Below, piece by piece: positions 1 to 64,000 of a stretch of DNA of 64,000 bases; position 1 is the first letter of the stretch, and each line of letters opens with the position of its first letter. The position numbers and the translations under genes were made by a program. Source of the DNA: an uncultured Bdellovibrionales bacterium (lineage in GTDB: Bacteria > Bdellovibrionota > Bdellovibrionia > Bdellovibrionales > UBA1609); contig CAILEP010000034.1 of the NCBI GenBank assembly GCA_903833275.1, positions 1 through 64,000 on the forward strand, read 5' to 3'. Below the pieces are notes generated by a model. That model had not been told where the DNA came from and made no database searches. It worked only from the letters and a program-made list of their open reading frames with translations.

Positions 1-198
1 ACGCCGACTCCGACACCTACGCCGACTCCGACACCTACGCCGACCCCGACACCTACGCCAACTCCGACACCTACGCCAACTCCGACACCTACGCCGACCC
101 CGACACCTACGCCGACTCCGACACCTACGCCGACTCCGACACCTACGCCGACCCCGACACCTACGCCGACTCCGACACCTACGCCGACTCCGCCGCGA
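1..198 (+). repeat. 18-bp tandem repeat with 54-bp higher-order period
   Basis: Ten complete copies of an 18-base unit (acgccgactccgacacct or one-base variants) are followed by a diverging eleventh copy. The variants are ordered: units 3, 6 and 9 carry cccc in place of ctcc, and units 4 and 5 carry ccaa in place of ccga. The array therefore has a 54-base higher-order period. The unit is a multiple of three and encodes Thr-Pro-Thr-Pro-Thr-Pro, so copy-number changes alter stalk length without shifting the frame. The array begins outside the window. Confidence 0.95.
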
Positions 199-1062
199 CC
201 GGTGGTTCAAGATTTTACGGTCGATAGCGCGGGCGAAAAAGTCGATATCATTATCGTCGATGACAATTCGCCGTCGATGGAAGAAAAACAAAATCGAATG
301 GCGAAACGCTTTGCGAATTTTATCGCCACACTTGATGGGCTCGATTGGCAACTCGGCATTATCACCACCGACACCGAACACAAGAATATCTATTGGCAAG
401 ATGGCCGCCTGCTGCCATTCAAAGGCCTCAAAAATACGTATGTCGTAAACGCCAGCACACCCAATGTGGTTTCGGTTTTTCAAAACACCGTTCGCCGCAA
501 AGAATGGGGCTCTGATGACGAACGCGGAGTGCTCGGCCTATTGCGCCTGTTTCAGCGGCCCGAAAATCGCTTTATGATTCGCCCCAATTCGCATGTTGTA
601 TCGATCATTGTGTCTGATGAAGATGAGCGCAGCAACCAGTGGCACCTACAGCCCGGTGACCGGCCCGAAAATCTAATTAAATATTTTGATTCGCAATTTG
701 GCAAAACCAACACCTACACAAATCACTCGTTGGTCTTTCAGAAAGACGGGCCGACTTGCCCCAAGTTGGGCGTGCAATATCGTGGCTATATCTATGAGCA
801 ACTTTCGGCGCTAACCGGCGGGGTCGTCGGCGACATTTGTCAGCCTGACTATTCGGCAACCTTGAAAGCCATCGGCGACAATGTCAGACAAAGCACTTTT
901 TCAGCGAAACTCGAGTGTGCTCCGCGAAATGGCGTGGTCAATGTGACCTATTCGCCAAAGCCGCCGTTTGCTGTCACCGCAACTGTAAATGGAGATTTGC
1001 TCACGCTGAACCCGTATCCACCAGTGGGAACAAAAGTCGAAGTGACTTACTTCTGCCAGTAG
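1..1062 (+). CDS. vWA-domain surface protein with Thr-Pro stalk (5' partial)
   Basis: Partial gene: the open frame runs in from the left edge, so its start and any signal peptide lie outside. The first ~64 codons encode alternating Thr and Pro from an 18-base tandem repeat, which should form a stiff extended stalk. A von Willebrand factor A-like domain follows: a hydrophobic strand (VDIIIVDDNS) leads into D-N-S-P-S at about residue 88 of the visible part, matching the DxSxS metal-site motif. Two or more cysteines near the C-terminus could form disulfides, as expected for an exported protein. Families with this layout are usually lipoproteins or surface proteins involved in adhesion, but no partner is visible. 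It converges on a response regulator gene 6 bases away. An in-frame GTG at 202 exists but is not the true start because the repeat is in frame and coding. Confidence 0.75.
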   Translation, partial: TPTPTPTPTPTPTPTPTPTPTPTPTPTPTPTPTPTPTPTPTPTPTPTPTPTPTPTPTPTPTPTPPRPVVQDFTVDSAGEKVDIIIVDDNSPSMEEKQNRMAKRFANFIATLDGLDWQLGIITTDTEHKNIYWQDGRLLPFKGLKNTYVVNASTPNVVSVFQNTVRRKEWGSDDERGVLGLLRLFQRPENRFMIRPNSHVVSIIVSDEDERSNQWHLQPGDRPENLIKYFDSQFGKTNTYTNHSLVFQKDGPTCPKLGVQYRGYIYEQLSALTGGVVGDICQPDYSATLKAIGDNVRQSTFSAKLECAPRNGVVNVTYSPKPPFAVTATVNGDLLTLNPYPPVGTKVEVTYFCQ

Positions 1063-1068
1063 AAAGCG

Positions 1069-1563
1069 TTACGAGTTCAGCGCCAAAAGTGTCTGCACGG
1101 TTTTCTTTACGTTGCCCACATCAAAAGGCTTGGTAATAAAATCGTGCGCGCCAATGGCAAAACCTCTCTTTACCACCGCTAAATCTTTTTGCCCTGAAAT
1201 AAAAACAATCGGCACGCGCTTGAGATCTTTATGCGCCTTCATCATTTCGGCCAATTCGAACCCATTGACCCACGGCAAACCGATATCGAGAAGAATCAAA
1301 TCGATTGGAGCGTCGGTCAAAAGACCACTGAGGTCGGCCGCCCCACGAGCCAACAATAATTTATAATTTTCGTCTAAAAAAATACGCTCAAGGGCCTTGC
1401 GCACAGTCTCATCATCTTCGATTATCAGAAGGGTTTTGGGCCGCACCGGCGGGGCCGCGCGCTTTAAATCTTCGATCGAAACGACCTGCGCCTGCGACAT
1501 ACGTTCGCGAGATAATTTCGCAATTTTCTCGACCAGATCTTTGATGTCGACTTTTTTACTCAT
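1069..1563 (-). CDS. Single-domain response regulator (REC)
   Basis: Stand-alone receiver protein of 164 residues. A ~40-residue N-terminal segment of unknown role precedes a complete REC domain with the acidic pair (E49, D50, D51), the phospho-acceptor in LLDIGLP (D93) and the conserved lysine in TKPF (K145). It has no output domain, so it must act by binding a partner protein or as a phosphate relay, as CheY-type and Spo0F-type proteins do. It lies 15 bases downstream of trxB on the same strand and has no Shine-Dalgarno sequence of its own, so it is probably co-transcribed with trxB. The cognate kinase is not in the window. Confidence 0.85.
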   Translation of the reverse strand: MSKKVDIKDLVEKIAKLSRERMSQAQVVSIEDLKRAAPPVRPKTLLIIEDDETVRKALERIFLDENYKLLLARGAADLSGLLTDAPIDLILLDIGLPWVNGFELAEMMKAHKDLKRVPIVFISGQKDLAVVKRGFAIGAHDFITKPFDVGNVKKTVQTLLALNS

Positions 1564-1578
1564 AACTAAACGCGAATC

Positions 1579-2508
1579 TTATGCATGAACATTTTTTTCG
1601 AGCCAACGCTCGCAATCAATCGCGGCCATGCAACCGGTGCCCGCGGCGGTAACTGCCTGACGATAGATAAAGTCTTGCACATCGCCTGAGGCAAAAACGC
1701 CCGGAACTGAGGTATAAGTCGATTTACCTTCAGTCAAAATATAGCCCACATCATTGGTCGCAATTTGGCCTTCGAAAACCTTGGTGTTAGGCTTGTGCCC
1801 GATGGCCACAAAAACTCCATCCATCGGCATTTCTGTCACATCACCATTTTTGATATTCTTTACTTTGATCGAGGTCACTTGCTTTTCGCCGATCACGTCG
1901 GCGACCTCTGAATTCCAGACCACTTCGACCTTGGGGTTTTTCATCACGCGCTCAACCATAATTTTAGAGGCGCGAAATTGGTCGCGACGATGTATGACCC
2001 ACACCTTAGAGGCGAATCGAGTCAGAAAATTCGCTTCTTCCATCGCCGTGTCGCCGCCACCGATCACGCAAACTTTTAGGTTGCGAAAAAAAGCTCCATC
2101 ACAAGTCGCACAAGCTGATACTCCACGACCTAAAAGTCGGCGCTCGTTTGGCAAGCCCAGATATTGCGCCGATGCCCCAGTCGAAATAATGATTGAATGC
2201 GATTCATACACTGTGTCGCCCACCCAAACTTTGAATGGGCGTTTCGAGAAATCAACTTTTGAGACATTTCGACTTAGAAATCGCGTACCGAAACGCGCAG
2301 CCTGCGCTTTCATCACTGTCATTAGCTCGGGGCCCATAATACCGTGGGCGAAGCCCGGATAGTTTTCAACCTCGGTCGTCGTCGTTAATTGACCGCCCAC
2401 TTCTTCGCCCTCAATCATAAAAGGCGTAAGATTCGCGCGCGCCGAATAAATAGCCGCGGTGAGGCCGGCTGGGCCAGAACCAATAATAATGACGTTCTCA
2501 ATAGACAT
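1579..2508 (-). CDS. trxB: Thioredoxin-disulfide reductase
   Basis: FAD-dependent NADPH:thioredoxin reductase of the cytoplasm, which keeps thioredoxin reduced. The 309 residues match the usual family length. The FAD-binding GSGPAG lies at residues 10-15, the redox-active CATC (C133/C136) in the order typical of the low-molecular-weight bacterial type, the NADPH-binding GGGDTA at about 150-155, and a second FAD contact in the C-terminal ASGDVQD. A GGAGG Shine-Dalgarno sequence sits about 7 bases before ATG 2508, which fixes the start. It is followed at 15 bases by a response regulator, probably in the same transcript. Confidence 0.97.
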   Translation of the reverse strand: MSIENVIIIGSGPAGLTAAIYSARANLTPFMIEGEEVGGQLTTTTEVENYPGFAHGIMGPELMTVMKAQAARFGTRFLSRNVSKVDFSKRPFKVWVGDTVYESHSIIISTGASAQYLGLPNERRLLGRGVSACATCDGAFFRNLKVCVIGGGDTAMEEANFLTRFASKVWVIHRRDQFRASKIMVERVMKNPKVEVVWNSEVADVIGEKQVTSIKVKNIKNGDVTEMPMDGVFVAIGHKPNTKVFEGQIATNDVGYILTEGKSTYTSVPGVFASGDVQDFIYRQAVTAAGTGCMAAIDCERWLEKNVHA

Positions 2509-2545
2509 TCGAGACCTCCGAAATTTGCCTAATTCAAAGAGATGG

Positions 2546-3226
2546 TTAGTCTAACGTAGATTGGGCCCATTGCCAAAGCGCACGCGCCTCGTCTTCAGGA
2601 GATTTTGCTAGGCCCTGCTGACGCGGCCAAGCACTGGGCGGTAACATATCAGTGGCCATATACCCTGGCTCATATAGTCGAATATCGAGCGAAGGATTCT
2701 CTTTGCGCACAGATGTAATTAAACCTCGTAATGCATGCTTGGCAGCCGCGTAACTTGCGGCCATTGGGTCGGGCCCTTGACCGGCAATGGCTGAACCTAC
2801 AAATACGATTTGCTTGAGGTTTTTATATTCGGGCAGATGGGACATAATGGTATGGAGCATTCGAGCCGGCCAATTAAAATTGAGCTCAAGCGCCCAAGCA
2901 TGATCCGCCCATTTTTTAGACTCGAAGCGCCCATACGGCCCCCCACCAGCAACATAAAAGATGTGGGTCGGCTGAAACTCAATCAGGGCATTCAAAAGCC
3001 GGGCTTGATCCTCAGTTTTGGTGAAATCGCAGGCAAAGGTAAGATCTTGCTGTGACTTAAGTAAACCAAGCTTCTCTTCATTACGAGCGGCGAGCAAAAA
3101 TTGAGCCCCCCTGATTTCACCGCCCGCCTTGCTGTTCGCTTCATTGGCCGAAATTTCAAGCTTCAGGGCGCGCCCTAACCCTCGGCTGGCACCCAAAACG
3201 GCTATTTTTTTTGCGGCTGTTTGCAT
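2546..3226 (-). CDS. SDR-family short-chain oxidoreductase
   Basis: NAD(P)-binding Rossmann-fold enzyme of the short-chain dehydrogenase/reductase family; substrate unknown. The cofactor loop GASRGLGR is at the N-terminus and the catalytic YxxxK appears as YAAAKHALRG. The usual NNAG is replaced by VAGGGP, a departure from classical SDRs. I place the start at ATG 3226 rather than the upstream ATG 3250. The protein then begins MQTAAKKIAVLGAS, directly at the first Rossmann strand, and a promoter-like pair of boxes ends 6 bases before this codon. It is divergent from a ferredoxin gene, with only 43 bases between the two starts. Confidence 0.8.
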   Translation of the reverse strand: MQTAAKKIAVLGASRGLGRALKLEISANEANSKAGGEIRGAQFLLAARNEEKLGLLKSQQDLTFACDFTKTEDQARLLNALIEFQPTHIFYVAGGGPYGRFESKKWADHAWALELNFNWPARMLHTIMSHLPEYKNLKQIVFVGSAIAGQGPDPMAASYAAAKHALRGLITSVRKENPSLDIRLYEPGYMATDMLPPSAWPRQQGLAKSPEDEARALWQWAQSTLD

Positions 3227-3232
3227 CCTGAA

Positions 3233-3261
3233 GCTATATTCACTACTCATTCTTTAGTAAA
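3233..3261 (-). promoter_or_regulatory. Predicted promoter of the SDR gene (leaderless)
   Basis: On the minus strand, TTTACT (3256-3261), a 17-base spacer and TATAGC (3233-3238) are followed by 6 bases and ATG 3226. No Shine-Dalgarno sequence is present. Predicted by eye only. Confidence 0.4.
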
Positions 3262-3269
3262 GTCTTTCT

Positions 3270-3557
3270 ATGCCGAAAATTGAGTTTACAAAAAAGCACC
3301 CCCCGATTGTTGTCGCAAAGGGCGCCAACTTGATGAAGTCTCTTCTCGACCACGGAGTGCCCGTGGCCAGTTCGTGCAATGGCCAAGGAGTGTGCTCAAA
3401 GTGCCGCCTTCGAATTGTGTCCGGCACCGAAAAGCTCACCCCCGAAAATGAATTCGAACGAACACTTCGCGATCGCCTGCATATCAAAAAAGAATTTCGC
3501 ATCAGTTGCCAAGCCCAAGTTCTTGGCGACATCACAATCGACGCCGACTATTGGTAG
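3270..3557 (+). CDS. [2Fe-2S] plant-type ferredoxin
   Basis: Small electron carrier of 95 residues with a beta-grasp ferredoxin fold. The cluster ligands are C-x5-C-x2-C (CNGQGVCSKC) in the middle and a fourth Cys in ISCQAQ near the C-terminus, the plant/adrenodoxin pattern. No targeting signal is visible, so it should act in the cytoplasm. It is divergent from the SDR gene and stands alone on its strand. It could serve as electron donor to that oxidoreductase or to an unlinked enzyme, but nothing in the sequence decides this. Confidence 0.9.
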   Translation: MPKIEFTKKHPPIVVAKGANLMKSLLDHGVPVASSCNGQGVCSKCRLRIVSGTEKLTPENEFERTLRDRLHIKKEFRISCQAQVLGDITIDADYW

Positions 3558-3634
3558 AAGCAAAAAATTTTAGCGCCGCGACCGTGCTGCTTGGCATGAT
3601 ACTTGCCTCCTAGCTGATCACCTTGGAGGTAAGT

Positions 3635-5071
3635 ATGCAGAATCACCGTAAGTTAAGTTTAATATTGTCCGGATCTGTCTTAGTTTTCGGAATAATCGGA
3701 TGTAGCCCGAACCAACCCGGACACTCAAGAGAACCTTTTACTCTTGGCGAACCAAAAATTCGACGTGTAGACCGGTCTGAAGTGCGGATAGTTGAAAACG
3801 TGCCAACAACTTCAAACCCTTTGCCCCCAGCCACAACCGGCGACCAAATAGTCTTTGCGGCTAACGACGTGAGCTCGAACGATATCAGCCTCACCAGCAC
3901 AACCCATTGCAATGTTGATGGCGGCGACACCCAGGTGGTTCGGCGCAATTGGATGCTGAAAGAATCGTTTAAGCTTTATGAATTTCTACCAATCGAGACC
4001 CTTTTTGATCGGCACGACGTGCTTACGAAAAAAATAAATTGCCGTTTTAATTTTGTCGCGACTCGAAGTGACGGGGCCACCCACTCGTTCAATTTTAACT
4101 TCGGTGAAATTATTTTCGCCGACGGCGACTTGCACGTTTTCAAAAATGGCGAACATATCGGGTCGACCGCCCTGACGCCCGTTAGCTTAGCTCGGGGGAA
4201 CTTTCTATCGTATGATCTTCCACTGTTACAACACGGCGACGATACCTACCTTATGAATTGCGAACACTCTACCGGCATTGCAACCGCGAGCCCGTTCTCA
4301 ATAAGGTTCGACCATTTCAAAATAACTCTAAAAAATGAAGGTGAAAAATATGACGGTGAACTTTGCCGAATTTTTGCCCTTGACGGGCTCAAACGACCCC
4401 TGGCTATTTCTGACATTGTAAAGCTCAACGACAGCTTGCCCGATGTGCGAATAGAGAAAATTTTTGATGAGTCCCCTGATCTGTATAACCAAAAGTCCAC
4501 GTTTGAAGAAGGCAATCCGACGTTTCTTTCGACCTATCGGGTGACCAATCTATCGGGTCGCAGCATTTCGATCGTGGTTCCGGCCGGGGCCGCACAATTA
4601 ATTTCAGCCACCTTAATTTTCGAGGCGCCAGGGCAATACCTTTGGCGGCCCGCCGAATTTCAGACCCAATCTTCAATCTCGCTACCAGCCTCGTTGCCAA
4701 TTCGAAGATTTTCTAATCCAACCCCAGTGGACGCTAAAATAAATTTGAAAACTGCCGAATCTCGGGAGTTCACCTTTGGCCTAAGAATGCGTGCTCCGAA
4801 TTGTGGCGGCCCAGGCGAACTGGTTGCGGCACGTTACTCCCCAAAATCACCGTTGGGTTTTGTTCTGTATGTTGTTCAAAATCCTGACCAACCAATTGAT
4901 GCGAAAAATATCCTACAAACATTTGTAATTGAACCGCCGTTTGAAAAGTGGATCAAAAGTCAATTTCATGGGATTGTTAATGTGGGTGTCGTTAGAGCTG
5001 GCTGGGGTTCAGTTGCGCCTTTGCCCCTGGAGCTTACTGAGAAAAATAAAAAACCCGAATCTTGTTATTGA
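3635..5071 (+). CDS. Lipoprotein of unknown function
   Basis: Exported lipoprotein of 478 residues that I do not recognise. The N-terminus has a charged region, a hydrophobic core and the lipobox IIGC, so it should be lipid-anchored in the envelope after signal peptidase II cleavage. The remainder is beta-rich in appearance, with scattered cysteines and no repeat or catalytic motif I can name. The start is ATG 3635 because GGAGG lies 5 bases upstream (3625-3629); the in-frame TTG at 3623 overlaps that ribosome site. Its stop overlaps the end of convergent trmB by 7 bases. Confidence 0.75.
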   Translation: MQNHRKLSLILSGSVLVFGIIGCSPNQPGHSREPFTLGEPKIRRVDRSEVRIVENVPTTSNPLPPATTGDQIVFAANDVSSNDISLTSTTHCNVDGGDTQVVRRNWMLKESFKLYEFLPIETLFDRHDVLTKKINCRFNFVATRSDGATHSFNFNFGEIIFADGDLHVFKNGEHIGSTALTPVSLARGNFLSYDLPLLQHGDDTYLMNCEHSTGIATASPFSIRFDHFKITLKNEGEKYDGELCRIFALDGLKRPLAISDIVKLNDSLPDVRIEKIFDESPDLYNQKSTFEEGNPTFLSTYRVTNLSGRSISIVVPAGAAQLISATLIFEAPGQYLWRPAEFQTQSSISLPASLPIRRFSNPTPVDAKINLKTAESREFTFGLRMRAPNCGGPGELVAARYSPKSPLGFVLYVVQNPDQPIDAKNILQTFVIEPPFEKWIKSQFHGIVNVGVVRAGWGSVAPLPLELTEKNKKPESCY

Positions 5072-5769
5072 GCCACGGCCTTGCGAACGCGAAGATAAAA
5101 GATCGGCTGACCTTTTTCCAAAAACATTCGTTCAAAAAAAGTGGTGAAATTCTCACCACTCCATTCAGAAGAATGCAGGTTTTCGCTATAGCGTTCGAAA
5201 ATATACGGTGTTTGTTTAAATTGTTCGAGCGCCCAGAAAAAATACTCGCGGCTGTCTGTTTTGAAATCTACAAAACAGTCGGCTTTTTGCAGCCCATGAA
5301 GCTTAATCAGGTACTCAGCTTTTAATAGGCGATGTTTTTGAGTGCTGCGCTTGGTCCACGGGTCGGGGTGATGCACAAAAACATGATTAATTTCACCGGG
5401 AGAAAATAAATTTTCTAAAAAATTCGCATGATAGCGCGCAATGCGGGCGTTGGCCGCCCCAGCCTTAAGAGCGCGACGAATCGATTGAATGAGGGGTTTA
5501 AATTTAAGTTCAAGACCGACAAGCAATCGACCGGGTTCGGCTTGAGCTCGATGGGCGAAAAAGAAACCATTGCCGGTGCCAATTTCGAGATCGAGGGGCC
5601 AATTGCCATCATCGACGCCAAATGATTTCTTACGCCAATGCCCACGAAGCTCGACGGCGCGATCTTCATCGTAGGCAAAGTCTTTAAACTCTGTCTGGAT
5701 CGCCTGTACGTAGTAGGTGGGCGTCGTGATATCACGCGTTTTGGTTATATTTATTCTTGCTTCGCTCAT
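5065..5769 (-). CDS. trmB: tRNA (guanine-N7)-methyltransferase
   Basis: SAM-dependent enzyme that makes m7G46 in the variable loop of tRNA. The protein (234 residues) has the SAM-binding strand-loop LEIGTGNG, the acidic LVGLELK after strand 2, the family signature VHHPDPWTKR (the usual FPDPWPKK substrate motif) and a C-terminal TD region (FKTDSREYF). The length is normal. It converges with the upstream lipoprotein gene with a 7-base overlap. On the other side it is divergent from the gamma-glutamyltransferase gene, 36 bases between starts. I see no convincing promoter or Shine-Dalgarno sequence. Confidence 0.92.
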   Translation of the reverse strand: MSEARINITKTRDITTPTYYVQAIQTEFKDFAYDEDRAVELRGHWRKKSFGVDDGNWPLDLEIGTGNGFFFAHRAQAEPGRLLVGLELKFKPLIQSIRRALKAGAANARIARYHANFLENLFSPGEINHVFVHHPDPWTKRSTQKHRLLKAEYLIKLHGLQKADCFVDFKTDSREYFFWALEQFKQTPYIFERYSENLHSSEWSGENFTTFFERMFLEKGQPIFYLRVRKAVAQ

Positions 5770-5805
5770 GACGGCGTTCTTATCATAAACAAATCGAGAG
5801 GTGTT

Positions 5806-7485
5806 ATGCGAAAATTTATCAAATTGGGCATTCGAGGACTATTTTCAAGTTTGTTTCTGGGTGCTTGCGCCCTTGGATCAGCCCAGGCCCAACCCCTGAA
5901 AGGCTCTGAAATCGTAATGAGCGTTGCCAACGCACACGCCGCTGAATTTGGGCAAAAAATCGCCGAGGCCGGCGGCAACCCTGTCGATGTTGCCGTCGCG
6001 ATGGTACTTACCATGTCTGTCACGAACCCAACTTTTGCGGCTCTCGGCGGCGGGGGTTTCGCCGTGGTCAAAATTGGCAATAAAGTAACGGCCCTCGATT
6101 TTCGCGAACGCGCGCCGGCGGCGATGGGCCCAGAATACTATAAAAGCAAAAGCAAAGAGGCTTCGATAACTGGTGGCGCCGCCGTCGGAGTGCCGGGCAT
6201 ACCCGCCGGCCTCTGGGAGCTTCATAAACGTTACGGCCGTTTGCCCTGGGCCCGACTTTTTGACGAAGCGCTTGAGCTTGCCACCCACGGATTTAGAATG
6301 ACCGGCCACGTGAGCGAAAACTCAAAACACAATGCCGCTCGTTTTAACAATCGCGCCAAGGCCCTATTTCTTAAGAATGCCTCTGAAGCCTATCGACCCG
6401 GCGAAAAAGTTCTGCAAAAAGATTTAGCCAACGCGCTTCGCGAATTTAAAACAAAAAATGTAAATGGCTTTTACGCCGGCGTTGTTGCCAAGGATATTGT
6501 CGACTCGGTTAAAGCATCCGGCGGCGACCTGACCCTCAAAGACCTCGCCGACTACAAAGTTATTTGGCGCGACCCACTCACCCTTGATTATCATGGACAC
6601 AAACTCTATCTGATGCCGCCACCCTCGAGTGGTGGCATCGTAATTGAGACTGCGCTCAAACTTTTGGACAAAATCGGCGCATCAAAATCGCCACTTTATA
6701 GTGTCGACGAATTTCATTTGATCTCCGAGGTGGAGGCCCGCGCTTTTCGGGGCCGCGATTTGATTGCCGACCCTGACCACAATGTCGTCCCGATTGCAAA
6801 GTTGATCGGCGATGAAACCATTGCGGAGCTCGCCAAAACAATTCGCAAAGATGTGGCCACACTTGTAGAACCAATTCGCGCTGCTGACCAACAAACAGAG
6901 TCGAGAGAAAAACCACAGACCACCCACCTCTCAGTGCTCGACAGCCACGGCAACGCCGTCGCCATGACAGTCACCTTAAACGGCAATTTTGGTTCGGGCG
7001 TCGCAACAGAAAAATTTGGCATTATGCTCAATAACGAAATGGATGACTTCACCACCCACCCCGGCGAGCCCAACATGTATGGCTTGGTGCAAGGGCTCGG
7101 CAATGTCGTGGGGCCGGGCAAACGCCCACTCAGCTCCATGAGCCCGACACTCGTTGAGAAAGAAGGTAAAGTTGTTATGGCCATTGGTGCGCCGGGAGGG
7201 CCGCGAATTATCACCTCCGTGATGCAGGTTCTCTATCGCGTGCTTGATCGAGGCCAAAGCCTTGAGGCTGCAGTTGAAGCACCAAGGGTTCACAATCAAT
7301 TATTGCCGCGCAAAGTTTTTATCGACGCCGATCGCTTTTCGTACGAGACCAAAGAAGGCCTTAAGGCTCGAAAAAATATTATTGAAGAAGATTGGCAAGC
7401 CTTGGTTTACGCCGTTCGTAACGTTGGCGGCGTGCTTGAGGCCGTGGTTGATACTCGCGCAGAAGGTGCCGTAAGCGGTTACTAA
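5806..7485 (+). CDS. ggt: Gamma-glutamyltransferase, periplasmic
   Basis: Autoprocessing N-terminal nucleophile hydrolase that cleaves glutathione and transfers or hydrolyses its gamma-glutamyl group. The start is ATG 5806, preceded by GAGAGG (5796-5801) and giving a clean signal peptide ending in AQA; an upstream in-frame ATG at 5638 would add a non-homologous 56-residue extension lying over trmB. The precursor is 559 residues. The processing site is the TTH motif (T372 predicted to be the new N-terminal nucleophile of the small subunit). PSSGG, LNNEMDDF and GAPGGPRI are also present, as in the family. It should act in the periplasm in glutathione salvage. It is not visibly part of an operon. 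Confidence 0.95.
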   Translation: MRKFIKLGIRGLFSSLFLGACALGSAQAQPLKGSEIVMSVANAHAAEFGQKIAEAGGNPVDVAVAMVLTMSVTNPTFAALGGGGFAVVKIGNKVTALDFRERAPAAMGPEYYKSKSKEASITGGAAVGVPGIPAGLWELHKRYGRLPWARLFDEALELATHGFRMTGHVSENSKHNAARFNNRAKALFLKNASEAYRPGEKVLQKDLANALREFKTKNVNGFYAGVVAKDIVDSVKASGGDLTLKDLADYKVIWRDPLTLDYHGHKLYLMPPPSSGGIVIETALKLLDKIGASKSPLYSVDEFHLISEVEARAFRGRDLIADPDHNVVPIAKLIGDETIAELAKTIRKDVATLVEPIRAADQQTESREKPQTTHLSVLDSHGNAVAMTVTLNGNFGSGVATEKFGIMLNNEMDDFTTHPGEPNMYGLVQGLGNVVGPGKRPLSSMSPTLVEKEGKVVMAIGAPGGPRIITSVMQVLYRVLDRGQSLEAAVEAPRVHNQLLPRKVFIDADRFSYETKEGLKARKNIIEEDWQALVYAVRNVGGVLEAVVDTRAEGAVSGY

Positions 7486-7488
7486 AAC

Positions 7489-8346
7489 CTACTTCGCCTT
7501 ATGCCCCGACATATATTTTAAGTAAGCAAGAATCGCGCTGACATCTTTGTCTGATAGCGTGTCACTTGAAAAACTCGACATCTTCGATTCGGGCCACTTT
7601 CGCAAACTTTGGGGGTTGCGAATTAGCTTTAATATAAACGCCTCACGCAAATACTCTGTGGGCCCGTAGGGGATATTTAAATCTGGCCCGAGTTTCGAAT
7701 TGCCCTGACCATTCATGGTGTGACAAGCGAAACAGTTTTTGACAAACAAATTATAGCCGCTAACAACTGGATTAGTCGCACTCACCTCGGGGCCTGGTGC
7801 AACTTTAGGAAACTGTTTTTGAAGCGGCGGCTGAATTTCAAAACTCGCCAATTGAAAGGGCCACTCTTCGGGGCCTACTTTCGAGCGTTCGGGATGCAGC
7901 CAAACAAGATAGAACGGGCCTGCGGTTTTAGACCCCTTGCCCTTTAGCGCCGGCCATTTTTTATTCGAAGGTTCGATGGCGATATACGGTGTAGCCGCTT
8001 GCGGCGAATCACCCAGAAGACGAGACAGCGTCAACGGGGCCGAAAAGCCATCAAGACAAACAAATTGAACCGTTGCATCCGAAGGGATACTCAGCCCGCC
8101 AAAAAGCTCTTTCGCGGGCACGGCAATGTACTCCATAGTTTGCCCTGGGTACGTCGGGTCATTTGCGATTGAGATTTTCTGTGCGCTACCAAAATTAAGC
8201 AGCTCATCTCGCTTATACTCTCGGGTTGTATCATTAAATTTAATTTTTAGGACAGGCGACAACTCTTCGGCCAGCACCAACTCGCCGCTAGCTAAACTAG
8301 CGCATATAATCATATAAAATAAAATATCTCTAACCGCAGATCGCAT
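7489..8346 (-). CDS. Exported c-type cytochrome with N-terminal non-haem domain
   Basis: Periplasmic protein of 285 residues with an N-terminal signal peptide. A domain of about 150 residues follows, and then a single cytochrome c domain with NCFACH (haem cysteines C205 and C208, axial H209) and a plausible methionine ligand in SKMSSF. The middle domain (motifs FVCLDGFSAPL and GPFYLVWL) reminds me of the small molybdopterin/sulfite-oxidase fold domains often fused to cytochromes, but that is a guess without a search. The start is ATG 8346, with GAGG 6 bases upstream, rather than TTG 8358. It converges with ggt 3 bases away. It is divergent from the metzincin gene. Confidence 0.8.
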   Translation of the reverse strand: MRSAVRDILFYMIICASLASGELVLAEELSPVLKIKFNDTTREYKRDELLNFGSAQKISIANDPTYPGQTMEYIAVPAKELFGGLSIPSDATVQFVCLDGFSAPLTLSRLLGDSPQAATPYIAIEPSNKKWPALKGKGSKTAGPFYLVWLHPERSKVGPEEWPFQLASFEIQPPLQKQFPKVAPGPEVSATNPVVSGYNLFVKNCFACHTMNGQGNSKLGPDLNIPYGPTEYLREAFILKLIRNPQSLRKWPESKMSSFSSDTLSDKDVSAILAYLKYMSGHKAK

Positions 8347-8449
8347 TTGAAACCTCAATCGTTTGATTTATTGTCGAAATAGACATAACAAACCTTAGGG
8401 CTTCGTCAAGATCTGCTGTTTGTTCATCGAATCAATTTAGATTTAAAAC

Positions 8450-8478
8450 TTGGCACGGGTTCTAATTCTTGGTCTGAT
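8450..8478 (+). promoter_or_regulatory. Candidate promoter of the metzincin gene
   Basis: TTGGCA (8450-8455), a 17-base spacer and TCTGAT (8473-8478) lie upstream of a conventional leader with an AGGGGG Shine-Dalgarno sequence about 8 bases before ATG 8515. Matches are 5/6 and 4/6 to the sigma70 consensus. Confidence 0.35.
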
Positions 8479-8514
8479 TGCTTCTCTCGATTGTTTTTTT
8501 AGGGGGTCATAAAA

Positions 8515-9861
8515 ATGAGTATCGCACAAAGAATTTTAGCTTCTGCTTTAGTTTTATTGGCATTAGGTTTTTCAACAATCAGCCCATCGACGTCATTTGC
8601 TTCGGCCCATAAGGCCGCTCAAAACTTCAATTTACCGAATTATTTAGACCTACCGCCAGATGCGAGTTCAGAAGACTATCAACACGCTCTGAATCAAATT
8701 CGCCTTTTTAATTTGGCAAAGCCCGGCGAATCGGTAAAAGACAATGACGGCCTCGATGCCGTTGTCGCCAGTGGTGAAAAAATTCTTCAATGGTTAAATG
8801 CCATTAATGAAAAGCGCGATGCGAGTGCAAAACTTTCATTTACTGATGCTCAACACCGCATTGGTTACCCGATCGACAAAGCCAACAAATACTCCCCCAC
8901 TATTATTTTGGCGAAACACGCTGACTTTATGGCAGCACTTAAATCAGATATTTTTCGCGCAGTGGTGACGGGCCAGGCCCCTGTTTCTAGCGACCTCCCG
9001 GCTGATCTTACGGTTGAGACTTTTTTGGATTTGGGTCGGACTCTTGATCGCATCTATCAAAGTGCAACTCGTTGGCGCATGATGCAGCCCTATCTTGACG
9101 AAATGGCGGCAAATTCTGCAAACGACGTCCGCGGTTATTATTTTCTTTCAAATCTAACCGATCGCGATCAGAAATTAGCTCAATTCGCCGCACTTTCGAC
9201 CGACGAAAAAGCCCAAATTGCAGCCTGGCTCGTGCTGATTTGTCGAAATGGTGGCAATGACACCAACACCTGCCGCACCGAACTTGATGGCTCAACCCAG
9301 AAGCAAAACGGCAATGCCATGGCTTATTACACCCAATATATAGACAACGCCAAAGCGCTCTATGACTCGTTCTTTCACATCCCCACCTATGGCCAACGCA
9401 GCGATATCACTTGGGTCGCAAATTCGGCAGATGAAACTGCCACTATCCCTTTTCTTGACCCGGCCACTGATGCCTTGCGCGCCTTTATGCGAAACGTAGA
9501 AGACGAGTGGCATTTGGGTGGCTGGCAATTAAAGTTGAATTTCGTTACTTCAGGCGATGTGGCCCACTTAATGTTTCAACCTGGTACAACTCCGCATGTA
9601 AACGCTTTGGGCGGCAATATTATAACTATGGATAAGAACACACCACTTACAGATTGGGAGAACAACTGGACCATCCGCCACGAGTTTGGGCATGTACTTG
9701 GATTCCCAGATTGCTACGTCGAATTTTATGACGATGCCGAAAAGGTCATGACTAATTATCAGCTCGATATGACTAACTTGATGTGTTCGCGCCGAGGCAA
9801 TCTCAAAGAGACACACAAAACCGAGATGACCCGAGTTTATCGGCCCACCAAGTCGCAATAG
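8515..9861 (+). CDS. Secreted metzincin-type zinc metalloprotease, Asp third ligand
   Basis: Exported protein of 448 residues with a signal peptide (cleavage predicted near SFASA). The zinc site is HEFGHVLGFPD: H389, E390, H393, G396 and D399. This is the metzincin pattern HExxHxxGxx(H/D) with Asp as third ligand, as in snapalysin. A methionine in TNLMCSR about 25-30 residues later could be the Met-turn. The ~380 residues before the site are not recognisable to me and may hold a propeptide or a binding domain. Start ATG 8515 has an AGGGGG ribosome site. The gene stands alone. A role in degrading extracellular or prey protein is an inference. Confidence 0.75.
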   Translation: MSIAQRILASALVLLALGFSTISPSTSFASAHKAAQNFNLPNYLDLPPDASSEDYQHALNQIRLFNLAKPGESVKDNDGLDAVVASGEKILQWLNAINEKRDASAKLSFTDAQHRIGYPIDKANKYSPTIILAKHADFMAALKSDIFRAVVTGQAPVSSDLPADLTVETFLDLGRTLDRIYQSATRWRMMQPYLDEMAANSANDVRGYYFLSNLTDRDQKLAQFAALSTDEKAQIAAWLVLICRNGGNDTNTCRTELDGSTQKQNGNAMAYYTQYIDNAKALYDSFFHIPTYGQRSDITWVANSADETATIPFLDPATDALRAFMRNVEDEWHLGGWQLKLNFVTSGDVAHLMFQPGTTPHVNALGGNIITMDKNTPLTDWENNWTIRHEFGHVLGFPDCYVEFYDDAEKVMTNYQLDMTNLMCSRRGNLKETHKTEMTRVYRPTKSQ

Positions 9862-9933
9862 CTGATAGCCTATTGTTCGCGACTGTCTCACTCTGATGCA
9901 GTCGCCTTAAAACCCTGTTCAATTTCTGAGCAC

Positions 9934-9963
9934 GTGCCAAAACCCTAGACAGGTTTTTGGCGC
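9934..9963 (+). other. Inverted repeat downstream of the metzincin gene
   Basis: GCCAAAACC (9936-9944) and GGTTTTTGGC (9952-9961) pair with one bulged T around a 7-base loop. No T-run follows, so it is not a standard intrinsic terminator. It may still protect or end the metzincin transcript. Confidence 0.3.
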
Positions 9964-10039
9964 GGTTGCCTCTTATATTCGCCCCCGAAGGGCACAGGCA
10001 TTGCTCTTGTAGGTGGTAGATACTCACTTGGGGGGCCAA

Positions 10040-10939
10040 ATGAAACGCAATCAAATAATTATCGCTATCTCTGGTTTATTTGTGGTTCTGAATTTTCAGA
10101 ATTGCTCAGGGGTAACATTTAGCTCAGGCCCATCCACTGGTCTCGTACAAGGTACAACGCCAGTAACTACAACTTCGGCGAACCCGCCGCCAAGTAACAA
10201 CCCACCACCTCCACCGCCGGTTGTGACAACTGTTACACCACCAATTATACCGCCTGTTATTCCGCCGGTATTGCCACCGACACCTCCGCCACCCGGCAAT
10301 AACCCACCACCTCCGCCGGTTGTGACAATTGTTACACCTCCGATTATTCCACCAGTTATCCCGCCGGTATTGCCACCGACACCTCCGCCACCCGGCAACA
10401 ATCCGCCACCTCCGCCTGTTGTAACAACAACGCCGCCTCCACCTCCGCCAACTGGCCTTTGCATCTTGGCTGATAAGGACGACAAAGATCACGATGATAA
10501 AGATCGTGATGATAAAGACCGTGATGATAAAGATCGTGACCACAAATCTGACCCTGATGTGGTCGGCGATGCACACAGCCAAGGCAATGATAAAGACCAT
10601 GCCGGTGGCAATCAGACTCTGAAAGTTGTGCAAAAACATGATCACGATGGCGATAGAAACGTCTGCATGTCGAAAAATGCCTGCGAAGTTATTGGCCTTG
10701 GCTTAGAAATGGGTACGCTCAAATTTAAACGCTCAGATGACTCAGATATGTCGTCGGCTAATCACTCTCACTTCAAAGAAGCTGAAGAAGGTGAGTGCCA
10801 TGAGAAAATTTCTGACAACGACGTCGATCACATGATCGGCCACCGCGATGACGACGACCAAGACAGAGACAATCAAGACAATGATCACCGCGACAACGAC
10901 GATGACCGCGGCGAACAACATAATGTGGCCAAAAACTAA
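10040..10939 (+). CDS. Exported Pro-rich and Asp-rich repeat protein, probable lipoprotein
   Basis: Low-complexity exported protein of 299 residues. A hydrophobic signal runs into NFQNCS, an atypical lipobox, so Cys could be lipidated. Next is a region of about 100 residues made of proline runs, built from two 33-residue units. A charged stretch of repeated D-D-K-D-R follows, then a small middle region with two or three cysteines, and the tail is again rich in Asp, His, Asn and Arg. No globular enzyme domain is visible. The acidic/His blocks could bind divalent metals; the Pro block could span the cell wall. The start is ATG 10040, with GGGGGG a few bases upstream. It ends in a 4-base stop overlap with the convergent CDF transporter gene. 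Confidence 0.7.
   Translation: MKRNQIIIAISGLFVVLNFQNCSGVTFSSGPSTGLVQGTTPVTTTSANPPPSNNPPPPPPVVTTVTPPIIPPVIPPVLPPTPPPPGNNPPPPPVVTIVTPPIIPPVIPPVLPPTPPPPGNNPPPPPVVTTTPPPPPPTGLCILADKDDKDHDDKDRDDKDRDDKDRDHKSDPDVVGDAHSQGNDKDHAGGNQTLKVVQKHDHDGDRNVCMSKNACEVIGLGLEMGTLKFKRSDDSDMSSANHSHFKEAEEGECHEKISDNDVDHMIGHRDDDDQDRDNQDNDHRDNDDDRGEQHNVAKN
10220..10434 (+). repeat. 99-bp direct repeat encoding the Pro-rich segment
   Basis: Two nearly identical 99-base units begin at 10220 and 10319, and a truncated third begins at 10418. Each encodes 33 residues containing PPIIPPVIPPVLPPT and PPPPGNNPPPPP. The unit keeps the reading frame, so copy-number change would only alter length. Confidence 0.9.
10492..10536 (+). 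repeat. 15-bp tandem repeat encoding D-D-K-D-R
   Basis: Three units of gatgataaagaycgt occur at 10492, 10507 and 10522, with degenerate copies on either side. They lie inside the repeat lipoprotein gene. Confidence 0.85.
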
Positions 10940-11940
10940 AGTGGTTCGACCTTAGATCGCAGATGCTCGAGAACAACGGGCATTCGCGATTGAAACTGAG
11001 CGGCCCGAACTGGGCAGTCTTTATAATCACAAACCGAACAATATTTTCGTTTACAGGGGTCAAGGTGAAAATTGACCTCTCCGCCGTAAGGGTAAGACTT
11101 GATCACACGGCTTTCGAAAATATCAAGACGATCATGAGCTTGCTCGACATTCCAAAACTCGGGCACCACGGCGTGCCCGTCGATATGATGAAACCAACCT
11201 GATCGAATTATTTTTATGTGATGAATCTGAATGATCCCGTCACCGACGTTGGCTTCAAAAATTTCGGCCAATTGCTCGAGAAGCTTAACGTCTTCGGCAT
11301 CCATGAGCTCGAGTGCTGAACCGCGCACGAGCCTGAGGCCTGAGAACGTCATGTGAAGGCCTAGCAACAACGCCACAACTCGATCGATACTGTGAAGGCC
11401 CGTTAGCTTAACGGCCAACACCCCGACAACGGCCGCGAGCGTCGTCCAAAAATCAACTAGCAGATGCACGCCGGCGGCCTGCAATGATGGCGAAGCAAAA
11501 CGTCGCCCGATTGATTTTAAAAAAAGGCCGAACCCCAGATTGGCGAGACCGCAGAAACCAATAATCCACATGCCCTCATCAAGATTGGTCAGCGTCTGGC
11601 CACGAATGTGGGCTTTTACTGCTTCTACAACGACAAAAATCGCCGCAAAAATAATAAGGCCGCCTTCAAAGGCCGCCGAAAAGTGCTCAACCTTGCCGTG
11701 ACCATACGGGTGGTCTTCGTCAGCGGGTTTCGAGGCATAGTAAATCACAACGAAGCCCACTGCGGCCGTCACGACGTTGACGATACTTTCGAGTGCATCC
11801 GAATAAATCGCTTGAGAATGGGTGAGATGAAACGCCCAAAACTTGGCAGCTAGAATTGAAACGCCGACAAAAAATGTGAGGCCTGCGACGCCGAGACGAA
11901 TTCGCAACTCACGCGGCGAGAGCTCAGCTGCTTCGATCAT
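10936..11940 (-). CDS. CDF-family cation efflux transporter with Cys-rich tail
   Basis: Cation diffusion facilitator (334 residues) that should export divalent metal in exchange for protons. The first half holds six predicted membrane helices. The helix-2 metal site reads SDALESIVN (D48, E51, N55), where classical members have D/H and D; helix 5 has the usual HxxxD (H159, D163). The loop DEDHPYGHGK is the family signature. The C-terminal cytoplasmic domain ends in an unusual C-x4-C-x2-C-x4-C cluster (C296, C301, C304, C309). Its ATG overlaps the stop of the REC-GGDEF gene (ATGA), so the two are translationally coupled. Metal specificity cannot be read from sequence. Confidence 0.88.
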   Translation of the reverse strand: MIEAAELSPRELRIRLGVAGLTFFVGVSILAAKFWAFHLTHSQAIYSDALESIVNVVTAAVGFVVIYYASKPADEDHPYGHGKVEHFSAAFEGGLIIFAAIFVVVEAVKAHIRGQTLTNLDEGMWIIGFCGLANLGFGLFLKSIGRRFASPSLQAAGVHLLVDFWTTLAAVVGVLAVKLTGLHSIDRVVALLLGLHMTFSGLRLVRGSALELMDAEDVKLLEQLAEIFEANVGDGIIQIHHIKIIRSGWFHHIDGHAVVPEFWNVEQAHDRLDIFESRVIKSYPYGGEVNFHLDPCKRKYCSVCDYKDCPVRAAQFQSRMPVVLEHLRSKVEPL

Positions 11941-12923
11941 TTAGTTCTCAGAGCTTCTTTCATAGAAATTTCGGCCCCAGGGTTTTCGGTTGAAAAATCG
12001 TAGGCCTCTACGCGGTTACGACCTTGCTCTTTGGCTTGATACAGAGCGCGGTCAGCATAGCGAACTAGAGTTTTGCCATCAACAGTCTTATTGCCTATTT
12101 TGGTTATGGCAAAGCCCACGCTGACGGTAAGTCGTCGCTCGCTTTTGTCACTTTTGAACCGATGTTCTGCAATCAATGTTCTCAGGCGCTCACAAAAGAC
12201 CCGCGCCCCTTCGGCATTGGTTTCGGTCAGAACAATTAAGAATTCGTCACCACCGTAGCGCGCGGCAAAATCGACTTTACGAATATTTTCTTTAATGATG
12301 CGACCGACTTGGCTCAGCACAAAGCTGCCGAAAAGATGGTCGTTTTCGTCATTAACGAGTTTAAAATGGTCAAGATCCATCATGATCACCGAAACGGCAC
12401 GGTTGTACCGGCTCGCGCGCCCCAATTCGTAATCCAATTTCTGATAGAGGGAGCGCATGTTAAAAAGCCCGGTTAGGTCGTCGATATCAACGAGCTCTTT
12501 TAACCGCGCATTGGCCCGATTCAATTCATCACGAATGTCTTTAATCCGTAAGTGGCACCGGATACGAGCCAAGAGCTCTAGGGGATTATAAGGTTTGCAG
12601 ATATAGTCATCTGCGCCGGCATCAAGGCCGCGAATAACGTCTTCGGTGTCGCTATGGGCTGAAATAAAAATCGTCGACACGTACTCTTCGCAGGCTCTAA
12701 GAAAAGTCAGCGTTTCGAGGCCGTTTAAACCCGGCATATTGACGTCAAGAAGCACCAATTGGGGGCCCCAATTGGCTATTTTTTCGATGGCATCACGGCC
12801 CGAACTTGCGACTTCGACTTGATAACCATCCCACTCCAGAGCTTTTGAGATCATTTTTAAGCTTTGGGGGTCATCATCGACCGCTAAAATTTTTCTTTTC
12901 TGATTTTCTGCCTTCGAAGTCAT
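11937..12923 (-). CDS. Response regulator with diguanylate cyclase domain (REC-GGDEF)
   Basis: Signal-transduction protein of 328 residues. The N-terminal receiver domain has D60 as phospho-acceptor and K110. A short coiled linker (about 125-145) leads to a GGDEF domain with an intact active site (GGDEF at 224-228). The product-inhibition site RKVD is placed five residues before it (215-218). It should make cyclic di-GMP under control of a histidine kinase not in the window, PleD-like but with one receiver. No Shine-Dalgarno sequence is visible; a TATTCT box ends 6 bases before the ATG, so the mRNA may be leaderless, although its -35 is poor. It is the first gene of a two-gene unit with the CDF transporter. 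Confidence 0.93.
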   Translation of the reverse strand: MTSKAENQKRKILAVDDDPQSLKMISKALEWDGYQVEVASSGRDAIEKIANWGPQLVLLDVNMPGLNGLETLTFLRACEEYVSTIFISAHSDTEDVIRGLDAGADDYICKPYNPLELLARIRCHLRIKDIRDELNRANARLKELVDIDDLTGLFNMRSLYQKLDYELGRASRYNRAVSVIMMDLDHFKLVNDENDHLFGSFVLSQVGRIIKENIRKVDFAARYGGDEFLIVLTETNAEGARVFCERLRTLIAEHRFKSDKSERRLTVSVGFAITKIGNKTVDGKTLVRYADRALYQAKEQGRNRVEAYDFSTENPGAEISMKEALRTK

Positions 12924-12963
12924 ATAAATAGAATAGCGTTGATTGAATTATCAGACGAAGAAA

Positions 12964-12992
12964 TTGAAAAAAAACTGACCTTCGACTAGAAC
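12964..12992 (+). promoter_or_regulatory. Predicted leaderless promoter of leuS
   Basis: TTGAAA (12964-12969), a 17-base spacer, TAGAAC (12987-12992), then 7 bases to ATG 13000. No Shine-Dalgarno sequence. Confidence 0.5.
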
Positions 12993-12999
12993 TATTCGT

Positions 13000-15450
13000 A
13001 TGTCTTATCCACACAATGAAATTGAAGCACGATGGCAAGAACGCTGGGCTGCTGCGGACGCATTTAAAGCGTTGCCGCTAAGCCAAGCACGACCAAAATT
13101 TTACGCACTGGACATGTTCCCGTACCCGTCAGGGGCAGGGCTTCATGTTGGTCATTTGGCGTCTTACACCCCCTCCGACATTGTATCTCGTTTTAAACGC
13201 GCCAAAGGGTTTAACGTCCTGCACCCAATGGGTTACGACGCCTTTGGATTGCCCGCTGAGCAGTATGCAATTCAAACCGGAATTCACCCCGCAATCACAA
13301 CCAATAAAGCCATCGAAAATTTTCGCCGCCAACTGAGCTCTTTTGGTTTCAGCTTTGACTGGAGTCGCGAAGTTTCGACCTGCGAACCCGAGTTTTACAA
13401 ATGGACTCAATTTATCTTTTTAAAACTTTACGAACGCGGCCTCGCCTATCAAAAAGAGGCACCGGTCAATTGGTGCCCTGAGCTTCGCACCGTTTTAGCC
13501 AACGAAGAAGTTGTAGATGGTAAGAGCGAACGCGGGGGCCACCCTGTTGTGCGCGTAAAAATGCGCCAGTGGATGCTAAAAATAACAGACTATGCCGAGC
13601 GCCTACTCAATGATCTCGACAAGGTCGATTGGCCCGAAGCCACCAAAGAAGGGCAACGCAACTGGATTGGCAAAAGCGAAGGCGCGCTCTTGCGCTTTCA
13701 ACTTGAAAGCGCCGTCGCCGGCACTGGTGCCGCAGGCGCGCTGACCGCCATCGAGGTTTTTACCACTCGGCCTGATACCGTTTTCGGCGTAAGCTACATG
13801 GCCATTGCGCCCGAGCACCCGCTCGTGGCCCAGGTTTTGGCAAATGCCAACGTCCCGAGCGCGGCCAAATTAGCGCTGAAAGAATATGTCGAAGTCGCCA
13901 CCCGAAAAAGCGAAATAGACCGAAAAGTGGCAACCGATAAAACTGGCACCTTCAGCGGCGCTTATGCTCTTCACCCATTTACAGGCGCAAAGCTACCAAT
14001 TTGGGTAACAGACTATGTTTTGATGGACTATGGCACCGGAGCCATTATGGGCGTACCCGGGCACGACGCTCGCGATTTCGAATTTGCTCAAAAATTTAAG
14101 CTGCCGATCACTCGCGTCGTGAACGCGGCCAACGGCAGCGAACCCGAATTGCCCTTTGAGGGCGAGGGGCGCGCCACAAATTCACAGTTTCTCGATGGTC
14201 TCGATAAAAAAGCCGCGATTCAAAAAATTCTCAGCGAGATCGAGGCGCGAAAACTGGGTGAGCGTCGCATTCAATACAAATTGCGCGATTGGCTCTTCAG
14301 CCGCCAGCGCTATTGGGGCGAACCGATACCGATTTTACATGAAAAAGATGGCAAAACCCGACCGTTACCGTTTGAAGAGCTACCGCTCACCTTGCCCGAA
14401 GTCGCCGACTATGAGCCCACTGAAAAAGGCGAGCCGCCTTTGGCCCGCGTGCCTTCGTTTATGAACCACAAAAGTGGCGCGCGACGAGATGCCGATACCA
14501 TGCCAGGCTCGGCGGGCTCGTCATGGTATTTCTTGCGATACACTGACCCCCACAATTCGAACGAACCGTTTAGCTTCGAAGCTCAAAAGTATTGGATGCC
14601 GGTTGATCTCTACGTCGGCGGAGCCGAACACACGGTCGGCCACCTGCTCTATTCGCGTTTTTGGCACAAAGTTCTTTTCGACTGTGGCCTTGTGAGCAGC
14701 GAAGAGCCCTTTCGCAAGCTAGCCCACCAGGGCGTAATTATGGGCCCCGACGGTCAGCGCATGTCGAAATCACGCGGCAATGTGGTGAACCCTGATGATG
14801 TTCGTCGCGAATACGGCGCCGACGCCACTCGTATTTATATTTCATTTCTCGGCCCATTCGATAAAGACAAACCCTGGGACACTAAGGGCATCGATGGCGT
14901 TCGCCGCTTTTTGGATCGCATTTGGCGCCTTGCCATCGACGAAGAGGGCAAGATCCTCGCCGGTGACGAGCCGGTGACTGGTGAACTCGAGCGGTCACTT
15001 CACAAAACAATTAAAAAAGTTGGCGATGACATCGAAATCATGAGTTTCAACACCGCTATTTCAGCGATGATGATTCTGGTAAATGAAGTCTACAAAGCCA
15101 ACATACGCCCGAAATCATTGCTAAAAACCATGGCTCAACTGCTGATGCCGTTTGCGCCTCATTACGCCGAAGAGCTTTGGCATCGGCTTGGCGGCGAAGG
15201 TCTCGTTTCACTCGCCACTTGGCCCACTTTCGACCCGAAGCTTGTGGTCGACGACACCCTTGAAATGGGTGTTCAAGTAAATGGCAAAATTCGTGGCAGC
15301 ATTCGTGTGGCACTGACCACAACCGAGGCTGAGGCGATGACCTTAGCCCGAGCGATCAGCGCTGTAGCGAATGCGATCGGCGACCTCCCGATTTCAAAAA
15401 TTATCTACAAACCCGGCAAAATTCTAAATGTGATCGCACCGCCAAAATAG
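13000..15450 (+). CDS. leuS: Leucyl-tRNA synthetase
   Basis: Class I aminoacyl-tRNA synthetase that charges tRNA-Leu in the cytoplasm. The 816 residues fall within the bacterial LeuRS range. The HIGH-type motif is HVGH (49-52) after FPYPSG, and the KMSKS loop is RMSKS (587-591). The editing domain carries TTRPDTVFG-like sequence (FTTRPDTVFGVSYM) in the CP1 insertion, and the anticodon-binding C-terminal part is complete. It is a single-gene unit with a predicted leaderless start at ATG 13000; no other start is needed because residue 1 matches the family N-terminus. Confidence 0.98.
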   Translation: MSYPHNEIEARWQERWAAADAFKALPLSQARPKFYALDMFPYPSGAGLHVGHLASYTPSDIVSRFKRAKGFNVLHPMGYDAFGLPAEQYAIQTGIHPAITTNKAIENFRRQLSSFGFSFDWSREVSTCEPEFYKWTQFIFLKLYERGLAYQKEAPVNWCPELRTVLANEEVVDGKSERGGHPVVRVKMRQWMLKITDYAERLLNDLDKVDWPEATKEGQRNWIGKSEGALLRFQLESAVAGTGAAGALTAIEVFTTRPDTVFGVSYMAIAPEHPLVAQVLANANVPSAAKLALKEYVEVATRKSEIDRKVATDKTGTFSGAYALHPFTGAKLPIWVTDYVLMDYGTGAIMGVPGHDARDFEFAQKFKLPITRVVNAANGSEPELPFEGEGRATNSQFLDGLDKKAAIQKILSEIEARKLGERRIQYKLRDWLFSRQRYWGEPIPILHEKDGKTRPLPFEELPLTLPEVADYEPTEKGEPPLARVPSFMNHKSGARRDADTMPGSAGSSWYFLRYTDPHNSNEPFSFEAQKYWMPVDLYVGGAEHTVGHLLYSRFWHKVLFDCGLVSSEEPFRKLAHQGVIMGPDGQRMSKSRGNVVNPDDVRREYGADATRIYISFLGPFDKDKPWDTKGIDGVRRFLDRIWRLAIDEEGKILAGDEPVTGELERSLHKTIKKVGDDIEIMSFNTAISAMMILVNEVYKANIRPKSLLKTMAQLLMPFAPHYAEELWHRLGGEGLVSLATWPTFDPKLVVDDTLEMGVQVNGKIRGSIRVALTTTEAEAMTLARAISAVANAIGDLPISKIIYKPGKILNVIAPPK

Positions 15451-15520
15451 TGATAATGTGTTTTTCATTTGATGGTGAAAAAACTAATTAACAATTATTA
15501 AAAGTGTGTTAGACAAAAGC

Positions 15521-17416
15521 ATGAACTGGAGTTGCGAAAAAAGTGCAGCGCTCTACGGCATCAATGCGTGGGGTGGCGACTATTTTAAAATTAATCAGGC
15601 CGGTAATATTGAAGTCACGGCCAGCAAAGACAAGCCTGGTCTTGATCTCTTTCGTTTAATTCAAGATCTTCGCGAGCGCGGCGTGCGCCCACCGATTTTA
15701 ATTCGATTTCCAGATCTCGTTCGCACCCGTGTACAGCTGATCTCAAACTGTTTCGCGAGCGCGATACGCGAAAATGGCTACAACGGTCAGTATTCGGGTG
15801 TTTACCCGATTAAAGTGAATCAACAGCGGCACTTACTTGAAGAGATCGTCGATTTTGGTAAAGAAAATCGCCTAGGCCTCGAGTGCGGCAGCAAGCCCGA
15901 GCTTTTGATTGCGCTTGCGTTCATGGACACTCCGAACGCTCACATTATCTGCAACGGCTTTAAAGATATTGAGTATATCGACACCGCTCTTCTCACTCAG
16001 AAATTGGGCCGTCACACGTTTATCGTGGTGGATCGTTTGGCTGAGTTGCCACTTATTATTAATTCGTCTAAGCGCCTCAATATTCGGCCGCGAATCGGTT
16101 TTCGCGCCAAACTTAATTCTCAAGGCAGTGGCAAGTGGATCGACTCTTCGGGCGCACGCTCGAAATTCGGCCTGACACCATCAGAAATTGTTTATGCGCT
16201 TGATATTTTGAAGCGCGAAAACATGCTCGATTGCCTCGAGCTATTTCACTTTCACATTGGCTCTCAAGTGCCGTCGATTCAGGCCATTAAATCATCGATC
16301 AAAGAAGCCGCGCGCTTCTACACCGAACTCTACGCTCTTGGCGCAACCCCCACACACATTGACGTTGGTGGTGGCCTTGGCGTTGACTACGATGGCAGCG
16401 GCCGAAGCGATAGCTCAACTAACTATAGCGAACAAGAGTATGCCAACGATGTGGTTTCTATTCTACAGGCTATTTGTGATGAACGAAATGTGCCACATCC
16501 GAATATTATTTCAGAATCAGGCCGGGCGCTCGTAGCCCATAGCTCATTGCTTGTTTTTGACGTTCTCGGCCTCAACGAAGTCCAAAAACAGGCACTGCCC
16601 TTTGCCATCGAGAAAAAAGACTCTTTGTTGGTTAAAGACTTGCACTACATTTACGAGCACGTGAACCAGAAAAACATTAACGAATTCTATAACGATTTGA
16701 TCGAGAAAAAAAACGACACACTCCAACTGTTTTCTTTCGGCGGCTTAAGTCTCGAGCAACGCGCAAAAGCAGATGATTTGTATTGGGCTATTGCCACCCG
16801 AATGACAAAGATTGCGAAAGACGCCGCCGACGCTGAAGATATTTATTGGAACTTACAAAAAGAACTTTCGGATACTTACTATTGCAATTTTTCGGTGTTT
16901 CAATCGTTGCCTGATTCTTGGGCCGTTAAACAAGTGTTTCCGGTAATGCCAATTCATCGCTTGAACGAGAGACCCGAGCGCCGAGCTACACTCGTTGACC
17001 TCACCTGTGATTCGGATGGCAAAATTGATTCGTTTATCGATACCGATTCGACCTCGCCCCAAGGTTATCTAGAGGTGCATGATCTCAACCCGAATGAGCC
17101 CTATTATCTTGGCGTTTTTCTCGCCGGGGCTTATCAAGAAATTTTAGGCGATCTACATAACCTTTTTGGCGACACCGACACCGTACATATTACATTAAAC
17201 GACAACGGCACCTACACCGTTGACCACGTTCTCTACGGCGACACGGTCACTGAGGTTTTGAGTTACCTCGACTATAACCGCGCTGAAATGGTTGAAATGG
17301 TCAGAAAATCGACTGAACAGTCCATTGTTCGCGGCTCACTGACCCATAGTGAAGCTCGCCTTTTGATGAAGCATTTCGAAGAGGGCATGTCGGGCTATAC
17401 CTATCTCGAAGACTAA
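15521..17416 (+). CDS. speA: Biosynthetic arginine decarboxylase
   Basis: PLP enzyme that converts arginine to agmatine, first step of the agmatine route to putrescine. About 631 residues, close to the family length. The N-terminal alanine-racemase-like barrel has the PLP lysine in VYPIKVNQ; the glycine loop is VGGGLGVDYDG; the C-terminal beta domain follows. I prefer ATG 15521 because the family usually begins just before a W-S-x-E...LY motif, here NWSCEKSAALYG. GTG 15506 is an alternative. Neither has a Shine-Dalgarno sequence. A weak TTAACA/TAGACA pair ends 5 bases before the ATG. Agmatinase is not in the window. Confidence 0.95.
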   Translation: MNWSCEKSAALYGINAWGGDYFKINQAGNIEVTASKDKPGLDLFRLIQDLRERGVRPPILIRFPDLVRTRVQLISNCFASAIRENGYNGQYSGVYPIKVNQQRHLLEEIVDFGKENRLGLECGSKPELLIALAFMDTPNAHIICNGFKDIEYIDTALLTQKLGRHTFIVVDRLAELPLIINSSKRLNIRPRIGFRAKLNSQGSGKWIDSSGARSKFGLTPSEIVYALDILKRENMLDCLELFHFHIGSQVPSIQAIKSSIKEAARFYTELYALGATPTHIDVGGGLGVDYDGSGRSDSSTNYSEQEYANDVVSILQAICDERNVPHPNIISESGRALVAHSSLLVFDVLGLNEVQKQALPFAIEKKDSLLVKDLHYIYEHVNQKNINEFYNDLIEKKNDTLQLFSFGGLSLEQRAKADDLYWAIATRMTKIAKDAADAEDIYWNLQKELSDTYYCNFSVFQSLPDSWAVKQVFPVMPIHRLNERPERRATLVDLTCDSDGKIDSFIDTDSTSPQGYLEVHDLNPNEPYYLGVFLAGAYQEILGDLHNLFGDTDTVHITLNDNGTYTVDHVLYGDTVTEVLSYLDYNRAEMVEMVRKSTEQSIVRGSLTHSEARLLMKHFEEGMSGYTYLED

Positions 17417-17454
17417 GATTGCAATTTGTACCCTATCTCGCCCCTTCGTGTTCG

Positions 17455-17463
17455 TGCTATACC
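17455..17463 (+). promoter_or_regulatory. Extended -10 element, predicted leaderless promoter of the ZIP gene
   Basis: TGC followed by TATACC ends 6 bases before ATG 17470. There is no clear -35, as is common for extended -10 promoters, and no Shine-Dalgarno sequence. Confidence 0.4.
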
Positions 17464-17469
17464 CCGCCT

Positions 17470-18201
17470 ATGATTCTCGAGACGATTCTACTCACTTTCG
17501 GCATGCTCATTCTCGCCGCCATCCCGGTGCTGACAAAGAAAGTTGTGCGCTATTACGGCCCGCTTTTTCTATTCGGCACGGGCGCACTTCTCAGCCTTTG
17601 TTTGTTTGAGCTTATTCCAGACGTTTTTAAGATTGGCGGTTCAAATGCCCTCACCTTGGCTTTTGGCGCCTGGGTGCTTTACAGCCTTGTTCATTTGTTT
17701 CACTCTCACCATCATACCGTCGCGCACGACCACTCGACGGCCCACGATCATGCGCGCGACCATTCGGTTTCGCACCGCTCGCCTTATCCATTTTTTATCG
17801 CAATCACCGTTCACTGTTTCTCAAGTGGGCTATTTTTTGGTATTTCAAATTTCTTTTCGGCCGAAATTTCTCACGCCATTTTTGTCGCGATGGTCGCACA
17901 CAAAGCCTACGAGTCGATGGCCGTTTCAACTCTGCTCGTCACCTTTCGCCGATCGAGATTTTGGACGTTGTCGCTGATCGCGGCTTACGTTATGTCGTTT
18001 CCGATTGGCTTTGTACTCGCTCGTATTTTTAACGGCGAGATGACACACTTTTTTCTTTTAATAATCAGCGGAGTCGCCGTCGGAAGTCTTCTCGGCTGTT
18101 TGTGTATCGATTTCTTGGTGCCGAGCTATCATTTTATTCGCCGGTCTCGGCGAAATGCCTTCTGGCTATTGCTTGGGCTACTTCTTACGCTTATTTTTTA
18201 A
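17470..18201 (+). CDS. ZIP-family metal permease
   Basis: Inner-membrane transporter of 243 residues with about eight hydrophobic helices, likely importing zinc or another divalent metal. The binuclear metal site is recognisable as HCFSSGLFFG in helix 4 and HKAYES in helix 5. A histidine-rich cytoplasmic loop between helices 3 and 4 contains about ten His mixed with Asp, a typical metal-sensing loop of this family. ATG 17470 is preferred over TTG 17419 because it begins directly at helix 1 and is preceded by an extended -10 box. The stop overlaps the convergent pncC gene by 4 bases. Confidence 0.88.
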   Translation: MILETILLTFGMLILAAIPVLTKKVVRYYGPLFLFGTGALLSLCLFELIPDVFKIGGSNALTLAFGAWVLYSLVHLFHSHHHTVAHDHSTAHDHARDHSVSHRSPYPFFIAITVHCFSSGLFFGISNFFSAEISHAIFVAMVAHKAYESMAVSTLLVTFRRSRFWTLSLIAAYVMSFPIGFVLARIFNGEMTHFFLLIISGVAVGSLLGCLCIDFLVPSYHFIRRSRRNAFWLLLGLLLTLIF

Positions 18202-18689
18202 ATCGCTTCAGTTAGCCATTTAAGCGCGAAACCCACTGCGGCTTGCTGCACATACTCCCGAGATTTTGGCTCGAATTTTTCAGTTCGCGTTTCTGAATAA
18301 CCGGGGCCAACAAGTGCAAAACAAACCATCCCAACAGGTTTTTCTAAGGTGCCACCGGTGGGGCCTGCAACACCTGTAATCGCGAGCGCCCAATTGGTTT
18401 TAATATGGCGTAGGACACCGCGAGCCATTTCGAGCGCTACTGGCGTACTCACTTCGCCCATCACCTGCAGCAAAGACTGCGGTACCCCCAATAATTCATT
18501 TTTAACTCTCGAGTGGTAGCTCACAACAGAGCCCAAAAATACTTTTGAGATGCCCGAACGTGTTGAGAGCGTCGCCGAGAGAAGGCCACCGGTGCAACTC
18601 TCTGCAAACCCGACGGTTTCACCCCGAGTTTCAAGGCGGGTTTGGATTTTTTTAATTTGTGACGAAAACGCTTCGCTTAGTTCAGACAT
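18198..18689 (-). CDS. pncC: CinA C-terminal-domain protein, nicotinamide-nucleotide amidase
   Basis: Cytoplasmic enzyme of 163 residues consisting only of the CinA C-terminal domain, which in characterised members deamidates nicotinamide mononucleotide to nicotinate mononucleotide for NAD salvage. Family signatures are FAESCTGGLLSATL with the catalytic Ser, VSYHSRVKNELLGV and ITGVAGPTGGT. The N-terminal molybdopterin-like domain of full-length CinA is absent, as in YgaD/PncC. It follows pgpA by 15 bases on the same strand, a pairing seen in many genomes, often just upstream of recA. recA is not next here. Confidence 0.92.
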   Translation of the reverse strand: MSELSEAFSSQIKKIQTRLETRGETVGFAESCTGGLLSATLSTRSGISKVFLGSVVSYHSRVKNELLGVPQSLLQVMGEVSTPVALEMARGVLRHIKTNWALAITGVAGPTGGTLEKPVGMVCFALVGPGYSETRTEKFEPKSREYVQQAAVGFALKWLTEAI

Positions 18690-18704
18690 TGATTCTCTTT
18701 TCTT

Positions 18705-19187
18705 TTAGCCGTGAAATTGAACACCCAGCCAATTGGTTTGAGTGTAGACAAACTGCAGACCAATATTGGCGATGACTCCGGCAACAAGATCATCTGCCAC
18801 TGTGCCAAAACCACCTTTCGAACGCTCATCGATCATCCCGATCGGAAAGGGTTTTGTAATATCAAGAACGCGAAACACCAAAAAACTGATGGCAAACGAT
18901 TGCCAAGTCAGTGGCAGCCAAAACATGGTGACCAAAAAACCCACAACCTCATCAATAACAATTTCTTTCGGGTCGTGATCTTGCACCATCGACTCGTATT
19001 GATCGGCCACACGAACAGCAAAAAGACTCAGCGCGAACGTCGCGCCCATGTAGCCGTAAACGCCGAACAGATTAAATAAAAAAATCAGGGGGATTGCCCC
19101 CAAAGTGCCAAACGTACCCGGCATGAATGGCGCTCGACCAAGGTAGAAAAATGTCGCCCAAAGTTCAGTCATTCGTGTCGAATTCAT
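18705..19187 (-). CDS. pgpA: Phosphatidylglycerophosphatase A
   Basis: Membrane enzyme of 160 residues that dephosphorylates phosphatidylglycerol phosphate to phosphatidylglycerol. It has four hydrophobic segments and the conserved acidic motifs IVIDEVVGFLV and GTVADDLVAGV that hold Mg2+ in this family. An N-terminal GRAPFMPGTFGTLGA matches the usual PGT-x-GS/TL start. It is upstream of and probably co-transcribed with pncC. The 125-base region between it and the divergent PilT-like gene should contain its promoter, but I could not assign one. Confidence 0.93.
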   Translation of the reverse strand: MNSTRMTELWATFFYLGRAPFMPGTFGTLGAIPLIFLFNLFGVYGYMGATFALSLFAVRVADQYESMVQDHDPKEIVIDEVVGFLVTMFWLPLTWQSFAISFLVFRVLDITKPFPIGMIDERSKGGFGTVADDLVAGVIANIGLQFVYTQTNWLGVQFHG

Positions 19188-19312
19188 AGCGATAGCCCTC
19201 GTCTTAAGTTTTTGACGACTGATTTAGGTTCAGTGAACGCGACTTCGGTCGCGGTTGTCAACGCCTAGGCCAACTCTTTCGCTTATTCTGCAATGATATT
19301 CAACCGATAAAG

Positions 19313-20602
19313 GTGAGTAGACTTCTCTTTCTTGTGACTAACGAGGGCTCTTTGGGCATTTCATTGGACGAAATTTTAAGACTCGCGACGCAAAAAGGCG
19401 CAAGCGATGTTCACTTGAAAGCCGGTATCATTCCGGTTGTTCGAAAAATGGGTGAACTTCGTCCGTTATCATCGGCGCTACCTGCACTCACCGGCAAAGA
19501 AATAGAAGAAATGGCCTTTTCGCTAATGGACGAACGCCAGCGCCGAATTTTTGAAGAGCGTAAAGATATAGATTTGTCTTACGGCCTCAATGGGGTTGGG
19601 CGATTTCGCGTTAATGTCCTCATGCAGAGGGGCACAGTTCGTATCGTCATCCGTAATATACCTGACCGAGTCATGCCTCTTGACGAGCTCAACCTACCAA
19701 TAATGATTCAAAAAATTGCCGATCGCGAACGTGGCCTCGTTTTGGTAACCGGTGCGACAGGGTCCGGAAAGTCGTCGACCCTCGCCGGCATGATCGACCA
19801 CATTAATAAAACCCAGAGCAAGCACATTTTGATGATCGAAGACCCCACTGAATTTCTTATTCGCGATAGAAAAAGCATTATCACGCAGCGTGAACTTGGC
19901 GCCGACACTATTAGCTTTGCCTCAAGCCTTCGCGCAGCTTTGCGACAAGATCCCGATGTCATTCTGATTGGCGAAATGCGTGATCGCGAAACCATCGAAA
20001 TTGCCCTACTTGCCGCCGAGACCGGGCACTTAGTTTTTTCAACACTCCATACGCTTGATGCCCAAGAGACGATTAACCGCGTGCTGGCGGCCTTTGAGCC
20101 GCACCAACAACAGCAGGTTCGCCTGCAATTGGCGTCGGTGCTTACGGCTATCGTTAGCCAACGACTCTGCAACAGAAAAGACAATCGTGGCTATATTCCA
20201 GCCCTCGAGATTTTAATTAACAATGCGCGCATTTCAGAACTTATTGCCGACCCCACACGCACGCACGACATTCGCAAAGCCATGGAAGAAAGCCAATCTG
20301 TCTGGAACATGTGCACTTTCGATCAAAGCCTTATGCACCTCATCTCTCGAGATCTGATCACTTACGAAGAGGCGCTTAAAACCTCAACTTCGCCCGAAAA
20401 TTTCGCGGTCCGCTACAGTGGGGTTTCACACACTGATGGCAAAAAATGGGGTGAGGGTACGAGTATTGGTCGCCGCGTCGAGCAAGCCTGGCAAGACCTA
20501 ACCGCAATGGAAATGGAAAGTACCGCCAAATCCGAAGCCAAGTTGAAGAAGGCCTCAGGCGACAAGCCGCCTTCGTTTATGAAGCGGCTGAAGCCCAAAT
20601 GA
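19313..20602 (+). CDS. pilT: Type IV pilus retraction ATPase, PilT/PilU family
   Basis: Hexameric AAA+ motor protein of 429 residues that powers pilus retraction. It has the N-terminal GASDVHLKAG, Walker A GATGSGKSST, the Asp box EDPTEF, Walker B ILIGEMRDRETI and the His box FSTLHT. The C-terminal part has CTFDQSL and lacks an exact AIRNLIRE motif, which points to the PilU-like side of the family rather than classic PilT. About 70 residues beyond the ATPase core are polar and unusual. The start is uncertain: GTG 19313 gives a short extra N-terminus, and GTG 19334 is also possible; neither has a good ribosome site. Confidence 0.88.
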   Translation: MSRLLFLVTNEGSLGISLDEILRLATQKGASDVHLKAGIIPVVRKMGELRPLSSALPALTGKEIEEMAFSLMDERQRRIFEERKDIDLSYGLNGVGRFRVNVLMQRGTVRIVIRNIPDRVMPLDELNLPIMIQKIADRERGLVLVTGATGSGKSSTLAGMIDHINKTQSKHILMIEDPTEFLIRDRKSIITQRELGADTISFASSLRAALRQDPDVILIGEMRDRETIEIALLAAETGHLVFSTLHTLDAQETINRVLAAFEPHQQQQVRLQLASVLTAIVSQRLCNRKDNRGYIPALEILINNARISELIADPTRTHDIRKAMEESQSVWNMCTFDQSLMHLISRDLITYEEALKTSTSPENFAVRYSGVSHTDGKKWGEGTSIGRRVEQAWQDLTAMEMESTAKSEAKLKKASGDKPPSFMKRLKPK

Positions 20603-20615
20603 CCCTCGAGACCGG

Positions 20616-20644
20616 TTGGAATTTGATTTAAATCTTGGTACAAA
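20616..20644 (+). promoter_or_regulatory. Predicted leaderless promoter of alaS
   Basis: TTGGAA (20616-20621), a 17-base spacer, TACAAA (20639-20644), then 6 bases to ATG 20651. No Shine-Dalgarno sequence. Confidence 0.5.
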
Positions 20645-20650
20645 TTACCT

Positions 20651-23359
20651 ATGAAAAGCACAGACATTCGCAACGGTTTTTTGAAGTACTTTGAAAAAAA
20701 TGGCCACCGCATACTCGGCAGCTCTCGCCTGATACCTGATGGCGACCCGACGCTGCTTTTTACTAATGCCGGCATGAACCAATTTAAAAATGTCTTTCTT
20801 GGCCTTGAAAACCGTGATTACAAACGCGCGACCACTTCGCAAAAATGCGTAAGGGCCGGCGGCAAGCACAACGATCTCGAAAATGTTGGTTTCACAGCTC
20901 GTCATCACACATTTTTTGAAATGCTCGGCAATTTCTCTTTTGGTGATTATTTTAAAAAAGAGGCCATTCATTTTGCCTGGGAGCTCATCACTAAAGAATT
21001 TAAACTCGACAAAAGCCGTCTTTTTGTCACAGTTTTTGAAACTGATGATGAGGCCGCTGATATTTGGCACAAACAAGAAGGCGTCCCCCGCGAACGCATT
21101 TTTCGTTTCGGCGAAAAAGACAACTTCTGGCGAATGGGCAGTTCGGGCCCTTGCGGGCCATGCTCTGAAATATTCTTCTCACGCGACAATCTCTCTCCTG
21201 AGGCCGCGTACAAAGAAATCGTAAATGGCACCGATCGCGTGATGGAGATCTGGAATCTCGTTTTCATGCAATTTAACGAATCTGAAGACGGCACGAAAAC
21301 GCCGCTGCCAAAGCCCTCGGTCGACACCGGCGCAGGCCTTGAGAGAATGGCTGCCGTTTTACAAGGCAAGGCCTCAAACTACGACACCGACCTTTTTCAA
21401 TCTATTATTGGCGCGGTCGAAAAAACCACTGGCCTCGAATACGCGCGCATTGCAGTGGGCAAAACCTTAGACAAAGAAACCGAGCTGAGAAACACCGCTA
21501 TGCGGGTATTGGCCGATCACAGTCGCGCCACCGCGTTTCTTGTGGCTGACGGTGTTTTACCCTCAAACGAAGGGCGCGGTTACGTTTTGCGCCGAATTAT
21601 GAGACGGGCCATTCGTTACGGTCGAAATCTCGCCGAGGGCAAAAGCATTTTACCCTCAGTCGTAGAACGCGTGATCGATGACATGTGCGCCGCCTACCCC
21701 GAATTGTCTGAGCGCAAAAACCATATTCTCACGACAGCACGCGACGAAGAAAAGCGATTTTTCTCAACTCTCGATCAGGGCCTGCAAATTTTGGGCACCG
21801 AATTTCAAGAAATGCAAAAAGCCAGCCGTAAAATCATCGATGGCAAATTTGTATTTAAACTTTATGACACCTTTGGCTTTCCGTCGGATCTCACTCGACT
21901 GGTCGCTCGCGAGCGTGGCTACGATATCGACGAGAGCTCTTTTGATCATCACCTCGAAGCGGCTCGCGAAGTCGCCCGCTCTTCTTGGAAGGGCAAAGGG
22001 ATGTCGTCAAGCGAGGCGCACCTTATTAAGATTTGCCAAGACCTAAAACAGAAATCAGGCGCAACAGAATTTACCGGCTACGAGGGTCGCATCACTGATC
22101 AGGGTAAAATTATTTTACTTTCAAATGGCAGCGAAATAGTTAAAAAACTCACGCGTGATCAAACCGGCATCATCGCACTTGATAAAACCTGTTTTTATGC
22201 TGAAAGCGGCGGTCAGGTTGGCGACGTTGGGCAAATTATTCTTTCGAATGGCCAAGCTGAAGTTTTAGACTGCACAAAGCTCAATGACATTTACCTGCAC
22301 CATGTACGGGTGGTAGATGGTGAGGTTGATCTTGGCGCCGTCGTCCATCTCAAAGTCGAGGCTCAAAAGCGTCGGGCTACGGCCAACAATCACTCGGCCA
22401 CACATCTTCTGCACTCGGCCCTACGCCGCACGCTTGGCGATCATGTGACCCAAGCTGGCTCTCTCGTTGGCCCCGATAAATTGCGATTCGACTTTACCCA
22501 CAACAAGCCGCTGACTCGTGATGAAATTGAAGCAGTCGAAAACTGGGTGAATCATGAGATTGCGGCCTCACACATCGTCGAGACCACTATTCAAACTCCG
22601 AAAGAAGCTGTGGCCGCAGGCGCACTGGCGCTTTTCGGCGAAAAGTATGGCGATAAGGTTCGCGTTCTTAAGATGGGAGACGCCAGCACAGAACTGTGCG
22701 GCGGTACGCACGTTGAGAACACCGCCCAGATTCGCTGCTTTAAACTTGTCAGCGAAAATGGAGTGTCGTCAGGCGTTCGCCGAATCGAAGCCATAACGGG
22801 TGAAACCGCGGCGCGCTTTTTGATGAAGCACACCCGAGAAGATATCGAAGCGCGCGAGGCTTGCGGCATGCAAGAAAACTGGCAACAGTATTTGCAATCA
22901 GATGCCCGCGTAGCTGTTTGGATTGACCGCGCCAAAGATGAGAAGAAAACTCTTGAGCGCGAAATTCAAGGTCTAAAGGGCTCGCAAATCAATGTTGATG
23001 AACTGATGCAGTCAGCTCTGACCTTCAGTTTAAACGGCCAAAACGGTCGCTATGTCTTTGCGAGTTTAGAAATGAGCGATCGCGATCTTTTAAGTCAAAT
23101 TGGCGATCGTCTGCGCGACAAAATTCAATCCGGAGTGGTCGTGCTCGTCGGCCGGGGCGAAGGCTCGCATCCGATTATCGTAAATGTAACTAAGAATTGG
23201 GTTGGACCGCTTAACGCCGGTCAGATTCTCGGCGCAGTGGCCTCCGCTCTCGGTGGTAAAGGGGGCGGTCGGCCCGACTTCGCACAAGGGGCCGGCAAAG
23301 ATTTAAGCCAAATTCGCGAAGCCCGCGATTCAATAAAGAAGTTTGGTCTTACTTTTTAG
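20651..23359 (+). CDS. alaS: Alanyl-tRNA synthetase
   Basis: Class II aminoacyl-tRNA synthetase of 902 residues, normal bacterial length. It has the N-terminal catalytic domain (motif 2 around RHHTFFEMLGNFSFGDYF and motif 3 GAGLERM), the tRNA-recognition helices, and the editing domain with HSATH (H581, H585) and CGGTH (C683, H687) zinc ligands. The C-Ala oligomerisation domain ends in GGKGGGRPDFAQGAG, which is complete. It begins 48 bases after the PilT-like gene but has its own predicted promoter ending 6 bases before ATG 20651. Confidence 0.98.
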   Translation: MKSTDIRNGFLKYFEKNGHRILGSSRLIPDGDPTLLFTNAGMNQFKNVFLGLENRDYKRATTSQKCVRAGGKHNDLENVGFTARHHTFFEMLGNFSFGDYFKKEAIHFAWELITKEFKLDKSRLFVTVFETDDEAADIWHKQEGVPRERIFRFGEKDNFWRMGSSGPCGPCSEIFFSRDNLSPEAAYKEIVNGTDRVMEIWNLVFMQFNESEDGTKTPLPKPSVDTGAGLERMAAVLQGKASNYDTDLFQSIIGAVEKTTGLEYARIAVGKTLDKETELRNTAMRVLADHSRATAFLVADGVLPSNEGRGYVLRRIMRRAIRYGRNLAEGKSILPSVVERVIDDMCAAYPELSERKNHILTTARDEEKRFFSTLDQGLQILGTEFQEMQKASRKIIDGKFVFKLYDTFGFPSDLTRLVARERGYDIDESSFDHHLEAAREVARSSWKGKGMSSSEAHLIKICQDLKQKSGATEFTGYEGRITDQGKIILLSNGSEIVKKLTRDQTGIIALDKTCFYAESGGQVGDVGQIILSNGQAEVLDCTKLNDIYLHHVRVVDGEVDLGAVVHLKVEAQKRRATANNHSATHLLHSALRRTLGDHVTQAGSLVGPDKLRFDFTHNKPLTRDEIEAVENWVNHEIAASHIVETTIQTPKEAVAAGALALFGEKYGDKVRVLKMGDASTELCGGTHVENTAQIRCFKLVSENGVSSGVRRIEAITGETAARFLMKHTREDIEAREACGMQENWQQYLQSDARVAVWIDRAKDEKKTLEREIQGLKGSQINVDELMQSALTFSLNGQNGRYVFASLEMSDRDLLSQIGDRLRDKIQSGVVVLVGRGEGSHPIIVNVTKNWVGPLNAGQILGAVASALGGKGGGRPDFAQGAGKDLSQIREARDSIKKFGLTF

Positions 23360-23390
23360 ATTTAACACCGCCAACCCCAAGAGGTTCACT

Positions 23391-24143
23391 TTGCTTCTTC
23401 TAAAATATCTAGGCGTCATCGTATTTTTAATTAGCTCGATGGGGTTTGCTAAAACACAATCTCAACCACCAACCTCAACGATAAATAAAAAATCAGAAGT
23501 GCCGCCTGATAAGCTGCCCGTTTACCAAATTGGCAGCGGCGCCACTTATAACTTAGCTCTGAGCAGCGGCAATAGCGATGTCACCATCGGGTTTGTAGAG
23601 CAAACTGCCCAAAAGCTTGTGGTCGAAATCGCCATGAAGTCCTCGGGCGAAAACGACGGGCTAAATGCCACCATGCTTCAGCAGTTTCAGCTTGGATTGG
23701 TCGGCGGCAAGATTCAGATTCTAAAAGGGATCATGAAGATACCAATGATCGAAAAGCCGCAGATTTTGCCGGCTGAATACCTCGAAGGCTTTAGCGGCGT
23801 TCAGGTGAAGAGCTTTTTGATTGGCTCGTCTAAGGATATCGACGGTAAAAAAGTGGGCGAAGAAGCTATCTCGGCCGGGGGCAAAACGTACCAGACGACG
23901 CACTATCGTCATGTTGAAAATGGCCAAACCATTGATTATTGGATTTCGGATGCGGCAAAGCCAATGGGCCTGATTAAAATAGAATCTTCAGGCAGCTCGC
24001 AAAGCCAAAACTACAAAATGACTTTGAAAAATTCAGTCTCAGGGGTCACCACTCAAATAAATGAGCGCGATGCCGAGCCATTGAATGATACTGCAAAAAC
24101 TTTTTTACCTATGCTACTACCAGGGCTCAGCAATCATTTGTAA
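23391..24143 (+). CDS. Exported protein of unknown function
   Basis: I do not recognise this 250-residue protein. It begins with a hydrophobic signal peptide ending near GFAKTQ and the rest looks like a soluble beta-rich envelope protein without cysteine clusters or a catalytic motif. I choose TTG 23391 because GAGG (23381-23384) lies 6 bases upstream and the signal peptide then starts normally. A TTG at 23343 would overlap the end of alaS. It converges with another exported protein 28 bases away across an imperfect hairpin. Confidence 0.6.
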   Translation: MLLLKYLGVIVFLISSMGFAKTQSQPPTSTINKKSEVPPDKLPVYQIGSGATYNLALSSGNSDVTIGFVEQTAQKLVVEIAMKSSGENDGLNATMLQQFQLGLVGGKIQILKGIMKIPMIEKPQILPAEYLEGFSGVQVKSFLIGSSKDIDGKKVGEEAISAGGKTYQTTHYRHVENGQTIDYWISDAAKPMGLIKIESSGSSQSQNYKMTLKNSVSGVTTQINERDAEPLNDTAKTFLPMLLPGLSNHL

Positions 24144-24144
24144 T

Positions 24145-24165
24145 ACCGGCATTTTGAATGCGGGT
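24145..24165. terminator. Imperfect hairpin between convergent genes
   Basis: ACCGGCATT and AATGCGGGT pair with one mismatch around a 3-base loop, in the 28-base gap between two convergent genes. There is no long T-run on either side, so function as a terminator is uncertain. Confidence 0.3.
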
Positions 24166-24171
24166 GAATCG

Positions 24172-24855
24172 TTAGAGTTCTTGGCTTTCATGGCCGTATT
24201 TCGCCATAAATTTCGACCCACGAAAGAAGAGGTCATGGCCAATCATCTGGTCATTTCGCCAGTGCCCCGCCGTGGTTTTAACTCTTTTTTGCACGGGCTT
24301 GTGAAATTTCAGCTCGGCGCGGCCGTCTTCAATGGCGTAGACAAACCAATTGAGCGATTCGATACCGGTGGCCGGGTCGGGCGGGCTCCAAAATGTGAAC
24401 TCAATCACTTCAATTTTACCGATCTTTCGAGTTAAAAGTTGAGACCACTCAACAAGATCCGATTGCTCAGGGATGGTTGCGGTGTATCGCCCAAGAGCAC
24501 TGGCCATAAAGATTTTATCGTGCCATAGCCGAATTTGAGTGCCGCCGATTTTCATGTGACAGTCTTTTTGCTTGAGGGCTTTGCCATGACACGAGGTCGG
24601 CTCAACCGCGGTCTTGGGCGACGTTTTTTTAGCAGAAACCGCCGGCTTTGCCGTCGGTAATGGGGCCGGTATTGGGTTCGCTCTTGAACTAAACGTGGGC
24701 CCCGAATTTTGGCTATTCGCTGGTGTTGATGCCGAAGTCAATGCAGGCGTCGTGCCTGAAGGTGGCGCTGAACCCGCTTCTGGATTCGCGGCTAAAGCCG
24801 TCGAAAAAGCCCAGGCAAACCCTGCAAAAACAAAAATATTTCGAGCAAGCGACAT
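24172..24855 (-). CDS. Exported protein with Pro/Ala/Ser/Thr-rich linker
   Basis: Unrecognised exported protein of 227 residues. A signal peptide ending ALAA is followed by about 65 residues rich in Pro, Ala, Ser and Thr, probably an unstructured linker. A C-terminal domain of about 140 residues begins at two close cysteines (SCHG and DCHM) that may form a disulfide. The start is ATG 24855; ATG 24891 would add non-signal sequence. It is divergent from mutY with 46 bases between starts; ATGACT/TAAGAC boxes on this strand end 7 bases before the ATG but match consensus poorly. Confidence 0.6.
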   Translation of the reverse strand: MSLARNIFVFAGFAWAFSTALAANPEAGSAPPSGTTPALTSASTPANSQNSGPTFSSRANPIPAPLPTAKPAVSAKKTSPKTAVEPTSCHGKALKQKDCHMKIGGTQIRLWHDKIFMASALGRYTATIPEQSDLVEWSQLLTRKIGKIEVIEFTFWSPPDPATGIESLNWFVYAIEDGRAELKFHKPVQKRVKTTAGHWRNDQMIGHDLFFRGSKFMAKYGHESQEL

Positions 24856-24865
24856 AGTTCTTGTC

Positions 24866-24894
24866 TTATCAAACGCACACAAAGTAGTCATACT
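24866..24894 (+). promoter_or_regulatory. Predicted leaderless promoter of the mutY fusion gene
   Basis: TTATCA (24866-24871), a 17-base spacer, CATACT (24889-24894), then 7 bases to ATG 24902. No Shine-Dalgarno sequence. Confidence 0.4.
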
Positions 24895-24901
24895 CTATTC
24901 T

Positions 24902-27118
24902 ATGCAGAACCAGGCCGCCCGTCGCAATAAAAAAAAATCATACGCGCCGCTCGGCGAAGTAAGGGCGCTTTTAGCTTGGTACCATGGCCAGAAACGCGAT
25001 TTGCCTTGGCGACGAAGCCGTGACCCGTACCCCATTTGGTTGTCTGAAACGATGCTGCAGCAGACAACGACCACGGCGGTCATCCCTTATTTTGAAAAAT
25101 TCTTGCGAAACTTTCCGACCTTGAAAAGTCTCGCTCTCGCTGACGAACCCGATGTGCTCGCGCTTTGGGCGGGTCTTGGCTACTACTCTCGTGCCCGAAA
25201 TTTGCTAAAAGCCGCACGCGAATTGGCGACATTTAAGCGCTTTCCGCAGACATTTAGCGAGTTGATCGAGCTTCCGGGTTTTGGACCCTACACCGCCCGG
25301 GCCGTAAGCAGCATTGCATTCGATGAACCAGTCGGAGTACTCGACGGCAATGTCATTCGCGTACTGACTCGGCGCTTTGCTCTCAAACTCAATTGGTGGC
25401 AGCCTGTCGAGCGCGAAAAATTGCAGGCCATCGCTGATGCGATCGCCCAACCGGGCCCAAGCTCAGAGATCAATCAAGCCTTGATGGAGCTCGGGTCTCA
25501 AGTTTGCACTCCCCAAAACCCGCACTGCTTCAGCTGCCCCTGGGTCACCTCTTGCGAGGCAAAAAGAAAAAACTTAATCGCGCAGTTGCCGATGCGAAAA
25601 CCCAAACGCGCTTCCGAAATTTGGCTTTGGCGCGCACGAATCGAAACTCGCAAAAATACGGTGAAGCTGATTCTCAATAAGACAGGGCCGTTCTTAAAAA
25701 ATGCGTGGGTTTTGCCGGGTAAAATAGAACGGCTTGAAAAAAAGCCTAATAAATTTGATTTTCGTCATTCGATCACCCACCATGATATCTTTATTGAACT
25801 GAAGGGCGCTCAATTGTCAAAAAGTAGAACTCAAAACCCCGCCCCCCAAGACACGCTTTGGCTGCCCGTCGACAATCTTGAAGAAGCCCTACCCAAAGTT
25901 TCACCCTCGTCACTAATTCGCAAAGCTCTTCACCTGGCCTCTCGCAACGGGCTATTGACTGTTGGTTTTACAATGTTAATCGCCATGAGCCTCATTTCGT
26001 GCCGATCTTCTGGGCTAAAAAATACCCCGGGTGAGAATATTTCGTCGGTAAAGCAAATAGCGCCCGGGCTGACTCAACTCACGAGCAATGGTGAAAATTA
26101 TCGCCCCCAACTTTCGCCCGATGGCCAACGAATCCTATTTATTTCAGCGCAACGTGCGAACCACATACATGCCCAGATTTATGAATTTAATCTTGCGACC
26201 AATAAAGAGCGCCGAATTAGCTATCAGGATGGGACGATTTACGACGCCGTTTACGACCAAACTCCGGATCACATTCTGTATTCTAGCAACACCGATGAGA
26301 TCAAAGAAAACCCAATTTTTATTCGACAGGCTCTTTTTCGGGCCAAAAATAATTCTCAGCAAAATAACCCGACTGTTAGCGCGACCCCTTCACCAAATGC
26401 CTGGCCGCCATTTCTAGACGAAACCTTCGGCGACAACTTTGTTGAGAAACTGCCGCAAACCGATATTTATTATGGCTCTCACGACGGCCGCGAAATTAAA
26501 CGCCTCACCACCTTGCCAGGCTTCGAAGGTCAGTTGTCTTTGCGACCCCGCTCTCATGAGGCCATTATCGTCGCGAGCGACGGTATTAAAAATCACGTTC
26601 CGTTACATCTTTCGCGATTGAATTTTCAAAACGGCGCACTAAGCACCCTGAGCGCCGCCGGCGCAGTACCCCCTCAAGGCGCCACTCTGCCGGTCGCCGA
26701 ATTGTGGCCGCAAGTAAGCCCCGACGGTAAAAAACTTTTATGGAGTCATCTGCTCTCTTCAACCGAAAGCGAAATTTGGGTCGCCAATTTGACGGGCTCG
26801 TCGCAACTCGGCCAAGCGAAGAAACTAATTGCGGTGGCCGGGGCCCATGCGCTATTTGCAAAATGGTCGCCGAAAGGCGATGAAATTGTTTTCGCCTCAA
26901 ATCACGATGAAGTTCGCAATTTCGAAATCTATGTCGCCAAAAGTGACGGTAGTTGCGTTCGTCGCCTAACGACCGAATTCGGCCAAGACGTCGACCCTAT
27001 TTTTTCCCCCGACCAAAAAACTCTCTATTTTGCGAGCGATCGTACAGGGCGAAGACAAATCTATGCCCTCGTCTACAATCCTGCCCCTTGCGCCGCTACG
27101 GGTAGCCCTGTACAGTAA
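24902..27118 (+). CDS. mutY: MutY adenine glycosylase fused in frame to a TolB-like beta-propeller lipoprotein
   Basis: A single open frame of 738 residues. Residues 1 to about 350 are a complete MutY, which removes adenine mispaired with 8-oxoguanine. It has catalytic E49 in LSETMLQQT, the helix-hairpin-helix LPGFGPYTA, catalytic D148 in VLDGNVIRVL, and the [4Fe-4S] ligands C202, C209, C212 and C218 (C-x6-C-x2-C-x5-C). The C-terminal NUDIX-like recognition domain is short. Without any stop the frame continues into a hydrophobic segment and lipobox LISC (C367), then about 370 residues of PD40-type propeller blades (LSPDGQRILF, VSPDGKKLLW, WSPKGDEIVF, FSPDQKTLYFASD). A cytoplasmic DNA-repair enzyme and a periplasmic propeller are an odd pair. 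The second part is probably also made from an internal start (TTG 25955 or ATG 25973), or a stop codon was lost in the organism or the assembly. Confidence 0.85.
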   Translation: MQNQAARRNKKKSYAPLGEVRALLAWYHGQKRDLPWRRSRDPYPIWLSETMLQQTTTTAVIPYFEKFLRNFPTLKSLALADEPDVLALWAGLGYYSRARNLLKAARELATFKRFPQTFSELIELPGFGPYTARAVSSIAFDEPVGVLDGNVIRVLTRRFALKLNWWQPVEREKLQAIADAIAQPGPSSEINQALMELGSQVCTPQNPHCFSCPWVTSCEAKRKNLIAQLPMRKPKRASEIWLWRARIETRKNTVKLILNKTGPFLKNAWVLPGKIERLEKKPNKFDFRHSITHHDIFIELKGAQLSKSRTQNPAPQDTLWLPVDNLEEALPKVSPSSLIRKALHLASRNGLLTVGFTMLIAMSLISCRSSGLKNTPGENISSVKQIAPGLTQLTSNGENYRPQLSPDGQRILFISAQRANHIHAQIYEFNLATNKERRISYQDGTIYDAVYDQTPDHILYSSNTDEIKENPIFIRQALFRAKNNSQQNNPTVSATPSPNAWPPFLDETFGDNFVEKLPQTDIYYGSHDGREIKRLTTLPGFEGQLSLRPRSHEAIIVASDGIKNHVPLHLSRLNFQNGALSTLSAAGAVPPQGATLPVAELWPQVSPDGKKLLWSHLLSSTESEIWVANLTGSSQLGQAKKLIAVAGAHALFAKWSPKGDEIVFASNHDEVRNFEIYVAKSDGSCVRRLTTEFGQDVDPIFSPDQKTLYFASDRTGRRQIYALVYNPAPCAATGSPVQ
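25955..26002 (+). other. Internal signal-anchor/lipobox at the MutY-propeller junction
   Basis: From TTG 25955 the frame encodes a hydrophobic run ending in LISC, with Cys at 26000-26002. ATG 25973 lies inside it. The charged n-region expected of a lipoprotein signal would have to come from the Arg-Asn just upstream, inside the MutY end. No good Shine-Dalgarno sequence precedes either codon. Confidence 0.55.
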
Positions 27119-27122
27119 TTAA

Positions 27123-27674
27123 ATGCGCTATCCATTGGTTATTTTGGCATTACTATTAACGACGATTGGCTCTTTTTCGAGTCGTTCGGCAGCCGCGCCA
27201 TTACCCCTCACCTCAAGTTCACTTTTTATTTCTGGGCAGCGTGGGCTCTTTCACTCCCCGATTGGTTTTGTGATCAACTCGGGCAACACAGACTGGCATT
27301 TAGCTGTTGCACCAAAAAATAATTCGTACATCGAAACCGTCTATCGCGCCCCAGGCGACAACAAGGTTCAGGCCGCCCTCACCGTGCGCGCTGAAACGCT
27401 GCTGTCTAAAACCGATCTCGATTCGTATGCCAAAAAATGGATAAAAGATTATCCGCGACTTGGCTTCGAGGTTCTGACCGCCAAAAAAGTTCGTGTCGGC
27501 GAACAAGTGGGTTACATGCTTGACCTGCTCAGCCGCGAAAACTCGAAACAACTTCGACAGGTTCTGTTTCTTAAGGGTAGAAACACTGTGACGCTTACTT
27601 GCCGCGACGATGTTTCAACTTTTGCGCAGTCGTTGAAGTCCTGTAACGATATCATACGCACCTTTCATTGGTAA
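27123..27674 (+). CDS. Small exported protein of unknown function
   Basis: Exported protein of 183 residues with a clear signal peptide ending SAAA. The mature part (motifs PIGFVINSGNTDWHL, LDSYAKKWIKDYPRLGF and QVLFLKGRNTVTLTC) has the look of the PsbP/DcrB-like fold, with two cysteines that may pair, but I cannot name a family with confidence. It begins 4 bases after the stop of the mutY-propeller gene, so the two are almost certainly co-transcribed. A shared envelope role with the propeller half is a reasonable guess. Confidence 0.65.
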   Translation: MRYPLVILALLLTTIGSFSSRSAAAPLPLTSSSLFISGQRGLFHSPIGFVINSGNTDWHLAVAPKNNSYIETVYRAPGDNKVQAALTVRAETLLSKTDLDSYAKKWIKDYPRLGFEVLTAKKVRVGEQVGYMLDLLSRENSKQLRQVLFLKGRNTVTLTCRDDVSTFAQSLKSCNDIIRTFHW

Positions 27675-27710
27675 TTTCACCTGACGATCGCCTGCCGTCG
27701 ATGCTAATTT

Positions 27711-28277
27711 ATGAATGTGAAACAAAAAATGATTTGGATTTTTTTAATAATGACCAGCGGCCTTTTGCCGACCCTCGCTCACGCTCAATTTGATGGCCAA
27801 ACTGATTCACCGAGCTTCAGCGCACCACCACCATCCGGGATTTTAACTCATCTTAATGGCAGCGATATCAGCACCGGCCAAAAATATTTACTCGGGGCTT
27901 CGGTGCTCGGCACTTATTATCTCATAAGCCAAACCCGTAATGGGCCGTTGATTTTCGGCGGACTTTACGCCATGGGCACTTTGGTTTTGATGCGCGAATC
28001 GTCGTACCAAAATGCTGAAGAGGCCAGCGAGCTGCTTGTGCCCTTCAGTATGATCACGATGTCTGTTATCAATATCGCCCTTTTCAATAACAGCATCGAT
28101 CGTTTTTCTTACAATGATGTTTTTGCCTACAACGTCATAGCGACAGGTCTCATCGCGAGCTACGCATGGTGGGATCACTCTCGCCGACTGCCCAGTGGCC
28201 GCATTCGATCGAAGTCGCAACTCTTACCTTTTATTAAAAATGACCAAGCGGGTCTCGCCTGGTCTTTCAATTATTAG
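27711..28277 (+). CDS. Membrane protein of unknown function
   Basis: Unrecognised protein of 188 residues: an N-terminal signal peptide ending AHAQ, a short polar region with FSAPPPSG, then about four hydrophobic segments between residues 60 and 160. It lies 36 bases after the preceding exported protein on the same strand and probably closes the mutY operon. Its stop codon overlaps that of the convergent DEAD-box helicase gene by 4 bases. Confidence 0.6.
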   Translation: MNVKQKMIWIFLIMTSGLLPTLAHAQFDGQTDSPSFSAPPPSGILTHLNGSDISTGQKYLLGASVLGTYYLISQTRNGPLIFGGLYAMGTLVLMRESSYQNAEEASELLVPFSMITMSVINIALFNNSIDRFSYNDVFAYNVIATGLIASYAWWDHSRRLPSGRIRSKSQLLPFIKNDQAGLAWSFNY

Positions 28278-30229
28278 CGAAATAGCTTTTTTAAAAAACC
28301 GCGCACCTTGTTGATAACAGAGGGGCCGCCTTTAGCTGGTGCACCTTTGCTTCCGGGTTGCCCCGGTCGATGCGTATACGATTGTCTCGGGCGCGAATCA
28401 TTTTGCGGTCGACGCCCTTGCTGACCACCACGGCCACCTTGACCTTGCGGTCTTTGCTCGCGCGGGCCACTGTGACTTGGGCCACCACCATGACGTGGTG
28501 CCGGTCTATTTCCGGCATGTCCGCCACCACCGCTATGTCGACCGCCGGCTGGTCGCGCTTCACCTGACCCAACTGGCGCCGCTGCGCGATTGTCATTTCT
28601 AGCTTGGTCATCTCTGCCTTGGTCATTTCTTGGAGGGCGATTATCAAAATTTCGACGTGGACCACCGCCATCGTGCCCACGGTCGGGGCCGCGATTCGGT
28701 CCGCGATCAGGTCCGCGATCAGGTCCTCGGTCATGCCCACGATCTGGGCCACCGCGACCTTGGCCACCGGCGTGAGGACGATCATTTCTCATCGGTCGAT
28801 CACCGCGTGGGCCACCACGATCTGGTCGCGGGCCGCGATCTCCGCCACCATGACGGGGGCCTCGGTCGCCACCTCGGTCATTGCGTGGGCCACGATCTCC
28901 ACCTCGATCACTGTAGGATCGATCACTCGGAAATTCTTTAAATTCTTTAAGCATGTCGGCGTCGTCAATCCACCCAATAGTAATTTTATGACCCAAATAG
29001 CTCTCTATTCGAGTCAAGGCTTCAACGTCACGGTCGCCAACCAAACTTATGGCTTTGCCTTTTTCACCGGCGCGGCCCGTTCGGCCAATTCGATGCACAT
29101 AATTTTCTGCATCATCTGGTAATTCAAAGTTTATAACGAGATCGACGCCTTTAATATCAAGACCACGAGCGGCTACGTCAGTTGCCACCAATATATTGCG
29201 ATCATTAACAGCGCGAAAGAGCTCCATGATACGAGTGCGCTGGCTCTGCGAAATCAGGCTTGAAATGCCCATGGCAGGTACGCCGTTTTGCGAAAGAAAT
29301 TGCGAAATCCGCTCGACGTTGTGCTTAAAGTTACTAAAAATAATCGCTTGTTTTGGAGCGCGTTTTTGCAAAAGAGAGAGCAAGTATTTTGGTTTTTCAT
29401 AACTGCCGACGTGAAAAATTTCGTCTTCGACGTTTTCAGCTTTGGCCTGATCGCGGCTGACGTTAATATCAACCGGGTTCGCGCCGAATTCATAGGCCGT
29501 ATTAAGAACATCAAAATTGAGAGTTGCGCTGAACACCAAAAACTGTCGATCATTCGGCACGCGACGCAAAACGTATTTCATATCGTCTTTGAAGCCCATA
29601 TCGAACATTCGATCGGCTTCATCAAAAACAATGGCGCGCACTTGGCCAAGATCTACTAGATTTTCTTTGTAAAGATCGATCAAACGACCCGGGGTTGCCA
29701 CGATAAATTCGACACCGCCACGAAGAGCTGCTTTTTGGCTCTCGTACCCTGTGCCTCCATATATTGCAGTCGCTCGTAACCCGGCCGCTCGACCCAATTT
29801 AGTCGCATTTGTGCAAACTTGTTCGGCCAATTCGCGTGTCGGTACAAGAATCAAAATAAAATTAGTTTTTCGCCAACCCTTAAAAATGGGGCGAAGAGCC
29901 ACTGCTGGCTCGGCACCTTCAACTGGCGGCTGTTCACCATCAGTAGGGGCCGCGGCTTCAGTTGGTGCTGAAGTTTGCAACGCTGACGGTGTTGCTTCGC
30001 TACTTGCCGGAGCTTGAGACGCCTCTTGTTTTGATCGAAGAATGCGATCCATAAGTGGCAACAAAAAGGCGGCCGTCTTACCGGTACCCGTTTGTGCTAA
30101 ACCAGCTACATCGCGCCCTTCAATAATCGGGGGGATGGCGGCTACTTGTATAGGTGTGCATTCGACAAAATTACTTTCATCAACAGCCGCTTGGATCAGC
30201 GGGTGTAACCCAATGTCTTTAAAATTCAC
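28274..30229 (-). CDS. DEAD-box RNA helicase with insertion and long disordered tail
   Basis: ATP-dependent RNA helicase of 651 residues, RhlE-like. The Q motif (CTPIQVAAIP), motif I AQTGTGKT, motif II VFDEADRMFDMGF, motif III SAT and motif VI HRIGRTGR are all present. Two oddities: an insertion of about 50 residues rich in Ala, Pro, Glu and Thr between motifs I and Ia, and a C-terminal tail of about 220 residues made of D-R-G-P, R-G-G and H-rich repeats. Such tails bind RNA and can drive phase separation. The start is GTG 30229 with AAAGGG 4 bases upstream. It lies downstream of the alpha/beta hydrolase gene on the same strand. Confidence 0.93.
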   Translation of the reverse strand: MNFKDIGLHPLIQAAVDESNFVECTPIQVAAIPPIIEGRDVAGLAQTGTGKTAAFLLPLMDRILRSKQEASQAPASSEATPSALQTSAPTEAAAPTDGEQPPVEGAEPAVALRPIFKGWRKTNFILILVPTRELAEQVCTNATKLGRAAGLRATAIYGGTGYESQKAALRGGVEFIVATPGRLIDLYKENLVDLGQVRAIVFDEADRMFDMGFKDDMKYVLRRVPNDRQFLVFSATLNFDVLNTAYEFGANPVDINVSRDQAKAENVEDEIFHVGSYEKPKYLLSLLQKRAPKQAIIFSNFKHNVERISQFLSQNGVPAMGISSLISQSQRTRIMELFRAVNDRNILVATDVAARGLDIKGVDLVINFELPDDAENYVHRIGRTGRAGEKGKAISLVGDRDVEALTRIESYLGHKITIGWIDDADMLKEFKEFPSDRSYSDRGGDRGPRNDRGGDRGPRHGGGDRGPRPDRGGPRGDRPMRNDRPHAGGQGRGGPDRGHDRGPDRGPDRGPNRGPDRGHDGGGPRRNFDNRPPRNDQGRDDQARNDNRAAAPVGSGEARPAGGRHSGGGGHAGNRPAPRHGGGPSHSGPREQRPQGQGGRGGQQGRRPQNDSRPRQSYTHRPGQPGSKGAPAKGGPSVINKVRGFLKKLFR

Positions 30230-30291
30230 TTTTCCCTTTCTAACCCAAAATCTTTACGGTTGTATCGAGTGTCGCGCCAAAAGTCAAAATT

Positions 30292-31119
30292 TCAAAAATG
30301 ACCCAAAATCTCGGAGAGAAAGCCACGCACGACCGCGACGAACTCCTGTGGTTTATCAAAATGCACCCAATGCCCCGCACCGGCGACTTCAACTCCGCGA
30401 ATAGCCGGGTTTACCGCCAATACCTTGTCATATTCGACCCGCGGAAAGTCGTTTGAATGCTCACCGCGAACAAAAAGCGTAGGTATTCTAAGGTCTTCAA
30501 CCGCATCCCACCGCGGCTTGAAGTGCCCACTTAATAGGCTTGAAAGAATCGCGTTTTTTGAAAACCGCCAATCGGCCGTACCGTCAGGCCGGTTTTCGAT
30601 ATTGGTATAGAAATATTGCCCCAATACCTGGGCGCCAGGGCCGCCCCCGAGCTTTTCGACGAATTGATGCTCAAAATACTCCTTAGCCGCCAATTTACTC
30701 GAAAATGGGGCCGGGACCATCTCTACCATCGCTATGGTTTTCTTCATTGCGTCGACATTGCCCTCCGGGCCGATATCCTCGATAACCAGTGCCTCTATTC
30801 TCTGCGGATATTTTTGGGCAAAATGGAGGGCATTTCGACCGCCCATCGAGTGCCCTACGAGAGAAATTTTGTTCCAACCGAGCTCATCCAAAATCATTTT
30901 TAGATCAAGCGAGTAATCTTCTGGAGTGTACCCGCTGGCCGGCTTAAAGCTCCAACCATGGCCACGCTGATCGTAGGCTAATACCTGAAAATCCTTTTGA
31001 AACGCCGGTATCACTCGGCGCCAATTGGCAGCAGAACCCATGACGCCGTGTAAAAACACAAGTTTATGGGCATGAGGCTCTGGAGTGATTTCGTACTTAA
31101 AATTCTGCAAATATGACAT
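30292..31119 (-). CDS. Alpha/beta hydrolase
   Basis: Cytoplasmic alpha/beta-hydrolase fold enzyme of 275 residues with no signal peptide. The oxyanion HGVMGSAANW, nucleophile elbow VGHSMGGRN and C-terminal catalytic His in GAGHWVHFDKP are in order; an Asp in VRGEHSNDFP region could complete the triad. It resembles the YbfF/ABHD11 esterase group, but the substrate is unknown. It is divergent from pcnB; GTCAAA/TAGAAG boxes end 6 bases before the ATG, overlapping the pcnB -35 region on the other strand. Confidence 0.85.
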   Translation of the reverse strand: MSYLQNFKYEITPEPHAHKLVFLHGVMGSAANWRRVIPAFQKDFQVLAYDQRGHGWSFKPASGYTPEDYSLDLKMILDELGWNKISLVGHSMGGRNALHFAQKYPQRIEALVIEDIGPEGNVDAMKKTIAMVEMVPAPFSSKLAAKEYFEHQFVEKLGGGPGAQVLGQYFYTNIENRPDGTADWRFSKNAILSSLLSGHFKPRWDAVEDLRIPTLFVRGEHSNDFPRVEYDKVLAVNPAIRGVEVAGAGHWVHFDKPQEFVAVVRGFLSEILGHF

Positions 31120-31148
31120 TTGTGCTTCTATTATCGGGTGAAGATCGT

Positions 31149-31177
31149 TTGACCACGTGTTTATCTATGGCCATTAT
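31149..31177 (+). promoter_or_regulatory. Predicted leaderless promoter of pcnB
   Basis: TTGACC (31149-31154), a 17-base spacer, CATTAT (31172-31177), then 6 bases to GTG 31184. No Shine-Dalgarno sequence. This choice decides the start codon. Confidence 0.5.
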
Positions 31178-31183
31178 GCATGG

Positions 31184-32455
31184 GTGACTTCTGAGACGCA
31201 AACACAGCTCATAACGCCCCAATTGAACGAAGAATTTATCGACCCGAACGCGCTACAAATCGTGCGGGCCCTTAAACAACGCGGTTTTAGTACCTACCTT
31301 GTCGGTGGCTGCGTACGAGATCTTTTACTGGGCAAGCACCCCAAAGACTACGATATTGCCACCAATGCACGGCCCCAAGACATTCGACGCTTGGTTCATA
31401 ACTCATTTATTATCGGCAAACGCTTTCGCCTAGTCTTAGTTAAACGGGGCGAATCACAATACGAAGTGGCAACTTTTCGCCGCGATTTACGGCCAAATGA
31501 AAACGTCGAAGAGCTGCCGGGCGGGATTGATAATATTTTTGGGACTCCAGAAGAAGATGCTCGTCGACGTGATTTTACCATCAATGGGCTTTTCTATGAC
31601 CCGGTTCAGGGCAAGCTGATTGATTTCGTAGATGCCGCCAGCGACCTCGAGCACGGCATTATCCGCATGATCGGCGAGCCCGAAGTGCGCCTTGCCGAAG
31701 ATCCAATTCGAATTTTACGCGGCATTCGCCTTGCCCATATGATCCGTTTTGCACTTGAGCCGAGTTTGCGCGAAGGGATCAAAAAACTAGCAGATCGCCT
31801 TTCAGGCACCGCATTGCCACGTCGACGCGAAGAGATTCTTAAGTTTTTGCGACTCGAAGACCCGTCACAACCTTTTATTACTTGTTACGATCTAGGCGTG
31901 TTGCCATTTTTATCACCCACAATAAATCATCTGTTGCACTCAGAGCCGGTCTTGGGCGAAGAATTTTTGCGACACCTTGCTAATTTTCACGACAAAGCAC
32001 TTGAAACCCCGACTGAGCTTTTTTCAGGGCTTGTTCTCAGTTATTATCTGAGCAAGCACGCTGGCGAAATCTCAGATCGTTTGCGCGCGCACGATATTCT
32101 TGAAGACAAAGCCTTGATACCACTTTTGCGCGATGAACTCGGTATGTTTAAAAGCGAACAGACCCATATGGCAAAGGCCCTGCAGACGCTCGCCTTGTTG
32201 CGCCGACGAAAAGATTTCGAAACTCGCGGTGAGCGCCGACGCGCTGCTTTTGTAAACACCGATTCTTTTGGGCTCGCACTCAAGTTAGCCGATCGAATCC
32301 ATTGGCTGAAACCTGACGATTTACATTATTGGCACGGTGAATTCGATCGACTGCGCTCGCATCACAGCCGCTCAAGTGGCTCTGGTGGTGCCGCCGGTGG
32401 ACGCCGGCGCCGGCGACGTCGCCCAAGAAGACCTGGCGCACCCACTGCCGAATAA
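31184..32455 (+). CDS. pcnB: Poly(A) polymerase I / CCA-adding class II nucleotidyltransferase
   Basis: Template-independent nucleotidyltransferase that adds 3' poly(A) tails. About 423 residues. The catalytic head has LVGGCVRDLLLG, the carboxylates KDYDIAT, and the poly(A)-polymerase signature IIGKRFRLV, which separates PcnB from CCA-adding enzymes. RRRDFTING follows. The tail is strongly basic and Gly-rich, with seven consecutive arginines, suited to RNA binding. I choose GTG 31184 because the predicted promoter ends 6 bases before it; GTG 31157 is the other option. Confidence 0.88.
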   Translation: MTSETQTQLITPQLNEEFIDPNALQIVRALKQRGFSTYLVGGCVRDLLLGKHPKDYDIATNARPQDIRRLVHNSFIIGKRFRLVLVKRGESQYEVATFRRDLRPNENVEELPGGIDNIFGTPEEDARRRDFTINGLFYDPVQGKLIDFVDAASDLEHGIIRMIGEPEVRLAEDPIRILRGIRLAHMIRFALEPSLREGIKKLADRLSGTALPRRREEILKFLRLEDPSQPFITCYDLGVLPFLSPTINHLLHSEPVLGEEFLRHLANFHDKALETPTELFSGLVLSYYLSKHAGEISDRLRAHDILEDKALIPLLRDELGMFKSEQTHMAKALQTLALLRRRKDFETRGERRRAAFVNTDSFGLALKLADRIHWLKPDDLHYWHGEFDRLRSHHSRSSGSGGAAGGRRRRRRRPRRPGAPTAE

Positions 32456-32475
32456 CTCACACAACTTGCGTTCTT

Positions 32476-33639
32476 TTAAATCGGGCGAATTTTGCAATAG
32501 TTGCTGGCCGTCAAAGCGACGCTTTTGTTTTTGTCACAGGTACTGCCTTCTCTTGTTTCAAGGCAGAAATTAAGTCGACGGGCCTGACTCTCGACATTGC
32601 CGAGAAGTCGCGCGCGCGAATCATCTTCGGTTGCCCACAATGGTATGTCGCAGGCTCGACGCGCTACTTTTTTAAATTCAGATGACGTAAGCTTAAAATT
32701 CTCAATTGAACTTACGACCTTTACCGCCGTCCAGGCATCTGCTCTATTTGCTAAGGTGCGATCGAGTTCGCGAATAAACCCTTCGCGGGTCGAGCTCGAA
32801 ACCATTTTTGCATTCTCATCACTTTGCAGATAATCACCCAGCATTTTGAAATACAAAACCTTGGCGTGGCCTTTGACTGAGGCCCCTTTGTCCCAAACCT
32901 GTTGCAGATCGCCTGAAGTCAGTTGCCGACTGGTCAGTAAATCAACCGTCAATACGGCAACATTGTGCTGCTGCACGCTCAGCACATCGGTCAATTGGGC
33001 AATGGTTAAAGCCTCCGCCTCAACAAGGTGACCTGACTCACCCAACTTTTCGATCATGAGGGCCCTTTCAAGAATTAGATGCAACGGGTGTGCACCCATT
33101 GTCATAAAATCAGTATTTAGATCCTCAACACCGCAAGCCGCGGGGGCCTTAAGACAAGCCGTCACCGCCAAGACGACCTTCGAAGCCGCATTAATCATGC
33201 GCACCTGCACCGAAAGACTCTCGTTTGAAAAAAGATCTTCTGGGTTTTTCGCAGAGAAATTGAGAATCATCCGTACATCACCGTCGTCGATTAATTTGGC
33301 TAGGCCCGGTACGGCGCCAAGTTCATCAATAAGAAAATTCGGGGACTGCAACGCCGCCGCTCGATCAGGTTTTGGGTCTGACGAAGCATTGCGCTTTTGA
33401 TATTCTTCACGATAATCGCTCGGCAAATTATCAACTGGCTGAGAATCTGAAGCCAATGGCGAAGCGACCTTATCAATATTATTAATTGATTTAGGCACCT
33501 GGTGATGATTGTAAGAAAAGGCCGAAAGCCAACCCAAAGAAGTGACTATCGTCACCACGAGTACAATTTCAAGTGGGCCAAAGTTCGATAATTGCGTGGC
33601 AAAAACCCGCCGCAATTTGGTTAAAGTCTTAACCCACAT
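32476..33639 (-). CDS. Membrane-anchored protein of unknown function
   Basis: Protein of 387 residues with a basic N-terminus, one transmembrane segment at about residues 24-44 and a long outside part. That part appears all-helical, perhaps HEAT- or TPR-like, with cysteines near the C-terminus. I recognise no family. It follows the transglycosylase/SH3 gene with a 1-base gap on the same strand, and its ribosome site (AGGGG) lies inside the end of that gene. The two are therefore translated together and may form a complex in the periplasm. Confidence 0.65.
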   Translation of the reverse strand: MWVKTLTKLRRVFATQLSNFGPLEIVLVVTIVTSLGWLSAFSYNHHQVPKSINNIDKVASPLASDSQPVDNLPSDYREEYQKRNASSDPKPDRAAALQSPNFLIDELGAVPGLAKLIDDGDVRMILNFSAKNPEDLFSNESLSVQVRMINAASKVVLAVTACLKAPAACGVEDLNTDFMTMGAHPLHLILERALMIEKLGESGHLVEAEALTIAQLTDVLSVQQHNVAVLTVDLLTSRQLTSGDLQQVWDKGASVKGHAKVLYFKMLGDYLQSDENAKMVSSSTREGFIRELDRTLANRADAWTAVKVVSSIENFKLTSSEFKKVARRACDIPLWATEDDSRARLLGNVESQARRLNFCLETREGSTCDKNKSVALTASNYCKIRPI

Positions 33640-33640
33640 C

Positions 33641-35296
33641 CTAAGCCCCTTGCCCTGGCTTAATTTCTGAGACTGGGGCTACACGACGCTTATCACAGCG
33701 AACCCATGCCTCTGAATAAGAGGCATCGCCTGGCACAATCTCACACCACTCTTCACCATTTTTAAGTGCGAGAGTTTTCGTTATCTCAATACGGCGGCCC
33801 GGTTGAAAAACGTCAACGATTGTTGAGTTTACAGACGGGCCCATATGGATATTCGTTTTGCTATGGCCCACACCAATAATAACGGCTCGATAGCGATGGC
33901 CCGGCTCAAAAGTTATATTCAGTCTTTTCAAATCGGCGGTGTGAACAAAGTAGTGATCATGTGCCCCACATTGCCCCTGCGTCGACGCACTTTCCTCAAA
34001 GGTCACAAAGGTTGCATACGGCGGCACCGTAATTTCTGACCATTGCTGGCCAAATTTATCCGTTATCATTAAAAATACTTGTACCTTTTCAGCGCCTTCA
34101 CCCAAACTCTTAATATAACCACAATTAGAGGCCACACGATCATTGGCTACGGCCTGCAAACTGACCCGACCTTTTCGTAAAAAATGGGTGGGGTCTTGTT
34201 GCATACGGCCTGGCGACTGCCACTTGCCGATCTCTTCTTTTTGAACAAGGAGCTCATTTAGACTGTCGGTTTGTTCTTTTATTTTTTCGGTCGAAAACGA
34301 CAATCGAAAATTAGCGATAATTTCCAGAAAAGTCTTACGCTCGAGCGAACCTTCGGGCAAATAACGATGAAACATACTTGAATCATCGCGCACTAGACTC
34401 GCGAGATTTTTTTGAAAATTCACGTCATTTTCATTCTTGGTCATGTAGCGACAAACCGATCGACTGTTGTAGCGACCGGCCCAAGTGGCCCGAATCAAAT
34501 TCCATTGACGGCTCGCTTTTGAGCCCTTCATTTCGCTAAAGGGGTTATATGGGTTCGAAGTAAAGTCGCACTTAAACCGCTTCTGGTTCGAGTTAATTTC
34601 TTCAAACCCATCCCAAACATATTGAATTCCGTAATCGATAGAACGATAGACATTCATCAACATTACGGGCTCGAAAGCCGGAGCGTGATAGCGGGCATTG
34701 ACTTGCATAATCCCGGTGTCGCCAGTCGGCGACGAAAGCAGTTGGTTGACCTTCTCGTCTTTTGAGAAAAAACGGCAGTCCGGAAAGAGCGGGGTCAAGG
34801 GGTCACGATAAATCGCCCCGAGCACGCGCCTCGAAGAAGGCGGCTGATTCAATAGATTATTCGCCTGGTCGCTGCACACTTTGCCTTCAGATTCGCGAAA
34901 ATGAATCAATCGGCTTTCATGCTGTGGTACGGTCAGTGCCAGAACCAAAAAAGTAAAATAACCTTGGTTATTGGCCCCAACTCGATAGCCTAATATCGTG
35001 TTATCATGGGCCATTTGGTCGGCCTTCACGACGATATGCCGAAAAACTTTGGTTACGTAGTCTTGAGTTAGAGCCTGGTCGCCTGTTCTGGAAGGAAATA
35101 CCGGGCCCACCTGGCTTGAGTCGGCCGCCATGGTAAAAAACCGCGAGTCTTGGAAGATATTGGCCTGCATAAAATCGACGGGGCCTGCTTTGGGGGCAAA
35201 GACCGGATCGACCGAATCTTTGGCCCTTGCCGTAAAAGGTAACCCAAGTGACATAATTAGGGCTGAAATTAAGGCTAAATAATTGCCAGATCTCAT
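33641..35296 (-). CDS. Exported lytic-transglycosylase-like protein with SH3 domain
   Basis: Exported protein of 551 residues. After a signal peptide ending TARA comes a lysozyme-like SLT region: catalytic-type Glu in PQHESRL (E127) and the conserved GDTGIMQVN at 191-200, as in lytic transglycosylases that cleave peptidoglycan glycan strands. A helical middle part follows. The C-terminus (from about residue 470) is a bacterial SH3 domain with HMGPSVNSTIVDVFQPG and a WCEI...WVRC pattern, which usually binds cell wall. An AAGGAG ribosome site lies 8 bases before ATG 35296. It is the first gene of a pair with a membrane-anchored helical protein. Confidence 0.78.
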   Translation of the reverse strand: MRSGNYLALISALIMSLGLPFTARAKDSVDPVFAPKAGPVDFMQANIFQDSRFFTMAADSSQVGPVFPSRTGDQALTQDYVTKVFRHIVVKADQMAHDNTILGYRVGANNQGYFTFLVLALTVPQHESRLIHFRESEGKVCSDQANNLLNQPPSSRRVLGAIYRDPLTPLFPDCRFFSKDEKVNQLLSSPTGDTGIMQVNARYHAPAFEPVMLMNVYRSIDYGIQYVWDGFEEINSNQKRFKCDFTSNPYNPFSEMKGSKASRQWNLIRATWAGRYNSRSVCRYMTKNENDVNFQKNLASLVRDDSSMFHRYLPEGSLERKTFLEIIANFRLSFSTEKIKEQTDSLNELLVQKEEIGKWQSPGRMQQDPTHFLRKGRVSLQAVANDRVASNCGYIKSLGEGAEKVQVFLMITDKFGQQWSEITVPPYATFVTFEESASTQGQCGAHDHYFVHTADLKRLNITFEPGHRYRAVIIGVGHSKTNIHMGPSVNSTIVDVFQPGRRIEITKTLALKNGEEWCEIVPGDASYSEAWVRCDKRRVAPVSEIKPGQGA

Positions 35297-35336
35297 TAAT
35301 TGGCTCCTTGGGGCTTACGTGCGATCGCTTTCCTCA

Positions 35337-35365
35337 TTGTCTGCAAAAACGACACCGGTTATAAT
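35337..35365 (+). promoter_or_regulatory. Promoter of tatA
   Basis: TTGTCT (35337-35342), a 17-base spacer and a perfect TATAAT (35360-35365). The start codon is at 35393 with AAGGAG 5 bases before it, so this mRNA has a conventional leader. Confidence 0.6.
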
Positions 35366-35392
35366 AATAAAGACGAGTTATAAGGAGTATTT

Positions 35393-35629
35393 ATGGGTGG
35401 TTTGAGTCTTATTCATTGGCTGATTATTGTGGTTATCGTTCTCTTATTTATGGGCCCGAGCAAACTGCCCCAACTTGGCAAGTCTTTGGGTGAAGCCATT
35501 CGCGGTTTTAAAAAAGGCTTGAGCGAAGACGAAATTGATGTGACCGCGGCATCTCGCCGCGACCAACTTCGCGACAGTCAGGGCCAACAGACCCAACAAC
35601 AGGCTGAAAAAGAAAAAGATAAAGTCTAA
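35393..35629 (+). CDS. tatA: Twin-arginine translocase subunit TatA/E
   Basis: Small inner-membrane protein of 78 residues of the Tat system, which exports folded proteins. One N-terminal transmembrane helix (HWLIIVVIVLLFM), the hinge FMGPSKLPQLGKSLG, an amphipathic helix and a charged Gln-rich tail match the family. No tatB or tatC is adjacent, so the translocase is scattered in this genome. It has the best sigma70-type promoter in the window and a strong Shine-Dalgarno sequence. Its stop codon forms part of a terminator hairpin. Confidence 0.95.
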   Translation: MGGLSLIHWLIIVVIVLLFMGPSKLPQLGKSLGEAIRGFKKGLSEDEIDVTAASRRDQLRDSQGQQTQQQAEKEKDKV

Positions 35630-35648
35630 ACCAATCTTCGTTGGTTTA
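35627..35648. terminator. Bidirectional terminator between tatA and transketolase
   Basis: TAAACCAA (35627-35634) and TTGGTTTA (35641-35648) form a perfect 8-base-pair stem around TCTTCG. The left arm contains the tatA stop codon. T-rich sequence follows on both strands, so it can serve both convergent genes. Confidence 0.55.
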
Positions 35649-35662
35649 TTTGAGCGAGGCCA

Positions 35663-37738
35663 TTAGGCCTTCGCTGATTTCACTGCGTGAATAATGGCCT
35701 GCGCATCGAGGCCGTGTTTTTGATAAAGCTCGATTGCATTGTATGCACTTTGACCAAATTCGCCTTTAACTCCCAATGATTTCAATTTGAATTGCACCCC
35801 AGCTTGCGCGAGGGCGTGAGTGACAAGCGAACCCATCCCGCCGATCAATTGGTGATCGTCGACGGTAATAAGTTGCGAGCCGGTGTTGCGTAGGCAGGTG
35901 CGAATAGTGTTTACGTCAGGGGTGTTAATAATCGACGGGTTAACGACTGCCACGCCGATTTCTTCGCGCTCGAGAGCATAGGCCGCCTCAAGGGCCTGAT
36001 GCAAAAGCGCACCGGCAGCCACGATCGTTGCTCGGCCTGAAAAGCGATCTGTGTTATCGAAAACCACTTGAGCGTGGCCAAGTTTGTAATCGAAATCTGG
36101 CGGCAAATATGTCGGCGGAAAGTTTTCGCGACCCAAGAAAAAAATATGACTTCGCGGTGACCCACCCGCTTTACGAGTGTTGGCATACTCTTCGATAGCT
36201 TGAGAAACGAGTGCTTCGGCCTCATGACTCGAAGTCAGAATATGAACCGCCGTGTGCGGTATCGAACTCATCATCGCAATGTAACTTAACGCCTGATGAG
36301 AGGCCCCGTCGGCGGCATCTTGAAAACCAATGTGAGAATAAAACGCCAAAATCGGCGCATCCGAAAGCGCGGCCATCATGACCGGCAACGCGCCCTTGGT
36401 TACTCCAAATTGGGCGAAAGTATCCACCACCGGGATGAACCCTTCTTTGGCCATCCCCGCGGCCATGCTCACCATGTTAGATTCAGCCACCCCAACGTCT
36501 TGCGTGAGTTGCGGAAATTCTTTTTGAAACCCCGCTACACCTGTTGAACCGGGCAAATCTGAAGATACCGAAAAAATTGGATAACCGGCTTTTTTCATTT
36601 TGATGAGGGCCTTGCTAACCCCGACTTGGACTTTTTCTGTGACCACTTTTTGGGCGGCCGCTGCCGCCGATTTTTTCTTCGCGTTGTCCTGAACAAGAGT
36701 CTCGGCCCAAGCGTAAAACTCAGCCGGAACTTTGCCTTCGTTGGGTTGCGGGCTTGTAGGCTTATGGCTGTAAATTTCGTCAATAAAGGCCTTTAAATCT
36801 TTAGGGTCTGAGAGCGGAAATCCGTGACCGCCTGACGACGACTGCTCTGTTTTCAAAACACCAAAGCCCTTAATCGTGCGCGCGTGGATCGCGACCGGGC
36901 GCTTCGGGTTCATGCGCGCTTCGTATATGGCCCACTCAATAGTTTCGGTGCATTTTTGCAAATCGTGACCGTTTTCAATGCGTGTAACATTCCAACCAAA
37001 ATGAGAGAGCGCTTCGAATGTTGGCTGCATGCTAAAAGCATCTTGATCAATTCGACCTGAAAGCTTGGTGTTATTATCGCTGATAATTAATACGTAGGGG
37101 TTCATTTTACCTTTGGCGGCGAGGCCAGGTATGGCGACCATCGCCTCGCGGGCTTCGCCCTCCATGCAGGCACCATCTGAGATCGCGGTGATCGTCATGC
37201 GATCGCTCGAGCCCGAGAGCTGATCGGCAAAACAAAGCCCCTGCGATTGCGGAAAGCAAGAGCCAAGTGGCCCATTGCTCATGTAAACCGCTTGCGGAAA
37301 TAAGTGCGCCTCACCGTGGCCAGTAAGCTGACTTTGTATTGATCGAAAACCCTTGAGCGACTCAAGTGTAAGGTCAGCGAAACCATAATTGGCTTTAAGT
37401 GCATAAAGCCCGTTCTCGCAATGGCCAGCATCGTTGAGGACATGAAAGAGCTCGTGCCATTGACGGTTTTTCTTCTTGGCCTCGTGAAAAACCAAGCCAT
37501 GTAAAGCCGACATAAGTTCAGCAAATGCTGACGGGCCTCCGAAGTGCGATGCGGCCCCACCGAGAACCGCTTGCATGTCCATGAGGGCCACCAATGCTCG
37601 GGTTGCGGTAGGGTCGGCAACCTCAATCGTCTCACCCGACTTCAATTTTACCGTACGCGCGTATTTGGGGCCGTGCGAGGGGTTAGGGGCCAGCTTGCTT
37701 CGGATTTGCATCGGGGTTTCATGAAAAGCGGTGGTCAT
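35663..37738 (-). CDS. tkt: Transketolase
   Basis: Thiamine diphosphate enzyme of the pentose phosphate pathway, transferring two-carbon ketol units. Full length at 691 residues. The N-terminal region has GPLGSCFPQSQGLCFAD; the cofactor motif reads SDGACMEGE...SDNN, where most members have GDG; the pyrimidine domain with AAGMAKEGFIPVV and the C-terminal domain follow. The loop GGHGFPLSD contains the substrate-binding His. The altered SDG start of the ThDP motif is conservative. A weak AAAGG ribosome site precedes ATG 37738. It is divergent from the adenosine deaminase gene. Confidence 0.93.
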   Translation of the reverse strand: MTTAFHETPMQIRSKLAPNPSHGPKYARTVKLKSGETIEVADPTATRALVALMDMQAVLGGAASHFGGPSAFAELMSALHGLVFHEAKKKNRQWHELFHVLNDAGHCENGLYALKANYGFADLTLESLKGFRSIQSQLTGHGEAHLFPQAVYMSNGPLGSCFPQSQGLCFADQLSGSSDRMTITAISDGACMEGEAREAMVAIPGLAAKGKMNPYVLIISDNNTKLSGRIDQDAFSMQPTFEALSHFGWNVTRIENGHDLQKCTETIEWAIYEARMNPKRPVAIHARTIKGFGVLKTEQSSSGGHGFPLSDPKDLKAFIDEIYSHKPTSPQPNEGKVPAEFYAWAETLVQDNAKKKSAAAAAQKVVTEKVQVGVSKALIKMKKAGYPIFSVSSDLPGSTGVAGFQKEFPQLTQDVGVAESNMVSMAAGMAKEGFIPVVDTFAQFGVTKGALPVMMAALSDAPILAFYSHIGFQDAADGASHQALSYIAMMSSIPHTAVHILTSSHEAEALVSQAIEEYANTRKAGGSPRSHIFFLGRENFPPTYLPPDFDYKLGHAQVVFDNTDRFSGRATIVAAGALLHQALEAAYALEREEIGVAVVNPSIINTPDVNTIRTCLRNTGSQLITVDDHQLIGGMGSLVTHALAQAGVQFKLKSLGVKGEFGQSAYNAIELYQKHGLDAQAIIHAVKSAKA

Positions 37739-37823
37739 GCTTGAGCCTTTCGAATTAAATGGATCCCCATGATCTATCGCGACCTTAGACTTTGCGTCAA
37801 CTTATGACCAAAAATGAAAATCC

Positions 37824-37852
37824 TTGAGGTCGAATTGAGATCCTTCTATTGT
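37824..37852 (+). promoter_or_regulatory. Predicted leaderless promoter of the adenosine deaminase gene
   Basis: TTGAGG (37824-37829), a 17-base spacer, TATTGT (37847-37852), then 8 bases to ATG 37861. No Shine-Dalgarno sequence. Confidence 0.45.
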
Positions 37853-37860
37853 CTAACATT

Positions 37861-38880
37861 ATGAAAAAAACCGATAAACTACCCGTTGAGTTGCTGCCAA
37901 AGGTCGAACTGCACAGGCATTTGGAGCTTTCACTTCGTCATTCAACGATTCGCGAGTTAGCCCCCCAATTTGGCATCGAAATACCAAATGACAAGGTCTT
38001 TGCTGAACGCTTTCTAATTCGCGAGCCCATGCACGATTTGGGTTCCGTTCTTAATAAGTTTTTAGATACCCAGCTATTGCTAGGTAGCACCGATATTCTT
38101 GAACGCATCACTTATGAAGCCTGTGTCGACGCTTTTAAAGAAGGCATTCGCGTACTCGAACTGCGTTATGCGCCAACGTTTGTGCGCCACCGTCACGATC
38201 ACCTCAGTTTCGACAAAATTCATGAGGCCATCAGTAAAGGTGCGGCTCGAGCCGAAAAAGACCTCGAAATGGCCGTTGGGCTGATCTGCATTATTCAGCG
38301 TATTTTGCCTATAAAAGAAGCCGAACGGGTTACAGATTGGGCCATCGAACATAAAGAGAGTTTTGTCGGCCTCGATCTAGCTGACAACGAAGAGGGTTTT
38401 GATTCAAAACCCTTTTCACCGTTTTTTCTGAAGGCTCGAGATGCCGGGCTCGGTGTTACGATTCATGCCGGAGAAATTAATACCCCGAAAGCGCCACGCT
38501 ATGTGAAAGATGCCGTCGAATATTTGGGCGCCACTCGCATTGGCCATGGCGTTCAGGTTTATCGAGACGTTGAAATGCTTGAATATGTAATAGCACGCAA
38601 GATTGTTCTCGAACTTTGCTTAACGAGCAACTACCTCACTCAAGCTGTACCCGGCGAAATGGCGGCCCACCCATTTAAGAAGTTAATTAAAGCCGGCGTC
38701 CTAACCACCATCAATACCGATGACCCTGGTATTTTTGATACCGATATGAATAAAGAATATCGGCTGCTTAATGAACTATTTGATTTCACCGCACTTGATT
38801 TTGAGTTGTGCAATAATATCGCCGCACGCTCGAGTTTTATATCTCGAGAAAAAGTCGACCGCGTTTGGAAGCCAATTTAA
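37861..38880 (+). CDS. add: Adenosine deaminase family protein
   Basis: Zinc hydrolase of 339 residues with the amidohydrolase barrel, likely deaminating adenosine or adenine in purine salvage. The metal and catalytic motifs are all present: HRHLE near the N-terminus, HAGE, RIGHG and NTDDPGIF. The first motif has HLEL where classical enzymes have HLDG, which leaves substrate identity open. Aminodeoxyfutalosine deaminase is a relative, but the classical men pathway in this window argues against a futalosine role. ATG 37861 is preferred over TTG 37849, which falls in the -10 box. The stop overlaps the convergent gene by 4 bases. Confidence 0.88.
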   Translation: MKKTDKLPVELLPKVELHRHLELSLRHSTIRELAPQFGIEIPNDKVFAERFLIREPMHDLGSVLNKFLDTQLLLGSTDILERITYEACVDAFKEGIRVLELRYAPTFVRHRHDHLSFDKIHEAISKGAARAEKDLEMAVGLICIIQRILPIKEAERVTDWAIEHKESFVGLDLADNEEGFDSKPFSPFFLKARDAGLGVTIHAGEINTPKAPRYVKDAVEYLGATRIGHGVQVYRDVEMLEYVIARKIVLELCLTSNYLTQAVPGEMAAHPFKKLIKAGVLTTINTDDPGIFDTDMNKEYRLLNELFDFTALDFELCNNIAARSSFISREKVDRVWKPI

Positions 38881-39806
38881 AGTTGTGCGTCTCGCAAAAC
38901 ACTGCAAAGAGTGACCAAGTATTTCTGGTTCTCAACCTGTTCAAGGCCCATAGTGCAAAAACTTGATACCGCCGGAGTATAACTATATTTACCATCGCCG
39001 CCGCGCAGGTAATTAAAGTCTGGTATGTCTTTACTAAAATGAGCCGAGAGATTTACTCGGCGGACCATTTTGTCCTGCAAGAATTTGACCTGATCGTATT
39101 CGATATAGGTACCGCCAAACTGGCAGCTCGGGGCGCCACCACAGTTCGATTTATTCTGCATTGCTGCGGGTACATCAACCAAGCGATGCTCTGAATGCAC
39201 ATTGAAATAGCGAATGCAGTTATACTTAATACCGTCACCGTCATCGAGGGTTTGGCTGGTGCACGTGTCGGTCACTGCGCTCGGGTGAATAAAATCATTA
39301 AAGCCCGAGGCCAGTTTCATGCCAATTTGGGCAGCCGAGAGCGCCAATGTCGGCGCGCCGCCAGTGGTGGGGGCACTCGATTTATTGAATTTTAAATCGA
39401 GCTCGCGGTGAGCTTCGTCTCGAATTGCACCCGACGGAAAAAATGTCCAAAGATCTTCAAAGAGGGCAAACAAAACGGTCGTCGCATCTTCTTTTATGTC
39501 TAACAAACGATGGCTGTAACGCTTCGACATGATCACCGGGCCAATCTCAACTCGGTAATTTTCTTCGTAGGTCACAGATTGGCTAATTTTGCCGGTGGCG
39601 ATTGTAATGCCGGCGGTCGCCGCATCAACAACTTTTTGAACGTCCGCCGGGCTTGATTCGACGCCAAGGGGCGCATCCTTTTCTTCGATCTTCTTAATGC
39701 AACTGACAGAGGTAAAAACTGTGCCTGCGACCAATAGAATCACCAGCGCTGCTGCGAACGAAGTTGAAACAAACGAAGCGACTTTTCGAAGCGGCTGAAC
39801 ACTCAT
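38877..39806 (-). CDS. Exported or membrane-anchored protein of unknown function
   Basis: Unrecognised protein of 309 residues. A basic n-region and a hydrophobic segment end in FTSVSC, which could be a weak lipobox or a plain membrane anchor. The remaining part carries several cysteine pairs (DTCTSQ, YNCIRY, NCGGAPSCQ, FCTM, TLCS), suggesting a disulfide-rich periplasmic protein. The start is ATG 39806 because it forms TGATG with the stop of the upstream GNAT gene, a coupling arrangement; ATG 39833 is also in frame. Confidence 0.62.
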   Translation of the reverse strand: MSVQPLRKVASFVSTSFAAALVILLVAGTVFTSVSCIKKIEEKDAPLGVESSPADVQKVVDAATAGITIATGKISQSVTYEENYRVEIGPVIMSKRYSHRLLDIKEDATTVLFALFEDLWTFFPSGAIRDEAHRELDLKFNKSSAPTTGGAPTLALSAAQIGMKLASGFNDFIHPSAVTDTCTSQTLDDGDGIKYNCIRYFNVHSEHRLVDVPAAMQNKSNCGGAPSCQFGGTYIEYDQVKFLQDKMVRRVNLSAHFSKDIPDFNYLRGGDGKYSYTPAVSSFCTMGLEQVENQKYLVTLCSVLRDAQL

Positions 39807-40876
39807 CATACCGAATCCCATCCCCAAACCCATAGATCGATCGGAAACAATTTTTGATATTCGGGCTTGAGCGCGCCCTCCGGGAGAGGCCCAAATAGTA
39901 AACGCGTCACTTCATTGGGCGAGGCCAGCTGAATAAGATCAGCACGTGAACCGACCTGAAAGCCATTTTCCGTTCTTTCAATAACAAAATCGGCCAAGCC
40001 CAGTTGGCGGGCTCGACGCATGACTTTATTAAAAAGATTTTGATAATTAACCGGGCGAATCATGCCCAGGTAGCCTTCGTTGTAAGTGATCTTCCACTCT
40101 CGTAAATGCTGAATCAAATTTTTCGCGTAGGGTGGCATAATCACTGTGATCGGATGACCGATGTCGTTACGAATATGCCCGAGAAGCGGCATCAAGCTAG
40201 ACACTCCACCGCCCCACTCGTGAATATAACCTTTGAGGTCGGCGCCCTTACCCTCAATCGCGTAAGCCAAAAGTTGATTGTCGGCCCCCCACGCAGAGTA
40301 AACCCTTGAGTTTGGTATCTGTAGGTTTTTTCGAATGTCTTCAATTGTACGAATCGAACCGCAGGGGTGCTGCTGATAGAGCCGTAAAATAGCCTCGGGC
40401 GAAACCATGTTTGATTTTAGAATACGAACGGCCGACGGGCCGACGGGCGGTGCCTCTTCGATCACGATACTGATTTCGCGACCGGCGAGCTCGAAACCGA
40501 TTTTGCGATAGAAATCATAAAGGTCAGTCCATAATATTGCGAAGTCGGCGCCGGCCTCATTGGCAGAGGCGAGACAGCTCTCCATAATTTCGTTGCTAAG
40601 GCCTTTATTGCGATGGCTCGGCTCGGTCAAAACGCTACCAATTGCGGCCACCTTAAGAAGCCCGATGTGTGTTTTCAAAATAATATATTTCGTGGCGGCG
40701 TGGGCCAGCACGTGCCCCTGATCTTCTATGATCCGTAAATTTTCAAGATTGTTTTTGGTGAAAACTTGCGGATACTCGGCTTCAATCGACCACCCACTGT
40801 CGGATCGCAGGTGTTTGTTGAGAAAGCCAAGAACGTCACCAACTTCAGATTCTATGGGTGCGCGTGGGCGTGTCAT
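39806..40876 (-). CDS. GNAT-family N-acetyltransferase
   Basis: Acetyl-CoA-dependent acyltransferase of 356 residues; substrate unknown. The GNAT core lies in the first half: GSVLTEPSHRNKGLSNEIM is the acetyl-CoA loop (here R-x-K-G-L) and FYRKIGFELAG the family C-terminal strand. The second half (about 180 residues) has a separate fold, perhaps a second GNAT-like or sterol-carrier-like domain as in Eis-type proteins. ATG 40876 is fixed by GGAGG 5 bases upstream (40882-40886 region). It leads the exported-protein gene with a 1-base TGATG overlap. Confidence 0.85.
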   Translation of the reverse strand: MTRPRAPIESEVGDVLGFLNKHLRSDSGWSIEAEYPQVFTKNNLENLRIIEDQGHVLAHAATKYIILKTHIGLLKVAAIGSVLTEPSHRNKGLSNEIMESCLASANEAGADFAILWTDLYDFYRKIGFELAGREISIVIEEAPPVGPSAVRILKSNMVSPEAILRLYQQHPCGSIRTIEDIRKNLQIPNSRVYSAWGADNQLLAYAIEGKGADLKGYIHEWGGGVSSLMPLLGHIRNDIGHPITVIMPPYAKNLIQHLREWKITYNEGYLGMIRPVNYQNLFNKVMRRARQLGLADFVIERTENGFQVGSRADLIQLASPNEVTRLLFGPLPEGALKPEYQKLFPIDLWVWGWDSV

Positions 40877-40974
40877 AAAGACCTCCAACTCTTAGACTAT
40901 CACGCTCGTTCACCGAAATGGCGTGTGGCCCTCGCGCATTACAACGAAAGTCTAGGCCAGAACTCAGATTATTT

Positions 40975-41003
40975 TTGCCTTTTCAGCGCTTAAGCTCTAT
41001 TTC
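40975..41003 (+). promoter_or_regulatory. Predicted leaderless promoter of nth
   Basis: TTGCCT (40975-40980), a 17-base spacer, TATTTC (40998-41003), then 8 bases to ATG 41012. A GAGG lies only 2 bases before the ATG, too close to act as ribosome site. Confidence 0.4.
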
Positions 41004-41011
41004 TCGAGGCA

Positions 41012-41710
41012 ATGAAAAAAATTCGACAGAAAACCAAGCAAAAAACCGTGCGAAAAACCCGAGAAAATATTCAAAACCTTGAGCAAAAAAAACAGCGCGC
41101 AGAGAAGATTATAGAACTTTTTAAGCGTTACAACCCCAACCCTAAATGTGCGCTCAATCATTCAACACCTGAAGAACTATTGATCGCGACAATTCTTAGT
41201 GCCCAATGTACGGACGAAAGAGTCAACATTGTGACCGCGTCGTTATTTAAAAAATACCGATCGATGGCTGACTTTGCCTCTGCCGACCTAACCGTACTTG
41301 AACAAGACATCCGCTCGACTGGCTTTTACAAAAATAAAGCCAAAAGCATAAAGTCATGTGCTGCCGCCATCTGCAAAGAACACAAAGGGCGTGTACCGCA
41401 AAATATTGAGGCCCTCATCAAACTCGCTGGGGTTGGCCGCAAAACGGCGAATGTTGTACTCGGAAACTCATTCGGAATCTCGTCAGGGGTCGTCGTCGAC
41501 ACCCACGTTACCCGACTCTCGCATCGCCTGGACCTCTCGCGCGCCAAAACCGCCGAAAAGATAGAAGACGACTTGATTGCGATCATCGACAAGCCCCATT
41601 GGATCAACTTCTCGCATTGGCTCATATTGCACGGGCGCGCCGTTTGCAAAGCGCGCAAACCCGCATGCGAAACCTGCTATCTTGAAGAGTTGTGCCCGAA
41701 AAGGCTTTGA
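41012..41710 (+). CDS. nth: Endonuclease III
   Basis: Base-excision repair glycosylase/AP lyase that removes oxidised pyrimidines. The 232 residues include a basic N-terminal extension of about 25 residues. The helix-hairpin-helix is LAGVGRKTANVV with catalytic K144, the catalytic Asp is D163 in VVDTHV, and the [4Fe-4S] ligands are C212, C219, C222 and C228. With mutY, this is the second iron-sulfur DNA glycosylase of the window. DoxX follows 32 bases downstream. Confidence 0.96.
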   Translation: MKKIRQKTKQKTVRKTRENIQNLEQKKQRAEKIIELFKRYNPNPKCALNHSTPEELLIATILSAQCTDERVNIVTASLFKKYRSMADFASADLTVLEQDIRSTGFYKNKAKSIKSCAAAICKEHKGRVPQNIEALIKLAGVGRKTANVVLGNSFGISSGVVVDTHVTRLSHRLDLSRAKTAEKIEDDLIAIIDKPHWINFSHWLILHGRAVCKARKPACETCYLEELCPKRL

Positions 41711-41736
41711 CAGTGTTTGTCTGAGTTCGAGAAGAT
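41707..41736 (+). promoter_or_regulatory. Predicted leaderless promoter of the DoxX gene
   Basis: A perfect TTGACA (41707-41712) overlaps the nth stop codon. After 18 bases comes a weak GAAGAT (41731-41736), then 6 bases to ATG 41743. Confidence 0.35.
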
Positions 41737-41742
41737 AGCGGT

Positions 41743-42237
41743 ATGTTTGTTGCGTTTTTCGAAAGTGCAAGATATGTCGGCCACCTCTACCCCATTGCGC
41801 TTATGCGAATTTATATGGGTTATTACTTTTTCAATGTGGCCCTTACTCGCTTAAGCGGTGAGTTTCTCAATCAACCGCGACTTGCTCACATTATTACCGA
41901 AGGCCTGCCTCAGCGAGATTTACCGTCTTGGTATGTCAACCTGCTGCAAAACGTTGTCGTGCCCTATTGGCGCTTTTTCGCCTACTTCATCACCGTTTGT
42001 GAATTCATAATCGGCGTGACTTTTCTTATTGGTTTTCTGGTGCGGCCCGCAGCACTTTTAGGTATTTTTCTAATGATCAACTTTGTCTACGCCGGTGGCG
42101 GCACCACAGGCCCGCTCTCGATCGATTTACAGCAAACATTTTTAGCGCTTTTTATAATCATGTTTTGGGTCGGCGCCGGTCGCTGTTTTGGTTTTGATTT
42201 CTATTTTTACAAACGCCAACGTGGCCTTTGGTGGTAA
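41743..42237 (+). CDS. DoxX-family membrane protein
   Basis: Inner-membrane protein of 164 residues with four predicted helices and the DoxX pattern (MRIYMGYYFFNVALTRL at the first helix, CEFIIGVTFLIGFLVRPAALLG in the middle). Family members are linked to quinone-dependent redox functions such as thiosulfate:quinone oxidoreductase subunits, or have no known role. It is followed by an SDR gene 18 bases away, likely in the same transcript. Confidence 0.85.
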   Translation: MFVAFFESARYVGHLYPIALMRIYMGYYFFNVALTRLSGEFLNQPRLAHIITEGLPQRDLPSWYVNLLQNVVVPYWRFFAYFITVCEFIIGVTFLIGFLVRPAALLGIFLMINFVYAGGGTTGPLSIDLQQTFLALFIIMFWVGAGRCFGFDFYFYKRQRGLWW

Positions 42238-42255
42238 CACAAAAGGCTGTCTCGC

Positions 42256-43185
42256 ATGCTCTCTTTCTTCAATCGATTTAAAAGAACAACCGATCGGCAA
42301 CAAACCTACAAACCGGTCATATTGGTTACCGGCTGCGGCTCTGGCGTAGGCCTGGCCCTATCAAAGTTCTTGTACCAAATTGAATCTTACCGCGTCGTTA
42401 TAACCGCCCGGCCTCATTCTCTTGAGTTTCTTCAAAAGACTTTTAAAGAAAGTGATCGCTTTCTGATTCGCGCACTCGATATCACCAGCGAAGCAAATCG
42501 AAGCGCTGTCGTCGCCGAAGTCTTTAAGAAATGGGGCGCAATCAATATACTTGTCAATAATGCCGGCATCTCTTATCGATCAGTTGTCGAACACATGACA
42601 GAGGCTGACGAATTTAGACAAATGAGTACAAACTATTTAGGGCCCGTCGGTTTGATTCGTGCCGTTTTACCCCACATGCGCAATCGCGGGCGTGGCAAAA
42701 TTATAAATGTTTCTTCAGTAAGCGGGATGCTCGCCATGCCGACAATGGCGTCCTATTCGGCCTCAAAATACGCACTAGAAGGTATGAGTGAAGCCCTTTG
42801 GTACGAGGCCCGCCCGCTTGGTATATCGGTCTCGCTAGTTCAGCCTGGTTTTATAAACTCAGAGTCATTTCGAAAAGTAAATTACTCAGAATTCTCAGCC
42901 CCCGACGCTCGGACCGGGCCTTACGTAGACTACTATGAAAAAATGGAGCCGTTTATTGAGCGCCTTATGCACAAAAGTATCACAACCCCAGAGTCGATCG
43001 CTCGCCTTATTGTGAAACTGATTCGCACCGAAAACCCACCCCTTTGGGTGCCTGCGACACTTGATGCCTTTGTATTTTATTACCTTCGCCGGTTGGTACC
43101 CCGTCGGATTCTGTTGCCGATTCTATTCTGGGCGTTGCCAGGGGCTCGACGGTGGGCGGCCGACTATAGCCAAAAGCGCCAATAA
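42256..43185 (+). CDS. SDR-family oxidoreductase
   Basis: Short-chain dehydrogenase/reductase of 309 residues with all classical motifs: cofactor loop VTGCGSGVGLAL, NNAGIS, the catalytic Ser in SSVSG and YSASKYALEG. The C-terminal extension is hydrophobic (FVFYYLRRLVPRRILLPILFW broken into two helices), suggesting membrane association and a lipid or retinol-like substrate. It lies 18 bases after DoxX and 44 bases before the ABC transporter genes, which have their own predicted promoter. Confidence 0.88.
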   Translation: MLSFFNRFKRTTDRQQTYKPVILVTGCGSGVGLALSKFLYQIESYRVVITARPHSLEFLQKTFKESDRFLIRALDITSEANRSAVVAEVFKKWGAINILVNNAGISYRSVVEHMTEADEFRQMSTNYLGPVGLIRAVLPHMRNRGRGKIINVSSVSGMLAMPTMASYSASKYALEGMSEALWYEARPLGISVSLVQPGFINSESFRKVNYSEFSAPDARTGPYVDYYEKMEPFIERLMHKSITTPESIARLIVKLIRTENPPLWVPATLDAFVFYYLRRLVPRRILLPILFWALPGARRWAADYSQKRQ

Positions 43186-43194
43186 AGAAAAGGC

Positions 43195-43223
43195 TTGGCT
43201 CTACTGTCACGAGTGACTATTTT
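43195..43223 (+). promoter_or_regulatory. Predicted leaderless promoter of the thiBPQ-like operon
   Basis: TTGGCT (43195-43200), a 17-base spacer, TATTTT (43218-43223), then 6 bases to ATG 43230. No Shine-Dalgarno sequence and no room for a riboswitch if transcription starts here. Confidence 0.45.
43206..43217. promoter_or_regulatory. Candidate operator GTCACGAGTGAC in the promoter spacer
   Basis: GTCAC and GTGAC arms with a 2-base centre lie inside the -35/-10 spacer. A repressor bound there would block RNA polymerase. The half-site matches the palindrome at 49798-49814. Confidence 0.4.
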
Positions 43224-43229
43224 GGGCCC

Positions 43230-44267
43230 ATGCAAAAAAAATTTGTATTTTTCTTTCTTGCCCTCACAGTTTTGGCCTTCGGTGTTGGCATCGGCCGGTT
43301 TATTTTGAAGACCGCCCGCAATTCTGACAATAGACGCAAACTCGTGACCGTCGTTGTCTATGCCCCAACCAGTTTCGTAGACTCGTACGGCCCCGGTGAA
43401 GATTTAAAAAAAATGTTTGAGACTACATGCGACTGCACAATTGTTTACGTCGATGTCGGCAGCAGCCGCCTCGCCATTGACCGCATGGCGTTTGACCCAA
43501 AAAAGCGCGTTGATGTTGTGGTCGGTCTCGACCTTCTTCTTCTCAAAACAGCCGCAACGCGGGTGAAGTTTCAAGAACTCAACGACTTGAGTGCCCCATG
43601 GCAAGATCAATTGCGCGGTTTTAGCTTTCGCCGATTTACTCCATATGATTGGTCACCAATGGGCTTTGTCTATCGCGAGCCAAACAAAGACTTACCAAAA
43701 GTGGCGAGTCTTGAGGCTGCCCTCAATGAACTGCCCGAGAAATCGATATCTCTCGCCGACCCCAATTCGAGCACCGTTGGTCTTGAATGGCTTTATTGGC
43801 TTTTTCGCACAAGCACAAACGTCGATGAGAGTTTAAGAAAATTAGCTCGCCTAACGTATATTGTGACCCCCAATTGGTCGGCATCCTATGGGCTTTTCAA
43901 AAAGCACCAAGTGCCGATGACGTTTAGCTATTTAACTTCGCTGCTCTACCATTGGCAGGTTGAGAAAGATCACTCTTATCAGTTTATGCAGTTTAGCGAA
44001 GGCCATCCGGTGCAAGTCGAATATGCCGCCGTGCCAGAGGCCTGTTGGGATTGTGCCGTTGCCAAAAATTTTGTTCAATTTTTGACAAGTGTCGAAGCTC
44101 AAAAAGTACTTGCTCAAAAAAACTACATGCTACCCGCAGTTAAAAACATACCGCTCGATTCGTCTTTCGAAGAGTTGCCGAAAGTAAAAACCCTCGGGCT
44201 TGAAAAAATTGATGAGTTTGTTACGCAACAGCCTCAGCTTATCGAAGTCTGGAAGAAGGCAAACTAG
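43230..44267 (+). CDS. thiB: ABC transporter substrate-binding protein, thiamine type
   Basis: Periplasmic binding protein of 345 residues with an N-terminal signal or anchor helix. The motif VDVVVGLDLLLL and the overall pattern resemble thiamine/thiamine-phosphate binding ThiB/TbpA; related ferric-iron binders are the main alternative. Two or three Cys (ETTCDC, CWDC) may form disulfides. It is the first gene of a three-gene ABC importer: 3 bases separate it from the permease, and the ATPase follows with an overlap. No TPP riboswitch signature is visible upstream, so regulation is more likely by a DNA-binding protein. Confidence 0.75.
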   Translation: MQKKFVFFFLALTVLAFGVGIGRFILKTARNSDNRRKLVTVVVYAPTSFVDSYGPGEDLKKMFETTCDCTIVYVDVGSSRLAIDRMAFDPKKRVDVVVGLDLLLLKTAATRVKFQELNDLSAPWQDQLRGFSFRRFTPYDWSPMGFVYREPNKDLPKVASLEAALNELPEKSISLADPNSSTVGLEWLYWLFRTSTNVDESLRKLARLTYIVTPNWSASYGLFKKHQVPMTFSYLTSLLYHWQVEKDHSYQFMQFSEGHPVQVEYAAVPEACWDCAVAKNFVQFLTSVEAQKVLAQKNYMLPAVKNIPLDSSFEELPKVKTLGLEKIDEFVTQQPQLIEVWKKAN

Positions 44268-44270
44268 GCG

Positions 44271-45701
44271 ATGACCGTACCGCTGACCGAACTTTTTTTA
44301 GTCATCGGGCTTTCGGCAGCACAGGCGTTGGTTTCAGCAACCATCATAGTAGCCCTCGGTTTGTTGGCGGCTTTTGGCCTTGCCCCTATTCGAAAATCTA
44401 ATATTAAAAAATCTATCGAGCTGATTTTACTCGCGCCCAGTTTAATGCCGACACTTTTAACCATAGTTGCAAGCCTCGACCTGGCATCTTTTTTTGGGCG
44501 CTTTCCGATTGGGTTCTGGGGCGTTGTGGTTGTGCATTTCTTTGTTAATGCGGGCCTCGCCGCGGTCTCCATCAGTCAGTTAATCGAATCCCGGCTCAGC
44601 GGAATTATCGAGCTGGGCACTATCGAGGGCGCGTCTAAATTTCAATTGATTAAACTTTCTGTACGCGAGCTTTCGGAACAATTGCGTAATATTTTTATTT
44701 TTTTCTTTATTTTGTGCTTTGCCAGTTTTTCGATTCCGCTAGTTGTGGGTGCCCAAACCGGGCGCACGGTTGAAACCCTCATTTATGAAACCCTTCTTGA
44801 TCACAACCACTTTAAGTTGGCACTGTTCTACTCAGCCATCCAGGTTGCCCTTATTGGCGCCTTTTCACTTTTTCGACGACAAAACATTTCGGCGCCTTCG
44901 CTCCGCCGCGCACACCCTCGTTTTCTTGATCGCGTGTCGCTTGGGCCTTTTCTCTGGGCCCTTATCAGTCTTAGCGTTTTACTGGTCGTCGGGCTCCTTG
45001 GGGGCACCGCGCACGGGCTTAGCGAATTTGGGCATAATAGCGTTTTACTCGATCGCGTCACCCAAGGCGCGCTTGGCACTTTTTTCGAGGCGTTAAGTGT
45101 TGGAGGGTTGGTTACGATTATTTCATGTTTGGTTGTTTTTTTAACTCCGAGCCCGAGACTGCATCAATTGCTCTTGGCGTTTTCAGTGCCCAGCGCCGCC
45201 GCCCTTGGCTTTCTATTAGTCGCGATTTTTGATCTAACCGAATGGCCCGACTTCGCCGTTGTGATGCTTATTTCGGTTGGTTTTGCCATATTAATTTTCT
45301 CAACCATACACCGCATGCGCTTGGGCGATGCCCTTCTCGAGATTCAAGGCTCTGTCGAATCGGCCCAAATCTTCGGCGCCAATCGCTGGCTGCGATTTTC
45401 AAAAATTATTTGGCCGCAAATTAAGAATGATATCGCTTACCTTGCCGGGCTCTCGGCTCTGTGGGCAAGCTGCGACTTTGCCTTTGCCTCGATGTTGGCT
45501 GGCCGCGACCTCACCCTAGGCGTGACAGCCCACGGGCTACTCGCTGGCTATCGCTCTGAGATCGCCACCATCGTCGCGCTCTTGGCGACCGCAATTGGTG
45601 TTGTCACGTATTTTATCTTTCGATTTTTTTTAACTCTCGAGCTCAAACCACTTTCGCCCGCGCCCCAAACATTTTCGGGGGTCTCATCGCATGGTCATTA
45701 A
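44271..45701 (+). CDS. thiP: ABC transporter permease, ThiP/FbpB type
   Basis: Inner-membrane permease of 476 residues made of two tandem permease domains, about twelve helices. The EAA loops that contact the ATPase are IEGASKFQLIKLSV in the first half and FGANRWLRFSKIIWPQ in the second. Two-domain permeases are typical of thiamine and ferric-iron importers. It starts 3 bases after the binding-protein stop and overlaps the ATPase gene by 11 bases, so the three are translated together. Confidence 0.82.
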   Translation: MTVPLTELFLVIGLSAAQALVSATIIVALGLLAAFGLAPIRKSNIKKSIELILLAPSLMPTLLTIVASLDLASFFGRFPIGFWGVVVVHFFVNAGLAAVSISQLIESRLSGIIELGTIEGASKFQLIKLSVRELSEQLRNIFIFFFILCFASFSIPLVVGAQTGRTVETLIYETLLDHNHFKLALFYSAIQVALIGAFSLFRRQNISAPSLRRAHPRFLDRVSLGPFLWALISLSVLLVVGLLGGTAHGLSEFGHNSVLLDRVTQGALGTFFEALSVGGLVTIISCLVVFLTPSPRLHQLLLAFSVPSAAALGFLLVAIFDLTEWPDFAVVMLISVGFAILIFSTIHRMRLGDALLEIQGSVESAQIFGANRWLRFSKIIWPQIKNDIAYLAGLSALWASCDFAFASMLAGRDLTLGVTAHGLLAGYRSEIATIVALLATAIGVVTYFIFRFFLTLELKPLSPAPQTFSGVSSHGH

Positions 45702-46323
45702 GAATCTAATTCGAAATTATGGCGATTTTCAAATCGATATCCCATTCTGGAGCTTGCCCGACCATGGGGTTTCGGCGCTTTCAGGCCCATCTGGTTCTGG
45801 CAAAACCTCGGTCATTCGCATGCTTCTGGGGCTTGAGCCTTGCCCAGGTTTGGTGTGGACATTTCACGACCTGGATCTCGCGCAGCTTTCAATCGAGAAG
45901 AAGAGATTGGCCGTCGTTTTTCAAAACTACGAACTATTTCTTCACATGACCGCACGTGAAAATATTCAGTTTGCCGTTTCGGCAAGGGGCATTGATAAAG
46001 TGACCGGCCAAATTCGTCTAAAAAATCTGGCTCAACGCTTGCAAATTGAATCTGTTCTTGATCGTTCGGCCACAGTCCTTTCGGGGGGAGAACGCCAGCG
46101 CGTTGCCTTGGCCCGCGCCCTCATTGGCGAGCCGCGCTTCTTATTTCTTGACGAACCTTTTTCAGCACTTGACGCTCATCTTAGAAGTGAGGCGCGTCTT
46201 TTGGTGAAAACCGTAGTTGAAGAATTTAAAATCCCAACTTTGCTTGTTTCACATGATGCCGCCGATATTGAAGTGTTGGCACAGTCCGTAACGAAGATTG
46301 ATAAGGGGCGCTTGGTAATATGA
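45691..46323 (+). CDS. thiQ: ABC transporter ATP-binding protein, ThiQ-like
   Basis: ATPase subunit of 210 residues, short like ThiQ. Walker A is GPSGSGKTS, the signature LSGGERQRVALARAL, Walker B LFLDEPFSALD and the switch His in LLVSHDA. It lacks the C-terminal regulatory domain found in longer MalK/FbpC-type subunits, which supports the thiamine-type assignment. Its stop overlaps the start of the next gene (ATGA). Confidence 0.88.
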   Translation: MVIKNLIRNYGDFQIDIPFWSLPDHGVSALSGPSGSGKTSVIRMLLGLEPCPGLVWTFHDLDLAQLSIEKKRLAVVFQNYELFLHMTARENIQFAVSARGIDKVTGQIRLKNLAQRLQIESVLDRSATVLSGGERQRVALARALIGEPRFLFLDEPFSALDAHLRSEARLLVKTVVEEFKIPTLLVSHDAADIEVLAQSVTKIDKGRLVI

Positions 46324-46874
46324 AAGATACTTCTCTAATCAGAACCCACTTGCTAGACCGACCAAACCAAATCGCCAGAAGAGTCTGGCTTGTCGTTTTC
46401 ATATTTTGTTTGGCCTTTTTCGTTTCGACTTACGTTGACCTACCGGCCAAGTTCGCCACCCATTTTGATTTCAATGGCCAGCCTAACGGGTGGAGCACAA
46501 AGCCCTTCTACCTTGGGCTATTTGGCTCTTTGCTCTTTGTCTCTAACGGTCTGCTTTTTGCCCTTCAAGCTTTTCGGCACCGAGTTCGCTTCAATATCTA
46601 TCGGAGATTTGAAAGAGAAAAATTCGGTAATGATGATGAAATTCGCTCGGAGGTTTTGCCTCGCGCGACCCTGATTCTTTCGGTGACTGGCATTTTTATT
46701 AATTTTATCTTTTGTGCCTGCATCCAGATGATTGCTCAAGCGGCCACACCCATGCCAATCCAAATTGCACCGAATGGGCTTTTAATCTCAATTTTGATAA
46801 TGACGGTGTTACTAACTGTTATTTCGGCAAAGATTGCGCGCCCCCCGAAGCGAGCGACCAACAATCGTATTTAG
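46320..46874 (+). CDS. DUF1648-domain membrane protein
   Basis: Membrane protein of 184 residues with about four helices. The first outside segment DLPAKFATHFDFNGQPNGW is the DUF1648 signature, as in the SdpI immunity family, where it sits just after the first helix. Function here is unknown. It is translationally coupled to the ABC ATPase by a 4-base ATGA overlap, so it belongs to the transporter operon. Its stop overlaps the convergent PilZ gene by 4 bases. Confidence 0.82.
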   Translation: MKDTSLIRTHLLDRPNQIARRVWLVVFIFCLAFFVSTYVDLPAKFATHFDFNGQPNGWSTKPFYLGLFGSLLFVSNGLLFALQAFRHRVRFNIYRRFEREKFGNDDEIRSEVLPRATLILSVTGIFINFIFCACIQMIAQAATPMPIQIAPNGLLISILIMTVLLTVISAKIARPPKRATNNRI

Positions 46875-47560
46875 CCTTTTGAAAGTAATGAACGGTAAGT
46901 GTCTTTTTGGCTGACAAATCGAAAGCCGACACCGAAACGCCCTGAAAAGCGCCCCTCTTGAGTGGTCCAAATGACCTTGGCATTAAAAGTGTACTCGCTG
47001 TTTGTATCATTCAGCATAACTTTGAGGCGAATTAGATCGCCCACTGTCAAAGCCGCCCCGCCATCGAACTCGCAATAAGCGCCACCCTTTGAAAGATTAT
47101 ACATGCTCGTTAGTAGGCTATCGCCTGACTCAAGGGCTTCAACTTCGGCAATTTGATTGGTATTGAATCGTCGATAGACCTGCTTGGGCACCCGTTTGGC
47201 GACCAAAAGTTTGCGAACCAGACCGGTTATATTTTTACCAAGCACCGGTCTAATAAGCGTATGCGTATCTGAAATCAAATTAAGTCGGTTGGTAAAACTT
47301 GGCTTAATTTTATTGGTGAGTATAAGAATCGGAAAGCTGTAGTGGGTGTGCTTTAGCCAGTTAACGAGGCCCATTGTGGCATCATTAACATCGACATGGT
47401 CAATTATTACCAGATGAAACACTTTACTCTCAAGCTGAGCTTCAATTTCGGTAGGGTCGAGGTTGGCGGTTACCTGGTAGGGCAGATCACGCTCAATGGT
47501 GCTAACGACTTCTGTGCAAGATTCTCTTCGGTCGCTGATGACAAGCACTTTTTGAATCAT
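46871..47560 (-). CDS. Degenerate receiver domain plus PilZ domain
   Basis: Protein of 229 residues. The first ~120 have a receiver-like fold (KVLVISDRRES, LVIIDHVDV, ILILTNK), but the acidic pocket is incomplete (S-D-R where two acidic residues are usual) and the conserved lysine site is altered. It may not be phosphorylated. The C-terminal PilZ domain has YRRFNTN and NLSKGGAYCEF with GVGFRF, the general c-di-GMP receptor pattern, though the RxxxR motif is imperfect. It may read the signal made by REC-GGDEF proteins. It is followed on the left by a 4-base convergent overlap. Confidence 0.75.
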   Translation of the reverse strand: MIQKVLVISDRRESCTEVVSTIERDLPYQVTANLDPTEIEAQLESKVFHLVIIDHVDVNDATMGLVNWLKHTHYSFPILILTNKIKPSFTNRLNLISDTHTLIRPVLGKNITGLVRKLLVAKRVPKQVYRRFNTNQIAEVEALESGDSLLTSMYNLSKGGAYCEFDGGAALTVGDLIRLKVMLNDTNSEYTFNAKVIWTTQEGRFSGRFGVGFRFVSQKDTYRSLLSKG

Positions 47561-47662
47561 AATTTCTGCCCCCGATCATTATCTATATCTATCGGTTAGA
47601 AACTGTATTGATTTTAAACATTCGTTTTCTGTCTAGATATTGGACGCTTTCGATCGAATGAA

Positions 47663-47689
47663 GCCCGTGCCTCAGAATGAGACTCGGGC
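47663..47689 (-). terminator. Hairpin downstream of gltA
   Basis: GCCCG/CGGGC outer and CTCA/TGAG inner stems with small internal loop, just after the gltA stop. No T-run follows on the minus strand, so strength is uncertain. Confidence 0.3.
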
Positions 47690-47700
47690 CCTGTCAGCTT

Positions 47701-48828
47701 TTACGGATGCTTCAGGCCTTCTTTGCCAACCCATTTGCCGCGAGGCCGGTAAATACGATTGTTGGTGGCTTGCTCATAGATATGAGCCATCCAGCCGCTG
47801 ATTCTTGAAACTGCAAAAATCGGAGTGTAAAGATCAATCGGGATGCCCATGCTATAATAGACTGTTGCCGAATAGAAATCGACATTGGGCAACAAGCCTT
47901 TTTCTTTCTGAACCGTGTCGTCGATCATGGCCGACATTTGATACCAATGTGGCTCGCCAATTTTTTTGGTAATGTCTTCGCTCATTTTTCTCAAGATTTT
48001 AGCTCTTGGGTCGCCGTTCTTGTAAACGCGATGCCCGAAGCCCATGACTTTTTCTTTATTGGCGAGAGCGTCTTTGATAAAGGTAACTGTTTGCTCCATA
48101 TTGCCAATTCGCTTTAGCATCAGCATCACTTGTTCATTTGCGCCACCATGAAGCGGGCCCTTAAGAGTGCCGACCGCGCTGGTAATCGCCGAATAAATAT
48201 CACTCAATGAAGAGGCTGTTACACGAGCCGAAAATGCCGAACAGTTCAGTTCGTGGTCAGCATGCAAAATTAGACAAACATCAAACATTCGTACAATTTC
48301 TGCATCTGGCTCTTTACCAAAAACCATGTGCAAGAAATTCCAAGCGAGTGACTTTTCAGGGTTGGCCGCAATGAGTGGCTTGCCATTGCGAATGCGATCA
48401 AACAACGCAACCAATGAACCCATTTTGGCAGTCAAACGTGTGCCAATTTGCTTTTGTGAAGCCGGGTCAAGTTTTTGAGAGTCTGCATCCCACAGCGCCA
48501 GCATCGAAACTGCTGTGCGCAACCAAGCCATTGGGTGAACACCTTTTGTCGGTAGCGTTTGCAGTTGCTTTACCAATTCGGGGGCTAGAGTTTGATTTGC
48601 TCCAAGCTCTTTGCGAAATGCTTTGAGCTCATCGGCTGTGGGCAATCGATCATTCCACAAAAGGTAGGTCACTTCTTCAAAGGTCGATTTGGCCGCAAGG
48701 TCTTCGATCGTGTAGCCACGAAAACAAAGTGTTGCGTCTACGATCGATGAGATACCTGTCGTGCAGGCGACGACGCCCTCGAGACCTTTATCAACTGCGC
48801 CTTCATAAATTTCTACCGGGGCTGCCAT
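47701..48828 (-). CDS. gltA: Citrate synthase
   Basis: TCA-cycle enzyme condensing acetyl-CoA with oxaloacetate. At 375 residues it belongs to the short form found in Gram-positives, archaea and many deltaproteobacteria rather than the ~430-residue NADH-regulated E. coli form. Catalytic residues are His in GPLHGGANE, His in GFGHRVYKNGDPRA and Asp in NVDFYSATVYY. 2-methylcitrate synthase has the same motifs and cannot be ruled out, but no prp genes are near. An AAGGAT-type ribosome site precedes ATG 48828. Confidence 0.93.
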   Translation of the reverse strand: MAAPVEIYEGAVDKGLEGVVACTTGISSIVDATLCFRGYTIEDLAAKSTFEEVTYLLWNDRLPTADELKAFRKELGANQTLAPELVKQLQTLPTKGVHPMAWLRTAVSMLALWDADSQKLDPASQKQIGTRLTAKMGSLVALFDRIRNGKPLIAANPEKSLAWNFLHMVFGKEPDAEIVRMFDVCLILHADHELNCSAFSARVTASSLSDIYSAITSAVGTLKGPLHGGANEQVMLMLKRIGNMEQTVTFIKDALANKEKVMGFGHRVYKNGDPRAKILRKMSEDITKKIGEPHWYQMSAMIDDTVQKEKGLLPNVDFYSATVYYSMGIPIDLYTPIFAVSRISGWMAHIYEQATNNRIYRPRGKWVGKEGLKHP

Positions 48829-48891
48829 GAAGTGATCCTTTCATTGAGAGTTGCCCAATTAGTTTAGCGAAATTATCGAGAGCATAAAAGT

Positions 48892-49788
48892 CTATTTTTG
48901 CGCGAGTTTGATGACCCGGTCTTTAACTTCGGCCACGACCACGGTCAGATCACGAGGCGGTTCTTGGCCAGACATGAATTTTTGAACCTTAAAAATTATC
49001 TGATTGCGCAGATCATGAACCCCACTGCCGGCGTACTCAAGAATCGCCTTAAAAAGCTGATCTCGGCCAAACTCTTGACCCTCGAGGTTTTTGGCCTCAA
49101 CCAATCCTTTGGTACAGAAAATGAGCTTATCTTTTGGGTTCAGATTCACTGAATGCGGTTTATAGTCTTCTGACGAATCTTTGGTGATCGGCTTTGGCTC
49201 GGTCTTCAGTAATTTTAACTCGTGGCTGGCGTGATCAAAATGCAACGCAATCAAGTCACCAACGAACGAATAAGAAAGCGAAAAGTGACGACGATCGAAT
49301 ACTCCATAAAATAAATCGGCACTATCGGTAGGAGTCATCATGGGTTTCAAATCTTGAGCGATTTGCTTGATCATTAAATTTGGCTCTGCGCTGCGGCGCG
49401 CCTCTAGGCGGCCGGTGAATTTCAACAATACAGACAAAAGTAGTGCCGACATCATGTGGCCCGACGAGCTCGCCACGATAAGGCCAAAGCGGGCGCGGTC
49501 TTCATGTTCAAAAATGTCGAAGTAATCGCCGCCACGCACGAAGCTGGGTACAAATTTCGAAGAAAAATCAAAGCCCTGAATATTGGGTATTTCGGTCGGC
49601 ACGATAAATTTTTGAATGGCGTGCACGACTTTGAGCTCCTGATTCATTTCTGAAATCAGAACCTCAAGCCGACGGTTGGCCGAGGTCAATTCTCGTCGAA
49701 ATACTGACAAGTCTTTCTCGCGCTCCTCGATTTCTTTCTCGAGTTCGCGGATTCGTGCTTTGAGATTATCGTTTGTATCTTGAGCCAT
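48892..49788 (-). CDS. SpoIIE/PP2C-type phosphatase with degenerate active site (probable pseudophosphatase)
   Basis: Protein of 298 residues: an N-terminal coiled coil (about 8-55) and a SpoIIE/RsbU-type PP2C domain. The first metal motif is intact (GGDYFD, 86-91). However, the DVSGHG Asp is replaced by Ser (SSSGH, S107), the TDG Asp by Lys (CTKGL, K227) and the first Asp of the DD-T motif by Arg (R279-D280-L-T). With three of the usual metal-binding acids missing it is probably not an active phosphatase and may instead act by binding, for example to an anti-sigma-antagonist. A predicted leaderless promoter with an operator-like palindrome precedes it. Divergent from the SirB1-like gene. Confidence 0.8.
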   Translation of the reverse strand: MAQDTNDNLKARIRELEKEIEEREKDLSVFRRELTSANRRLEVLISEMNQELKVVHAIQKFIVPTEIPNIQGFDFSSKFVPSFVRGGDYFDIFEHEDRARFGLIVASSSGHMMSALLLSVLLKFTGRLEARRSAEPNLMIKQIAQDLKPMMTPTDSADLFYGVFDRRHFSLSYSFVGDLIALHFDHASHELKLLKTEPKPITKDSSEDYKPHSVNLNPKDKLIFCTKGLVEAKNLEGQEFGRDQLFKAILEYAGSGVHDLRNQIIFKVQKFMSGQEPPRDLTVVVAEVKDRVIKLAQK

Positions 49789-49795
49789 TAGTTAA

Positions 49796-49825
49796 ATTGT
49801 CACGAATCGTGACATGCTAAGTCAA
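49796..49825 (-). promoter_or_regulatory. Predicted leaderless promoter of the pseudophosphatase gene
   Basis: On the minus strand TTGACT (49820-49825), an 18-base spacer and GACAAT (49796-49801) are followed by 7 bases and ATG 49788. No Shine-Dalgarno sequence. Confidence 0.5.
49798..49814. promoter_or_regulatory. 17-bp palindromic candidate operator
   Basis: TGTCACGA-A-TCGTGACA is a perfect palindrome with 8-base arms. It overlaps the -10 box and spacer of the pseudophosphatase promoter, a position suited to repression. Confidence 0.5.
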
Positions 49826-49891
49826 CAGAGGGCTTCTGAGGCACCTAGCGTCGTAGCTGGGATTATTTTTCATTTCGAAAAATCAGCAGGC

Positions 49892-49920
49892 TTGATCTCT
49901 CGGGCACGCTCTCGTACCAC
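49892..49920 (+). promoter_or_regulatory. Predicted leaderless promoter of the SirB1-like gene
   Basis: TTGATC (49892-49897), a 17-base spacer, TACCAC (49915-49920), then 6 bases to ATG 49927. No Shine-Dalgarno sequence. Confidence 0.4.
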
Positions 49921-49926
49921 TTTAGG

Positions 49927-50691
49927 ATGCAAACAACTGAGCGCGAGCCGCTTTCGACCTTGAACCAAGGCCTTTTGAATCCGTTGATCGAAGTTCACCT
50001 GAACCTCGACCCCGCGATTGATTGGCATCATATCGCGCGCACAATCAAGTTTATGTCTTACGAATTGGTCACCAACGGCCGTGGTCGAACAGAAAACGAA
50101 CACGCAGCGATGCTCAATCAATTTGTCTTTAACCAGAAAGAATTCAAAATTGGCGAATCAGTTCTACTTAACGAACTCATCGCCACGCGCGAAAGCTGCG
50201 CCATGCTGCTTGCACTTTTTTATATCGAACTCGGCGCGAGCTTGGGCCTCAAATTTTGCTTGATGCACTCGCCCCCGCACTCGACCCTTCGCTGGCAGTC
50301 GGTAGACGGCAAGCTTCGTTACCTTGATCTTTCGCTGAAGGGCAAAGAGCTTTCGAGCGAAGAGATTCTCGCTCTGCTCAGTCGCAAAAATGACCAGATG
50401 CGGGCCCTAACCGATCGCGAAGCTTTTCAGCAGTACCTTGCCTATCTCGCCACCCACTTTCGCGCGCGAAGAGAAAGTGAGCGTCTGCACGTCGTACTTA
50501 ATTTCATTTTAAATCTTGAGCCCGAAAACACTCGCTACATTGCTGAGCGGGCCCTGCTGCGCAAAGAACTTGGTCTAATTAAAGATGCCCTTTACGACAT
50601 GAAGCGATTTTTCGCGTTCACTGAGCCCGCCGCGGTCAGCCCTGAAATTTTACGGATGTACGAAGACCTCAAGGCAATGTCACCAAGCTAA
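49927..50691 (+). CDS. SirB1-like transglutaminase-fold/TPR protein
   Basis: Cytoplasmic protein of 254 residues. The middle (RESCAMLLALFYIELGASLGL) matches the SirB1/YchA group of transglutaminase-fold proteins, with Cys at the position of the catalytic residue, and the C-terminal part (EPENTRYIAERALLRKELGL) reads as one or two TPR-like helical pairs. The His expected later in the active site is less clear. Function in this family is unknown. Divergent from the pseudophosphatase. A 40-base gap separates it from convergent rsmJ. Confidence 0.65.
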   Translation: MQTTEREPLSTLNQGLLNPLIEVHLNLDPAIDWHHIARTIKFMSYELVTNGRGRTENEHAAMLNQFVFNQKEFKIGESVLLNELIATRESCAMLLALFYIELGASLGLKFCLMHSPPHSTLRWQSVDGKLRYLDLSLKGKELSSEEILALLSRKNDQMRALTDREAFQQYLAYLATHFRARRESERLHVVLNFILNLEPENTRYIAERALLRKELGLIKDALYDMKRFFAFTEPAAVSPEILRMYEDLKAMSPS

Positions 50692-50731
50692 GCTTAGCGT
50701 CCGGCACCGAACACGATCGGGCGCGCAGTTT

Positions 50732-51433
50732 TTAGCAGGTGTACACGTCGTAGCGAATGGCCGCACCTTTGATCGAATGCTTCGACAAAAATAAATTTTT
50801 ACCATCGGCAGGCACGCTAATTTCTTTGGCGCGAAGCGGGCGCTTCACAACAACACGAACACCTTTGAATGCGAGGGCCGCCACTAATAGCTGCTGATCA
50901 GCGGCTTCATCCGGTTCGGCTGCCAAAGCGCGTAGCAGCTCAGACTCTTTACCTGAGCGTGCTGACTTACTTTTATCGTGGGCAAATATCGGGTCGAGAT
51001 AAATAACATCAAAGGCCGGGGCTGCACTCAGTTCTTTTGCCTGCGTTGTTAAAAATTCGACGGCATCACCCCGTATTAGTTTTAATCTATCAGAATGGAC
51101 CTGTCGCGCGAGTTGCTCCGAAACCACTTCGAACAATATTGGCTGAGCCTCAATCGCCAACACTTGGCAGCCGAGGCAAAAGAAATGAAAGCTGTCTCGA
51201 CAGAGGCCGGCCGTTGCATCAAACACTCGAAGCGGATTATTTTTTTTGAAACCTATGGCACGCGCCAAAAGATCCGTGCGCAGCCCGATCTGCCCACGTC
51301 GCTCAAACCCAACTCGAACGTCGAGCGGCTCTTTGCCTTCGCCGGTCGCGAGGCTAAAAAAAGCACCCTGATCGTCACGAGAGACCGATACCTTTGCCCG
51401 TGAAGTTGAGACCGACCTGTCTAGAGAAGACAT
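50732..51433 (-). CDS. rsmJ: 16S rRNA (guanine-N2) methyltransferase, RsmJ-like
   Basis: SAM-dependent methyltransferase of 233 residues. In E. coli RsmJ makes m2G1516 of 16S rRNA. The SAM loop is FDATAGLCRDSFHF, the catalytic-type motif IYLDPIFAHDKSKSA matches the family's LDPMFP...KSA, and IGLRTDLLARAIG is the RsmJ N-terminal signature. Its ATG lies 13 bases inside the end of the upstream UbiA-like gene, so it is the last gene of the polyprenyl synthase operon, with no functional link that I can see. Confidence 0.88.
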   Translation of the reverse strand: MSSLDRSVSTSRAKVSVSRDDQGAFFSLATGEGKEPLDVRVGFERRGQIGLRTDLLARAIGFKKNNPLRVFDATAGLCRDSFHFFCLGCQVLAIEAQPILFEVVSEQLARQVHSDRLKLIRGDAVEFLTTQAKELSAAPAFDVIYLDPIFAHDKSKSARSGKESELLRALAAEPDEAADQQLLVAALAFKGVRVVVKRPLRAKEISVPADGKNLFLSKHSIKGAAIRYDVYTC

Positions 51434-52494
51434 AACGCAATCACAAGTGCGCCAAGCGCGACATGCAAATAATTTGACCTACTCAATAGCGTCACCAGCG
51501 ACGACGAGAGCGGAGAACTGACCCGATACATTGCTAATCCGAGCCGAGAAATTATGAGAACCATGGGCAACGCAATGAGAAGACCCAGATAATGAAAGAG
51601 CGAAAAAAGTAAGGCCGCCAATACAATCGCGACCCCGAAATAAAATAGAGCCAATGTTTTTTTGGCGCGATCAAAGCCAAACCGCACGGGCAAGGTTTGC
51701 AATTCGGCCTCATCATCGATAACGATGCTGATCAGGTGTCGGGTTTCGACGTAGACCACAGCCACCAACCCAAATAGCGAACCCAACAGCCACACCAGCG
51801 TCTGATTTACGCTAGTGCCGCTTAGCACATGGGCATTTACAACTAAAGTTTTGGCACTGACTTCATAAGCGCCAAGGCATAAGAGCGGGCCCACACAAAG
51901 AAAGAGAGAAAGGCCGCCAACAAGCCAACCTGATTGGCTCCAGCGCAAATGAGAATACCCGAAGGCCCCAAAAATGGCGCCAAAAATTCCGAGCCCCGCG
52001 ATCATCGGGTGATGGATAACAACCGGTAACGCCAGTGCCGCGCCTGTTAAAAAGAAGAGCCCAAATATTTTTCGAACAGCAGTGGCTTTCAACCAACCAC
52101 GCTGAATGACTCGACTGCCGCCCTTTTCGTTCAGGCGATCGACGCCGCGCAAATGATCGACAAAATCATTGCGGGCAAAAAATGCAGCGTGCAAAAATAA
52201 TAGCGCCACAGCGCCCATAACTGCATCGCTGGTAAAACCAAAAAGGGCCCAGGCTGCCAGCGCCGGAGTTAGCGATAAACTGAGTAGATCAAGACGCATC
52301 ACCTGGGCCAAAATTAAAATCATCGGTGGGCGCTCAATAGCCGCCACTGGCAACACCTGAAATGTAATTTGCTCAGCCCGTGAATTAATGTGCAACGAGC
52401 GCACCGGCAGCGCGCAATGATCGCTTGAAAAACTACCAAGAAGGTAGCTTTCAAATCGCGGGTCATTTCGATCGAGCGTTATAAATTCGCTCAC
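51421..52494 (-). CDS. Second UbiA-family prenyltransferase, MenA-like
   Basis: Inner-membrane prenyltransferase, about 357 residues. The two Asp-rich motifs are NDFVDHLRGVDRLNEKGG and IVIDDEAELQTLPVRFG, and about nine helices are predicted. The first motif with the GGSRVIQ sequence after it resembles MenA-type enzymes. About 60 residues precede the first helix and match nothing I know. GTG 52494, 5 bases after the upstream stop, is a likely start; TTG 52515 is another. It is directly downstream of the polyprenyl diphosphate synthase, so it likely uses that product. A second, more typical MenA is encoded at 56075-56971. Confidence 0.8.
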   Translation of the reverse strand: MSEFITLDRNDPRFESYLLGSFSSDHCALPVRSLHINSRAEQITFQVLPVAAIERPPMILILAQVMRLDLLSLSLTPALAAWALFGFTSDAVMGAVALLFLHAAFFARNDFVDHLRGVDRLNEKGGSRVIQRGWLKATAVRKIFGLFFLTGAALALPVVIHHPMIAGLGIFGAIFGAFGYSHLRWSQSGWLVGGLSLFLCVGPLLCLGAYEVSAKTLVVNAHVLSGTSVNQTLVWLLGSLFGLVAVVYVETRHLISIVIDDEAELQTLPVRFGFDRAKKTLALFYFGVAIVLAALLFSLFHYLGLLIALPMVLIISRLGLAMYRVSSPLSSSLVTLLSRSNYLHVALGALVIALCLL

Positions 52495-52499
52495 GCCAA

Positions 52500-53432
52500 C
52501 TAGGCCTTTCGCCAATACAGCACGCCCGGCAGAATCTTAAGCTCTGCGACGAGCCCCTGGGCCGTCGACGGCAACAGGCGCAGCAAATTCTCAGCATGGT
52601 GATCATAGAGACGAATCACTTTTTTATTATGCTCGTCGAACTCTTCTAGAAACTTAAAAAACTCAGCCTCACCAATAAGCTGGTGAATTTCGCCGATAGT
52701 TTTACATTCACGAAACTTAGTTCGGCGCTGCTCGTTCATACCGCGTGTTAAAAAAGTCGCAAACGAGTTCATGTAACCCGAAGTCAGATCGCCCATCACC
52801 GCTTTGCCCTCGTAATTGCGCACATCAAAATCGAGCAAGTCATCGCTACGCTGAAACAATAGGCCGAGCAAACTGCCCATCTCATCAAGCGTGTTATGCA
52901 ATTCGACACCTTCATTTTTGGCCGCAATAAATGGCGCGCGCATGCACCACTTAAAAAGCGAAGCTGTTTTCAAATCGTGCACGCGATCAAGTTGTGTCAG
53001 GCTGACATCCCAATCTTCAATCAGAGAGTCTTGAATCCACTCCCCTTCAAGTAAGTTTGAAATCATTTCGGCGGTGTATTGAATGAGTGCCAGATTTCCG
53101 TAACGAGAAAGATTTAACATCACCCGCGCCAGTAAATAATCGCCAGCCAACACCGCGTACTCAGGAGTGTATTTCAACCACGCCGCGGTTTTCTCGCGCC
53201 GAAGGGGCGACCGATCGATCAAGTCGTCATGCAAAAGTGAGGCGTTATGAATAAACTCGATGGTCTGCGCCAGCAGGTGAACAGCATCAGCCTTCAACTC
53301 AAGATGAGCTGAAATTCGCTGAATCAATTTGGCGCGAAAACCCTTGCCATGTGAGAACAAATCATCATAAAGGGCATTGAGTTTCGGCAAATAGCTTGGG
53401 AAATCATCAGGGGCGTAGACCTTCAAGTTCAT
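52500..53432 (-). CDS. Polyprenyl diphosphate synthase
   Basis: Trans-isoprenyl diphosphate synthase of about 310 residues (IspB/HepT type) that makes the isoprenoid side chain of menaquinone. Both Asp-rich motifs are intact: LLHDDLIDRSPLRR and QRSDDLLDFD, with the intervening DLKTASLF. Chain length cannot be told from sequence by eye. I choose ATG 53432 because the upstream TTG at 53468 is itself the -35 box (TTGACG) of the predicted promoter. It is first in an operon with the UbiA-like gene and rsmJ and divergent from the thioesterase gene. Confidence 0.9.
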   Translation of the reverse strand: MNLKVYAPDDFPSYLPKLNALYDDLFSHGKGFRAKLIQRISAHLELKADAVHLLAQTIEFIHNASLLHDDLIDRSPLRREKTAAWLKYTPEYAVLAGDYLLARVMLNLSRYGNLALIQYTAEMISNLLEGEWIQDSLIEDWDVSLTQLDRVHDLKTASLFKWCMRAPFIAAKNEGVELHNTLDEMGSLLGLLFQRSDDLLDFDVRNYEGKAVMGDLTSGYMNSFATFLTRGMNEQRRTKFRECKTIGEIHQLIGEAEFFKFLEEFDEHNKKVIRLYDHHAENLLRLLPSTAQGLVAELKILPGVLYWRKA

Positions 53433-53438
53433 AGCTAG

Positions 53439-53468
53439 GAGGTAACTTTTGGCGAAAGAGTCCGTCAA
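53439..53468 (-). promoter_or_regulatory. Predicted leaderless promoter of the polyprenyl synthase operon
   Basis: On the minus strand TTGACG (53463-53468), an 18-base spacer and TACCTC (53439-53444) are followed by 6 bases and ATG 53432. Confidence 0.4.
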
Positions 53469-53491
53469 GGTCGGCCTGAGATTCTAAGCAC

Positions 53492-53520
53492 TTGCCTCAA
53501 TGCGTTATTAGCTGGAGTAT
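53492..53520 (+). promoter_or_regulatory. Predicted leaderless promoter of the thioesterase gene
   Basis: TTGCCT (53492-53497), a 17-base spacer and GAGTAT (53515-53520), then 7 bases to ATG 53528. A GGAG at 53514-53517 gives an alternative reading with a conventional ribosome site. Confidence 0.35.
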
Positions 53521-53527
53521 GAACGAC

Positions 53528-53947
53528 ATGACATCGACGCCCCTAAAGTGTTTGAGCGAGAAAAAGATACTGGTTTCGTTTGGCGACACCGACCCGCAGG
53601 GCTTTATCTATTTTGCTCGGGCTTTTGAATTCGCCCACCAGGGTATTGAAGAATGGGCCACCCAATCGCCGCTCGGTTGGGCCTTTTGGTTTCAAAACGC
53701 TGAGTTTGCCGTTCCGGTTCGCCACGCCGAAGCCGATTTTTTGGCCCCCATGCGCGTCGGCGGCTCTTACTTTGCGCGACTCTTTGTCGGTCAGGTCGGC
53801 GAAACATCGGTTACGTTCAAAACAGAATTTTTTGATCCGTCATCAGACCAAAAGCTCGCTGAAGTGACCTCAACTCATGCCTTTGTCGATAAAAAAACTT
53901 TTAAAAAGATAACGGTGCCTGAGCGCGTGCGCGAAGTTTTGCGATAG
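53528..53947 (+). CDS. Hotdog-fold thioesterase, candidate DHNA-CoA hydrolase
   Basis: Acyl-CoA thioesterase of the 4-hydroxybenzoyl-CoA type, about 139 residues. The motif DTDPQGFIYFARAFEFAHQG is the family pattern D-x3-G-x2-YF...E with the catalytic Asp/Glu. Hydrolysis of 1,4-dihydroxy-2-naphthoyl-CoA is the one menaquinone step not covered by the men operon, and this gene lies 20 bases beyond the end of menE, facing it. I therefore propose it as the MenI-type enzyme; this is inference from context. ATG 53528 is the preferred start over TTG 53492 and ATG 53519. Confidence 0.7.
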   Translation: MTSTPLKCLSEKKILVSFGDTDPQGFIYFARAFEFAHQGIEEWATQSPLGWAFWFQNAEFAVPVRHAEADFLAPMRVGGSYFARLFVGQVGETSVTFKTEFFDPSSDQKLAEVTSTHAFVDKKTFKKITVPERVREVLR

Positions 53948-53967
53948 CCGCATCGAATACACTTGGC

Positions 53968-55092
53968 CTACTTGAGCCCAAGCGTTTCGCGCAATTCAGC
54001 GACTCGTACTTTGCCAAGCTCAGTTCTTGGGATTTTCTCAACAAAATAACTCGCCATAATTTTACCGACCGGCACAACCTCGCGATTAAAGGCCTCAATC
54101 CACTTGGCACTCGCCAGGATAGCCTCTTCTGGCAGGGCCACTACGATTTCGTGGCCGCGTCTCGAATCTTTTTGTGAAAGGATTGCGACCTCACTCATAC
54201 CTGAAACTCGGTGAAATAGTTTGTTCAATTCAGCAAGATTGACAAGTTCACCCGAAATTTTAATTTCATCATCTGAGCGACCCGTCGGCTTCAACCATGA
54301 AACTGTGTCGCCCTCTTGGGTAATATCCGCGCGATCTTTGGTGATGTACCAATCGCCAACACGCCACATTGGCTCGTTGTGATCTGGGTAGAAATCAAGG
54401 CGCATAGTGAAAAGCGCTGGCGACTGAATCGCCAATTGACCATCGTCGTCCAATTTAACTTCAATGTGTGGCAAGACCCGCAGCGCCGGAAACTCGTGAC
54501 TCTCAAGTGACTTCAAGGTCGCGGTTGCGACCTGCGAACAACACTCGGTCATGCCAAAGCTAGGCAAGCAATTGAACCCAAGCTCGCGCGCTCGACGATA
54601 CAAAATTTCATCCGTCGCGGCCCCGCCCAATACAATCGCTCGTAATTTTTCGGGGGCCCTAACGCCGAACTCGACAAGATCAAAAAGTTGAGTTGGCACA
54701 AGTGAGGTCAGTGTTACGCGCTCGTTCTCACACCACTCGTGAAAGCTTTCAGCACTCCACGGCACGGAGTTTCGATCGACAATTCGCTGTCGCGCCAAAT
54801 GAGCGCGAGCTAAAATCGCAATGCCGCCAACGTGAAAGTGCGGGAGCACATTGAGCCAAATGTCTTTTTCGGTGACCTCGAGATGATAGTTCGCCGCTTC
54901 GGCCGCCGCCAACAATGCCTCTTTACTCAAGGCATACAAGGTCAGAACTGAGGTCGACGTCGTGCCCGAAGAGCTAAGCCAAATATGACCTGGCAAAGTC
55001 GGCAGATTGGCCATTTTGAGTCGATCTTTAATGGCGCCAGGCAATTTGGGATTAAAAAAAATATGCGATTCGCGCGTCAGCCAATCGATCAC
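53968..55092 (-). CDS. menE: o-Succinylbenzoate-CoA ligase
   Basis: Acyl-AMP-forming ligase that activates o-succinylbenzoate with CoA. At 374 residues it is shorter than the usual ~450, with a reduced N-terminal part. The ATP loop is SSSGTTSTSV, the A5-like motif SFGMTECCSQV, the Asp/Arg pair GDWY...TGRSDD and the C-terminal lysine in ELGKVRVAEL. Last gene of the menFDHBACE operon, with a 4-base overlap with menC. Confidence 0.93.
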   Translation of the reverse strand: MIDWLTRESHIFFNPKLPGAIKDRLKMANLPTLPGHIWLSSSGTTSTSVLTLYALSKEALLAAAEAANYHLEVTEKDIWLNVLPHFHVGGIAILARAHLARQRIVDRNSVPWSAESFHEWCENERVTLTSLVPTQLFDLVEFGVRAPEKLRAIVLGGAATDEILYRRARELGFNCLPSFGMTECCSQVATATLKSLESHEFPALRVLPHIEVKLDDDGQLAIQSPALFTMRLDFYPDHNEPMWRVGDWYITKDRADITQEGDTVSWLKPTGRSDDEIKISGELVNLAELNKLFHRVSGMSEVAILSQKDSRRGHEIVVALPEEAILASAKWIEAFNREVVPVGKIMASYFVEKIPRTELGKVRVAELRETLGLK

Positions 55093-56078
55093 TGAAGTTC
55101 AACCCATTTTTGCTTTTCAAGAGAAACATCAAACCCGAGGCCCAAGCCCTCTGGCGGCAAAATGTACGGCCCATCATGTTTAATTTCAGACTGAAAACTA
55201 AACCCGTCGTAAATATCGTGGTGTTGCAAGCCGCAGGTGATGACCATATCACCAAATTGCGCCTGGGCCTTTTGAGCTGTCACAAGAGCACTCATTTGGC
55301 CCAACGGAAAGTCCATGTAATGTGTGAACACCACTTTCTTGCGGGTGTTTTTTAGACTGAGAAGAATTTTATCAACGTCATCGACGACAGGCTTGATGAC
55401 GACAATCTGTGCCCCTTCGGCCTTACATTTTTCAGCCGTCGAAGCAAAATCAAGAGCGAGCACGATATTCCAACGATCGCTCACCTCGCGCCATTCTTTT
55501 GCGGAGTATGCAAAGGGGTCTTCAACAAATTCAAGATGACTGCGCAGCCAACTCTGATTCTTATCAAACCAATGTACGAATCGATCTTGATTGAATGACA
55601 TATTAAAATCGAGGCGAAGACGCGAGTTTTTTGCAAGCACGTCGCAAAGGTCGCGTAATTTTTGGGTCTCGACATTAATTTCACGGCCAATCTTAATTTT
55701 AAACTCGCTGTAACCATCGGCCTGTAAGGTCGCGATACGGTTGAGATCAAAATTCAGAAGGTCGTTAACCAAGAAATGATTCTTTATTCGAATTTTTGGA
55801 TCAAACAGCGAGCGTTTCTCAAACCGCGCCTCCGCGTCTAGGCGCGCATATAAAAGCGAGCGCGAAGTTAATTGGCTCGGTTTCGAAATTAAAAGATTTT
55901 TTAGCTCAAGCTCGAGGGGCTGATCGCCCAGTTCTGAAAATGGGCAAAGGTCGGCATAACCAACGCGATCGTCATCGAATCGCACTCTTAATAGAGCGCC
56001 CTGGCGATATTTGATTTTGATTTTACTGTTGAGAACTGATTTCGGAAACAATTGGTAAGTCGAGTACCATATTTTCAT
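55089..56078 (-). CDS. menC: o-Succinylbenzoate synthase
   Basis: Enolase-superfamily enzyme of 329 residues that dehydrates SHCHC to o-succinylbenzoate. Catalytic KxK is in EFKIKIG, metal ligands in RLDFNMSF, VEDPF and LALDFAS, and the second catalytic Lys in VVIKPVVDD. MenC is the most divergent men protein, but position between menA and menE with ATGA-type overlaps on both sides confirms it. Confidence 0.92.
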   Translation of the reverse strand: MKIWYSTYQLFPKSVLNSKIKIKYRQGALLRVRFDDDRVGYADLCPFSELGDQPLELELKNLLISKPSQLTSRSLLYARLDAEARFEKRSLFDPKIRIKNHFLVNDLLNFDLNRIATLQADGYSEFKIKIGREINVETQKLRDLCDVLAKNSRLRLDFNMSFNQDRFVHWFDKNQSWLRSHLEFVEDPFAYSAKEWREVSDRWNIVLALDFASTAEKCKAEGAQIVVIKPVVDDVDKILLSLKNTRKKVVFTHYMDFPLGQMSALVTAQKAQAQFGDMVITCGLQHHDIYDGFSFQSEIKHDGPYILPPEGLGLGFDVSLEKQKWVELQ

Positions 56079-56971
56079 TTCGCTGCATTCCCCACAAGAA
56101 ATGCTAACGAAAGAATCAAACCGAAGCCAGCATGAAGTGCGGCCGACTGGGCCAAAAATTGATTGTAGGCCCGCGAAGGTTCAGTGCGGGCGATCTGCCT
56201 CACTATCTTAATAGCCAACGGCAACATAAAGAGCGGGGCCAGCCCGACCACCCAGCCATAGTTGCTGGCCCAGTAGAGTTGAAGAGCAAAGGCTACAACG
56301 ATCAGCATCATGATCTCTCGCCTTACAAAGGCCACTCCGAACCGCACAGCGAGAGTTTTTTTATGGGCCTTCACGTCTTGAGCCACATCTCGCAGATTAT
56401 TGATGGCAATCAAAACTGCCGCCAATAGACCAATTTGAAACCCGAGCACAACGGCGTCGCGATTGAGCGTTTGGGCCTCAAGAAAATAAACCCCGCAAAC
56501 AGAAACAAGACCGAAAAATACTATGACAAAAATATCTCCCAAACCAAGATAAGCCAGCGGCCAGGGGCCACCGGTGTAAGCGTAGGCCATAAAAAGTGAA
56601 ATGACTCCGACTGTAAGTAGCGGCCAGCCACCAACCACAACAACCGGCGCACCAAATAGCACGGCTAACGAAATCGCTGTCGCTGCAGCTGCTTTCACTT
56701 GGCCTCGGGTAAAAAGACCGCTCTGAGTCACACGCACGGGCCCAAGTCGCTCTTCGGTATCGGCCCCTTTGTCAAAGTCGATAAAGTCATTAATAAGATT
56801 GGTCGCGATTTGAATTGCTAAAGCGCTACCGAGCGCACAAAAAGCAATGCCGAATTGCGCGACACCATGGCGATGAGCCAAGGCCGTAGCCGCTGCAATC
56901 GGTATAATTGCCGCCGTTAACGTCTTGGGCCGAATGGCCAACCACCAATTTTTAATTCCCGTTTTATTCAA
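56075..56971 (-). CDS. menA: 1,4-Dihydroxy-2-naphthoate polyprenyltransferase
   Basis: Inner-membrane prenyltransferase of 298 residues joining DHNA to the polyprenyl chain with loss of CO2, giving demethylmenaquinone. About nine helices; Asp motifs NDFIDFDKGADTEER and NNLRDVAQDVKAHKKT match MenA precisely. It is inserted between menB and menC, unlike the E. coli order where menA is elsewhere. 4-base overlap with menC, 21 bases after menB. Confidence 0.95.
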   Translation of the reverse strand: MNKTGIKNWWLAIRPKTLTAAIIPIAAATALAHRHGVAQFGIAFCALGSALAIQIATNLINDFIDFDKGADTEERLGPVRVTQSGLFTRGQVKAAAATAISLAVLFGAPVVVVGGWPLLTVGVISLFMAYAYTGGPWPLAYLGLGDIFVIVFFGLVSVCGVYFLEAQTLNRDAVVLGFQIGLLAAVLIAINNLRDVAQDVKAHKKTLAVRFGVAFVRREIMMLIVVAFALQLYWASNYGWVVGLAPLFMLPLAIKIVRQIARTEPSRAYNQFLAQSAALHAGFGLILSLAFLVGNAAK

Positions 56972-56992
56972 CCGAAGCCCCGCCTTTTTATA

Positions 56993-57823
56993 TTAAGGCA
57001 GTCGCGGAAATTTTGAAAACTCAGGTTTACGCTTCTCTACAAATGCGTTTTTACCTTCTTTAGCTTCTTCAGACATATAATATAAAAGCGTGGCGTTGCC
57101 GGCGAGATCAAGCAAACCCATTTGCCCATCGCAATCCGCGTTAAGCGCCGACTTCAAACAGCGGATTGCAATTGGTGAAAGTTCGAGCATTTCTCGACAC
57201 CACTTGAGCGTCTCATGCTCAAGCTCAGCGACTGGCACGACCGTATTCACTAAACCCATTTCAAGCGCCTGATCGGCCGTGTACTGACGACACATAAACC
57301 AAATTTCACGAGCTTTCTTCTGGCCCACGATGCGAGCGAGGTAGCTTGAACCAAGACCGCCATCAAAACTGCCCACTCTTGGCCCGGTTTGCCCAAACTT
57401 GGCATTGTCAGCGGCAATTGTTAGATCACAAACAACGTGAAGCACGTGCCCGCCACCAATGGCATAACCCGCCACCATTGCCACAACTGGTTTCGGCATA
57501 TAACGAATCATTTTTTGTAAATCTAAAACGTTCAATCTCGGCACGCCGTCTTCACCAACATAACCGGCATGGCCACGCACTTTTTGATCGCCACCTGAAC
57601 AGAATGCCTCACGGCCTTCACCGGTCAAAATAACAACGCCAATGCGCGAATCTTCTCGGCATATTTCGAATGCCTCTTTTAATTCTTTCACCGTTTGCGG
57701 GCGAAAAGCATTTCGAACTTCAGGTCTATTGATCGTGACCTTCGCGATGCCATCTTCGGTGCGCTCAAATTTGATGTCGGTGTAATCTTTAATTTTCTGC
57801 CACAAAGTATTGGTCTGGCTCAA
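56993..57823 (-). CDS. menB: 1,4-Dihydroxy-2-naphthoyl-CoA synthase
   Basis: Crotonase-fold enzyme of 276 residues that closes the second ring (Dieckmann-type condensation). Signatures: [11 protein letters not shown], the oxyanion glycine in [13 protein letters not shown], the catalytic-type Asp/Ser loop GSFDGG and the C-terminal [14 protein letters not shown]. The sequence is close to classical MenB. Within the men operon, 39 bases after menH, with a GGAGT-type ribosome site. Confidence 0.96.
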
Positions 57824-57862
57824 TTGAGACTCCTATTAAAAATTTTATATCGGCGCACACTA

Positions 57863-58624
57863 TTACAATTTCAACCGCTGAACAAGCAGACGTGCGAGCT
57901 CTTTGGGGCTATCAAAGATAACCCTGTGGCTCGCACCTTTGACTATATTGATGTCTTCGATAAACCCATCGACTTTTAAATTATGAAACAAATTTACATA
58001 TTTGCCGTCTTTTTCGCCAGCAAACCAGTGAAGTTTGGGCTTTAACGGAATGATCTTGTCAGCTACGAACTCTTGTTCGGCTAACGACCAATTGACGAGC
58101 GCGGTGGCTAAGCTCCCGCGATTAAACTCAATCTCGGCGCGCGTTGGCTCTTCGCTTCCCAAGAAAACAGGTTGGCCATTCCAGAGCCGAATGACCTCAG
58201 ACCAAGGCAAATTTAAAAATTTTTCGGCCCAATCTTTGTCAGAGAGGCGTCGTCGCTTTCGGTCTTCATCTGAGATCGCACCGGGGTGAGCTGACACGAG
58301 CGCAACCTCATCCCAAAGCCCGGGCTTGTCGAACGCCGCTTGAAGCGCTAACCGACCCCCCAACGAGTAGCCCAATAAAATATTTCGCTCTAGATGTTTA
58401 TTTTTCTGTGCGCGATTGAATTTCTTGGCCCACTCCCCGATGTTCTTATCTTTGAGTGTTGGCTGCAAACTAGCTTGAGGGCTTGAGGGCGCCGAAAACA
58501 AATCGATAGTTTGAAAATCAACATCGGGCGCGAGCTCTAAGATAACCGTCTTAAGAGCATCCCAATCTTTGGGGCGCCCCAGAAAACCGTGAATGGCAAC
58601 AATTCGAGTCGTTGGTTTGGTCAT
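57863..58624 (-). CDS. menH: SHCHC synthase (MenH), alpha/beta hydrolase
   Basis: Lyase of the alpha/beta-hydrolase fold, 253 residues, that removes pyruvate from SEPHCHC. The nucleophile elbow is LLGYSLGGRLAL, the N-terminal HGFLGRPKDW and a C-terminal His in GASHRVIFD; Asp in the EKDGKY region likely completes the triad. ATG 58624 forms the ATGA overlap with the menD stop; an upstream in-frame start at 58720 lies inside menD and is rejected. Confidence 0.88.
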   Translation of the reverse strand: MTKPTTRIVAIHGFLGRPKDWDALKTVILELAPDVDFQTIDLFSAPSSPQASLQPTLKDKNIGEWAKKFNRAQKNKHLERNILLGYSLGGRLALQAAFDKPGLWDEVALVSAHPGAISDEDRKRRRLSDKDWAEKFLNLPWSEVIRLWNGQPVFLGSEEPTRAEIEFNRGSLATALVNWSLAEQEFVADKIIPLKPKLHWFAGEKDGKYVNLFHNLKVDGFIEDINIVKGASHRVIFDSPKELARLLVQRLKL

Positions 58625-60195
58625 CGGCAAATCTCGGCGTAACGGCGCCAAAATTCTTTGGTTTGTTGCGGTTCGGGGCGAATTTCGATAACCGCGTGCT
58701 GCGCATCGACGCACAGGCAATCAGCAGCTGGCCTTTTATCGCCCTCGATACAGAGATACTCGAAGCCAAACATTTCTGCCCACTTCTGAAAGCGCCAATT
58801 GTGTGCATTCAAAAAGGCTTTGTCGTTAAACATTCTCTCAAAAATATGCCCACCACTGTTATTGATGACCACAATACGAATTTTTTGTTTCGGGTCAGCC
58901 AACGACAATGCATTGAGATCATAAAGGGCGCTCAAGTCACCGAGCAAAAGCCAATTTGTCTGCTCAACATCACTTAAACCCAAGAATGTGGCTAACAACC
59001 CGTCAATGCCATTGGCGCCACGGTTGGCGTAAACCCGCTCATGAGTATGCCCCGGGTTCGCGGCGAGATCCCACTCGCGAATCGGCAAACTATTACCAAC
59101 GAAAACCAAATCTTTAATCGCAATCTCATTACTCAATGTACGAAAAAGACTCGGCTCAGCCACCGGCAGTTCTTCAAAAAGACCTTCGAGCTGCGCTCGC
59201 CGACGGTGATCAGCGGCCAGAACTGCGTTCGCTGCTCGCGGCTGGCCCTTTAATTCTGCAACCGAGCTGTTTTCAAAAAAATCAGAATAGCTAATCGCCA
59301 CTTGTTGATCTCGAGCCAATCCGGTGAATTCGATATCGCTCACCGAAAGAACTGGCAAGGCGGCTAATGACAAATCAAGATCACGCCATAACCGAAGTGT
59401 CGGCACACTGCCGATGCGCAAAAGGCCGTCGAAATTTTCACGTACCATTTCGGCCGACAACGCGCCCTCACCGGCCCTTAAGGTAAAATCCGCGAGTTCG
59501 GGGCATTCGCGCAAACCGGATTGTGCCTCAGCGTAAATCGGTGCCGCGAGAGTGGTCAAAAACTCAAGCACGCGCCCACGAACGGCCTCATGTACCGCAC
59601 CCAAAACTACCAATGGTCTCTTAACCTTATTGAAAAAAACCTCAACCTCGGCAGAAGACCTCCGCCGCGTCAATTGTCTTGAAAATAGTTTCTCACTCAA
59701 ACTCAATTTTGAAACCGGAGCATCGATCAGCGGCTCGTCAAAGCAAACGTTAATATGGGTTGGGCCCGCAATTACAATGGGCTCAACATCTATTTGCTTT
59801 GCGACATCAAAAACATTCTCAACATAAACCGAAAACAGACCAACCTGCTCAATGGTTTGGGGTGCGCCACTGCCCCGATAATGCCGGGGGCGATCAGCGG
59901 TCACTAGTACAAGCGGCACGTTCGAATAATGCGCCTCAATCGTGGCCGGCAAGAGTTCAGCTACCGCCGTGCCCGAAGTCGTTAAAACTGCGACTGGGCG
60001 ATTGCGACGGCGAGCCCGGCCAAGAGCGTAAAACCCCGCCGCGCGCTCATCATAAAAATGTTGAACATTGACGCCGTCAGCTTGACTCAAGACTTTCACC
60101 AACGGAGCGTTGCGGGCCCCCGCACAAACAAGAAAATCGACGACACCAAGGTCATTGAGTTTTTTTATAATTTCGGTTGCCAGTTCAATATTCAA
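58621..60195 (-). CDS. menD: SEPHCHC synthase
   Basis: ThDP enzyme of 524 residues that adds the succinic semialdehyde unit from 2-oxoglutarate to isochorismate. N-terminal VCAGARNAPLV with the catalytic Glu region, TSGTAVAELLPA, TADRPRHYRGSGAPQTI and the C-terminal ThDP motif GDLSALYDLNAL with VVINNSGG are all present. Slightly shorter than E. coli MenD. Second gene of the operon, 30 bases after menF. Confidence 0.97.
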   Translation of the reverse strand: MNIELATEIIKKLNDLGVVDFLVCAGARNAPLVKVLSQADGVNVQHFYDERAAGFYALGRARRRNRPVAVLTTSGTAVAELLPATIEAHYSNVPLVLVTADRPRHYRGSGAPQTIEQVGLFSVYVENVFDVAKQIDVEPIVIAGPTHINVCFDEPLIDAPVSKLSLSEKLFSRQLTRRRSSAEVEVFFNKVKRPLVVLGAVHEAVRGRVLEFLTTLAAPIYAEAQSGLRECPELADFTLRAGEGALSAEMVRENFDGLLRIGSVPTLRLWRDLDLSLAALPVLSVSDIEFTGLARDQQVAISYSDFFENSSVAELKGQPRAANAVLAADHRRRAQLEGLFEELPVAEPSLFRTLSNEIAIKDLVFVGNSLPIREWDLAANPGHTHERVYANRGANGIDGLLATFLGLSDVEQTNWLLLGDLSALYDLNALSLADPKQKIRIVVINNSGGHIFERMFNDKAFLNAHNWRFQKWAEMFGFEYLCIEGDKRPAADCLCVDAQHAVIEIRPEPQQTKEFWRRYAEICR

Positions 60196-60225
60196 TTTTT
60201 CTAGCCACTTCTTTATTTAATAAAT

Positions 60226-61317
60226 TTATAATTCCAATAGCGCATGCACGGCCTGGCGCTTAACTTCGAGCTCTTGCCACTCATTAGGCAATTCACTTTG
60301 AGCCACCACTCCGCAGCCTGTGCCCACCGTCAATTGATCTTCGTGCCACTGAATGTTTCGAATCGCTACGAGCACTATCGATTTGCCGTTCGGGCTCAAG
60401 ACACCAAACGGAGCCCCAAAATGCCCACGCTGTTCGGCTCCATCACAAGTTTTTAAAAATCTCCAGTCAGCTTTGTTAGGGGCGACACCGAGTGCCGCAG
60501 TCGGGTGCAAAAGCGCGCACATTTCGGTAAATATTTTTTCAGGCGACAGCTTTAACTTAAGTTCAACCGACATATCGGTTCGCAAGTGAGAAATCATGCC
60601 GAGGTCCCAAACGTAGGTCGGCGAAACTTGTAATTCGCCCAACTTAGTCAACTTCTCTTTCAACCCTTGAATGACAAGGTCATGCTCAAACATTTCTTTC
60701 GGATCATTTGCGAGAGTGTCTTTCTTCTCTCTCTCAGATGTTCGTGTGCCCGCCAGCGCCATTGTTTCGAGCTCATTATTGCGCGCGTTGTAGGTGAAAA
60801 GAATTTCAGGGGTTGCGCCCATTACCCCTTCTTCAGGAGTCCAAAAACCGTAAGGGTTTGGCTTGATCGCATTCTTCAAAAGACTTTTCAAAATTGATGC
60901 CCGCATCGCAAGCGTCATCGTCCCGGTAGAGCGCTCAAACACAACCGGGACGGCTTTGCGAAGCTCACCTTTCTTAATTTCTTTTTGAATCAATTCAAAT
61001 TTACTTTTGAAATCTTGAAATTTCGGCTGCTTCCACTTCAATTCTAGCTTCGGTGGTTGAGCCTCGGCCTCAAGCTCTACGAGCAATGCTTGCCGATCGG
61101 TAACTACCGTATGAGCGAAAAATAACCAGGGTTTTTGCTCTTCAAGATAAAAATCGGGAACAAAAAACTGCATCCCGTCACCACTTGGTTTTGTAGATTT
61201 CTTAAAATCGCCCCATGCAACCAAACACTTCGTCGGCCCCAAACCTATGATCAGACCGCTTTTTAAGAAACTTTGAATCTCACTCTTAGTAAGATTGCGC
61301 GTTGCATTATCTGGCAC
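60226..61317 (-). CDS. menF: Isochorismate synthase
   Basis: Chorismate-utilising enzyme of 363 residues that starts menaquinone synthesis. Core motifs: GATPEILFTY, LAGTRTSEREKKD, FEHDLVI, LHPTAALGVAP and GAPFGVLSPNG, ending with VGTGCGVVAQSE. The N-terminal ~90 residues are divergent as usual. GTG 61317 has AGGGGGT in front (61323-61328 region), an orthodox ribosome site. It is the first gene of the operon and is divergent from the DAHP synthase gene, 102 bases away, so the promoters of both the men operon and the aromatic genes must lie there. Confidence 0.94.
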   Translation of the reverse strand: MPDNATRNLTKSEIQSFLKSGLIIGLGPTKCLVAWGDFKKSTKPSGDGMQFFVPDFYLEEQKPWLFFAHTVVTDRQALLVELEAEAQPPKLELKWKQPKFQDFKSKFELIQKEIKKGELRKAVPVVFERSTGTMTLAMRASILKSLLKNAIKPNPYGFWTPEEGVMGATPEILFTYNARNNELETMALAGTRTSEREKKDTLANDPKEMFEHDLVIQGLKEKLTKLGELQVSPTYVWDLGMISHLRTDMSVELKLKLSPEKIFTEMCALLHPTAALGVAPNKADWRFLKTCDGAEQRGHFGAPFGVLSPNGKSIVLVAIRNIQWHEDQLTVGTGCGVVAQSELPNEWQELEVKRQAVHALLEL

Positions 61318-61419
61318 AGAGACCCCCTGAATAAACCGTATTTAATACCCAAAATTTTTGCCGATGTAACGAACTTTGCGATATCTTTCTACCAGAAACT
61401 TTCGTAAAAAAAGCAGCTT

Positions 61420-62295
61420 ATGACAATCGAACAGCAAAATGAAAAATCGAGCCCTTCAAAAATCTATACGGCCAATGCCTATACAAAGCCTGTTGAATTT
61501 GGCGGCTTAACAATTGGCGGCCCTGATTTTGCCGTTATCGCCGGCCCCTGCTCTATTGAATCTCTCGAACAATTTACCGAGACCGCGCAGTTCGTCGCCG
61601 ACAACGGCGCCGTTATGCTTCGCGGCGGAATGTTCAAGCTGCGCACCAACCCCTCGAGCTTTCAGGGGATGGGCCGCGACGCTTTTGATATTGTGCGTGA
61701 AGTGAAAGCTCGTACAGGTTTGCCTTTTGTTTCAGAAGTAACAGACCCACGGCAGATCAACGACTTCGCAAGCCTAGTTGACGTTTTTCAAGTTGGCTCA
61801 CGAAACATGCACAATTACGCTTTACTTAAAGAGCTTGGCTCCGTCGACAAGCCCGTACTGTTAAAGCGCGGCTTCTCAGGGATGATCAGCGAATGGCTTT
61901 ACTCCGCCGAGTATGTGGTTAAACACGGCAACCCACGAGTCATTCTCTGCGAACGCGGTATTCGTACTTTTGAAACGGCGACCCGAAATACTTTTGATTT
62001 AAACGCCGTAGCGTTTGTAAAGCGTCATTCACACTTTCCAGTTTTAGCGGACCCTTCGCATGCCACCGGAGCCACAGATCTCGTTATACCGATGGCCCTT
62101 GCTTCAGCGGCGGCTGGTGCTGACGGCATAATTGTTGAAGTTCACCCAAGACCGTCAGAAGCCTTGTCAGATGGCTTTCAAGCGCTGACACTACCGATGT
62201 TTAAAGACCTCATGGCTCGTCTCGAAAAAATTCTCAACGCCCTCGACAAAAAAATGTTGAAGACATGCAGCCCGGCCAAGACGCTCGATTTATAA
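61420..62295 (+). CDS. aroF: 3-Deoxy-7-phosphoheptulonate synthase (DAHP synthase, type I-beta)
   Basis: First enzyme of the shikimate pathway, joining phosphoenolpyruvate and erythrose 4-phosphate. The 291 residues correspond to the short I-beta/KDO8P-like form. Motifs: [48 protein letters not shown] and DPSHATG hold metal and substrates. No N-terminal ACT or C-terminal chorismate-mutase regulatory domain is present, so feedback control, if any, must be indirect. Overlaps menG by 31 bases downstream. Confidence 0.96.
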
Positions 62296-62966
62296 AAGAT
62301 CTCTTCGGCTCAATTGCCGGCACGTACGACCGTGCCAATGACGCCATCACATTTGGCTTTGCCCATCGTTGGCGCGACGCTCTCGTTCGCTGGAGTCTCG
62401 CCGGCCCGAACTCTATAGTTCTCGATTGCGCCACTGGCACCGGTGATCTCGCTTTTGATTTCGAAGCGTCGGGCGTGAACCAAGTCTATGGTATCGACTT
62501 TACCCCTCAAATGATTGAACTCGCCAAACGAAAAAATCTCGCCCGCACTGGCAACATAAAGTTTTCGGTTGGCGATGCCCTTCATCTTGATTTTGATTCT
62601 CGCCGGTTTGATGTCACCTCAATTGCCTATGGTATTCGCAATGTTTCAGACGTCAGCGCCGCACTGACCGAAATGGCTCGCGTTACAAAATCTGGTGGCG
62701 CCGTAATGATTCTTGAAACAGGCGAAATCGAAAACCCCGTCATGCGCTGGGGCATTCGGTTTTATTTTGAAACTGTAGTGCCTCGCCTCGGCGGATATAT
62801 TTCGGGCCATCGTGACGCCTACGAATATTTGCAGCGCACGTCTGGCCAATTTACCTCAGGTCAAAAATTCTGCGATTTCATTTCAAACACCGGAGTTTTT
62901 TCAAGCGTCACCCACCGCCCCCTCATGGGCGGCGCAAGTTTCCTCTACAAAGCGGTCGTAAAATAA
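62265..62966 (+). CDS. menG: Demethylmenaquinone methyltransferase
   Basis: SAM-dependent C-methyltransferase of the UbiE/MenG family, 233 residues, for the last step of menaquinone synthesis. Signatures: YDRANDAITFGFAHRWR, LDCATGTGDLAF (SAM loop), the UbiE motif YGIRNVSDVSAAL and the C-terminal PLMGGASFLYKAV. Since only menaquinone genes surround it I prefer menG to ubiE. The start lies 31 bases inside the DAHP synthase gene, in another frame, so translation is coupled. Confidence 0.95.
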   Translation: MQPGQDARFIKDLFGSIAGTYDRANDAITFGFAHRWRDALVRWSLAGPNSIVLDCATGTGDLAFDFEASGVNQVYGIDFTPQMIELAKRKNLARTGNIKFSVGDALHLDFDSRRFDVTSIAYGIRNVSDVSAALTEMARVTKSGGAVMILETGEIENPVMRWGIRFYFETVVPRLGGYISGHRDAYEYLQRTSGQFTSGQKFCDFISNTGVFSSVTHRPLMGGASFLYKAVVK

Positions 62967-63007
62967 TACCCGGCCTGTTTTCTGGTGGACGCCGCGTTAA
63001 TTAATAT

Positions 63008-64000
63008 TTAAATACGATTTAATCGCGCCCACAAAACGTGATCGGCAAGAACGAGTTGCACCATCGCCTCTGCTACTGGCAAAGCGCGAATCAAAATGCA
63101 CGGGTCATGGCGCCCTTTTTTTGCCACATCCATAATTGACGAAGTTGGCTTAACCGCAAATTTGACCGAGATTGTTTCGCCGGTTGAAATGCCACCACGT
63201 ATGCCGCCATAAAGACACTCGCCACCCTCGGCGTGAGCCTCGGTACCCTTGAGCGCGGCCATTCGAAAACCGTCACCCAGCTCGACGCCCGTCACTGCAC
63301 CAATCGACATCAACGCTTCAGCAAGATCCGATTTCAACTTATGAAAAACGGGCTGACCCAACCCGCGTGGGGGGTTTTCGACGCGAATCTCAGCAAACCC
63401 GCCGACGCTTTCGCCTTCGACCTTTAGCCCACTTAGCATTTTTTCAACCTCAGCCCAACGCTCGCTACCGGGCTGTTCATTGTCGGCCAAAATCACCGGC
63501 CCGATCTGTCGATAGAGGCCGCGCACGACGAGCGCACCGTTTGCGGAGTCACTTTTTGTTGCTTCGCTTGCGCGTAAAAACATTTGGGCGACGGCACCGC
63601 CCATCACTCGAGCGATGGTTTCACGGCCCGAAGATCGCCCCCCGCCCCTCGGGTCAACGTGGCCAAATTTATCACGCCAAACATCATCAGCATGCCCACG
63701 GCGATCGGGCAAATTTTTATAGTCACCAGAACGAGCATCTTCATTTTCAACAATTATACAAATCGGAGTGCCGAGAGTTTTACCCTCAAATACTCCACTG
63801 AGAATTTTTGGCCGATCACCTTCGGCTCGCCCAGAAACCGCAATGCCAGCACCTGGCCTTCGGCGTGCAAGCCACTGCTCGAGAAGGGTCTGATCAAATG
63901 GCACACCCGACGGGCAACCGTCAATAACCACGCCAAGGGCCGCGCCATGACTTTCGCCAAAACTGGTAATTTTAAATAGGTGACCAAAACTGTTTGCACT
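63008..64000 (-). CDS. aroC: Chorismate synthase (5' end cut by window edge)
   Basis: Enzyme making chorismate from EPSP with reduced FMN, the branch point feeding menF. The frame is open to position 64000. The N-terminal SFGHLFKITSFGESHG is visible at the edge, so only the start codon and at most a few residues are missing. GTG 63931, the first internal candidate, is not the real start. Further motifs: GRSSGRETIARV with the conserved Arg/His region, RGGISTGETI and KGRHDPCILIRALPVAEAM. At about 331 residues it is slightly short. Convergent with menG, 41 bases apart. Confidence 0.95.
   Translation of the reverse strand, partial: SANSFGHLFKITSFGESHGAALGVVIDGCPSGVPFDQTLLEQWLARRRPGAGIAVSGRAEGDRPKILSGVFEGKTLGTPICIIVENEDARSGDYKNLPDRRGHADDVWRDKFGHVDPRGGGRSSGRETIARVMGGAVAQMFLRASEATKSDSANGALVVRGLYRQIGPVILADNEQPGSERWAEVEKMLSGLKVEGESVGGFAEIRVENPPRGLGQPVFHKLKSDLAEALMSIGAVTGVELGDGFRMAALKGTEAHAEGGECLYGGIRGGISTGETISVKFAVKPTSSIMDVAKKGRHDPCILIRALPVAEAMVQLVLADHVLWARLNRI

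Follow-up and report, generated by a model that had tools for sequence, protein, structure and literature searches.

The open reading frame at positions 8515 to 9861 of the window, by which the whole analysed stretch of 64,000 nucleotides is meant, raises the question of whether its product is an exported zinc peptidase of the metzincin clan carrying aspartate as the third zinc ligand, and of what the long region in front of the zinc motif contributes. The product is a real, conserved and exported Asp-type metzincin, and its family, which lies outside the libraries checked, is a new family of an already known kind of enzyme. The whole explanation favored here, namely an exported metzincin-clan zinc endopeptidase from outside these libraries with a docked N-terminal domain that keeps it latent, is assigned a probability of roughly 0.65. 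The features to which the text refers are located as follows.

8502..8506, plus strand: G-rich, ribosome-binding-like run GGGGG, 8 nt upstream of the ATG, recognized by eye
8515..9861, plus strand: gene for the 448-residue exported metzincin-type protein (open reading frame with relatives in related genomes)
8515..8607, plus strand: predicted signal peptide, residues about 1–31 (Sec-like by a crude rule, cleavage site placed by eye)
8641..9390, plus strand: predicted N-terminal all-helical domain, residues 43–292 (models of the full length and of the domain alone)
8869..8892, plus strand: conserved segment PIDKANKY, residues 119–126 (strand 124–126 and bridge at 119 in the full-length model only)
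9241..9273, plus strand: stretch of the N-terminal domain with Cys243 and Cys253, an invariant pair by conservation
9373..9852, plus strand: predicted metzincin catalytic domain, residues 287–446 (karilysin match of the predicted model)
9679..9711, plus strand: zinc motif HEFGHVLGFPD, residues 389–399 (sequence and conservation; ligand and base roles putative)
9712..9717, plus strand: Cys400, immediately behind the third ligand, and Tyr401, a putative tyrosine switch (census; roles by analogy with PMC12237041, in excerpt)
9778..9786, plus strand: Met-turn LMC, residues 422–424, whose Cys424 co-occurs with Cys400 (census)

The motif HEFGHVLGFPD is found at residues 389–399 of the 448-residue frame, where the initial annotation had located it. 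At the DNA level the window contains the pattern HExxHxxGxxD a single time and none of 100 shuffles contains it. When either Asp or His is allowed in the third-ligand place, the whole genome has 12 occurrences as against 0 for the reversed control; a chance motif is ruled out by these two controls. Conservation was followed in a census of 69 open reading frames, distinct over their last 150 residues with some close neighbors remaining, which form a subset of the fetched loci, most matches from the 146 carrier genomes described below lying outside it. HExxH is present in 68 of the 69, the remaining frame (L020) stopping at a contig edge upstream of the motif. The invariance of D399, on which the annotation had been staked beforehand, is complete, as all 68 motif-reaching frames carry Asp as the third ligand; each of them also has Tyr two positions further on and a Met-turn-like [LIM]M[CAS], with M423 as the methionine of the window protein. 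The motif glycine is kept in 61 of the 68 and replaced by Arg in the other seven (L018, L035, L038, L044, L102, L104 and L105), where the motif reads HE[FY]GHILR[LM]PDCY. Arginine at this position is unusual for a metzincin.

A further cysteine pair surrounds the active site. One Cys after the third-ligand Asp and another after the Met-turn Met are both present in 65 of the 68 frames and both missing from three, and this joint presence or absence suggests a disulfide or a shared site. Two of the three frames lacking the pair (L021, L022 and L023) come from one genus; all three belong to remote relatives whose N-terminal part differs and whose signal peptides look lipobox-like by eye. According to PMC12237041, in excerpt, the metzincin zinc motif is HExxHxxG/NxxH/D, an Asp in third place is rare, snapalysins and thuringilysins being known examples, each family has its own residue immediately behind the third ligand, and a Tyr near the site may serve as a switch. 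Enzymes with HEXXHXXGXXD that lack a Met-turn are classed as Asp-zincins (PMC3890501, in excerpt), whereas the window protein has both the Met-turn methionine and a predicted metzincin fold. Judging from the model and the sequence, zinc is very probably held by two histidines and an aspartate; H389, H393 and D399 would be the ligands, E390 would act as the general base that activates the water molecule, and M423 would provide the Met-turn beneath the metal. By analogy Y401 would probably serve as the tyrosine switch, and a probable disulfide C400–C424 would pin the third-ligand loop to the Met-turn.

For the predicted fold, the window protein was modelled in full length with 24 relatives as input, giving a pLDDT of 88.8 and a pTM of 0.84. 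A fold other than metzincin is ruled out by superposition of this model with VIA-align, in which residues 287–446 match karilysin with a Z-score of 12.0 (128 residues, 3.0 Å) and the catalytic domains of human MMPs with Z-scores of about 10–11. The motif is thus placed inside a metzincin domain, a helix outside such a fold being the outcome named in advance as counting against the annotation. The zinc motif and the Met-turn methionine are present in the sequence, and the sheet, the backing helix, the active-site helix and the C-terminal helix are present in the predicted model. In a Foldseek search with the full model myroilysin ranks first (E 3.0e-3), snapalysin is found at E 1.5e-2 to 3.2e-2 with a probability of 1.00, and no match has an E value of 0.001 or below. 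A profile of 25 catalytic domains compared with the sequences of solved structures has snapalysin as its nearest match (E 2.5e-5), so that the likeness to this enzyme pointed out originally is borne out, while myroilysin is found at E 0.003–0.004 and immune inhibitor A at E 0.88. Karilysin, a bacterial MMP, and myroilysin share the catalytic fold predicted for the window protein; their third zinc ligand is His. The absence of a Foldseek match at E ≤ 0.001 and the arginine substitution in seven of 68 frames speak against the zinc-protease explanation.

Envelope targeting or secretion of the product, likewise proposed at the outset, agrees with an export signal recognized by a crude rule and by eye. 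The same rule types 45 of the 69 family frames as Sec-like and 5 as lipobox-bearing and leaves 19 untyped, the latter including truncated frames and alternative starts; L011 and L050 are among a few further members that appear lipoprotein-like by eye. Promoter-like sites number 0 as against 2.5 expected in shuffles, and terminator-like sites 4 as against 1.8 expected. The next gene downstream (10013–10939, plus strand) encodes a lipoprotein-like product in which proline-rich stretches recur and whose C-terminal half is rich in Asp and His, and the upstream gene on the opposite strand (7489–8358, minus strand) an exported-looking product with a CxxCH haem-binding-like motif.

The approximately 380 residues preceding the motif had been described as matching nothing known. 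The lack of a match stands, but the length does not: since the residues from about 287 onward already belong to the protease domain, the unexplained part comprises only about 250 residues (43–292). Modelled alone, this part is all-helical with a pLDDT of 90.3 and a pTM of 0.73. Structure prediction yields no counterpart for it among the solved structures searched, the best matches in the PDB having an E value of 2.7 with Foldseek and a Z-score of 4.0 with VIA; the sole match of an N-domain profile of 239 positions among solved sequences is a plant receptor kinase at E 0.074, InhA not appearing. Such a lack of Foldseek and VIA matches does not prove a new fold. A search with the N-terminal domain finds it in 105 of the 368 phylum genomes, and its matches fall in frames that are also family matches when the two phylum searches are compared by eye. 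Five frames with the domain lack the motif (in G086, G105, G212, G218 and G219), all of them running into a contig end, and hence the N-terminal domain is not seen apart from the protease domain. Identity to the window copy is 16–33% in the N-terminal and 21–58% in the catalytic domain.

A contact between the two domains is suggested by the segment at residues 119–126. In the full-length model it forms a strand at 124–126 and a bridge at 119, both of which are absent when residues 43–292 are modelled alone, and their partner should therefore lie outside this range. Most simply, going by the model, the partner is the catalytic domain; alternatively, the two predictions may simply differ in this strand. 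Within the segment, Pro is found at position 119 in 16 of 18 rows of alignment A1 and 20 of 23 rows of alignment A2; position 123, where the window copy is an exception with Ala, is Pro in 17 of 18 rows of A1 and 21 of 23 rows of A2. Alignment conservation reveals no invariant metal-binding residue in the segment.

Pro-segments of metzincins pass in front of the catalytic domain, a Cys or an Asp blocking the zinc ion (PMC6949598, in excerpt). By the preferred reading, the helical domain at residues 43–292 would dock onto the catalytic domain and would most likely act as an integral pro- or clamp domain, aiding folding and maintaining latency until the periplasm or the outside is reached. This explanation draws on the modelled fold, the conservation of the ligands, the co-occurrence of the cysteine pair and the occurrence of the N-terminal domain together with the protease domain. 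By analogy, such a pro- or clamp domain would be much larger than known pro-segments, those of karilysin and myroilysin having 14 and 37 residues (PMC6949598, in excerpt) as compared with about 250 here. If true, the zymogen mechanism would be unlike that of the short extended pro-segments of karilysin, astacins and pappalysins. Against latency speaks that no residue of the N-terminal domain could be tied to zinc. Candidates for an aspartate switch would be D45 and D204: D45 is not conserved, and D204 is invariant and the most conserved Asp of the domain, a conservation that, judged from the sequences, may be structural and to that extent also weighs against latency.

The same protease could instead carry its N-terminal domain permanently, as an accessory domain for binding of substrate or envelope or as a scaffold; we consider this possible, with the odds somewhat against it. 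Conservation reveals no zinc-blocking residue in the N-terminal domain, as would be expected of an accessory part, and Cys243–Cys253, G87, W93, Y181, R186, D204 and R206, all nearly or fully conserved, fit a stable folded domain. Moreover, the lipobox of several relatives means that the domain could be a membrane spacer. Zinc-blocking pro-segments are, however, common in metzincin zymogens (PMC6949598, in excerpt), and in the model a strand of the N-terminal domain seems to make contact outside it.

The latent-protease reading can be extended to a separate metzincin family, seen so far in genomes of Bdellovibrionota type and defined by HE[FY]GHxx[GR]xxDCY with [LIM]MC about 20 residues further on, a Cys bridge between the third-ligand loop and the Met-turn, and a helical N-terminal domain whose fold has no seen counterpart and which inserts a strand by the cleft for latency. 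In this full form the proposal is tentative, its chances being a little short of even. The unvarying Asp, the Met-turn cysteine pair and the large helical N-terminal domain lacking matches provide material on the evolution of the third ligand and of latency.

The family is widespread but patchy. Including the window's own genome, which has one copy, it is found in 23 of 98 related genomes by a single-sequence search and, by profile search, at class level in 41 of 143 genomes and at phylum level in 146 of 368, the last figure including remote relatives matched over the catalytic part only. Within the 98-genome set, genus g37, which may be Bdellovibrio, has the whole gene in 2 of 15 genomes; in another genome of this genus, G105, a fragment lies at a contig end, accompanied by a second, weak match. 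Named genome contigs contain at least 24 loci, so that carriers beyond the phylum are possible, and the labels of the listed loci are Bdellovibrionales, Bdellovibrionaceae, Pseudobdellovibrionaceae, Bacteriovoracaceae, Bacteriovorax, Halobacteriovorax, Oligoflexia, Bdellovibrio sp. and a few generic ones. One record (L045), a MAG named 'Streptomyces griseus', is probably mislabelled because of its G+C content of 46.6%. The family is not named in the titles or abstract openings of the papers among the matches listed. Carriage by phage is ruled out, as the sole match on a viral contig (L122) has HExxH and lacks HExxHxxGxxD, and no match is on a plasmid. When neighboring genes were clustered for 24 named loci (up to 6 kb per side), for 29 loci with at most about 1.5 kb and for the window, the rows not being independent, no other cluster of open reading frames occurred in more than 6 of the 54 sequences.

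Action on prey, which the initial annotation had raised, finds little favor in this distribution, and a prey-directed protease needed for predation is regarded as unlikely. In favor of such a role, many genomes of this phylum, which is known for its predators, contain the family, and its product has a predicted export signal. According to PMC12546842, in excerpt, the secreted subtilase Bd2269 is tied to prey exit, Bd3137, which has zinc-metalloprotease homology, is among uncharacterised early-abundant proteins, and Bdellovibrio bacteriovorus has 150 predicted protease genes, a handful of which are named as studied. Yet the carriers are few among related genomes (23 of 98, 2 of 15 in g37, with only a piece in G105), this patchy presence argues against a core function in predation, neighboring genes are not widely shared, and nutrient scavenging or envelope turnover fits equally well. 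The predator status of the window's organism is itself taken from the labels of relatives only. The family adds an uncharacterised, predicted exported protease to this phylum.

In order to place the family among the Asp-type metzincins, the window protein and the 24 relatives were compared with curated libraries. In Pfam the window protein matches only WapI (E 0.089, 13.4 of 27 bits), and in NCBIfam only its residues 385–408 match, namely the M6 domain with 17.8 of 110.8 bits; no curated cut-off of either library is passed. The NCBIfam cut-offs for M6 and snapalysin are reached by none of the 24 relatives nor by the window protein, the best snapalysin score among the relatives being 25.1 of 300 bits. 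Pfam M7 is reached by none of the 24, the nearest being L030 with 22.3 of 25 bits, and Pfam M6 by one, the remote L050, with 25.4 of 22 bits. Snapalysin (M7, from Streptomyces) resembles the window protein in its small metzincin core, in the Asp that serves as third ligand and in the Tyr two positions later, but it is a single domain of 132–134 residues, whereas the window family has an additional helical N-terminal domain of 250 residues and the Cys pair around the Met-turn; the window protein itself gives no M7 match. Igalysins (M64, IgAse) share the Asp ligand, with the next residue and the Met-turn forming part of a stabilizing site, but have an extra residue, HExxHxxxGxxD (PMC12237041, in excerpt); as this residue is absent from the window protein, M64 membership is ruled out. 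Archaemetzincins (M54) also have a Cys directly after the third ligand but differ by a His ligand and four Cys in the motif HEXXHXXGXXHCX4CXMX17CXXC (PMC3427221, in excerpt); M54 membership is ruled out by the Asp ligand of the window protein and by its second Cys, which follows the Met instead of preceding it.

A divergent M6 peptidase of the immune inhibitor A type, to which the thuringilysins belong, is improbable. These enzymes also use Asp as the third ligand (PMC12237041, in excerpt) and match the family weakly across the active site; 24 of the 25 aligned members give M6-domain matches at E ≤ 1, and L050 passes the Pfam cut-off. The window protein nevertheless lies far below the NCBIfam M6 cut-off and has no Pfam M6 match, 0 of 24 relatives reach the former and 23 of 24 miss the latter, the matches barely extend past the active site, solved InhA is reached at E 0.88 only, and the N-domain profile has no InhA match. 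A non-catalytic metzincin-like protein with a purely structural metal site, with which the lack of a known substrate and the seven Arg-for-Gly members would agree, is very improbable, as HExxH and Asp are kept in all 68 motif-reaching frames.

Other genes with metzincin motifs are found in the window's own genome (G000). A second Asp-type metzincin-like family has the motif HE[ML]GHAFGLCDTY and, after it, a turn with VM or AM, in frames of 287–314 residues. Its sites are C15:845 and C15:1793, which lie side by side, C20:105442 and C4:8105, the last in a frame of 100 residues within the stretch retrieved. Its loci (L110, L115, L116 and L118) have only weak matrixin-type Pfam matches, and it aligns with the window family over 20 columns only. 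The genome also holds two astacins (L114 and L120), two matrixin-like frames (L112 and L119) and three long frames with HE[MIV]GH[NT]LGLRH (L111, L113 and L117).

Follow-up and report, generated by a model that had tools for sequence, protein, structure and literature searches.

The MutY proteins (TIGR01084), e.g. those of Geobacillus and E. coli, have in common with the first half of the protein described here the catalytic Glu and Asp, the Fe-S cysteines, the C-terminal 8-oxoG domain and the fold over the whole length. The MutY analysed here differs from the known ones in that it lacks a stop codon of its own and runs into a lipobox and a predicted exported propeller. The second half shares the propeller repeats, the fold and the predicted export with the TolB/PD40 propeller proteins, but it is not TolB itself. 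In the fbcH gene of Bradyrhizobium, the cytochromes b and c1 are made as a two-protein precursor that is separated at an internal signal peptide. Unlike the MutY fusion, fbcH joins two respiratory membrane proteins and relies on another signal peptidase, and it involves neither a cytoplasmic DNA enzyme nor a lipobox. The closest parallel for a polyprotein in the literature searched may be the core-E1 junction of HCV (PMC5402940). There the signal peptide of an exported protein forms the end of the cytoplasmic protein before it, which is released in two cuts, first by signal peptidase and then by signal-peptide peptidase. The likeness is a functional analogy only, HCV being viral and eukaryotic and using different peptidases. 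Gene pairs overlapping by NTGA are translationally coupled through termination-reinitiation (PMC10666635); many unfused relatives of our locus have this arrangement, whereas the fusion without a stop is coupled by continuous translation. The literature searched contained no account of a MutY fused to a lipoprotein, though an earlier report is still conceivable.

The window, i.e. the whole stretch of 64,000 nucleotides from an uncultured Bdellovibrionales bacterium that we analysed, contains a single uninterrupted frame of 738 codons from the ATG at 24902 to the TAA at 27116-27118, which encodes MutY, a hydrophobic segment, a LISC lipobox (C367) and a TolB-like propeller in this order (Table 1). 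The original prediction of a complete MutY that continues without a stop into the lipobox and a PD40 propeller is thus borne out by the sequence and by the Pfam, PDB and fold matches. The frame could be extended at the 5' end to a TTG at 24614, and a start near 24902 matches the relatives. The predicted structure consists of two confident folds and a low-confidence junction at residues 356-375, which looks like an unstructured joint. A divergent gene without Pfam or NCBIfam match adjoins mutY on the reverse strand (24172-24891).

Table 1. Features of the fused frame and candidate internal starts in the window
Feature	Coordinates	Strand	Basis
MutY part, residues 1-348: HhH-GPD catalytic domain with Fe-S cluster and C-terminal NUDIX-like 8-oxoG-reading domain	24902..25945	+	Pfam, PDB and fold matches; invariant residues
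MutY C-terminal motif P-S-S-L-I-R-K-A-L, residues 335-343, continuing here into the signal sequence	25904..25930	+	junction comparison
CTG, non-canonical internal-start candidate, MASRNGLLTVGFTMLIAMSLIS-C	25934..25936	+	sequence; apparent CTGA overlap in L029
Hydrophobic segment, residues 350-366, GLLTVGFTMLIAMSLIS, putative internal signal/anchor sequence of the lipoprotein	25949..25999	+	sequence; low-confidence 356-375
TTG, weak internal-start candidate, the window's only ATG/GTG/TTG 11-42 codons before C367; MTVGFTMLIAMSLIS-C, no basic residue	25955..25957	+	
Lipobox cysteine C367 (L-I-S-C), predicted Lgt acylation and LspA cleavage site	26000..26002	+	invariance; LspA/Lgt genes
TolB-like PD40 beta-propeller, about residues 388-729, predicted periplasmic or outer-membrane lipoprotein	26063..27088	+	Pfam, PDB, fold

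We take the N-terminal part to be a MutY because both its residues and its fold agree with this family. It has a Pfam HhH-GPD match (5.6e-18), and residues 21-272 match MutY structures in the PDB at about 1e-58, with E49 aligned to E43 of the Geobacillus MutY. The catalytic Glu and Asp (E49, D148) and the Fe-S cysteines in the spacing C-X6-C-X2-C-X5-C (C202/C209/C212/C218) are all present, and these residues as well as N150 are invariant in the alignment of the 10 fused proteins. The C-terminal NUDIX-like 8-oxoG domain is present too, with its strands predicted at 239-322. Foldseek aligned the model to full-length MutY proteins over 351-364 columns, with TM scores by target length mostly of 0.79-0.85. 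In contrast to the known MutY proteins the window protein stays under the NCBIfam equivalog cut-off of TIGR01084 (258.1 vs 286.5), which is still its best named family by far, and one of its fused relatives, L013, exceeds this cut-off (286.9); on residues and fold we would nevertheless assign the N-terminal part to MutY. P335 and L338 of the C-terminal motif are invariant and K341 is nearly so (alignment A1). The fused protein is the sole MutY of the genome, where the other HhH-GPD matches are two frames whose lengths (238 and 203 aa) led us to class them as Nth-like. The fused MutY of L049 carries an Asn-Thr/Asn-Ala low-complexity insert in its C-terminal domain (about 1146-1260).

The sequence that follows the MutY motif has the features of a lipoprotein signal, with a basic n-region (R340, K341 and R348), the hydrophobic stretch and then the LISC lipobox, whose cysteine is conserved in all the fused proteins (10/10). 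Judged from these features it is an ordinary lipoprotein signal in an internal position. In a standard lipoprotein the primary product begins with the signal, and here the signal comes after about 348 residues without a good internal start, so we would say that the product of the locus works like a lipoprotein rather than calling it a standard one. The genome encodes two LspA-type, two Lgt-type and also M50-type proteins. The propeller has a PD40 match (PF07676, 1.9e-21) and matches TolB chains in the PDB both by sequence and by fold. The possibility that it is TolB itself was rejected, its score being far below the TIGR02800 cut-off (106.3 vs 343.15); a better TolB candidate is encoded elsewhere in the genome, by a 482-aa frame (C6:147641).

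One explanation for the missing stop is that an error of sequencing or assembly has erased it, as might happen in a draft genome of 35 contigs, but we find this hardly credible, since the identical architecture is present in nine other genomes, several of which are 96-100% complete. Because the open junction recurs in these nine assembled genomes, it is neither a chance occurrence nor a stop codon lost by error, which disposes of the original suggestion that a lost stop codon might be an artefact.

We examined the mutY 3' end in about 126 loci, in 71 of which the lipobox could be placed. Across the order, the usual direct downstream neighbour of mutY is the gene for the same propeller lipoprotein. 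In a typical relative the mutY stop lies 0-15 codons past the KAL motif and the lipoprotein has a separate start codon, with a frequent stop-start overlap of the NTGA type. In L029, L062, L097 and L102 the four-base overlap is constant, but its start codon is not (ATGA, GTGA, TTGA and probably, in L029, CTGA). This constancy with a varying start suggests termination-reinitiation with a relaxed choice of the start, and termination-reinitiation is likely to be the mode in the NTGA-overlapping relatives. In four further loci (L033, L057, L095 and L103) the whole signal peptide of the lipoprotein is encoded inside the mutY 3' end in the +1 frame, a long overlap on the same strand.

The open fusion, without a mutY stop and with the frame continuing through the lipobox, was observed at 10 of the about 126 loci and in several lineages. 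It is found in the genus of the window, i.e. in the window itself and in three other species (L005, L006 and L007), in another genus of the same family (L013) and in other families (L049, L058, L060, L061 and L082). When the whole phylum was searched with a strict threshold, no full-length fusion came up beyond the order; weaker ones (like L013, L049 and L082) fall below this threshold and would have escaped the search. The fused proteins of the three species of the genus are 43-45% identical to that of the window, and the fusion has been kept by them through deep divergence. On the MutY tree a minimum of seven changes between the fused and the separate states is needed, at least three of which are forced by supported branches. 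The fusion probably originated more than once, each time when mutY, closely packed against the lipoprotein gene, lost its stop.

Two genomes of the same genus have another arrangement. In G002 (L014) the genes are separate and lie in different frames. G001 no longer has mutY, but its lipoprotein gene is still there, next to a homologue of the same divergent neighbour (L053, 4444-6194). No HhH-GPD protein, neither MutY nor Nth, could be detected in G001, a genome that is 93% complete. The homologue of the divergent neighbour is apparent beside the G001 lipoprotein at L053:4444-4953, the homology being judged by eye. With separate genes in G002 and no mutY in G001, the fusion is therefore not needed for the lipoprotein, a point that counts against the polyprotein reading given below. 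Within the genus, either one gain of the fusion and two losses or two gains would explain the distribution. Relatives with clearly separate genes had been named in the original prediction as grounds for refuting the fusion; such relatives do exist, but what they display is the ancestral arrangement of the pair, and they are no disproof of the fusion in the window.

Our preferred reading, with a probability of about 0.62, is that the locus encodes a true polyprotein made up of MutY, an internal lipoprotein signal sequence and the propeller. Since there is no stop in between, ribosomes that finish MutY must enter the lipoprotein, and the 738-residue chain is made regardless. Termination-reinitiation is impossible in the fused loci because the mutY stop codon is absent. 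The hydrophobic segment after the last helix of MutY would act as an internal N-in/C-out signal sequence, and Sec would export the propeller. Lgt would acylate C367 and LspA would cut before it, a cleavage that would have to take place behind a cytoplasmic domain of 350 residues, which weighs against this reading. The products would be an ordinary propeller lipoprotein going to the envelope and a MutY that stays at the cytoplasmic side of the inner membrane with a short hydrophobic tail at its C-terminus, which may be trimmed later by a site-2 (M50/RseP-type) protease. This reading is favoured by the retention of C367 in all the fusions, by the LspA, Lgt and M50 proteins encoded in the genome, and by the confident predicted folds of the two halves on either side of an unstructured joint.

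The same evidence bears on whether the chain could stay uncut, as a stable membrane-spanning glycosylase in which MutY is tethered to a periplasmic propeller. The single open frame would allow this and the hydrophobic segment might serve simply as a signal anchor, but such an anchor has no need for the cysteine that all ten fusions have and the genome does have Lgt and LspA, making this alternative improbable. The membrane-tethered glycosylase considered earlier is a correct description of the primary product, but it leaves out the consequence of the lipobox, namely cleavage by LspA, after which the halves need not stay joined across the membrane. The puzzle raised with it, that a repair enzyme and a secreted propeller work on opposite sides of the membrane, is eased in the same way, as the lipobox predicts that the halves are cut apart. 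Another alternative is that a cryptic ribosome frameshift or drop-off close to the mutY 3' end completes MutY as a separate protein, the fused chain being a by-product. This is more improbable still: the x-K-A-L motif of the relatives is often encoded in A-rich codons (CAA AAA G), but the window has no slippery run there (ATT CGC AAA GCT) and nothing requires such an event.

The main rival to the polyprotein is additional internal initiation, from the TTG or the CTG in the window. It would make the lipoprotein a same-frame nested gene, with the fused protein being made but most of the lipoprotein coming from a GTG, TTG, CTG or ATT inside the mutY 3' end. We compared by Fisher's test how many of the fused and of the separate loci have an ATG in frame 12-42 codons upstream of the lipobox Cys. 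Such an ATG is present in 1/10 fused vs 52/61 separate loci (p=5.7e-6; 4.5e-5 after dereplication), where the loci are partly non-independent, the fused ones representing about eight lineages with the ATG in L006 alone, and where the ATG criterion was picked after viewing the junctions, among several start-codon criteria tried. The ATG is kept in 8/8 of the loci that are in frame and yet separate. Start-type codons (ATG/GTG/TTG) occur in the fused loci as often as expected from codon usage and amino acids (10 against 9.2; 19 against 18.7). The difference between fused and separate loci was not significant in a looser test that accepted any ATG/GTG/TTG with a net positive n-region (p about 0.1), nor in the Shine-Dalgarno energies (p=0.2). 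The coding constraint of the MutY end may bar ATG while tolerating GTG and TTG.

Some fused loci are better placed for internal initiation than others. An NTG codon lies 12-24 codons before the Cys in 6/10 of them, and L005, L007, L061 and L082 have plausible GTG/TTG starts with a basic n-region, the GTG of L005 and L007 being one that would yield a textbook signal peptide (MKKALVACGLALVVSAC). The overlapping lipoprotein genes in the other frame (L033, L057, L095 and L103) must be initiated within mutY, and L029 seems to use CTG. Nested initiation may occur in the fused loci, most of all in L005, L007, L061 and L082. On the other side, 9/10 fused loci have no ATG, their NTG codons are at chance, and in L013 and L049 the stretch 11-42 codons upstream of the Cys contains neither ATG nor GTG nor TTG. 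The TTG of the window, besides lacking a basic residue, has a Shine-Dalgarno duplex of -1.1 kcal/mol, which equals the background median of -1.1, and no internal promoter or terminator near the window junction rose above the shuffled sequences. A maintained internal start together with a ribosome-binding signal, by which a same-frame nested gene would be recognised, is thus not seen in these data. The internal initiation put forward earlier as an option gains no support from them. Because the ATG is lost, start-type codons are at chance and L013, L049 and the window have no good candidate, we would say that the lipoprotein mostly does not have its own start in the fused loci, and we consider the nested gene rather unlikely.

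The polyprotein reading could be carried further. We speculate that MutY arises only as the N-terminal portion of a lipoprotein precursor and stays bound to the inner membrane until it is released by LspA and an intramembrane protease. The amount of active MutY would then depend on the processing of an envelope lipoprotein, a link that would have evolved several times in one order. We put this forward tentatively, as a doubtful extension.

The fusion is more than the oddity of a single genome. Open frames of this kind are genuine, and annotators should neither split nor 'correct' them; the natural series of separate, overlapping and fused pairs opens the transition to study. If the polyprotein reading is true, the locus would be a bacterial case in which a DNA-repair enzyme of the cytoplasm and an exported lipoprotein are made as one polyprotein and then separated by lipoprotein signal peptidase, and neighbouring genes would readily fuse across a compartment border where a lipobox can cut the products apart.
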